A stretch of 32,769 nt of DNA from Thermoplasmata archaeon (GTDB lineage Archaea > Thermoplasmatota > Thermoplasmata > Halarchaeoplasmatales > Halarchaeoplasmataceae). Shown in pieces: positions 1 to 32,769 of the stretch. The notes beneath the pieces were generated by a model that was given only the letters and a program-made list of their open reading frames with translations, had not been told where the DNA came from and made no database searches. Position 1 is the first letter of the stretch. Each line of letters opens with the position of its first letter. The position numbers and the translations under genes were made by a program. The stretch covers positions 1 to 32,769 of the forward strand of contig PUNG01000126.1 in assembly GCA_003551675.1 (NCBI GenBank), written 5' to 3'.

Positions 1-128
1 ACCACCTCTTCCATCGCATAGTGATATTCAGTGATGTTGGCGTCTCTCGGCATAGGTATGTTAACGGTGAAACCTTCACCTTCATCCTCTCCTATCTCGT
101 GGATATAACCTCTACCTGGATGGATAGA
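1..128 (-). pseudogene. 5'-truncated fragment of a histone deacetylase-like gene
   Basis: Read on the minus strand, bases 128 to 3 give an open frame directly after an in-frame stop (TAA, 131-129). It includes HPGRGYI, GFTVNIPMPRDANITEYH and EEVV. It matches residues about 191-231 of the intact deacetylase encoded at 6141-7193 almost residue for residue, for example YPGRGYI and TVNIPMPRDANITEYHH there. The first ~190 residues, with the catalytic histidines and two zinc ligands, are absent, and the only ATG is internal. The remainder would lie left of the window. Divergence from the intact copy is spread over synonymous sites, so this is an old paralogue and not a fresh duplication. It is either a pseudogene whose 5' half was lost when the trkH-side sequence arrived, or an assembly join. 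Confidence 0.75.
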
Positions 129-150
129 TTATAAAGAAACTGCGAAAAAG

Positions 151-1596
151 ATGACTAAGAAAATACATCCTTACTTCAGTGAATTTGGAATATTTTCTAC
201 TATCCCTTATTATTTAGGAACTATAATGGTGCTTGTAGGATTTTTACTCTTTGCACCTGCTTTTGTGGCCTATGTTTTCGACGGGAGCGGTAATCTAGCT
301 ATGCTTTTCTTTTATCCGGGTATCTTATCGATAACGTATGGTATGTTGTTGATGATCTTATCCGAGAAAAAAGAACTCTATTTAGGGGCGGCCATAACTC
401 TTGCTGCTCTTGCTTGGCTGGTCGTGGGTTTGATCGGAGCTATTCCCTTTTGGTTGGCTGAAGGTTATTTTCCGCAATGGGGTCTCAGCTTTAGTAATTC
501 AATATTTGAATCCATGTCGGGATTTACGGCTACAGGATTGGACATGTACGGTGAAAATGTAGAAAATCTACCATATTCCATCCTGTTTTGGAGATCATTG
601 ACACAGTGGATAGGTGGGGTAGGAGTGATAGTTCTATTTTTGAGCGTACTGGTAACTAGAACGGGAACGATCGCCCATAAGTTGTACTCTGCCGAAGGGA
701 GAGATCAAAGATTAGTTCCTAGTGTGATCAAAACCACTAGAAGGATATGGGCCATATATGGAGGTTACACGATTTTGTTGGCCCTCATATTAGCCCTCCT
801 AGGTATGCCTCTATTCGATTCCATCAACCACTCTATGACGGCACTAGCTACAGGCGGATTTTCAGTTCGAAATGAAAGTATCATGGCATACGACACATTC
901 AGATATGAACTGGCTATAATGCCGTTCATGGTGTTAGGAGGTATTTCATTCGCCATGCATTATCAGCTTGTCCTTGGTAGATTCAAAAATTTTTTCAAAA
1001 ATATAGAAGTCAAAGCCATGCTGATTATCATTCTGATAGGGACTCTCATCCTTGGTTTGAGTTTAGGGTTTAGATACGGTTCTTTCCAAACCATAACTGC
1101 CTTGACTGGAACTGGATTCAGTACCGATGTCGTAGGAGCATACACTGACTTTCAAAAGATCTTCATTACCATCCTGATGATATTCGGCGGTGGTTACGGC
1201 TCGACAGCTTCAGCCATCAAACTCTTAAGAGTCGTTATAATATTTTATGCCTTTTTCTGGATCATTAAAAAGTATATCCTGCCCGATTCAGTAGTACTTA
1301 AGATGAATATAGCCGATAAATACTATGACTCAAAGGCGATCCAGGACGTAGCAGTTTATGTGATTTTATACCTAGGGCTTTTGACCGTAGGCGCCATGAT
1401 ATTCATGTACAATGGGGCTACTGCTGCCGACGCACTTTTCGAGGTCGCTTCTGCCCAGGGCAATGTAGGTCTCAGCGTTGGCCTTACCGAAGCCACCATG
1501 CCTGTTTCAGAAAGGATAACGCTGATAATCGTGATGTGGGCCGGTAGACTCGAGATCTTTCCTATATTGGTGTTGATCACTTCTATTTTTGAATGA
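151..1596 (+). CDS. trkH: TrkH-family potassium transporter, membrane subunit
   Basis: Integral membrane subunit that conducts K+ into the cell, normally gated by a cytoplasmic TrkA/RCK partner. At 481 residues it has the family's usual size. All four pore loops are visible with their selectivity glycines: SGFTATG near residue 125, ALATGGFS near 230, TALTGTGFS near 320, and SAQGNVGLSVG near 435. The C-terminal MWAGRLEIFP motif is also typical. The protein stops about 13 residues earlier than the second TrkH in this window. No trkA gene is adjacent, so it may share the TrkA encoded at 20106-21434. The ATG at 151 is the only sensible start. The nearest TATA-like string (TTATAAAG, 129-136) is too close for a promoter, so transcription may begin inside the deacetylase fragment. 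Confidence 0.95.
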   Translation: MTKKIHPYFSEFGIFSTIPYYLGTIMVLVGFLLFAPAFVAYVFDGSGNLAMLFFYPGILSITYGMLLMILSEKKELYLGAAITLAALAWLVVGLIGAIPFWLAEGYFPQWGLSFSNSIFESMSGFTATGLDMYGENVENLPYSILFWRSLTQWIGGVGVIVLFLSVLVTRTGTIAHKLYSAEGRDQRLVPSVIKTTRRIWAIYGGYTILLALILALLGMPLFDSINHSMTALATGGFSVRNESIMAYDTFRYELAIMPFMVLGGISFAMHYQLVLGRFKNFFKNIEVKAMLIIILIGTLILGLSLGFRYGSFQTITALTGTGFSTDVVGAYTDFQKIFITILMIFGGGYGSTASAIKLLRVVIIFYAFFWIIKKYILPDSVVLKMNIADKYYDSKAIQDVAVYVILYLGLLTVGAMIFMYNGATAADALFEVASAQGNVGLSVGLTEATMPVSERITLIIVMWAGRLEIFPILVLITSIFE

Positions 1597-1616
1597 CTGA
1601 GCGATTTCAAAAATAG
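1583..1616 (+). terminator. Hairpin spanning the trkH stop codon
   Basis: CTATTTTTGAA (1583-1593) and TTCAAAAATAG (1606-1616) form a perfect 11-bp inverted repeat around the TGA stop at 1594-1596. It sits between two convergent genes, so it could act as a transcript 3' end for trkH. No long T-run follows. Confidence 0.4.
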
Positions 1617-1635
1617 GCCTGGTCATCCAATAAAT

Positions 1636-1851
1636 CTATTTCAACCAATCTATAATACTCAAGACGAAAGCCACGCCGATAAACGCTACGACTGCCCAAA
1701 AAAAACCTCCTCCCAGCAGGAAAACCAGGATGGCAAGTAACGTAGCAGGTAAAAAAGCGATCAGCATCTTCAGGAAAAAGGCTATTATAAGGATTATTAT
1801 CACTAAGATCAATATGCCTACACAGAGTCCTATCCCTATACCGAAAGCCAT
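1636..1851 (-). CDS. Small hydrophobic membrane protein, unknown function
   Basis: A 71-residue protein that is almost entirely hydrophobic, with about two or three membrane-spanning segments and the short C-terminal tail IIDWLK. A GGG run near residue 47 interrupts the hydrophobic stretch. I do not recognise the family. It is supported as a gene by a well-placed TATA box (TTTATTTA on the minus strand, centred about 25 bases before the ATG), which predicts a leaderless mRNA. It fills the gap between trkH and the RND exporter and is transcribed in the same direction as the exporter, downstream of it. It could be an accessory subunit of either neighbour, but nothing in the sequence shows that. 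Confidence 0.6.
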   Translation of the reverse strand: MAFGIGIGLCVGILILVIIILIIAFFLKMLIAFLPATLLAILVFLLGGGFFWAVVAFIGVAFVLSIIDWLK

Positions 1852-1872
1852 AGATGCTAAATCATAACATAT

Positions 1873-1880
1873 TAAATAAA
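1873..1880 (-). promoter_or_regulatory. TATA box of the small membrane protein gene
   Basis: TTTATTTA on the minus strand, about 25 bases upstream of the ATG at 1851. This is the spacing expected for archaeal leaderless transcription. Confidence 0.5.
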
Positions 1881-1911
1881 CCTATTGATTAAGAATTATA
1901 TGTCTTCTTTT

Positions 1912-4900
1912 TCATTTATACATCTTACAGTTGTAACAGTACCAACGTTCATATTCGTCAACCCAGGTCAGATCGGTATCGCAATCGGGACAGGATCTTG
2001 TTTCAGCTTCTTCCTCTTCAAATACAGCTCCACAGTTTTTACAGGAACTGTCTTCTTCGCCTATCTCAGCACCACAATCGGGACATTCATAGACCACAGA
2101 TTCCTCAAATACAACTCCACAGTTTTTACAGGAACCGTCTTCTTCGCCTATCTCGGCACCACAATTGGGACATTCGGAGGTAGGTACCTTACCTTTCCCT
2201 TCGGACTCTTTGTACTCTTCACAACCAAGACAGTACCATCTCTCGTATTCATCCACCCAAACTAGATCTTCGTCACAGTCAGGACAGGCTTTTATATCCT
2301 CCTCTTTGTACTCTTCGCAACCAAGACAGTACCATCTCTCGTATTCATCCACCCAAACTAGATCTTCGTCACAGTCAGGACAGGCTTTTGTATCCTCCTC
2401 TTTGTACTCTTCGCAACCAAGACAGTACCACCTTTCGTATTCATCCACCCAAACGAGATCTTCGTCACAATCGGGACAGGCCTTTGTATCCTCCTCTTTG
2501 TACTCTTCACATCGATAGCAGTACCACTTTTCGTATGCATCTACCCAGATCAGATCATCCCCACAGTCGGGGCAAACTTTTTCCTCGAGCTTCTCTTCTT
2601 CTTTGTACCCTTCGCAAACAAGGCAGTACCACCTTTCGTATTCATCTACCCAGGTCAGATCGGTCCCGCAATCGGGGCAGGGCTTGATTTCTCTTTTTCG
2701 TTTGTACTTGGCCCATACCATCAATCCTGACGGTAACACGAAGACGGCCACTATAAAACTGTAAAGAAGAGCCAAAGCGGTCACATAGCCAAATTGTGAG
2801 AGGAGCAGTATGTCAGAAGCCGCAAGGATCACAAAGGCCGCGATCGTAGTACCTGCGGAACCAAGAAGTGCTGCACCCTTCTTTTGAACCGTCTCGCTCA
2901 TGGCGGCACTTAAATCATCTCCTCCCGAACGCTCTTCCATAAATCTATGGGTCACCAATATGCTGTAGTCTATGCCCATACCCACCGTGAGTGCTGTTAT
3001 GCTGACCGTCATAACATTAAACGGCACACCTAAAAGGTACATGGTCCCTATGATCCACATGGTGATCATAGCTACAGGAATGGTAGTAATAACGCCAAGG
3101 ATGATCGATTTATGGAAATGATAAAAGATCAAGCTCAGCGTTAAGGCAACGATAAGTACGGTAAAAATCAGCGATCTAGATTGTGTAGTCATCAGTTCCG
3201 AAGTCATCTCCTGATTTATCATAGGATTGGCGGTTATCTTAGTTGAAAAACCTTCTCTCTCAAGGGGTTCAACAGCTTCCTCCAGATCGTTTTCGAGTAC
3301 GAGAGCGTTATCTAGGTCGTCTAGGATCTTTTCTTGGTCCACCGAAGAGCGGATAAGACTGGATACATATTCACCTTCAGACTCCCTATATAACACGTTT
3401 TCTATGGACTCTCTACTCCTCTCAAAATCGTAGAGCATCTCGTATAACTCCGCCACATTTTCATCGGGTATCCCATCGCCCGTGGTATCGCTCTCGGCGA
3501 ACTTTTGAACTATGGACGAGTTATGATCTAGACTGCCTGGAGGAGCCGTGCCGTAGTTCCTCAAAACCGTTAAAGGAGTCACGACGTCGTCTCCATATCC
3601 ACCGACTATCTCACTGTCTGATATATCGTTAGAGGCTTCGTCCAGAGCGTATAGATATTCTGAAGAGGAAAAATCACCGTCTTCTATGATCACATATGCA
3701 TGGTTCGTGGTGACCTCGAAATTGGCCCGTATATAGCCCATGTTCTTACTCTGGGGTTGATCATCGGGCAAAAAATCCTCTATATCGAAAGTAGAATCGA
3801 TGTTCAAAACTCCATAGATGGAGGAAAATGTGATAATACTGACCACGAGGATAACTAAGACTGGGTGTTTATCTGCGGCCTGTGCCGAGGTGGAAAGCAT
3901 CCCGCCGATAATATTTTTTCCATAACGTTCCGTCTTATCTACGAGCCTTTTAGATCCTCTCCCCTTTTCTTTCTCTTCTTTTCTTTTATCGAATATTCGG
4001 ATCACGGAGGGAAGAAAAGCCACCATCAGGAAAAAACTGGATATGATACCCACCGCAGCAAGCATCCCGAATTGCTGCATAGCTTCTACGTTGCTCAGGG
4101 TTTTTGAGAGGAAACCTACTGAAGTGGTGAACGAGGTCAAGACTAAAGCGACTCCAACGGTGCTTATGGCGAGTATATGTGACATCTTAGGATTATATCC
4201 TTTGTCCCTCTCTTCTCTGTACCTCATGGTCACCTGAATTCCATAGTCTATGACCAGTCCAGTTAGCAGGATGGGGACCGCAACTATCATAGGATTGAAT
4301 TGGTAGCCCAGCAGCACACCGAATCCAAAGGTCCAAATTATCGCGATGACGAGAACACTCAAGCTCAAAAAGGTTTCTAGAAATGATCGGAACACGATGG
4401 AAAGTATGATCACTACCATGATGAAAGCGATGGGGAGCAGCGTCCTTATACTTCTATTAGCACTTTCATTGATCTGCTCCAACATGACCTGAGTTGCGGA
4501 CACACGTACCATCATACTAGAGTCTTCAGAGATATCCTCGCCGACCTCGATGATACTTTCCTGAGCTGTCAATCGAACGCCGCCCTCAATACTGGGATCC
4601 ATGAAAGCCATCCCAAGACCTATCTTGGCGCTGATGCTCTCAGGGTCTCCATCAGGTGAAAAATCGTTGCTCACCATATTTTTGACCATCTCCGACATCC
4701 GTTCCAAAAGAGGAGCTAGTTGCCTGGAAAGTTCTATAGTCTCTTTAGATTCTAAATACATCTCTTTGGAGGAATCGACGATGGTCTGGTTTTCTTGGAC
4801 CGCTTTTAAATAACCTTCTCTCAGATGTTCAGCAGCATCCTCAACACCTACACCCTCATCGTCTTCGATCTCTTCGATCTCTTCGATGGTCATGTTTAGA

Positions 4901-6042
4901 AGTATTTCCATGTTGGTAAGTTTCTCAGAACTCTTCTCCGCTTCCTCGGTCATATATTCAAAGTTAGCGACCCCTTTATCTACCGAGCTATTCAGTTCGG
5001 TGGAGTCATAATTCATAACGTCAGAAACTGTTTTTTTCACATCGTCGTCCGTCATATTCGCCAATATTTCTTTTTCTTCCTCAAAACTCGATTCCAAAGA
5101 AGGAGGATCTTCTTCCATGTCTCCAAAATCAAACTCAGCTAGATGACCTAGAGGTTCAGCTTTGGCAAAAAAACTCAGGGTCATAAGTCGAGCGATATCT
5201 TTTTCTTGATCGTAATTTACACCCTCCGGTGGTTCCGCATCCAATATAGATTTGGTGCTTTTTGTCAGATTTAAAAAATACTCGATGTAGGGGTCGTTTT
5301 CCTCCTGCATATCGTCTAACCATTCGTTCATGAAAGATGATAATTCTTCATGGGACATATCAGATTCCGGGTTTAGGTTTACCAACAACTCTTTAAATTC
5401 GTCCTGATGCTCCGCTACCGCCTCCCACGAATATGGTTCTGACACTATATCTGACATGGAGAACAGAGCACCCATAGATCCCAGACCTGCTTCAACCGAC
5501 TCGTTCTCTATAAATGTCTGGCTCAGATATAGATTGAGTGATAGAGATGAATTCATGTACATGTACATCTGGGTCTGGTTTTCCGCTGCCTTCAACCCAT
5601 CATCTGTTTTCTCCACCCGGTCGATGACAAAATCATTGACTTCGAGAGATTGACCGGCACGCAAGATCGCACTCCTTAGAGTCATGATACCGGATGGTAC
5701 TTGATTGGTCCTCACTAGGGTTGAATTCACATCTTCATCTTCTAGGAGTCTTTCCTCCATCTCCTGGATATCTTTCAAGACTTCTACGGTGAAGACGTCT
5801 TCATCTTCGGCGGTAAAAGCTATTTGAACGATCTCTTCCGACTCCCCGAACTTTTCATTGATCTCCAACATGTACTCCTGTTTGGGGATGTCAGGCTGAA
5901 ACGCCTGCTCCTCGGTGTCCATGTCCACATTAGATGCAAAAAAGCCCATGATGATTGTGATGACCACGACGATCGCGATCACTTTTTTGGGCGAATTTCC
6001 TATCAAATTAGGAAAAAACTTAGAATTTTTTTTGTTTCCCAT
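1912..6042 (-). CDS. RND/MMPL-family (HAE3-type) exporter with C-terminal zinc-ribbon array
   Basis: A predicted proton-driven exporter of lipids or other hydrophobic compounds. The layout is the usual two-fold RND one (residues counted from the ATG at 6060): a membrane segment near residue 25, a large acidic external domain to about 535, a helix bundle at about 540-700, a second external domain at about 755-960, and a second bundle ending near 1120. Unusually, about 260 residues follow that carry eight zinc ribbons. Six have the pattern CPDC...WVDEYERWYC..C and two have CP.CGAEIGEE...CKNCG; these would lie in the cytoplasm. Start: an ATG also occurs at 6060, but the TATA box (ATTTAAATA, 6070-6079) is only ~14 bases from it. 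The ATG at 6042 lies ~32 bases away, which fits the other promoters here, so 6042 is preferred. The transport family is well supported; the substrate is unknown. Confidence 0.9.
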   Translation of the reverse strand: MGNKKNSKFFPNLIGNSPKKVIAIVVVITIIMGFFASNVDMDTEEQAFQPDIPKQEYMLEINEKFGESEEIVQIAFTAEDEDVFTVEVLKDIQEMEERLLEDEDVNSTLVRTNQVPSGIMTLRSAILRAGQSLEVNDFVIDRVEKTDDGLKAAENQTQMYMYMNSSLSLNLYLSQTFIENESVEAGLGSMGALFSMSDIVSEPYSWEAVAEHQDEFKELLVNLNPESDMSHEELSSFMNEWLDDMQEENDPYIEYFLNLTKSTKSILDAEPPEGVNYDQEKDIARLMTLSFFAKAEPLGHLAEFDFGDMEEDPPSLESSFEEEKEILANMTDDDVKKTVSDVMNYDSTELNSSVDKGVANFEYMTEEAEKSSEKLTNMEILLNMTIEEIEEIEDDEGVGVEDAAEHLREGYLKAVQENQTIVDSSKEMYLESKETIELSRQLAPLLERMSEMVKNMVSNDFSPDGDPESISAKIGLGMAFMDPSIEGGVRLTAQESIIEVGEDISEDSSMMVRVSATQVMLEQINESANRSIRTLLPIAFIMVVIILSIVFRSFLETFLSLSVLVIAIIWTFGFGVLLGYQFNPMIVAVPILLTGLVIDYGIQVTMRYREERDKGYNPKMSHILAISTVGVALVLTSFTTSVGFLSKTLSNVEAMQQFGMLAAVGIISSFFLMVAFLPSVIRIFDKRKEEKEKGRGSKRLVDKTERYGKNIIGGMLSTSAQAADKHPVLVILVVSIITFSSIYGVLNIDSTFDIEDFLPDDQPQSKNMGYIRANFEVTTNHAYVIIEDGDFSSSEYLYALDEASNDISDSEIVGGYGDDVVTPLTVLRNYGTAPPGSLDHNSSIVQKFAESDTTGDGIPDENVAELYEMLYDFERSRESIENVLYRESEGEYVSSLIRSSVDQEKILDDLDNALVLENDLEEAVEPLEREGFSTKITANPMINQEMTSELMTTQSRSLIFTVLIVALTLSLIFYHFHKSIILGVITTIPVAMITMWIIGTMYLLGVPFNVMTVSITALTVGMGIDYSILVTHRFMEERSGGDDLSAAMSETVQKKGAALLGSAGTTIAAFVILAASDILLLSQFGYVTALALLYSFIVAVFVLPSGLMVWAKYKRKREIKPCPDCGTDLTWVDEYERWYCLVCEGYKEEEKLEEKVCPDCGDDLIWVDAYEKWYCYRCEEYKEEDTKACPDCDEDLVWVDEYERWYCLGCEEYKEEDTKACPDCDEDLVWVDEYERWYCLGCEEYKEEDIKACPDCDEDLVWVDEYERWYCLGCEEYKESEGKGKVPTSECPNCGAEIGEEDGSCKNCGVVFEESVVYECPDCGAEIGEEDSSCKNCGAVFEEEEAETRSCPDCDTDLTWVDEYERWYCYNCKMYK
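2017..2185 (-). repeat. Two 87-bp direct repeats encoding CPxCGAEIGEE zinc ribbons
   Basis: Two near-identical units offset by exactly 87 bases (29 codons) inside the exporter gene. Each encodes a ribbon of the form CP(N/D)CGAEIGEED.SCKNCG. They interrupt the series of CPDC...WYC repeats, with one more WYC unit on the C-terminal side. Confidence 0.8.
2211..2498 (-). repeat. Three tandem 96-bp repeats encoding zinc ribbons
   Basis: The string TGTACTCTTC recurs at 2211, 2307, 2403 and 2499, an exact 96-base period (32 codons). The three units differ by only a few bases and encode near-identical CPDCDEDLVWVDEYERWYC repeats. Flanking units are diverged, the next one having a 105-base period. Such near identity inside a coding region points to recent unequal recombination or slippage. 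Confidence 0.9.
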
Positions 6043-6069
6043 TCTTTTCAAGGTAAGCATATCATAACC

Positions 6070-6079
6070 TATTTAAATA
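6070..6079 (-). promoter_or_regulatory. TATA box of the RND exporter gene
   Basis: The palindromic core ATTTAAAT, on the minus strand in the context GATATTTAAATAGG, lies ~32 bases before the ATG at 6042. It is only ~14 before the ATG at 6060, which argues for the downstream start. Confidence 0.5.
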
Positions 6080-6140
6080 TCTTATCGGTACGAGGAAGGT
6101 GAAAAGTCACAAAAGAAAATCGATCCTAGAGAGAATCATC

Positions 6141-7193
6141 TCAAAAATCCCAATGACCACTCAATATCTTCTTCAGGCCATTTAGCTTCTCCACCAGCTC
6201 TCGCTTAGGTTCGTATCCGATCTTTCCTATTTTTTGGTCTGTCGGTAGAGGGATATCTATGCCTAAAGAGCCGATGGTTATGGCTTTCCATCCTTCTAAT
6301 ACTCTACGGCCGTAACCCGAAAGCATCAGGTCCATATAACCGGCTCCGGCGTCATGGGCCATGGTCCTGCTGACCTCTCCGAGGTACTTCAGCCCCCTCA
6401 TATCTAAAGCAAGATCGGTAAGAGAATCTGCATGATGGGGATCAGAACCGCCGTTCCGTATCAAAACTTCGGGGGAGAACTGTTCTACTAATGGTTTAAC
6501 CACTTCTTCGATTGCATGATGATATTCAGTTATATTTGCATCCCTAGGCATGGGTATATTCACCGTGAAACCTTTACCCTCTCCCTCCCCTATTTCCTGA
6601 ATATAGCCCCTGCCCGGATAAAGTGTAGACGGGTCCTGGTGTATGGAGATGAAAAGAACGTTGGGATCTTTCAAAAAGATGTCCATCGTCCCGTTACCCT
6701 GGTGTGCGTCCGTATCAAATACTATCACTTTTTTTCCTTGATCAGCGAGATATCTGGCAGCTACGGCCACATCGTTGAACATGCAGAAACCTTCACCGTA
6801 GTTCGGTCCGGCATGGTGGAGTCCTCCCAAGTTTATCACCATCTCATACCCCTTTTCGTTTATGGCTTTAGCTGCTTCCAAACTGCCACCTACTATATGT
6901 CTAGCGGCTTCGGGAGAACCCTTTTTCACGGGAGTGTCCATGGTCAAGGCTCCTCCTACCCTTTCCATCTGTTCCACTTTTTTTATATATTCCGAAGTAT
7001 GTACGGTCCGCAAAACCTTATCATCCACAGAGGGCGATTCCAATATATCAACTTCTGAGCTCATCTTTTCTTCTTTTTTTACCGCTCCTATGAACTTAGG
7101 AAACCTTTCAGGATCGAAGGGATGAAGTTTACCGAACCTGTAAGATCCGTACTTTTCGTGAAAGAATAAAGGGATCTTTTTATCTTTATCCAC
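6141..7193 (-). CDS. Histone deacetylase / acetylpolyamine amidohydrolase family protein
   Basis: A zinc-dependent amidohydrolase of the HDAC superfamily, predicted to remove acetyl groups from lysines, polyamines or similar amines in the cytoplasm. At 350 residues it has the family's usual length. Seen in the sequence: the catalytic pair H126-H127 (GGLHHAGP), zinc ligands D162 and H164 (FDTDAHQGNG) and D251 (GGSDPHH), and a tyrosine in SGYG (residue 294) where many relatives have GGGY. The start is GTG at 7193, fixed by a strong AAGGAGG ribosome site 7 bases upstream. It overlaps the end of the AGT-EndoV gene by 8 bases, so the two are probably co-transcribed with the LSm-like gene. The substrate cannot be told from sequence. 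A truncated paralogue lies at the window's left edge. Confidence 0.9.
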   Translation of the reverse strand: MDKDKKIPLFFHEKYGSYRFGKLHPFDPERFPKFIGAVKKEEKMSSEVDILESPSVDDKVLRTVHTSEYIKKVEQMERVGGALTMDTPVKKGSPEAARHIVGGSLEAAKAINEKGYEMVINLGGLHHAGPNYGEGFCMFNDVAVAARYLADQGKKVIVFDTDAHQGNGTMDIFLKDPNVLFISIHQDPSTLYPGRGYIQEIGEGEGKGFTVNIPMPRDANITEYHHAIEEVVKPLVEQFSPEVLIRNGGSDPHHADSLTDLALDMRGLKYLGEVSRTMAHDAGAGYMDLMLSGYGRRVLEGWKAITIGSLGIDIPLPTDQKIGKIGYEPKRELVEKLNGLKKILSGHWDF

Positions 7194-8172
7194 GTTTTTT
7201 CCTCCTTTTGTTAGCTTCTATATGAGCCCTTCTTATAGGCTCTGGAACTTTATATCTGCAGTACTCTTTTACGAGTTCTATCGCTTCCATATGTGAAACC
7301 TTATGACCCGGAGAGACGTATATAGGATTTTTTGCTCTATCCCCCTCTAAAAGAGCATGACCTATTAACTTTCCGTTCTTCCTTATCTCCGAGAGCTTCT
7401 TGTTTTTTTCCCTATCTATTTCATCTAACAGGCGTCCGCAGAGTTTGCTCTTCGCCACACCTATCGTCGGGATGCACGCTTCTACGCCTAGATGAGAAGC
7501 CAGTCCTACACCGTCGGGATGCATCACCCCGTTGCCGTCAACCATGATCACATCGGGCTTATCTTCAACCAAGTCCAAGACCTCAAGAAGGCAGGGTAGT
7601 TCTTTGAAGGCGAGAAAAGTCGGTATGTAGGGGAATTCGACTTCGATCTCCGTGGTGAAAACGTCTATCTCTTCTTTGTTTTCATGGTCCCAAAGTGAAA
7701 GTGCTGGATACGCTGTTCCGTTAGAGTAGGAGACATCTACGCCCGCTACTGTCATAAATTCGACCCCGCTCTCTTGAACCGTAATTTTTTTTTGGACCCG
7801 ATACTGCTCCTCTCTCAATCTCTGAAGAGGTTTATGGGATTCGAAGTCTTCAAAAAATACCTTCTCAAATCCTTTGACTCTTCCATCTTTGATCTCGACA
7901 CCTTCTTCTTCTAGCAACCCTTTCTTCTTCTCTTTTCCCCCACCATAACCACCTAATGTGCCGTCGTACCTGACCACTCTGTGACAGGGGACCTCTACGG
8001 GTCTTGGATTTTGATTCAACATCTTACCTACGGCTCTCGCCGCCCTTTCGCTGCCCAATGCCTTGGCTAGGGTTCCATAGGTGGATACTCTTCCTTCGGG
8101 TATCTGGGAAACCAATGAATAAAAATATTCACGGAAAGAACGGATATATCCGCATCCCATCTGAACACCCAT
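7186..8172 (-). CDS. O6-alkylguanine-DNA alkyltransferase - endonuclease V fusion
   Basis: A two-domain DNA repair protein of 328 residues. Residues ~8-100 are the alkyltransferase core, with the acceptor cysteine in VPCHRVV (C63) and the GGYGGG stretch after it; the usual N-terminal AGT domain is missing. Residues ~110-320 are endonuclease V, which nicks DNA beside deaminated bases such as hypoxanthine. This part shows the catalytic aspartate in AGVDVSY (D146), YIPTFLAFKE, MVDGNGVMHPDGVGLASHLG (D212), PTIGVAK and YVSPGHKVS. An AGT-EndoV fusion has been characterised in the archaeon Ferroplasma acidarmanus, so the architecture is known. The gene starts 9 bases after the LSm-like gene; a second ATG at 8160 is a possible start. 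It joins repair of alkylated and deaminated bases in one polypeptide. Confidence 0.95.
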   Translation of the reverse strand: MGVQMGCGYIRSFREYFYSLVSQIPEGRVSTYGTLAKALGSERAARAVGKMLNQNPRPVEVPCHRVVRYDGTLGGYGGGKEKKKGLLEEEGVEIKDGRVKGFEKVFFEDFESHKPLQRLREEQYRVQKKITVQESGVEFMTVAGVDVSYSNGTAYPALSLWDHENKEEIDVFTTEIEVEFPYIPTFLAFKELPCLLEVLDLVEDKPDVIMVDGNGVMHPDGVGLASHLGVEACIPTIGVAKSKLCGRLLDEIDREKNKKLSEIRKNGKLIGHALLEGDRAKNPIYVSPGHKVSHMEAIELVKEYCRYKVPEPIRRAHIEANKRRKKRG

Positions 8173-8181
8173 ATCTTTACT

Positions 8182-8574
8182 CTAACCCTCCTCGTCCCTC
8201 AACAGGTCTATGGCAGGGGTGCGAGTGTACGTGGGATACCGCCCCTTTTCCTTTTTCTTCGATATATCCTCATCAGTATGTTGCCAAGGCCAGATCCTTG
8301 ACACGTGATCTACTCTTAGATATACTTCCTCCAAATTAACACATATCCAGTCGACAAAACCATACGCTTCGTCAAAAGATTTTTTCGGCTCTTCTTGTTC
8401 TAGGGTTTTCCACCTGATCTCAGAACTCGGACCCTCGCATATATCGGATAGAACTATGGTCTCGTCGTCAAAATCTTTTAAGACGCCCAAGAAAGCTTTT
8501 CCACCGTCCATGACCACTATTATCTTCTTTCCCTTCAATCCTCTTAGCCTTTTTTGTAGTAGCGTAGCCAACAT
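8182..8574 (-). CDS. LSm/Sm-like domain protein
   Basis: A 130-residue protein whose first ~95 residues resemble a divergent Sm fold. There is a basic start (LLQKRLRGLKGKKIIVVM), then DGGKAFLGVLKDFDDETIVLSD, which has the Sm1-like G.L..FD.. pattern. Later comes NLEEVYLRVDHVSRIWPW, which resembles the Sm2 strand pair. About 35 charged residues follow (EDISKKKEKGRYPTYTRTP). Sm-like proteins form rings that bind U-rich RNA, but RNA binding is an inference here because the match is by pattern only. It has a good ribosome site (GAGGTG, 6 bases before the ATG) and a TATA box ~37 bases upstream. It is the first gene of the operon with AGT-EndoV and the HDAC-like gene. Confidence 0.7.
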   Translation of the reverse strand: MLATLLQKRLRGLKGKKIIVVMDGGKAFLGVLKDFDDETIVLSDICEGPSSEIRWKTLEQEEPKKSFDEAYGFVDWICVNLEEVYLRVDHVSRIWPWQHTDEDISKKKEKGRYPTYTRTPAIDLLRDEEG

Positions 8575-8607
8575 GTTTTCACCTCTTAACAGATACCGTT
8601 TTCTCTG

Positions 8608-8615
8608 CTATATAG
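8608..8615 (-). promoter_or_regulatory. TATA box of the LSm / AGT-EndoV / HDAC operon
   Basis: CTATATAG is centred ~37 bases before the ATG at 8574. This leaves a leader of about 10 bases that contains the ribosome site GAGGTG. No other TATA box is evident between the three genes. Confidence 0.5.
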
Positions 8616-8643
8616 GTTTTGGAGATACCCTGTCAAGATGTTG

Positions 8644-9726
8644 TTAGTCCATAGATGGATGGATCTTGGTAAGTTCCACGTACGCGACTGTATCTATGGT
8701 CATCCCCATGAGAGTCCCCCTAGCTTCGCCTACTCCTGCTGCAAATCCAGTGTAATGCATCCTATCATCTATACAGGTGATACTAAAAGAGATGGGATGA
8801 TCGTCGGACGAGATATCCCACGAATATCCGAACTCGTTTTTTGTCTCAGTGACTTCCATGGTGATATCATCGATGGTGGTGATCTCGCCATCTCTATCTA
8901 CAAACATACCGTATTGTTTATGTCCCCCTTCTATGTGGACTACGTCCACTACTTTAAAATCAGTACCTCCTTCGTCCAAGAGAGCAAACCATTCCCATCT
9001 CATATATTGGGGTCCGAAGGAAGAACCCCTTTGATTTTCTATCCAAGCTAAACCACTTACTTGATAAGTATCTTCACCGATCTTGATGGTACCACTGATA
9101 CGACAATGGGTCAAAGAGTGTATCCTGTAGTAATCCTCACCAAATCTTATCTCACCGTTGAAGTCGGTCATGGTGGCAGGGGGTTTTTCCGCTTTTAACT
9201 CTAAGTCAAGTTCATAATCAGTTCCTTGGAGGTTAAAATAGGATAGAAAGTCGTAGTGAAAGGCTTGGCCTTCTTTCGTTTTTAACCGGTCGTCGGGCAG
9301 CTCGGGACGATGGTTCTTAAATCTTAGATCCATCTCACCTTCAGGGAGGATCTTCTCGTCTCCTTCTTCATCATATCTCCCACTGAGTATCTCGTCTGGC
9401 GAAGATAGAAAAACATCTTTGTACTCGTCATGATAAAGCAGGATCAGATAGGTATCTTCCCTCTCACCCTGGAAGTCAAGTTCCATACCTACAGATATCC
9501 AAGTGTCTCCGTCTACATAGTGATCTTCCTTTGGATAACGTCCTTCTTCATCAGGAAATCTCATATCGGTACCAGGTATAACGTAAGGATAACTACTCCA
9601 GTCATCCTCGTCTTCTTCCACGCCGTTGAATTCGACGAACAGAGGAGTGAAAAACACGAAGTAGATCATCAATAATATGGCAACGGCAAAAACGCTAAAA
9701 ACAAATAAAGTCTTTTTAGAAGCCAT
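8644..9726 (-). CDS. Membrane-anchored CrtC/AttH-like lipocalin-domain protein, copy A
   Basis: A 360-residue protein with an N-terminal membrane anchor (residues ~5-30), an acidic linker, and an external β-rich domain. The stretch YYRIHSLTHCRISGTIKI followed by VSGLAWIENQRG and WEWFALL follows the pattern of AttH / carotenoid 1,2-hydratase (CrtC) lipocalin-like proteins, where the equivalent is a GxaWxDxxWG motif. The acidic-aromatic signature is altered here (IENQRG), so hydratase activity should not be assumed. It is a close paralogue of the protein at 9760-10839, as in ETWISLGM/DTWISVGM and CIDERMHY/CIDDRMHY. It has its own promoter in the 33-base gap. The family assignment is moderate; the role at the cell surface is unknown. 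Confidence 0.7.
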   Translation of the reverse strand: MASKKTLFVFSVFAVAILLMIYFVFFTPLFVEFNGVEEDEDDWSSYPYVIPGTDMRFPDEEGRYPKEDHYVDGDTWISVGMELDFQGEREDTYLILLYHDEYKDVFLSSPDEILSGRYDEEGDEKILPEGEMDLRFKNHRPELPDDRLKTKEGQAFHYDFLSYFNLQGTDYELDLELKAEKPPATMTDFNGEIRFGEDYYRIHSLTHCRISGTIKIGEDTYQVSGLAWIENQRGSSFGPQYMRWEWFALLDEGGTDFKVVDVVHIEGGHKQYGMFVDRDGEITTIDDITMEVTETKNEFGYSWDISSDDHPISFSITCIDDRMHYTGFAAGVGEARGTLMGMTIDTVAYVELTKIHPSMD

Positions 9727-9746
9727 GATGTTATTTAGAGAGTGTC

Positions 9747-9757
9747 CTATATTTATG
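9747..9757 (-). promoter_or_regulatory. TATA box of lipocalin-like copy A
   Basis: ATAAATATAGG on the minus strand, ~27 bases before the ATG at 9726, inside the 33-base gap after copy B. The same CCTATATTTAT string occurs before copy B. Confidence 0.55.
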
Positions 9758-9759
9758 AT

Positions 9760-10839
9760 TTATGGATGATGCGACTTTGTGAGTTCGAGATAGGCTAGAG
9801 TATCTATCTCACTCCCCATCAATCGACCGCTTACTTCACCCACGCCTATGGCGAACGCACCGTAGTGCATCCTTTCATCGATACATGTTATCTTTAGATC
9901 GACATCATGCTCGTCAGATAAGATATTCCATGAATATCCGAAGTTATTTTTGAAAGAAGTACGCTCGATACGGAGATCATCGATGGTGGTTGTTTTCCCG
10001 TCATTATCCACATACAACGCATACTCTATATTTTCATCATCCCCATAAAGGTCTACTATCTTAAACTCGACATCTCCATCTGCCCAAAATCCGAACCATT
10101 CCCATTGCCAGGTCCTGAACAAACCCCTTCGATTTTCTATCCAAACAACGCCACCGACCTCATACGGCTCTTCACCGATCTTTACCGTACCGCTTATGGT
10201 ACAGTGTGTAAGATGATGAACTCTATAGTATCTCTCACCGATCTCGACTTCCCCACCGAATTCTTTCATGGTAACAGGTGGTTTTTCCGCTTCAAACTCC
10301 AAGTCAAGTTCAAATTTTTGACCACCTATTTCAAAATAGGATCTGAATTCGTAGTGAAAAGCTTCACCCTCTTTTGTTCTAAACACATCCTCGGGTAAGG
10401 TGGGATTTTCAAAGGTCATGTCCATCTTCCCTTCAGAGAGTGTTTGCTCTCCATAAAAGCGATCTTTATATATATTGCCAGGGCTAGATATGCAGATGTC
10501 TTTGAAATTTTCATGGTAAAGCGTTACTAGATAAGTGTCCTCATATATCGGGTCTATAAAGTCAAGCCTCATACCTAAAGAGATCCACGTTTCCTCATAA
10601 CCTGTTTCATCATCAGGGTATAACCCTTCTTCGTCCGGGAACCTGATGTCAGTTTCCGGTATCACATAAGGATATTCTCTCCAGACTTTTTCCTCCGGCT
10701 CCCTGTCATCTTCCTCCTCTTTTTCTTCGTCTCTAACGGAAAAAGGGGAGTATAACAGTGAGAATATGAGCAACGAGAGGATCACCGCAGTGATCACAAA
10801 GATCAAACCAGTCTTTCTGGTCAAGGTTAGCTTGTTCAT
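9760..10839 (-). CDS. Membrane-anchored CrtC/AttH-like lipocalin-domain protein, copy B
   Basis: Paralogue of the preceding gene, 359 residues, with the same layout. There is a membrane anchor at residues ~10-32 (IFVITAVILSLLIFSLLY), a highly acidic linker (EEKEEEDDREPEEKVW), then the external lipocalin-like domain with YYRVHHLTHCTISGTVKI, VGGVVWIENRRG and WEWFGFW. The C-terminal ~60 residues, ending YLELTKSHHP, align with copy A throughout. The two genes lie head to tail and each has its own promoter, so they look like an old tandem duplication. Ribosome site GGAG lies 2 bases before the ATG, and the TATA box is ~34 bases upstream. It is divergent from the transglutaminase-like gene, with ~110 bases holding both promoters. 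Confidence 0.7.
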   Translation of the reverse strand: MNKLTLTRKTGLIFVITAVILSLLIFSLLYSPFSVRDEEKEEEDDREPEEKVWREYPYVIPETDIRFPDEEGLYPDDETGYEETWISLGMRLDFIDPIYEDTYLVTLYHENFKDICISSPGNIYKDRFYGEQTLSEGKMDMTFENPTLPEDVFRTKEGEAFHYEFRSYFEIGGQKFELDLEFEAEKPPVTMKEFGGEVEIGERYYRVHHLTHCTISGTVKIGEEPYEVGGVVWIENRRGLFRTWQWEWFGFWADGDVEFKIVDLYGDDENIEYALYVDNDGKTTTIDDLRIERTSFKNNFGYSWNILSDEHDVDLKITCIDERMHYGAFAIGVGEVSGRLMGSEIDTLAYLELTKSHHP

Positions 10840-10866
10840 ACTCCTTCGTTCATTCTATGAGACTTC

Positions 10867-10877
10867 CTATATTTATA
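10867..10877 (-). promoter_or_regulatory. TATA box of lipocalin-like copy B
   Basis: ATAAATATAGG on the minus strand, ~34 bases before the ATG at 10839. The 11-base box is identical to that of copy A and the flanking bases (AATTAT/AATCAT) are similar, consistent with a shared ancestor or shared control. Confidence 0.55.
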
Positions 10878-10915
10878 ATTAAGTATAGAGAACGAGCGAC
10901 AGCCCAAGGCTAAAA

Positions 10916-10925
10916 CTATATATAA
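10916..10925 (+). promoter_or_regulatory. TATA box of the transglutaminase-like gene
   Basis: CTATATATAA, ~30 bases before the ATG at 10951, predicts transcription starting within about five bases of the start codon. Confidence 0.6.
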
Positions 10926-10950
10926 CATGTGATCAGATATTCTTTTAACC

Positions 10951-13092
10951 ATGGCCCCACTAGGATCATTTAGGATATCAAAATGCATTTTGGTGATGAT
11001 GACAGTTTTTATGTTGACCTTCATCAGTCTCAGTTCTGCCCTTGGTTCCGCTCCCATCCACGAGAACGGCGATATGGACTTGGTCGCCGAAGATATGCCT
11101 GAGACGGGATATGAACCCGAACTCGACGTTTATGTGGTATACGATGAATCTTACTGGACAAGAAACTACGATGTATGGGAAGAGTACGAAAAAGATAACG
11201 ATACCATCACTCTTGCACGAGATTCCGTCGTGGTTAGGAGAGGATCATCCCTAGAGATAAAAGCACCTGCCGAGGCGGAGATAACTGTAAAACCCTCGCG
11301 AGGAGATATGACCTCGATAGGTCCCATTAGGCAAATAGATAATAACACTTTCAAGACGGATCTTCCTCGGGACGGTACCGTTGGAAGTTACACCATAGAA
11401 ACAAACTGGCCGGACGGAGAGCACCATATGGACCTTTTAGTTGTTCACGACCCCCGAGAAACGTCGCTTTCAGACGAAAAAATAAGAGCATATACATACG
11501 ATGAAGATAGCACCAGGGACGAAAAGGCATATCTCGTTCCTGCTGGAGGAGGTCCTCAAGAGGCCGACCTTAGACTTTATGGAGACGACGCCGAAGGGAT
11601 GCCGGCCATGTACGAATTCGCTTTGAGGGCCGTGGCCGGAACCAGCGAACCAGAAGATGCCGCGGTCAGATTAGCAAGGGTCGTAGCACAGAGGTCTGAC
11701 GCCGTGCCAGCTCCTTTATCGCCCCAAGAACCACCTAATCAACCGTTCATCAGAGACGCCTCAGAGATACTTTTTGGAGAAGGATCAGGAGAAGAGGGAA
11801 CGTTATATCACGACGAGAGGGAAGGTTATATGTACTTAGACTACACCGGTCTGGAGCTTGAGGATGCTGAGATACTCGCTGAAAACGACGAAACATTGGA
11901 AAGTATCAGGAACCCAACGGAAGTCGAAAGGACTAAGCAGATAAATGCGTGGTGTGACGAGACCTCCATCGCATTGACGGCTCTTCTGAGGGCTGTCGGC
12001 ATACCTAGTAGGATCGTTTCAGCTCACCCCCGACCTGAATACATCGACGAAACAGAACTCATGGGTCATTTCACCGTAGAGGTTTGGTTTGAAGATTCTT
12101 TGTACGATACAACATGGCGAGAAGGGGAGGGAGACTGGTACGTTGTCGATGCCGATGCATGGAACGCAAGATGGTTCGTGGCTGAACCGACTTATTGGAG
12201 TTTTATAGGTGAATCGTTCAGTGCTCGCCGGAACTACGGTATAATCGGTGATCTCTACTTTAGAGATAATCCTGATTACAAATACATGATAGACTTGGCC
12301 TATGTATTTGGAACAGAAACTGACGAACTACCGTCACAAGTCGACGTAACGGAGCATTACTACGAAGGCGAGGGGATGCACATGGAATACGGATCCGTCG
12401 AAAAATACATAGGAAGAGGCGGCGGAGATTCATACATCCTGGACATAGAAGAAACTTCCCGCTTATCTATAGAGTCTACAGGAGGCACGAACCCCAGGAT
12501 ATATGTTAACCAAGAAAAGTATCCTGCCTTATCCATCACCTACGAAGGATATCCCCCTACTACACCTAACTCGAACTACACCGGTGAAGAGATAATACTT
12601 TCTGAAGGAAGGTATTACGTGTGTATCTATGCGCCTGAAGAAGGTGATTCAAGTATAGAGGGGAACTACGGAAGATACACCCTAAAATTGGAAAAAACTC
12701 CAGACGCTACACCTGCTGCCGCCCCCGATAAAATAGAAAATTTGGAATTTGAGAGAGACGAGCGCGATATAAATTTAGATTGGACTCCACCTGAAGATAG
12801 AGGGGCTCCCATACTATACTACAAAGTTTACAGAGATGGCGAAGTCATAGGTAGGGCTACTTCTTCCTCTTATGTTGATGACCAGGGCGTAGGATACGGA
12901 AGATACGATTACCAGGTGGCGGCGGTGAACGCCATGGGAGAGAGTGAAACGAGTGAAAAAGTCGAAGTTTCTATAGGTCATCGTATCCAAGAAGACCCGA
13001 CGGCCGCTGTAGGAGGGATCACATTTTTTACGATCTGGATATTGGTTTACTTTGTTTTGACTTCTAAAAAAGATGGGAAAGATCCGGATTGA
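10951..13092 (+). CDS. Secreted, membrane-anchored transglutaminase-like protein with FnIII domain
   Basis: A 713-residue exported protein. Residues ~10-33 form a signal peptide ending near SSALGSA. A transglutaminase-like cysteine protease core is centred on C335 (NAWCDETSIALTALLRAVG), H373 (MGHFTVEVWF) and D400 (WYVVDAD), giving the complete Cys-His-Asp triad. Residues ~591-673 are a fibronectin type III domain (PDKIENLEFE to ETSEKVEVSI). A membrane segment at ~681-703 is followed by a short basic tail. Archaeal and bacterial members of this superfamily are usually peptidases or amide-forming enzymes acting outside the cell; which of these applies is not visible. The predicted mRNA is leaderless and the gene has its own promoter, divergent from the lipocalin-like pair. 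Confidence 0.9.
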   Translation: MAPLGSFRISKCILVMMTVFMLTFISLSSALGSAPIHENGDMDLVAEDMPETGYEPELDVYVVYDESYWTRNYDVWEEYEKDNDTITLARDSVVVRRGSSLEIKAPAEAEITVKPSRGDMTSIGPIRQIDNNTFKTDLPRDGTVGSYTIETNWPDGEHHMDLLVVHDPRETSLSDEKIRAYTYDEDSTRDEKAYLVPAGGGPQEADLRLYGDDAEGMPAMYEFALRAVAGTSEPEDAAVRLARVVAQRSDAVPAPLSPQEPPNQPFIRDASEILFGEGSGEEGTLYHDEREGYMYLDYTGLELEDAEILAENDETLESIRNPTEVERTKQINAWCDETSIALTALLRAVGIPSRIVSAHPRPEYIDETELMGHFTVEVWFEDSLYDTTWREGEGDWYVVDADAWNARWFVAEPTYWSFIGESFSARRNYGIIGDLYFRDNPDYKYMIDLAYVFGTETDELPSQVDVTEHYYEGEGMHMEYGSVEKYIGRGGGDSYILDIEETSRLSIESTGGTNPRIYVNQEKYPALSITYEGYPPTTPNSNYTGEEIILSEGRYYVCIYAPEEGDSSIEGNYGRYTLKLEKTPDATPAAAPDKIENLEFERDERDINLDWTPPEDRGAPILYYKVYRDGEVIGRATSSSYVDDQGVGYGRYDYQVAAVNAMGESETSEKVEVSIGHRIQEDPTAAVGGITFFTIWILVYFVLTSKKDGKDPD

Positions 13093-13096
13093 AAGG

Positions 13097-13118
13097 TTTT
13101 GGTCTCTTCGGACCAAAA
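13097..13118 (+). terminator. Hairpin after the transglutaminase-like gene
   Basis: TTTTGGTC (13097-13104) and GACCAAAA (13111-13118) form a perfect 8-bp stem with a 6-base loop, starting 5 bases after the stop. A pyrimidine-rich stretch follows. It could mark the transcript end. Confidence 0.4.
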
Positions 13119-13157
13119 ATCAATTATCTTACCCCTTCTTTAAAAAAGTGAAAATTC

Positions 13158-14693
13158 ATGAAAGCCTATGACCTGATAAAACAACATGGACCGTCTTTTT
13201 TATTCATCTACCTTATCATACTAGGTACGACGGATACTGTTTTAAGATGGATGATACAGAGCAACTCGGACATGTCGCTAATTTTACTTTACGTTAACAC
13301 GCTACATTATGCTCTTTTCTTTGGGATCATACTCGTGGTCTTGGGTCTTGTATTCTCCCATAAAAAAACTTTCGTTCTAATCCGGGACATAAGTAGATAT
13401 TTTTGGATACTAGCATTAAATCCGCTGATCTCATACCTCATCTATGGAGAGGTATCGAAAAGTCTCGTCACTCCTGAAGGTGTGAGTCTTTTGTTACTGG
13501 TGGTTATCCTATCGGCGATCTTGATAGTAAAAACGTTCCCTAAGACTGATACGTTTAGGTCTATCATCGCCTTTCTAGGCGTGATCGGTTTCTATCTTCC
13601 CGTTTTCATGGTAAACCGAATTTCACTGATAAACGGAGCCCGACCTCATTTTGATCTATATGGATTGCTCAGCATGGATCTCTTTCTTCGACCGGAATGG
13701 ACCATGGGATCATTAAGATACCAACAGTATCATCTTTTAGTGGTCTTATTTTTGTTAGAAATATTTGTGGTCTATGCACTTTTTGCATACGTCTCTTTGG
13801 GCAGAACTTTCAAAAACCTGATCAGAACCATCAAGCCTTTCCGAACACTTCATTTTGCCATGATGACGTTATTAGGAGTTATATTCGTTCGAACCATATC
13901 TGAAGTAGAGGCTCTCTCCATATCGTCCATCAATCATCTACCTTTCATCATCTTAGCGGCACTGTGTCCCGTTCTGGGTTGGCAGTTCACCACACTGCTA
14001 AACGATCTCTACGACTTAGAGATAGACGACCATGTTCATCCCAACCGGCCTCTTGTTTCCGGACGTCTAGAAGCCCGTCATTACATCGACATGTTGGTTT
14101 TTACGGCTCTATTATCCTTACTTATCTCCCTACTCCTCGGTCCTCCTTTGGTCCTTTTGACCTGTTTAGGCATACTCTTCGGTGTTCTATATTCTGTACC
14201 GCCCATAAGGCTAAGAGATAGGCTGTACGGACATATCTGCGTTGGTTTAGGAAGCGTGATCGGATTCTTATTTGGTGTTTATTCGCCATACATATGGAGA
14301 GATGGCATATATCTCTCATCCATGAGGATCGAACGCGGTATACAGTTCTACCCTGATGTGCTACAAGCGACCATCATAATCCTTGTAGTTCTGTCGGTTT
14401 CGCCCTTGATCAATGCTCTTTCAGATTATGAAGGTGATCGCAGGGCCGGTGTGAGAAATGTTTATACCGTTTTTGGTCTAGAAAAAGGAAAGAAGATCGT
14501 GTCTATATTTATAGTGTTTCTTTTCGTGGCCCCCGGAGTGATGTTCCATACGTATTGGGACATCACGTTCATGTTGATAACGGGTGTTATCTCATCTCTG
14601 TTGTTCTACTTCTTGGAAGATCATCGACCGGTTTTTGGTATGTATTTCACGGTACTCGTTTATCTGTTATTGAGACTAATCGGTCATATATGA
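13158..14693 (+). CDS. UbiA-family prenyltransferase with long N-terminal membrane extension
   Basis: A 511-residue polytopic membrane protein. The C-terminal ~280 residues are a UbiA prenyltransferase, with the first aspartate motif NDLYDLEID (N282-D290) followed by HPNRPLVSGRL, and the second motif SDYEGDRRAG (D423, D427). These bind the Mg-diphosphate of a prenyl donor. Family members are usually near 280-300 residues. Here ~230 extra residues with about six membrane helices precede the core, and I do not recognise that half. Archaeal relatives make ether lipids (DGGGP synthase), quinones or C50 carotenoids; this sequence does not decide between them. It is convergent with the radical SAM gene, the stops being 12 bases apart, and close to three CrtC-like genes, which makes an isoprenoid or lipid role plausible. 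Confidence 0.88.
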   Translation: MKAYDLIKQHGPSFLFIYLIILGTTDTVLRWMIQSNSDMSLILLYVNTLHYALFFGIILVVLGLVFSHKKTFVLIRDISRYFWILALNPLISYLIYGEVSKSLVTPEGVSLLLLVVILSAILIVKTFPKTDTFRSIIAFLGVIGFYLPVFMVNRISLINGARPHFDLYGLLSMDLFLRPEWTMGSLRYQQYHLLVVLFLLEIFVVYALFAYVSLGRTFKNLIRTIKPFRTLHFAMMTLLGVIFVRTISEVEALSISSINHLPFIILAALCPVLGWQFTTLLNDLYDLEIDDHVHPNRPLVSGRLEARHYIDMLVFTALLSLLISLLLGPPLVLLTCLGILFGVLYSVPPIRLRDRLYGHICVGLGSVIGFLFGVYSPYIWRDGIYLSSMRIERGIQFYPDVLQATIIILVVLSVSPLINALSDYEGDRRAGVRNVYTVFGLEKGKKIVSIFIVFLFVAPGVMFHTYWDITFMLITGVISSLLFYFLEDHRPVFGMYFTVLVYLLLRLIGHI

Positions 14694-14705
14694 CCGCGCC
14701 CGCTT

Positions 14706-15638
14706 TCAACTCTTTTTAAAAGTGACTATCTTTATCAGATCTGAAGGGTATCTTACCATCTTGAACGGAGGCTGCATCGCCCCGGCCATGCAGCCGCAGT
14801 TACCACAATCTGGATCGTCAGAGTAACATACTCTAGAACTCCAATCCACGTTATAGTGGTCTATTTGATCCCTCCAATGGCACTGGTCTTTATGGTCAGC
14901 ATCCTCGAACCACTTGATCATGGGTTCGTTCATCAAGAGTGTCTCAGGGTAAAGTGCTCTTACGCGCCTGAGTTCATCGATTATGAGTTGTCTATCCTTT
15001 CCTTTTATCTTTTTATCTTCTTCATATGTAGTAGTGCTGTATATGTTGCAAACCACTCCGCTGAAGTTGCATCTTTTAGCGAGTAAAACCACATCTTCTA
15101 GATCGTTATAATTCTCCATGGTAAGAACCATATTGATCAACACTCGGCCGTCTCCTCGGTAGTTTTTGATCGCCTTGTCAAATACTCCTTCCCCTCTGAT
15201 CTTATCGTTTTTTTCTCTCATGCCGTCGATGGACAATATTATCTTTATATCCCAATGGTCAGGTATTTTTATCAACCCGTTAGTAGAGACGTATACAAAG
15301 GGAAAAGTCTTTACCGCCTGTTGGATAACATCCATCCTCAGCGTAGGTTCGCCACCCATAAGTTGAACGAGTCTTATCCCTTTGTCGTACATCTTTTCGA
15401 ATCGAGCTTTCCACTGGTCGAGAGGAACATCCCTATCTATATCGTTATCCAACTGTAAGTTGTAACAGTGGTCGCATCTAAGGTTGCATCTGTAGGTGAC
15501 GTCAAATTCGGCGGCGAATTTTTTTCCAAAGATGGATCTATATACTTCAAGCCAAAGGAGATAAGCCAACTTCAAAAAATTCCTCAGACGAGGTTTTTTA
15601 TACGCGGGTGTTTTAATTTTATCCATCATATGCCCCAT
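14706..15638 (-). CDS. Radical SAM protein with C-terminal cysteine cluster (SPASM-like)
   Basis: A 310-residue radical SAM enzyme. The 4Fe-4S ligands are C51, C55 and C58 (YRCNLRCDHC), followed by the GGEPT motif at ~95-99 and a typical half-barrel core. The C-terminal ~60 residues hold six cysteines (QCHW, RVCYSDDPDCGNCGC) that could bind an auxiliary iron-sulphur cluster as in SPASM/twitch proteins. The N-terminus is basic and hydrophobic (NFLKLAYLLWLEVYRSIFG), suggesting association with the membrane or a lipid substrate. A CTTTAAAG box lies ~25 bases before the ATG at 15638, supporting that start over the ATGs 9 and 12 bases downstream. The reaction cannot be told from sequence. Proximity to the prenyltransferase and CrtC-like genes suggests lipid or isoprenoid modification. 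Confidence 0.88.
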   Translation of the reverse strand: MGHMMDKIKTPAYKKPRLRNFLKLAYLLWLEVYRSIFGKKFAAEFDVTYRCNLRCDHCYNLQLDNDIDRDVPLDQWKARFEKMYDKGIRLVQLMGGEPTLRMDVIQQAVKTFPFVYVSTNGLIKIPDHWDIKIILSIDGMREKNDKIRGEGVFDKAIKNYRGDGRVLINMVLTMENYNDLEDVVLLAKRCNFSGVVCNIYSTTTYEEDKKIKGKDRQLIIDELRRVRALYPETLLMNEPMIKWFEDADHKDQCHWRDQIDHYNVDWSSRVCYSDDPDCGNCGCMAGAMQPPFKMVRYPSDLIKIVTFKKS

Positions 15639-15659
15639 ACCGACTCGTTATCATCAGCG

Positions 15660-15667
15660 CTTTAAAG
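15660..15667 (-). promoter_or_regulatory. TATA box of the radical SAM gene
   Basis: CTTTAAAG, ~25 bases before the ATG at 15638, the distance expected for a leaderless transcript. Confidence 0.5.
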
Positions 15668-15766
15668 GCTCCACTTGATGATCTGACGAGGATATCAGTA
15701 TTTAAACTTTGGCAACTCGACTCCTGATCACCTCAGGTCTCTCTAACTCATAAGGACAAATTTGAT

Positions 15767-15777
15767 ATATATTTAAA
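15767..15777 (+). promoter_or_regulatory. TATA box of the soluble CrtC-like gene
   Basis: ATATATTTAAA, ~27 bases before the ATG at 15799. It shares the 160-base divergent intergenic region with the radical SAM promoter. Confidence 0.55.
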
Positions 15778-15798
15778 CCCTGCAAAAGACGACCATCT

Positions 15799-16758
15799 AT
15801 GAGCACAAAAGACTTTTGGAGGTTCAAAAAATATTGCTCAGGGAGTTTATCCGATATCGTGTTCTTAGAATGGAAGTATTTCGGATTCTCGACTGAAGAG
15901 ATCGAAGGATTTATCTGTTACTCAATAGGGAATCCAAACAACGTACTCGGGATGAAAAGATGCATATTATCATACGCGATCTACCATGAAGGTGGAGATG
16001 AAATAGGATATTTAGAGATACACAAAAACCAGTGTGATCTAAAAAGCTCGAAACGTTGGTTTTTCGGACCCGCATCGATAGAACATAAAAGGGAAGGAGG
16101 ATGGCGGATCAAAGGTGAAACCGATGCTTTTGACTGGGATCTCAATTTTTCTCAAATAGCTTTGGGAGACCGTATCCATGTAGATCTCGGTAAGTCATTC
16201 TCCGTCGATTCGTGGATGGACTGGATAGTCATATGTAATTCGGCGGAAGTGGAGGGAGAACTCTTTGTGGACGGAAAAACATACGAGATCAAAGGTGTCG
16301 GCTACATCGACTCGAACCTGGGACATTGGATCCCATCCGATACTCTCTGGACATGGGGACACGGCATAGGAAAGATAAAAGATGAGATCGTTTCCTTCTC
16401 TTTGGCGCAGCATCAGATGGGTAAAACAGGTAAAGGTCGTGCGTATTTGAGTTTGGGCGAAGACGTTACAAAGTTCAGATCCAACGAGTATGAATTGGAC
16501 TACGACATACATAAAAAACCTCCTAGTAACTATCATTTTAAAGGGTTCAAAGAAGATAGAATGAAAGTAGAAGCCGATTTCAAAGTGGAGCGAACAGATA
16601 AGATACGTCTCAAAGCCTTCAGGATCTTTCCTCTTCTAGATCTGGTGATGCAAAGAGGGAATATGGACCTAAAGGTGAAAAAGCCAGGCCATAAAAAATT
16701 AAGCATGACTTGTAGGGGGGCTTGGGAATTTCCCAGCAAACCTAAACTATCCTTTTGA
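15799..16758 (+). CDS. CrtC-like (hydroxyneurosporene synthase-type) lipocalin-domain protein
   Basis: A 319-residue protein with no signal peptide, hence probably cytoplasmic or membrane-peripheral. Two β-rich halves are apparent. The stretch SAEVEGELFVDGKTYEIKGVGYIDSNLG follows the CrtC pattern, in which a G.GYHDHNWG motif closes the first lipocalin domain; here it reads GVGYIDSNLGHW, keeping the aspartate and asparagine. It is followed by DTLWTWGHGIG and SFSLAQHQ. CrtC adds water to carotenoid ends in phototrophs, but CrtC-like folds are also used elsewhere, so only the fold and not the activity is claimed. It is more distantly related to copies A and B at 8644-10839 and lacks their anchor. 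A good TATA box supports the start. Confidence 0.7.
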   Translation: MSTKDFWRFKKYCSGSLSDIVFLEWKYFGFSTEEIEGFICYSIGNPNNVLGMKRCILSYAIYHEGGDEIGYLEIHKNQCDLKSSKRWFFGPASIEHKREGGWRIKGETDAFDWDLNFSQIALGDRIHVDLGKSFSVDSWMDWIVICNSAEVEGELFVDGKTYEIKGVGYIDSNLGHWIPSDTLWTWGHGIGKIKDEIVSFSLAQHQMGKTGKGRAYLSLGEDVTKFRSNEYELDYDIHKKPPSNYHFKGFKEDRMKVEADFKVERTDKIRLKAFRIFPLLDLVMQRGNMDLKVKKPGHKKLSMTCRGAWEFPSKPKLSF

Positions 16759-16817
16759 TCCTGGTGTTTGCTCCAAAAATGAATTATAGGAGTAGAGCCT
16801 AATGGATTGACCAGGAC

Positions 16818-18581
16818 ATGTCTAAAGATTCCGATTGGAGAAAAAAACAAGAAGGAAAACCAGGTTTGATCTCTAGCTATCTAGAGCAGTTGATAGAATT
16901 CTTCGAAAAGGACCGATTCACGCCTCTCACTGCTTTTATATTCATGGTAGTGATCGGGACTGTACGCTCAGTAGCGGAGTCCTTGATATATGAATATCCT
17001 GTCTTTTCAACATATCTTGTGATCCAACATATAGCTTTCAACTTTCCCGTCCTTATCATGGGAGCCTTAGTACTCTCTATAGCTGCCGATACCCCTCTTT
17101 GGAAGACCTATAATGCGATACTCCCGGGGTTCGCGATAGTGATGGTACCTCCGTTCGTCGACTATTTTATATTCGGTTACGCAGGAGCGGAACATTCTGG
17201 AATCTATGCATATTTTGCGGCGGACGTCCCTTTCTATCAAAAGATCGTCGATCTATATCCTCCGATAATGCTTTTTTCTGAGGATATAAGTGTCGGTCTC
17301 AGGCGGATGGCATTATCGATCATAACTTTGAGCGGGCTCTATGTGGCAGTAAAAGTCCGGATATGGGAGTCCATCAAACTCATATCAGAAAAAAAATTCA
17401 AGCCTGTTTTAAAGAAAGTAGGCGCCATCTTTTTCGGCGCTTATGGAGTTTGGGTAGTTGCTTGGTTCATCAGTTCATTGGTCCCTACGTCCATATCTCT
17501 TCAGGAAGGAAATGTGGTGGTACTAGATTTTTTTAAGTTCCCTCCCTATACGAAGTATTACGTCTTCATCCAAGAATACGGATACGGGATGTCGGAGATA
17601 TTATCTAACGGAGGCGGTCTCGCCACGAATATGGCCCTGCAGCAGAGGTCTTTGTATCTGACCATGTTTTTCTTCATCATATCTACGGGTTTCGTGTTCC
17701 TCTCCATGCGCCTAAGATATAGATCCGTGCTCAAGAAGATATTATCTACCTTGAAGATCACGTATATACTTCCCACCTTTGTTTCAGCCCTCCTGGGAAG
17801 TGCCGTACTTCACCTCTTAGACCCTGACTTCTCCAAGGGGTGGGCCATAGATCCTACCTACGTTCTACATTTCCCCTACATATTTTACATCGCAGCCATG
17901 GGATTACTCCTGGGTTGTTTTGGATGTTTTATTTCAGATTATTATAAGGAGGAGAAAATACTCCCCAAGAGCTACTCTCGAAATATGGCTATAATCTCTC
18001 TTTTAGCGGGTGGTTCCTTTGCATTCCTCATGGGCCCCATCAGGATCACTTTGATCTTTCTTCTAGCTACAGGTTTGATATATCTTTCTTTCCGAAAAAG
18101 GGAAGAAACTTCTAAGATATATCCTGGTGTTGTCTACTCTGTTGCGTGCTCAGTGATCTATTTCATAGGTGTTATGACGCCTGCATTCTGGAAAACTAGG
18201 GAATATGATACCTACACCGGCGAGTTCTCCACTTTAGATTTATCAAGGTCTCCGGGTATCACCTCTGAAGTCATAGGCCTGATGTTGATACTATTCTTCC
18301 TGATCTTGATCGTAAACGTTTTAGCCCACCTACTCAAAGAAGGGAAGATATCCGAATGGTTGGACTCCTCCGGATTGAATCTTCCCTTGATCCTTTTGGG
18401 TATAGCGTTCCTGCCGGCGATCATGTTCCACGAGATACATCATCTCATCGTCTTCGGAACATTGGGTGTGGCTTCCGTACTGTTAACGGACGAAGACCTT
18501 TCATTCGTGCCCATGGGTATAGCTTCTTTGAGTCTTTTTTACGTAGTACTCAGCCTCTGGGGTATCGCACCGGGAGTATGA
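16818..18581 (+). CDS. Polytopic membrane protein, unknown function
   Basis: A 587-residue protein with roughly 12-14 predicted membrane helices after a charged ~35-residue N-terminus (SDWRKKQEGKPG). I do not recognise a family. Near the C-terminus a hydrophobic stretch contains HEIHH (residues 538-542, IMFHEIHHLIVFG). This fits the HExxH metal-binding pattern, but no partner motif typical of site-2 proteases is seen. The gene lies 59 bases after the CrtC-like gene in the same direction and may be co-transcribed with it. A weak AGGA lies just before the ATG. It is convergent with the second trkH. The N-terminal half has a helix-proline pattern (VPPFVDYFIFG) loosely like the N-terminal extension of the UbiA protein (NPLISYLIYG), but that likeness is weak. 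Confidence 0.75.
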   Translation: MSKDSDWRKKQEGKPGLISSYLEQLIEFFEKDRFTPLTAFIFMVVIGTVRSVAESLIYEYPVFSTYLVIQHIAFNFPVLIMGALVLSIAADTPLWKTYNAILPGFAIVMVPPFVDYFIFGYAGAEHSGIYAYFAADVPFYQKIVDLYPPIMLFSEDISVGLRRMALSIITLSGLYVAVKVRIWESIKLISEKKFKPVLKKVGAIFFGAYGVWVVAWFISSLVPTSISLQEGNVVVLDFFKFPPYTKYYVFIQEYGYGMSEILSNGGGLATNMALQQRSLYLTMFFFIISTGFVFLSMRLRYRSVLKKILSTLKITYILPTFVSALLGSAVLHLLDPDFSKGWAIDPTYVLHFPYIFYIAAMGLLLGCFGCFISDYYKEEKILPKSYSRNMAIISLLAGGSFAFLMGPIRITLIFLLATGLIYLSFRKREETSKIYPGVVYSVACSVIYFIGVMTPAFWKTREYDTYTGEFSTLDLSRSPGITSEVIGLMLILFFLILIVNVLAHLLKEGKISEWLDSSGLNLPLILLGIAFLPAIMFHEIHHLIVFGTLGVASVLLTDEDLSFVPMGIASLSLFYVVLSLWGIAPGV

Positions 18582-18610
18582 ATATAGGTATCACAAAAAA
18601 CGGTATGGTT

Positions 18611-20116
18611 TTACTTTCTTATCTCGAAGCTGAGTAAATTACGCAGCTTACTCTTTTTGTAAAGCGAAGGATTGAATAGAACCACCGCCGTAAATATCTC
18701 CAACCTACCTATCCACATGAATAGAGACATGATCAACCTTCCGCTTGCAGGGACCGACCTAAAATCGCTTGCCACTAATCCTAAACCGGGACCGACATTC
18801 CCTAAAGACGTTGCAGATGCAGCTATACCCGAGATCATATCACCGGTAAGACCCACCATGATGATGGCTCCTATAGCAAATATGATAACATAGGCGACAA
18901 AAAACATCGCTATGGTGTTCAAGGTGTTCTCTTCTACCACCGTATCTCCCATCCTTACCACCATGACTCTTCGAGGATTGATGAACTCTATTAGCTTTCT
19001 CTTGACCATCTTGAAGATGAGAAGGATCCTGAGTACCTTTATGCCTCCACCGGTGGAGCCTGCTGAACCTCCTATGAACATGAGCAATAATAAGAACAAC
19101 CGGAATAGTTCCGGCCACGCATCAAAATTTACCGTTGTGTAGCCCGTTGTGGTCATGACCGATACCACTTGAAATAAGGCGTCGAGGACCGAAATATCAG
19201 CAACACTGCTTACCACGCTGAGCAGTGTGATCACAATAGTGACTCCGAAGATGATAAATAGATACGTCCTGAACTCAGGATTTTTTAACATCTTTTTAGG
19301 ATTACCTATAAAACATTGGTAATGGAGTGAAAAGTTGACACCGGCTATTATCATGAAAAATATTATTATCCATTGAACGACGGAAGAAAAATAAGCGACG
19401 CTCTCGGTATGGGGTGAAAATCCTCCCGTGGGCATGGTGGTAAAAGAATGGTAGACTGCATCGTAAACACCCACTCTCGCCCCCAGAAGTAGGATGAACA
19501 ACAATAAAGTGAAGAGTGAGTAAAGAAACCAGAGGATCTTAGCGGTCTCTTTTATCTTCGGTTTCAATCTGGTTATAGAAGGGCCAGGGGATTCGGCCTC
19601 TAAAAGACTCAATCCGCCGCTGCTCAACTTGGTCAAAATGGCCACGGATAAAACGATTATACCCATACCTCCTATCCACTGAAGGACGGCACGCCAGAGC
19701 AATATGCTTTGGGGATGGTCTTCTAAAGGAAAAGGCAAAACGGTAGCCCCTGTAGTGGTGATGCCCGACATGGCTTCGAAGAATCCATCGATGGGGCATG
19801 AAAGGGTGAAAGTCAAAAAGAAAGGAAGAGATGAGATCAGAGCTAATATAAGCCAGGAGGAACTTACTAAAACTATGGCCTCGTTGTGGTGAAAATCTTC
19901 TGCTCTTCCGTATGCTTTGGCAGGTATACCTAGAGTCACGGTCAACGAAGACATCAAGAGAAAAACCACTGCATTGTATGGTAAAAAGCCGAAGAATACA
20001 GGGGCCTCTTGGTAGTAAAAAGCGGGTATAACTGGAACTAAGAACGCCAGACCAAAAATTTTCAGGATAGAACCGAGGTTACCGATAACAACTTTCCATC
20101 GCATGTTAGAATACAT
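18611..20116 (-). CDS. trkH: TrkH-family potassium transporter, membrane subunit (second copy)
   Basis: A 501-residue K+-translocating subunit. Pore loops: SGITTTGATV near residue 120, TMPTGGFSPH near 235, VMTTTGYTT near 320 and SLGNVGPGLG near 445. The C-terminal MWIGRLEIFTAV motif is followed by a 20-residue basic tail missing from the first TrkH. The gene overlaps the end of trkA by 11 bases and would be translated from the same mRNA. GGAGG directly abuts the ATG at 20116, so the ATG at 20104 is also possible. The two TrkH proteins in this window are clearly paralogous but quite divergent, so they may differ in ion affinity or gating. Confidence 0.95.
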   Translation of the reverse strand: MYSNMRWKVVIGNLGSILKIFGLAFLVPVIPAFYYQEAPVFFGFLPYNAVVFLLMSSLTVTLGIPAKAYGRAEDFHHNEAIVLVSSSWLILALISSLPFFLTFTLSCPIDGFFEAMSGITTTGATVLPFPLEDHPQSILLWRAVLQWIGGMGIIVLSVAILTKLSSGGLSLLEAESPGPSITRLKPKIKETAKILWFLYSLFTLLLFILLLGARVGVYDAVYHSFTTMPTGGFSPHTESVAYFSSVVQWIIIFFMIIAGVNFSLHYQCFIGNPKKMLKNPEFRTYLFIIFGVTIVITLLSVVSSVADISVLDALFQVVSVMTTTGYTTVNFDAWPELFRLFLLLLMFIGGSAGSTGGGIKVLRILLIFKMVKRKLIEFINPRRVMVVRMGDTVVEENTLNTIAMFFVAYVIIFAIGAIIMVGLTGDMISGIAASATSLGNVGPGLGLVASDFRSVPASGRLIMSLFMWIGRLEIFTAVVLFNPSLYKKSKLRNLLSFEIRK

Positions 20117-21434
20117 CCTCCACGGCGTTTATCTCCTCTTTCAAAACGAAGGTAAGCACCTGATCACCTGCTTTGAATTTTTCCTCTCCGCGGGGTATTA
20201 TGGTTTTTCCGTTCCTGATTATGGCTCCGATTATGCATTCAGGAGGGAGATCGCTTTGAGCGATGGTTTTTTCAACTATCGGTGAATCATCATCAACATG
20301 CATCTCCAAAAGGTATATATCTCCACCGTGGATGGGAACGGCTTTCAAGGGGTTGAGTTCTCTGGCCAACCTCAACATGGTGTTAGCGGTCTGAAGCTGC
20401 GGAGAAGCTGCTAGATCTATACCGATAGTTTCTATGAGCGATTTTACTCCTAGTTCTTGCACCACGGCCACGGTCTTTTCTACACCATACACCTTCGCCA
20501 AAAGAGAGACGAGAACGTTGTACTCTTCAGAGGGTGCTGTAGATGCCAGAGCATCCATCCTTAAGATACCCTCCTCTACAAGCAGATTTTTATCTCTAGC
20601 ATCACCCCTCATGACTTCAACGTCCTTCAATATTTCGGCAGCCCTTCTAGCTCTTTTTCTGGACTCGTCCATGATCTTTACGTCGACTCCCCTCTTCTTC
20701 AATTTTTTTGCCACGTTTATCCCTATGGATGTAGCTCCCACCACCATGACCCTTTCCACCGACGATCTTTTAGTACCTAAAAGTTTTAATATCTTTTTTT
20801 CCGCCTTCTTTCCCTCGGTCATCACTATGAGTGTATCGTCTTCCCTCACCACATTTTTACCGTGGGGTACGATGACTTGATTCTCTCTTACGATAGCACC
20901 TAGGTTGATATTTTTTGGAAATCTTATATCCTTTATTTTTTTATTCTTTATCCGAGAAGTGGTCAATACCTTGAATTCAGTCACTTTGAGCTTTCCGCCC
21001 ATGGATATGTTTCGATCTATGGCAAATGGGACAGTGATCACATCGGCTATCTTTCTAGCTACCAACAGTTCAGGAGAAACCGCATAGTCCACGCCGATGG
21101 GCGTAAATCTCTGTGATACTTCTTTGGTGATGTACTCTAAACCCTTTATCCTCGCCATGGTCTTACAACCGACGGATTTGGCCATGGAACAAGCTACAAG
21201 ATTTGCTTCATTGTTGTCGGTCGCGGTAAAAAAATAGTCGGATCCCTTGATATCTAGGGAGTTCAACAACTCTGGTCTCGCACCGTTTCCCTTCACCACC
21301 TTAACGTCGAGATACCTAGCCTTTTCGCATGCCTTTTCAGATTTATCTACTATTATCACGTCGTGCCCTTTTCTTCTTATGGACTCTGCGAGGGATCGAC
21401 CGACTTCACCGGCACCGATTATGATCACTTTCAT
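20106..21434 (-). CDS. trkA: TrkA, NAD(H)-binding regulatory subunit of potassium uptake
   Basis: A 442-residue cytoplasmic gating subunit with the full double arrangement. The first Rossmann (RCK-N) domain opens with VIIIGAGEVGRSLAE and is followed by a TrkA-C domain. The second opens near residue 225 with VMVVGATSIGINVA and is again followed by a TrkA-C domain. Both glycine motifs are intact, though the second (GATSIG) departs from the GxGxxG consensus. The DNNEANLVACSMAK stretch is typical. GGTGAT, just before the ATG, serves as the ribosome site. It is the middle gene of a three-gene operon (small barrel protein, trkA, trkH) and is the likely partner of both TrkH proteins. Confidence 0.96.
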   Translation of the reverse strand: MKVIIIGAGEVGRSLAESIRRKGHDVIIVDKSEKACEKARYLDVKVVKGNGARPELLNSLDIKGSDYFFTATDNNEANLVACSMAKSVGCKTMARIKGLEYITKEVSQRFTPIGVDYAVSPELLVARKIADVITVPFAIDRNISMGGKLKVTEFKVLTTSRIKNKKIKDIRFPKNINLGAIVRENQVIVPHGKNVVREDDTLIVMTEGKKAEKKILKLLGTKRSSVERVMVVGATSIGINVAKKLKKRGVDVKIMDESRKRARRAAEILKDVEVMRGDARDKNLLVEEGILRMDALASTAPSEEYNVLVSLLAKVYGVEKTVAVVQELGVKSLIETIGIDLAASPQLQTANTMLRLARELNPLKAVPIHGGDIYLLEMHVDDDSPIVEKTIAQSDLPPECIIGAIIRNGKTIIPRGEEKFKAGDQVLTFVLKEEINAVEDVF

Positions 21435-21446
21435 AATATCACCGGG

Positions 21447-21728
21447 TTATAGAAGTTTTTGGAGTAGCTTTTGGTGTTTTCTTACTTCCACTTCATCACC
21501 TTCGTCGACATCTAATTTTTTTCTATCCTTTAATCTTATGCTTATTTTTCCGTTTTCAATCATCTCGTCACAATATATGGAGACTAATATATCCTTTGTT
21601 TTCGAACTCACTACCACCATCTCTCCTTCACTAAATTCAAATCCCTCGAAGATATCGCGGTTAACTCTAACTCTACCTCCTGACTCGACCGGACTATTTT
21701 CCACATATAAGATTAATCGCTCCGTCAT
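21447..21728 (-). CDS. Small double-psi β-barrel-like protein in the Trk operon
   Basis: A 93-residue protein. The pattern [21 protein letters not shown], then [38 protein letters not shown] resembles the N-terminal double-psi β-barrel of CDC48/VAT or AbrB-type swapped barrels. In those, a GR..V...I....G...GD.V.. half is repeated once, and the two halves here ([10 protein letters not shown] and [10 protein letters not shown]) echo each other. No DNA-binding or catalytic residues are obvious. It is the first gene of the trkA-trkH operon, ending 12 bases before trkA, and has a TATA box ~31 bases upstream. A role in regulating Trk expression or assembly is an inference from position only. Confidence 0.7.
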
Positions 21729-21754
21729 GCCTTAACTCTAATCTACTCATTTCC

Positions 21755-21764
21755 ATATATATTT
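21755..21764 (-). promoter_or_regulatory. TATA box of the Trk operon
   Basis: AAAATATATA on the minus strand, centred ~31 bases before the ATG at 21728. No further box is evident before trkA or trkH. Confidence 0.5.
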
Positions 21765-21825
21765 TTTGAAGCCGCACTACCTAACGACTCAAGTCTTTTG
21801 AAGTTTACCTTTTCGGGGAGCAAAA

Positions 21826-21834
21826 AGTTTAAAC
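21826..21834 (+). promoter_or_regulatory. TATA box of pyrG
   Basis: AGTTTAAAC, ~37 bases before the ATG at 21867. This favours that start over an in-frame ATG at 21798, which lies upstream of the box. Confidence 0.5.
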
Positions 21835-21866
21835 ACATCTACCCTCTTTGCTTCCTCCCGTGTAAA

Positions 21867-23516
21867 ATGACGAAATTTATAATCATCACGGGCGGCGTTA
21901 TGTCGGGTTTAGGTAAAGGCGTAGTTACCTCTTCTCTTGGAAAGTTGTTGAAGGCGAAAGGTTTTACCGTTACAGCGATAAAGATAGATCCATATTTGAA
22001 CTGCGACGCTGGGACCATGAACCCCTTTGAACATGGAGAAGTTTTTGTTTTAAAAGACGGTACCGAAGCGGACCTAGACCTTGGAAATTACGAACGATTT
22101 TTAGATACCGATCTGATCGGAGAAGATAATATAACCACGGGCAAAGTATATCGCAGCGTTATAGAGAAGGAAAGGGCCGGAGAGTACCTGGGTAAGACTG
22201 TTCAGATAATACCTCATATCACCGACGAGATCAACAGGAAGATATGGCAAGTCGCTGACGACACCGGTGTGGATATAGTGTTGATAGAACTCGGGGGTAC
22301 CGTAGGCGACATAGAGAGCATGCCCTTCCTAGAGGCCGTTAGGCAACTCCACATGGACGTAGGTGAAGAAAAGAACAACGCCCTCTTTGTACATACGACT
22401 TTGGTACCGGAGTTAGACGTGGTCGGCGAACAGAAAACTAAACCGACCCAGCACTCAGTTAAAGCCTTGAGAGAGATAGGGATAGAGCCGGATATAATAG
22501 TCGGGCGGTCCAAAAATAAACTTGAAAAATCCACCAAGAAAAAGATATCTTTGTTCTGCGACGTGCCGGAAAAAGCTGTGGTCTCGTCCCCTAACGCCGA
22601 AAACATATATCGTGTTCCTCTGATCCTCCAAGACGAAGGGATAACGGAATGTGTGATGGAAGGTCTAAACCTCTCAAAAGTTTTGGAAGAAAAAGAGAAC
22701 ATATGCGTGGAAAAATTTCACCAGATGGAAGAGTGGAAAAATTTCCTCGAACGATTCGAAAACCCCTCTTCTGAGATAGATATCGCCATCGTGGGAAAAT
22801 ACACAGAGTTGGAAGATGCCTACGTGAGCTATGAACAGGCTTTGAACCACTGCAGAGCTAAAACCAGAACCAGGATAAACATAAAGTATGTAGAATCGGA
22901 AGAGTTGGAGGAAAAAGATGGCCCCGAAGAACTGTTGAAAGACGTACATGGACTTTTGATACCTGGAGGCTTTGGGGATAGAGGGATGGAAGGAAAGATA
23001 GACGCTTTGAATTATGCTAGAACGAACGAATTACCTATGTTGGCGATCTGCTTGGGCTTTCAGCTTTCGGTGGTGGAATTTGTAAGGAACGTTCTAGGCT
23101 ACGAAGATGCTCACAGTTACGAGTTCGACGAAAAGACACCGCACCCAGTTATAGACCTGTTACCCATGCAGAGGGGTATCGACAAGATGGGGGGCACCAT
23201 GCGTTTAGGTGCTGATAGGATCATGATAGATCAAGGTACTAAAGCACATGATATCTACCAGAAAGATGAGATCTCTGAGAGGCACAGGCACCGCTACGAA
23301 GTAAACTTGGAGTATAAGGATGAGATAGAATCTAAAGGGTTACTTTTCAGCGCATATTCTCCCAACAAAAAAAGGATGGAGATGCTTGAATTAAAAGATC
23401 ATCCATTCTATATAGGCTGTCAATTCCACCCCGAGTTCCAGTCCAGACCCATGAAACCGGCGCCGCTGTTCTTGGCCTTCGTTGAGACGATACTGGATAA
23501 AAATTCAGGTGAATGA
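21867..23516 (+). CDS. pyrG: CTP synthase
   Basis: Converts UTP to CTP with ATP and glutamine, the last step of de novo pyrimidine nucleotide synthesis. The 549-residue protein starts with the canonical [17 protein letters not shown]; the upstream in-frame ATG at 21798 would add 23 non-conserved residues and precede the TATA box. The synthetase domain shows [19 protein letters not shown] and [10 protein letters not shown]. The glutaminase domain (from ~residue 300) has the oxyanion loop GGFGDRG, nucleophile C395 (LAICLGFQ) and H521/E523 (QFHPEF). The gene is followed after 3 bases by the GMP synthase glutaminase subunit, so CTP and GMP synthesis are coupled in one transcript. Confidence 0.98.
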
Positions 23517-23519
23517 TCG

Positions 23520-24092
23520 ATGAGGATATATGTGATCGACAACGGAGGACAGTGGACACATCGGGAATGGAGAGTTTTGAAACAGTTGGGAGTGAGATCT
23601 AAAATAGTATCCAATGATACTCCTGTTGAAGAGTTGGAGGTTGACGGGTTGGTTCTTTCAGGCGGAGCCCCTCGTATATCCGATGAAGACATGAGTTTAG
23701 GAAGAACTGAGGAGTATATCGAGAGATCAGATGTGCCTATACTCGGTATCTGCGTAGGGGCGCAGTTCATAGCCAAATACTTTGGTGGGGTAACAGGCAG
23801 CGCGGAGAATCCGGAATACGGAAAGACCGTCTTGAAAGTAGTCGAGAAGAACGATCTATTCGTAGGTACTGAAGACGAGTTCGTGGTATGGGAGTCTCAC
23901 AACGATGAGATAAAAGAGTTGGGACCCGATATGATAAAACTCGCCTATTCTGATTCTTGCCCTATCCAAGCATTCAAACATAAAACTAAAAAATTATACG
24001 GACTTCAATTTCACCCAGAAGTGGACCATACGGAATACGGGATGAAGATCTTTGAAAACTTCATCGACGTTTGTAGAAAGTTCAAGCGATAG
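23520..24092 (+). CDS. guaAA: GMP synthase, glutaminase subunit A
   Basis: A free-standing class I glutamine amidotransferase of 190 residues that supplies ammonia to the GMP synthase ATP-pyrophosphatase subunit. Archaea often encode the two parts separately. Seen: DNGGQWTHREWR at the start, SGGAP, nucleophile C78 (LGICVGAQ) and H165/E167 (LQFHPEVDH). The synthetase subunit is not in this window and must be elsewhere. The start is set by a GGTGA ribosome site within the end of pyrG and by the 3-base gap. Its C-terminus (FENFIDVCRKF) is as expected for subunit A. Confidence 0.95.
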   Translation: MRIYVIDNGGQWTHREWRVLKQLGVRSKIVSNDTPVEELEVDGLVLSGGAPRISDEDMSLGRTEEYIERSDVPILGICVGAQFIAKYFGGVTGSAENPEYGKTVLKVVEKNDLFVGTEDEFVVWESHNDEIKELGPDMIKLAYSDSCPIQAFKHKTKKLYGLQFHPEVDHTEYGMKIFENFIDVCRKFKR

Positions 24093-24100
24093 GTTTAAAT
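24091..24100 (+). promoter_or_regulatory. Probable TATA box of purF
   Basis: AGGTTTAAAT starts at the stop codon of the preceding gene and lies ~53 bases before the purF ATG. That is farther than in neighbouring genes, so it implies a leader of ~25 bases. Confidence 0.4.
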
Positions 24101-24148
24101 CTTATTAGAATTCGTTTTCATGCGCATCAAAAGTCAAAGTTGGTCAAC

Positions 24149-25591
24149 ATGTGTGGTATAATCGGAATATTAGGCACGAACAATGCCTCGGCGGAACTAT
24201 ATACGGGCCTCTTCGCTATCCAGCATCGAGGACAGAACGGTGCCGGTATGTACACCTCAGAGGGAAAAGATTCCGTTCTCAAAAAAGATAAAGGTCTGAT
24301 AGGTGAAGTCTTCGATGAATCTATCTTGGAAGAGTTGGAAGGATCCAACGGTATCGGCCACGTAAGATACCCCACCATCGGATCGAACGTAGAACAGGAT
24401 GCACAACCTTTCAAGATAGAAAATCCCATAGAGATGGGCATGGCCCATAACGGCAACATAGTCAACTATAGAGAGATGGTTGAAAAATACGACCTAGATC
24501 TAAAATCCACCTGTGACCTTGAATTGATCCTACATGTTTTCGCCAAAGAGCTCGAAAAAGAGAGCGAGATCGACGAAAACGCACTCTTTGTCGCCGCGGA
24601 AAGAACCATGGATAACCTGAACGGGAGTTATTCGGTGGTGACTCTCATACCGGGTTTGGGCCTCTTCACTTTCAGAGACCCAAGAGGGATAAGACCCATG
24701 GTATTCGGTAAAAAAGTCAATCTGGACGGTACCAGCTTTGGAGTCGCATCGGAAAACACAGTTTTGGACATCCTAGGATACAAGGTGTTGAGAGAAGTTC
24801 TTCCCGGAGAAGCGATATTGATAAAAGAGGATAAATCATATCAGGCTAGGCAGTTGAAGAATGAGAAAACGAACCACTGCATGTTTGAATGGGTTTACTT
24901 TGCTAGACCTGATTCTACCATAGAGAGGATAAACGTTTACGAGGCACGTTTCCGGTTGGGCCGAGAACTTGCAAAGGAATGGCAGAAGAAAAATAAAAAA
25001 TTGGACGTTGTCATCCCGGTACCGGACACTGCACGGACCATCGCTCTTGCACTCGCCGAGGAGCTGGACCTTCCATACCGAGAAGGTTTGCTGAGGAACA
25101 GGTACGTCGGAAGGACCTTTATCATGCCGGACCAGACTTCGAGAGAAACCGCTGTAAAGACCAAACTGAACCCCATAATAGAAGAGGTGAAGGGAAAAAA
25201 GATAGGTTTGGTAGATGACAGTATAGTGAGAGGAACGACTTCAAAAAAATTGATCAAATTGATGAAAAACTGTAATGCAGAAGAGGTACACTTTTTGGTG
25301 GGCTGCCCTCCCATCGTTTCGCCCTGTTACTACGGCATAGATATACCTACCCAGGAAGAATTGATAGCTGCGAACCGTTCCATAAGGGAGATAAAAAAAG
25401 AGATCGGAGCGGATTCTCTGACATATCAAAACATAGACGGTCTGGTAAAAGGTATAGCGAAAAAAAAAGACCAACTCTGTCTTGCATGTCTAGATAAAGA
25501 GTACCCTACCAAAGTCCGAGAGGATATAAGAGATTACTTTGAAAATATGAGACGGAAAGAGAGGGAAACGGTAGAAGGAAAGAAAAATTGA
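24149..25591 (+). CDS. purF: Amidophosphoribosyltransferase
   Basis: First committed enzyme of purine synthesis: PRPP plus glutamine to phosphoribosylamine. The ATG at 24149 is chosen because the next residue is the catalytic cysteine (MCGIIGILG) that must become N-terminal; an upstream in-frame TTG at 24140 would bury it. The 480-residue protein has an Ntn glutaminase domain (QHRGQNGAG, GIGHVRYPT, HNGNIVN, FRDPRGIRPM). It also has a phosphoribosyltransferase domain with the PRPP loop GLVDDSIVRGTTS and PDTARTIA. Cysteines in NHCMFEW, CPPIVSPC and LCLACLDKEYP fit the iron-sulphur site of the Bacillus-type enzyme. The gene ends 4 bases from the convergent purA. Confidence 0.97.
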   Translation: MCGIIGILGTNNASAELYTGLFAIQHRGQNGAGMYTSEGKDSVLKKDKGLIGEVFDESILEELEGSNGIGHVRYPTIGSNVEQDAQPFKIENPIEMGMAHNGNIVNYREMVEKYDLDLKSTCDLELILHVFAKELEKESEIDENALFVAAERTMDNLNGSYSVVTLIPGLGLFTFRDPRGIRPMVFGKKVNLDGTSFGVASENTVLDILGYKVLREVLPGEAILIKEDKSYQARQLKNEKTNHCMFEWVYFARPDSTIERINVYEARFRLGRELAKEWQKKNKKLDVVIPVPDTARTIALALAEELDLPYREGLLRNRYVGRTFIMPDQTSRETAVKTKLNPIIEEVKGKKIGLVDDSIVRGTTSKKLIKLMKNCNAEEVHFLVGCPPIVSPCYYGIDIPTQEELIAANRSIREIKKEIGADSLTYQNIDGLVKGIAKKKDQLCLACLDKEYPTKVREDIRDYFENMRRKERETVEGKKN

Positions 25592-25595
25592 TGTT

Positions 25596-26888
<1,293 letters not shown>

Positions 26889-26908
26889 CTACTAGAAATT
26901 CGTTTTTG

Positions 26909-26917
26909 TATAAATAA
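26909..26917 (-). promoter_or_regulatory. TATA box of purA
   Basis: The plus-strand string TATAAATAA (TTATTTATA on the coding strand) is centred 37 bases before the ATG at 26876 and 28 before the GTG at 26885. Confidence 0.5.
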
Positions 26918-26949
26918 TTAAGCATCGATAGCTCGTTTCATCCATAACA

Positions 26950-26958
26950 TTTATTATA
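26950..26958 (+). promoter_or_regulatory. TATA box of the FKBP gene
   Basis: TTTATTATA, ~34 bases before the ATG at 26988, in the divergent region shared with purA. Confidence 0.5.
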
Positions 26959-26987
26959 CCAATCCATCTTTCGCTTATTGATTCAGC

Positions 26988-27959
26988 ATGAAAAGATGGA
27001 TTTCAATACTATCGATAGTCATCATGATTATCGCTATATCGGCAGGCGGTATACTAGGCGTGAGAGAGTTCTACTTCAAAGAAGAAGTCGAAGAAAAGAT
27101 CATCGCAGAAGAAGGTGATTTGGTCACGATCCACTACACCGGCCACTTAAGAGATGAAAGGATCTACGACGAATGGCGGATATTCGACACATCTTATCAT
27201 ACCATACCCAATGTCGATGAGCCTAGATTTACATTGACATACCATGAAGAGAGAGAAAGAGGTACGCCCTTCGAATTCACCCTTGGCGAAGGTGTGATCG
27301 ACGGATGGAATGAGAACATTGAAGGGATGAAGGAAGGAGAATCTCGCATCTTCGAAGTACCACCTGAAAAAGGTTACGGCGATAAGAGCGAAGACCTGGT
27401 CTTCGAATTAGATAGGAGTGAAACGCGTCCTGTATACGAAAGGATAGATAAGGAGTTGTTTGAATCGTTATACGGGGAAGCCAGGTCTAACATGGTAGTT
27501 GAATCGCCCTTCTGGGGATGGGATGTTACCATCATATCCATAGACAGAGATTCGTTGATAATCAGGAACGATCCCGACGTAGGCGAGGTCTACGGTGCAT
27601 ATATGGAGGAAGGATGGAAATGTCACGTTACTCATATCGATTCCTCCGCTGCAGATGGAGATGGTATCATCGAGATCGAACATGAGATATCGAGAGCTAT
27701 GAGAGTCGATGCGGAAATTCTAGCTGGATACGATGAAAAGTTTGCAGAAGTTCCGGATATGGAGATGAGGGCGGGCCAATCGAGTGAAGGTGAAGGTATA
27801 GCCATACCACATGAGGATAAGATCATATTGGACTTCAACGAAGAAGTGACCGGTACCACGCTGGTATTCAGGGTCGAAGTGATAAGCATCGAAAAAGCGG
27901 TAGAAGAAGACGAAGATGATCAAGATATACCAACAGGGAACGATCAAACTCTCTTCTGA
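26988..27959 (+). CDS. Membrane-anchored FKBP-type peptidyl-prolyl isomerase
   Basis: A 323-residue protein with a single N-terminal membrane anchor (residues ~4-24, ISILSIVIMIIAISAGGILG) and an external FKBP domain. Seen: EGDLVTIHYTG at ~44, FDTSYHT, PFEFTLGEGVIDGWNENIEGM at ~98-118, and a GESRIFEVPPEKGYG strand-flap. An insert-in-flap-like region follows (residues ~145-205), as in archaeal and SlyD-type FKBPs. Then come ~100 further residues rich in acid, including a second β-rich section ending VFRVEVISIEKA. Family members catalyse proline isomerisation and act as folding helpers. The anchor suggests it works on secreted proteins, of which this window encodes several. It has its own promoter and is the last conventional gene before the repeat-rich region. 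Confidence 0.92.
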   Translation: MKRWISILSIVIMIIAISAGGILGVREFYFKEEVEEKIIAEEGDLVTIHYTGHLRDERIYDEWRIFDTSYHTIPNVDEPRFTLTYHEERERGTPFEFTLGEGVIDGWNENIEGMKEGESRIFEVPPEKGYGDKSEDLVFELDRSETRPVYERIDKELFESLYGEARSNMVVESPFWGWDVTIISIDRDSLIIRNDPDVGEVYGAYMEEGWKCHVTHIDSSAADGDGIIEIEHEISRAMRVDAEILAGYDEKFAEVPDMEMRAGQSSEGEGIAIPHEDKIILDFNEEVTGTTLVFRVEVISIEKAVEEDEDDQDIPTGNDQTLF

Positions 27960-28007
27960 GTCTATCCTTTATCACTCTAGCATAATTTCTCAATCTACTC
28001 ACTGATG

Positions 28008-28077
28008 AAGCGAGTAGCTATCGGAAGCAAAGCCTCCAAAACACTCTCGAAATTCGCATACGCTCATTTCTGCGAGT
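28008..28077. repeat. 70-bp direct repeat, copy 1
   Basis: Begins AAGCGAGTAGCTATCGGAAG and ends in CATTTCTGCGAGT. It matches 28188-28257 at an exact 180-base offset, with about 6 differences clustered at the left. The core AGCGAGT..CTATCGGAA also recurs, degenerate, at 28071. The surrounding stretch 27960-28314 has no supportable gene; it consists of these repeats and short hairpins such as CAGGAAC-AAA-GTTCCTG (28127-28143). Confidence 0.85.
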
Positions 28078-28187
28078 GGCTATCGGAAAGATTTTCACTA
28101 ACACACTCCAACTTGCGAGGGTTCCACAGGAACAAAGTTCCTGTTCACTCTCGCTTTACTCGCTCAAAAAAAACCTTTTCGCTCCTA

Positions 28188-28257
28188 AAGCGAGTGACGA
28201 TCGGAAGCAAAGCTTCCAAAACACTCTCGAAATTCGCATACGCTCATTTCTGCGAGT
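28188..28257. repeat. 70-bp direct repeat, copy 2
   Basis: Second copy, containing the perfect hairpin GGAAGC-AAA-GCTTCC (28203-28217). Similarity continues past the repeat into ACTCCAACTTGCGAGGG, which in this copy is the first bases of the tRNA-Leu gene. In copy 1 the same string (28106-28121) is followed by unrelated sequence, so the first 8 bases of the tRNA gene seem to have been duplicated along with its upstream region. Confidence 0.85.
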
Positions 28258-28314
28258 TACGCGGAAAAGATTTCCACTAACACGCAAGTTTCGCTCGTAA
28301 ACTCACTCCAACTT

Positions 28315-28399
28315 GCGAGGGTAGCCAAGCATGGCCAACGGCGCAAGGTTCAGGGCCTTGTCCCGTAGGGGTCCAAGGGTTCGAATCCCTTCCCTCGCA
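28315..28399 (+). tRNA. tRNA-Leu (anticodon CAG)
   Basis: A complete class II tRNA. The acceptor stem is GCGAGGG/CCCTCGC with discriminator A, and the D-arm begins TAGCCAAGC. The anticodon stem is CAAGG/CCTTG around the loop TTCAGGG, giving anticodon CAG, which reads CUG. The long variable arm is CCC-GTA-GGG, and the T-arm is AAGGG-TTCGAAT-CCCTT. CCA is not encoded; a run of seven T follows the discriminator base immediately, as expected for an archaeal RNA gene terminator. Confidence 0.96.
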
Positions 28400-28462
28400 T
28401 TTTTTTGATAAAAAAATGCATTAAAAACATGTAGGGCTATCTGCGATAGCCCTTAAAAAAAA
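28397..28462 (+). repeat. Two-hairpin element, left copy (behind tRNA-Leu)
   Basis: Hairpin 1 is GCATTTTTTT-GAT-AAAAAAATGC (28397-28419), its 5' arm using the last bases of the tRNA. A spacer ATTAAAAACATGT follows. Hairpin 2 is AGGGCTATC-TGC-GATAGCCCT (28433-28453), followed by an A-run. The same element occurs at 31516-31580 and, lacking the first arm, at 31581-31628, with compensatory base changes in the stems. It could double as the tRNA transcription terminator through the T-run. Confidence 0.85.
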
Positions 28463-28510
28463 CAAGGCTGTATATAAATAGACTTTGAGTTCCATTCCTA
28501 CGCATACGCA

Positions 28511-28616
28511 GGAAGGCGACAGCCTTCCGAAGTAAAGAGGGACTTATGTCCCTCGCATTTTCAATATTTTCGAATGAACAGGAGAAAATGGAAAGTGAAC
28601 AGAATCCTTGATTCTG
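28511..28616. repeat. Cluster of short perfect hairpins
   Basis: Three further perfect 7-bp inverted repeats with 3-4-base loops lie in ~105 bases: GGAAGGC-GACA-GCCTTCC (28511), GAGGGAC-TTAT-GTCCCTC (28537) and CAGAATC-CTT-GATTCTG (28600). The second arm of the middle one runs into TCCCTCGCATTT (28549-28560), which repeats the last bases of the tRNA and its T-run. There is no supportable gene between 28463 and 28820. Confidence 0.7.
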
Positions 28617-28819
28617 TGGCATTCAATTACCTTTCCGAGAGTAGCGAGGAATGTGATTGAAAAGGAGGAGCGAACGTAGTGAGTTCCTACGCATACTTTT
28701 ATTTTTCTGGATGGTTGAAGAGTTGGAGAAGTAGAGAGATATTTTGTATACAAATAGGCGTTAATTTCCCCGTTATTCAGCCAAGATATACTGCACAGCC
28801 TTTCCAATAAGAGTTAGAA

Positions 28820-29320
28820 TGTAAGGATGACGCCGAGGAGGAGATTCAAACGGTAAGTATAAAATTCGACTTAATCGGACGGTATTGATGAAGCAACACC
28901 TGCACTCTGTGTATAGACTGCGATCACAGCGGCAGAGAGCCTCAATAATCTACTTCGAATTAGGTTAGGACCCACAAATTAGGGTGTAATAAATCACCGT
29001 AGAGAAAGCCACTGACGCTGTGAGAGAGAAGTTAGTTATAGATGAAAGGAATCTTAAGAAGGTAGACGACACGGTGCTGGTAAAAATTTATAATGAGTCC
29101 TTCGATAGAGGCTATCAGCAAGGGTTTAGGCAGAGAGAAAAAAGGAGGAGAGGCGGAGTTGATATCATGTAAAAAGAGGTCTTCTGCGGTCTGTATTTCA
29201 CTTTGGAGAGTTGGCTGATTCCGAGCTATTTTCGACGGGCGGAATTCCTGCATCAAACGGAGATGGTGTGCCAAATTCTAGAGGAAGACATAACTCATAT
29301 TAAATTCGTTATGTCCTCCT
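28820..29320 (+). other. Decayed or non-coding stretch with fragments of reading frame
   Basis: No intact gene is seen. On the plus strand several short frames follow each other with stops or frame changes between them. One starts near 28828 and includes EEEIQTVSIKFDLIGR. One at ~28880-28965 contains HSVYRLRSQRQRASIIYFELG. A GTG-started frame at 29020-29172 (50 residues) contains IYNESFDRGYQQGFRQREKR. One ends GIPASNGDGVPNSRGRHNSY at a stop near 29303. They may be remnants of a dead gene or insertion element, but no family could be recognised. The base composition is less GC-rich than in the gene block to the left. Confidence 0.3.
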
Positions 29321-29370
29321 CAACTAGTCAAAGACGTAGAAAAAATCAGTAAAAGTTACGTCTTTGACTA
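29281..29370. repeat. Pair of adjacent long inverted repeats
   Basis: First pair: GAGGAAGACATAAC (29281-29294) with GTTATGTCCTCCTC (29308-29321), 14 bp with one mismatch. Second pair: TAGTCAAAGACGTA (29325-29338) with TACGTCTTTGACTA (29357-29370), a perfect 14 bp with an 18-base loop. They lie ~75 bases before the promoter of the GLUG gene and may be terminators of an upstream transcript, an operator, or ends of a lost mobile element. Confidence 0.7.
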
Positions 29371-29441
29371 TCGTTTGGTAACAAATAGATTTGAAAATCA
29401 GGATAAAAGTGGAAGGAGAAAGGGAGGAGGGTGTCGTAATA

Positions 29442-29450
29442 TTTATATAA
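29442..29450 (+). promoter_or_regulatory. TATA box of the first GLUG gene
   Basis: TTTATATAA, ~84 bases before the ATG at 29530. This implies a leader of ~55 bases, unusually long for this window. The leader ends with GAGGG 7 bases before the ATG. Confidence 0.5.
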
Positions 29451-29529
29451 AGACAAAAATGTGTAGAAGCGTTACGAGTTTAGGTGAAAGTAAATAGAAA
29501 AAAAACAAAGAGGAGAAGAGGGATAAAAT

Positions 29530-31293
29530 ATGGAAGGTAAAATGAGAAGTGTATTGGTCTTTGGTGTAGTGATACTGCTAGTAGGAAGTGTTTTTGGTGT
29601 AGCTCTTGCTTCTGAGTATGAGGTAGAAACTGAAAATCAAGAGACATTGACAGACCAAGGCGTTGCTGAGGAGAATCCGACGGAAATCCACGACTGGTAT
29701 GATCTCAACGATGTGCGGGATGATTTGAACGGCGATTATGTATTGATGAACAATCTGGACGAAGATACTGAGGGTTATAACGAATTGGCCGGAACTGATG
29801 CGAATGATGGGAGAGGGTGGGAACCGATAGGTGAATGGTGGAACCCCTTCAACGGAAGTTTTGATGGCAACGGATACAGGATAGAAGAATTATATATCGA
29901 ACGTCCGGAAGAAACTAGTGTTGGATTGTTCGCACAAGTTGGATGGTATGATTTCAATGCCACAGTTAAAAATCTGAATCTGGTCGATATAGAAGTTACT
30001 GGCAGTTCTAACGTTGGAGGACTTGTGGGAGGAAATTACGGCATCATAGAGAAATCGTTCGCTAGTGGAACGGTAAGTGGAAATCACACTGTTGGAGGAC
30101 TTGTGGGTCAGGCTTGGCTCGATACCCGTGTAAGAAATTCTTACTTTGTGGGAAATGTAACTGGAGAATTAAAAAGTGAGATGGGTATCGTAGGCGGTCT
30201 GGTAGGGAGCGCCAGGGGTGAAGTGATCAATGCCCGTGCGGAAGGTATGGTGGCAGGAAGTAAAATAGTCGGCGGGCTTTTGGGGATTGGACATGCATCA
30301 AATTCAAGCGCATCGGTAGATGTGATGGGAGAGGAAAACATTACAGGCGGTCTTGTAGGCTCAGGAGGTGCTATAAATTCTTATTCTGTAGGAAACGTAG
30401 AAGGAAAAGAAAGGGTAGGCGGGCTCGTAGGAGAGAACAGTGGCACAGTAGAGAACTCGTATGCTGAAGGAGATGTGAGCGGTGAGGGGTTTGTAGGCGG
30501 GCTCGTTGGATTGAATGTTGATTCGGTGGAGAACTCGTATGCAACGGGAGACGTGAACGGCGAGGAAGATGTTGGTGGGCTCGTTGGATTGAACTACGAA
30601 GTCACGGTGTCGAACTCGTATGCAACGGGAGACGTGAGCGGTGACTGGGGGGTAGGCGGGCTCGTTGGAACGAACAGTGGCACAGTAGAGAACTCGTATG
30701 CCACTGGCAATGTAAGCGGTGATAGTAGTGTAGGCGGGCTTGTGGGGTTGAACGAGGAGGGCACAGTGGATAACTCTTACTGGAACATCGAAACTAGCAG
30801 GCAGAATGAATCTGATGGTGGCGAAGGCAGGACTACAGAAGAGATGACATGGGAATACGATGAAGATACATATGAAGGATGGGATTTTGAGGATATTTGG
30901 TTGGATGGAAATCATGAGTTTGTAGAAGATCATGAAGAAAATGCAGGTTATCCTGCCCTACGATGGCAGGAGGAAGAAGTCGAACTAACGATTAACATTG
31001 ATGGAGAGGCCACGGTAGAAGTCGACGGTGAAGAAGTCGAAGACGGCTGGACTGGGACCTATGAAGATGGTACGGATGTAAACCTGAAAGCGATCCCAGA
31101 AGAAGGCTGGTACTTCGTCGAGTGGACAGGAAACTATGAGGGAACAGAAGAAGAGATGACCATAACGATGGACGAGGATAAGGAGATAACAGCCCACTTC
31201 GAAGAAGATGAAGACACCCCAGGATTTACATCCATGATCCTAGTTCTTGGTATAATAATTGCCGTGGCGATATACCAGAAAAAGAAGCAGTAG
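29530..31293 (+). CDS. Secreted GLUG-repeat surface protein with PGF-CTERM-like anchor
   Basis: A 587-residue predicted cell-surface protein. A signal peptide covers residues ~1-27 (VLVFGVVILLVGSVFGVALA). A conserved HDWYDLNDVRDDL region lies near 55, and a GLUG-repeat β-solenoid spans ~150-420 with about nine units of the form VGGLVG.N.G.V.NSYA.GDV.G. Residues ~480-555 form an InlB/Flg_new-like repeat ending ITAHFEED. At the end, TPGF (563-566) is followed by a hydrophobic helix and the basic tail QKKKQ. The last element resembles PGF-CTERM signals processed by archaeosortase A, but this is judged by eye. GLUG proteins are typically adhesin-like. The gene lies between the two copies of the tRNA-linked element and is paralogous to the gene at 31740. 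Confidence 0.9.
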   Translation: MEGKMRSVLVFGVVILLVGSVFGVALASEYEVETENQETLTDQGVAEENPTEIHDWYDLNDVRDDLNGDYVLMNNLDEDTEGYNELAGTDANDGRGWEPIGEWWNPFNGSFDGNGYRIEELYIERPEETSVGLFAQVGWYDFNATVKNLNLVDIEVTGSSNVGGLVGGNYGIIEKSFASGTVSGNHTVGGLVGQAWLDTRVRNSYFVGNVTGELKSEMGIVGGLVGSARGEVINARAEGMVAGSKIVGGLLGIGHASNSSASVDVMGEENITGGLVGSGGAINSYSVGNVEGKERVGGLVGENSGTVENSYAEGDVSGEGFVGGLVGLNVDSVENSYATGDVNGEEDVGGLVGLNYEVTVSNSYATGDVSGDWGVGGLVGTNSGTVENSYATGNVSGDSSVGGLVGLNEEGTVDNSYWNIETSRQNESDGGEGRTTEEMTWEYDEDTYEGWDFEDIWLDGNHEFVEDHEENAGYPALRWQEEEVELTINIDGEATVEVDGEEVEDGWTGTYEDGTDVNLKAIPEEGWYFVEWTGNYEGTEEEMTITMDEDKEITAHFEEDEDTPGFTSMILVLGIIIAVAIYQKKKQ

Positions 31294-31330
31294 CACTTCA
31301 TAGATACGGGTAAAAATCTGTAAAAAACCA

Positions 31331-31342
31331 CTTCTTTTTTCT
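31331..31342 (+). terminator. T-rich terminator after the first GLUG gene
   Basis: CTTCTTTTTTCT, 38 bases after the stop; archaeal transcripts often end at such T-runs. The rest of 31294-31504 holds no gene I can support. Confidence 0.35.
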
Positions 31343-31504
31343 TATCCATAGCAATTTAGAGCAAACAAACAAGAAGAACGGAAAAAGTGTTTTGAACCGT
31401 AATGATGATGGACCCAGCGCACACTGAACCTTAGATTTACGTGTAGATACACTAGAGCCACTGGCGAGGATCGTACCGTAGTTGTATACAAATTGGCGTT
31501 AGGT

Positions 31505-31632
31505 TCCCTTCCCTCGCATCTTTTTTCGAAAAAGATGCATCAAAAAGATGTTAGGCTATCCAAGATAGCCTATAAAAAACAAAAATGCATTAAAAACATG
31601 TGGGGCTATCTACGATAGCCCTTAAAAAAAGC
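31505..31632 (+). repeat. Two-hairpin element, right copies, with duplicated tRNA-Leu 3' end
   Basis: TCCCTTCCCTCGCAT (31505-31519) repeats the last bases of the tRNA-Leu gene (28386-28400). Hairpin 1 follows, GCATCTTTTT-TCG-AAAAAGATGC (31516-31538), then hairpin 2, TAGGCTATC-CAA-GATAGCCTA (31552-31572). A second partial copy at 31581-31628 keeps the spacer and hairpin 2 (GGGGCTATC-TAC-GATAGCCCT) and is nearly identical to the left copy over ~45 bases. Both stems differ from the left copy at positions that stay paired. Confidence 0.85.
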
Positions 31633-31689
31633 AGATACATTCATAGACTCCAGATTCTTTCGTCCTTGAATATAACAGGTGCCTTGACC

Positions 31690-31707
31690 CGAATATTTTA
31701 ATATTCG
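31690..31707. promoter_or_regulatory. Perfect 18-bp palindrome overlapping the promoter of the second GLUG gene
   Basis: CGAATATTTTAATATTCG reads the same on both strands apart from the central TT and contains a TATA-like core. It lies ~33-50 bases before the ATG at 31740, so it could be the core promoter covered by a dimeric regulator's operator. Confidence 0.5.
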
Positions 31708-31739
31708 AAACGGTATTGCAATCCGCTTTGGAGGATAAT

Positions 31740-32769
31740 ATGAAAGATAAAATGATCGTATTTGCCATCGCACTCTCTCTGCTCTTCAGCGGTATGCTGA
31801 TAGCGGTTGGAGGCGAGGCGGAAGAGGGAAAAGTTGGTGAAAAGGAAGCGGCCCAAGAGATTCACGATTGGTATGATCTAGATGCGGTGAGGGAGGACCT
31901 TTTAGGCGACTATATTTTGATGAACGATCTAGATGAGAACACGGAAGGTTATGGTGAATTAGCCTCTGAACAGGCTAACGAACTAGTCGATAGAGGTAAT
32001 TGGGAAGAGAACACCATATATGAGGCGAATGATCTAGTTGAACACGAAGGTCTCAACTACTACTCCATAGAAGAACACGAGAGTTCGGAAGATTTTGAAG
32101 AGGACGAGGACTACTGGATAGAGACCGATAAAGAAGGTGGTGATGCTCTGGGCTGGAAACCATTGGGCGATGGGGATTCACGGTTCCATGGAACCTTCGA
32201 TGGTAACGGATACGAGATCAAAAACGTCTATGTGGATAGGTCTGCCGAAGGATATATAGGATTATTCTGTTACGTTGGTGAAGGAGGAGTGATAGAAGAT
32301 GTAGGTGTGATCGATGTTGATATAGTAGGAGAGGGGAGTACGGGAGGACTTTCCGGGCGTAATGAAGGGGTTGTAGACAACTCATACGCTACAGGATACG
32401 TTCAAGGCTCTCGCACCGGAGGACTAGTAGGAGGAAATCGTTATGGTGAGATATCTAACTCATATGCCGATGTGTATGTCGTAGGAGAAGTTCGGGTAGG
32501 CGGCCTTCTAGGACACAATTATAAAGGAGAAGTATCCACTAGTTATGCAATAGGAGATGTATATGGGATCGATGAAGTCGGTGGTTTTGTAGGAAGTAGG
32601 AATTGGCTGGGAACGATATCAGATTGCTATTCGACTGGAAGCGTGACACGTATATCGGGCACAAGCACACAGTTCGGCGGATTCATGGGTCGTAACCAAG
32701 GAGGACACGTTCAAAATAGTTATTCAACAGGGAGTGTTCACTACGAAGATTCTTCAGACCCCACTAACA
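31740..32769 (+). CDS. Secreted GLUG-repeat surface protein, 3' end outside the window
   Basis: The frame is open from the ATG at 31740 to the window end (343 codons). A strong ribosome site, GGAGG, lies 5 bases before the ATG. It has a signal peptide (~residues 5-25, IVFAIALSLLFSGMLIAVGG), then IHDWYDLDAVREDLLGDYILM, which closely matches the first GLUG protein. Residues ~80-137 are an insertion absent from that paralogue (NWEENTIYEANDLVEHEG...YYS....YW); its spacing of aromatic residues resembles small chitin-binding modules of the CBM5/12 type. A GLUG β-solenoid then begins near residue 190 with units such as TGGLSGRNEGVVDNSYATG. The C-terminal part and any anchor are not visible. Confidence 0.88.
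   Translation, partial: MKDKMIVFAIALSLLFSGMLIAVGGEAEEGKVGEKEAAQEIHDWYDLDAVREDLLGDYILMNDLDENTEGYGELASEQANELVDRGNWEENTIYEANDLVEHEGLNYYSIEEHESSEDFEEDEDYWIETDKEGGDALGWKPLGDGDSRFHGTFDGNGYEIKNVYVDRSAEGYIGLFCYVGEGGVIEDVGVIDVDIVGEGSTGGLSGRNEGVVDNSYATGYVQGSRTGGLVGGNRYGEISNSYADVYVVGEVRVGGLLGHNYKGEVSTSYAIGDVYGIDEVGGFVGSRNWLGTISDCYSTGSVTRISGTSTQFGGFMGRNQGGHVQNSYSTGSVHYEDSSDPTN

Follow-up and report, generated by a model that had tools for sequence, protein, structure and literature searches.

Structured repeats linked to tRNA genes have been known in Escherichia coli since 1978. The E. coli TLRs (the tyrT/rtT repeats and the sRNAs RrA, RrB, and RrF) stand in tandem directly behind tRNA or 5S genes, with one to five per locus, and each repeat finishes with 18 to 19 bp identical to those that close the gene upstream of it; the tRNA-borne members have no known function (PMC8144298). 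Direct repeats at tRNA 3′ ends are also made by casposases, which duplicate 14 to 15 bp there with tRNA-Leu CGCA among their targets, and the M. mazei casposase duplication covers the final 4 tRNA bases plus 10 bases downstream (PMC6977970). In the literature searched, we found no report of tRNA-linked repeats of this kind in archaea. Here, we describe a family of uncultured soda-lake archaea in which many tRNA genes are trailed by short structured repeats ending in their own tRNA 3′ end.

The DNA analyzed (the window; 32,769 nucleotides) is the entire contig C2 of genome G000, which has nothing past position 32769. It holds a tRNA-Leu array with the following parts.

27992-28313, + strand: upstream hairpin modules (direct repeats D5, D6, and D13)
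28315-28399, + strand: tRNA-Leu(CAG) (ARAGORN, Infernal)
28397-28465, + strand: Leu element copy 1, with hairpin 1 (28397-28419), a linker, hairpin 2 (28433-28453), and an A-run; found behind 5/5 tRNA-Leu genes
28470-28505, + strand: degenerate arm and tRNA-Leu-end-like string (GTATATAAATAGAC...TTCCATTCCTACGCAT), recurring behind the element at C64, C1, and C54
28505-28693, + strand: two-hairpin Leu modules ending in ..CCTCGCAT, ..GTGGCA, and ..CTACGCA (from repeat copies and the fold of the C64 homologues)
28744-28765, + strand: arm TTGTATACAAATAGGCGTTAAT with a decayed tRNA end
28950-29160, + strand: decayed reading frame (..VDDTVLVKIYNESFDRGYQQGF..), from three-frame translation
29530-31293, + strand: GLUG-repeat surface-protein gene 1, encoding 587 aa with Glug and InlB B-repeat domains and a hydrophobic stretch at the C terminus
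31482-31519, + strand: unit end, consisting of arm TTGTATACAAATTGGCGTTAG and the tRNA-Leu 3′ end copy TCCCTTCCCTCGCAT (31505-31519); recurs in relatives
31517-31580, + strand: Leu element copy 2, a subtype with a AGGCTATC/GATAGCCT stem; near-identical copies in C1, G003 C100, and G003 C127
31581-31633, + strand: partial Leu element copy 3, comprising the linker and hairpin 2
31740-32769, + strand: GLUG-repeat surface-protein gene 2, truncated where the contig stops and continued on C125 (1-969)

The 15-mer TCCCTTCCCTCGCAT, made up of the last 14 bases of tRNA-Leu(CAG) and the T behind the tRNA, occurs at 28386-28400 and again 3.1 kb from the tRNA at 31505-31519, and at no other site in the window even when 2 mismatches are allowed; shuffled sequence gave a mean of 0.08 matches. 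The tRNA 3′ end is a genuine repeated boundary, as a sequence-only reading of this DNA had proposed, and the recurrence at 31505 of that end together with the two-hairpin element behind it was borne out as an exact 15-mer with a diverged element copy. The 87 nt from 28379 match the copy at 31498 with 78% identity, and the second, partial copy of the trailing element has a higher identity (94% over 53 nt). In its 5′ half, the 87-nt match consists of the 15-mer alone; the tRNA bases upstream of it are uncopied, and at the right copy the conserved arm TTGTATACAAATTGGCGTTAG (31482-31502) stands in their place. Between the two ends lie one GLUG gene, frame-shifted remnants, and palindromes, in agreement with the earlier description.

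Most modules in the Leu arrays retain just 4 to 12 nt of the tRNA end and thus count as members by their position and the hairpins they share. In G000, copies of the modules at 28505-28693 were found only at tRNA-Leu loci and on C125, and matches to the upstream modules, some of which open with a tRNA-Leu 5′ end copy (GCGAGGGT at 28115), were at the ends of contigs, where these run into tRNA-Leu genes (C64, C54, C5, and C91). The string at 28470-28505 may also be TATA-box-like. DNA resembling the decayed frame at 28950-29160 was found behind tRNA-Leu(GAG) of G004. An IS element was considered and rejected, as a helix-turn-helix fragment resembling a transposase was seen behind tRNA-Leu(GAG) and at no other Leu locus read.

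The two-hairpin Leu element was found behind all five tRNA-Leu genes of G000, covering the five isoacceptors, and behind tRNA-Leu genes in five relatives, and over 18 copies 91% of cells were paired, with compensatory changes present. The arm TTGTATACAAATTGGCGTTAG followed by TTCCCTTCCCTCGCAT recurs as a unit end in G002 (C88, C96), G003 (C100, C127), and G004 (C85), with a near-copy of arm and end in C125 and G009. We dropped the possibility that the 15-mer matches module ends by coincidence (TTCCATTCCTACGCAT and others look alike), given that in several species this arm is followed by a conserved, exact TTCCCTTCCCTCGCAT end.

Contig C125 overlaps the last 142 bases of the window with one mismatch and then continues the array with a further end copy and a third surface gene, which answers the suggestion that copies be sought past 32769. 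The order across both contigs is tRNA-Leu, GLUG1, end, GLUG2, end, and third surface gene. The junctions behind GLUG1 and GLUG2 are near-identical and diverge in the module block that starts at GCAT. The choice had been framed correctly as insertion versus tandem duplication of a unit of tRNA end, hairpins, and GLUG gene, and tandem duplication is the better reading because C125 has a third unit behind a near-identical junction. A single attL/attR event, in contrast, is rejected because the hairpin element follows every tRNA-Leu gene; moreover, the end motif occurs in several species, and tRNA-end duplication is common to many tRNA genes.

One part of the att-like idea did survive. A PQQ-repeat surface gene unit shared by two genera has 88% DNA identity, versus 66% in its neighbors, and begins exactly at the tRNA-Leu end CCTCGCAT. 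The tRNA-Leu(CAG) gene of G003 directly adjoins a PQQ gene, without the Leu element, and in the proposed comparison with relatives no clean empty site was seen. Because the assemblies are broken at array repeats, some junctions (G003:C100 versus G000:C1) could be misassembled. The exact CCTCGCAT start would also be expected from a site-specific recombinase, and the conserved arm beside a 14- to 16-bp tRNA end in several species could be an attachment site, with surface genes as cargo in tandem attL-cargo-attR-cargo arrays and a tyrosine recombinase acting in trans; an Xer-like recombinase is encoded in every family genome. However, a search of the 94% complete genome turned up just one tyrosine recombinase (PF00589), located on its contig C127 away from the array and present in every relative, and none was found inside the interval, consistent with the earlier remark that no integrase is visible nearby. 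A viral collection searched for the arm and the element gave no match. Small modules of 50 to 150 bp at a dozen tRNA types, each with a different end, also count against such integration, which we therefore consider unlikely.

These modules, about 50 to 150 bp long with covarying hairpins, were found behind tRNA-Ala, Val, Gly, Lys, His, Tyr, Arg, Glu, Ser, and Asp. In three genomes, 13 of 101 tRNA genes were followed by copies of their own 3′ end of at least 12 nt (Ala, Val, Lys, Gly, Ser, Tyr, His, and Arg among them), compared with 4/9438 for mismatched ends. Tandem copies were also present, with three behind tRNA-Tyr of G002 (period, 104) and two behind tRNA-His of G003. A model of the type II module matched all 16 family genomes but only 6 of the 184 genomes from elsewhere in the class; over the phylum it matched two further genomes weakly, with no tRNA seen at those loci. 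Among 116 local type II matches, 85 lay less than 700 bp behind a same-strand tRNA, 65 of them within 120 bp, and 61% of the matches behind a tRNA then show that tRNA's own 3′ end (12 to 20 nt), versus 0.4% for the ends of other isotypes. Many type II matches that are not behind a tRNA lie near contig ends. No Rfam match at the gathering threshold was found in the whole window, and cmscan of ten array loci with E up to 1 returned the tRNAs and two weak unrelated matches below the cutoff, with no RtT.

Small elements placed by a casposase (Cas1-like) at the 3′ ends of tRNAs, with the repeats as target-site duplications, would account for similar repeat lengths and for the use of tRNA-Leu CGCA (PMC6977970). 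Yet the copies here reach 12 to 20 bases into the tRNA, where the M. mazei duplication takes 4, and terminal inverted repeats were not seen by eye in the Ala, Val, and Gly units. The geometry is a misfit for the array repeats, and we regard this origin as very improbable.

Covariation was present in all 19 pairs, with 92% paired versus 67% in shuffled data, and the sense strand had 150 G.T versus 54 A.C. Types I and III, and type II in part, have an outer helix whose 3′ strand is the tRNA-end copy, and this helix matched its own copy better in 40 of 54 cases (P = 0.0007). Other MITE-like palindromes are present near tRNAs. The modules are themselves palindromic, repeated, and concerted within genomes, so that they, like those neighbors, could be REP- or MITE-like DNA palindromes that merely tolerate tRNA flanks, their end copies arising by slippage without an RNA role; their strand-specific placement behind tRNAs, the host-matching end copy, and the sense-strand G.T excess make this quite unlikely.

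We conclude that the locus is probably a tRNA-linked repeat array, in which the copies of the tRNA end would allow hairpin modules and surface-gene units to be duplicated and moved through recombination. Its units follow one another downstream of a tRNA gene, on the same strand, and each closes with a copy of that tRNA's 3′ end. At most tRNA genes, the unit is a 50- to 150-bp module of two hairpins that imitates the acceptor/T-arm of its tRNA (types I and III, partly II), since its outer helix has the tRNA-end copy as 3′ strand; at tRNA-Leu, some units carry a surface-protein gene too. Recombination or gene conversion at the repeated tRNA ends and hairpin elements may duplicate, move, and remove units, which would make tRNA-Leu loci places where surface genes are exchanged. 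If transcribed, the end copies would be putative RNase Z-type processing sites releasing small tRNA-like RNAs. A wider proposal, which we put forward tentatively and with some doubt, is a genome-wide archaeal system of structured units addressed by a tRNA 3′-end copy and inserted or converted behind that tRNA, yielding putative processed tRNA-mimic RNAs, with tRNA-Leu as a cassette platform that shuffles surface-protein genes between loci and genera.

As a separate archaeal set with many isotypes and strong covariation, these repeats allow comparative tests of structure, host matching, and turnover, and the Leu arrays tie tRNA-end repeats to surface-protein gene movement without an integrase of their own. 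In anatomy, the modules are like the E. coli TLRs, being behind a same-strand tRNA whose 3′ end they repeat, with one to several per locus in tandem, but they differ in having no Rfam RtT homology at the ten loci scanned, several module types, and many tRNA isotypes, in the surface-protein genes carried by tRNA-Leu units, and in some end copies without a tRNA. Casposons share the 14- to 15-bp repeat length and the preference for tRNA-Leu, whereas the repeat here is inside the tRNA and terminal inverted repeats are not seen. As in tRNA-integrated elements (archaeal SSV/pNOB-type elements and genomic islands), a tRNA 3′ end direct repeat flanks cargo; unlike them, the array has no integrase, its hairpin element and end motif occur at many loci, and it includes tandem units and small modules without genes. 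Finally, the array loosely resembles integron cassette arrays in its tandem single-gene units, each with a hairpin-rich, recombination-like end site, although here the end sites are copies of tRNA ends.

The string TCCCTTCCCTCGCAT, the final 14 bases of tRNA-Leu(CAG) plus the T behind them, lies at positions 28386-28400 and 31505-31519, and each copy is followed by a two-hairpin element (the Leu element), as the sequence-only reading had described. A search with two mismatches allowed found no third copy in the window. On the 5′ side of the second copy, TTGTATACAAATTGGCGTTAG (31482-31502) stands in place of the tRNA continuation. The window is the entire contig C2 of a 2.29-Mb assembly (94% complete), and its end overlaps the first 142 bases of C125 with one mismatch, where the array goes on past 32769 with a slightly altered unit end and a further Leu element.

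Order of the array across C2 and C125
tRNA-Leu, Leu element and modules (short hairpin units)
GLUG1 (GLUG-repeat surface-protein gene), unit end (conserved arm plus tRNA end copy), Leu element
GLUG2 (second such gene), unit end, module and Leu element
gene for a surface protein of 1907 aa whose domains are GLUG, InlB-like, and carboxypeptidase-regulatory-like

The downstream junctions of GLUG1 and GLUG2 are near-identical on both flanks and diverge in a block beginning at GCAT, where C125 has modules that are absent from the window. We read these junctions as probable tandem unit duplication with module gain or loss; together with the third surface gene, they favor tandem duplication of "tRNA end + hairpins + GLUG gene," which had been raised as the alternative to attL/attR.

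The Leu element is not private to tRNA-Leu(CAG). An assembly search placed it immediately downstream of each of the five tRNA-Leu genes of the window genome, with additional copies within these arrays (C64:523, C1:13389, C2:31505, C2:31581, and C125:1309).

tRNA-Leu genes followed by the Leu element
C2, tRNA-Leu(CAG)
C64, tRNA-Leu(CAA)
C119, tRNA-Leu(GAG)
C1, tRNA-Leu(TAG)
C54, tRNA-Leu(TAA), intron-containing

It is also present, mostly behind tRNA-Leu, in the relatives G001, G002, G003, G006, and G008, each with a separate flavor of the sequence. The pairing of hairpin 2 is kept despite two-sided changes (97.5% of cells paired). Relatives additionally have palindromic modules that begin immediately at the tRNA end and separate the tRNA from the Leu element.

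Several other features were seen around these genes. Hairpin modules upstream of tRNA-Leu open with tRNA 5′ end copies (GCGAGGGT or GCGAGGGTAGCC), mirroring the 3′ side (window 28115-28322; L085; L065:11080-11135), and contigs C5 and C91 terminate within such a copy. Close to several tRNA genes (window 29282-29371, L040, L041, and L031) lies a palindromic MITE-like insert measuring roughly 90-100 bp (pieces GGAAGACATAACTCAT...TATGTCCTCC and AAGACGTA/TACGTCTTTG); in the window genome, the tRNA-His module is interrupted by a copy of it. Downstream of the tRNA-Leu(GAG) Leu element, a remnant of a helix-turn-helix transposase-like frame was read by eye (L003:180-400, on C119).

The unit end is conserved in relatives. 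G002 (C88, C96), G003 (C100, C127), and G004 (C85) all have the arm with TTCCCTTCCCTCGCAT behind it, the 16-base end being exact throughout, and C125 and G009 have it in slightly altered form. The family has 15 arm sites, most <3 kb from a tRNA-Leu gene or inside its array, compared with 2 for the reversed pattern. A PQQ-repeat surface gene lies immediately behind tRNA-Leu(CAG) in G003 (L150:1572-2953), and its homolog in G008, of a different genus, follows tRNA-Leu(TAA) and a GLUG gene (L148:4297-5678). The two share 88% DNA identity over 1389 bp, compared with 66% in the neighboring FKBP and adenylosuccinate synthetase region, a probable sign of recent transfer. Because the shared stretch begins at CCTCGCAT, a genuine tRNA end in G003 and an arm-borne copy in G008, surface-gene units appear to move among tRNA-Leu loci and across genera with the tRNA end as the boundary.

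Recombination or gene conversion between the repeated tRNA ends and hairpins would give such unit turnover. This reading is the best supported because the five Leu arrays of each genome have sequence in common (95% between C64 and C2 over 380 bp), the units are tandem, and the G003 array is joined differently: the gene block behind tRNA-Leu(TAG) in the window genome follows, through a rearrangement, the tRNA-Leu(CAG) array in G003 (L150:3393-8001 and L142:4000-9566), although repeat misassembly could mimic this join. The main rival is turnover driven by a trans-acting recombinase; a tyrosine recombinase is present in every relative, and the window genome has a single detected one, on its contig C127.

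In several family genomes this tyrosine recombinase gene, which is Xer-like, lies at most a few hundred bases from tRNA-Lys and its repeat module, in the orientation opposite to tRNA-Lys (L214, L215, and L238 against G003:C97, G001:C14, and G011:C28).

Duplication of the tRNA end is general, beyond tRNA-Leu. In three genomes (the window genome G000 plus G001 and G003), at least 12 bases of the own 3′ end recur within 400 bp downstream of 13 of 101 tRNA genes, mostly at 101-107 bp, compared with 4 of 9438 comparisons for other isotypes' ends in the same regions. A given module type occurs behind different tRNAs, with the tail alone altered to match.

Module types, by inspection
Type I: Ala, Val, Ser
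Type II: Gly, Lys, His, Tyr, Arg
Type III: Arg-TCT, Ala of G003

A covariance model built on the type II core, R1, matched in 16 of 16 family genomes, in 6 of 184 other genomes of the class, and, weakly, in only two more phylum-wide. At the loci examined, 85 of 116 matches lay <700 bp behind a same-strand tRNA; 61% of these 85 then had at least 12 bases of the own tRNA end, compared with 0.4% for other isotypes, a control that shares the bias arising because the last bases of R1, GAATCC, overlap the first ones of the end copy. Two outgroup matches, one following tRNA-Gly in G105 and the other tRNA-Leu in G039, had 16-base copies as well.

All 19 R1 pairs showed two-sided changes, and 92.2% of cells were paired, compared with 66.9% when shuffled and at most 48% when slid. 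The excess of G.T over A.C cells on the tRNA strand (150 versus 54) favors base pairing within this strand, whether as RNA or as single-stranded DNA. The tail copy closes the outer helix in predicted folds of types I and III, and the pre-core region of type II favors its own tail over other isotypes' tails as pairing partner (40/54, p = 0.0007), so the modeled module resembles an acceptor/T-arm minihelix plus extra hairpins. The general properties of RNase Z-type enzymes would imply cleavage behind such a minihelix, and by analogy it would be predicted behind the modules.

The Rfam RtT family, which we take to be the model of the E. coli tRNA-linked repeats, had no match at the archaeal array loci. 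We found no description of such repeats in archaea in the open-access literature, subscription papers being outside that scope. In E. coli, 22 repeats at ten loci have 18-19 bp of identity to the end of the preceding tRNA or rRNA, and those that are tRNA-borne have no assigned function (PMC8144298). The archaeal modules have the defining anatomy in common with them and, given the Rfam result, the arrays are probably of the same kind by architecture alone, with no homology implied.
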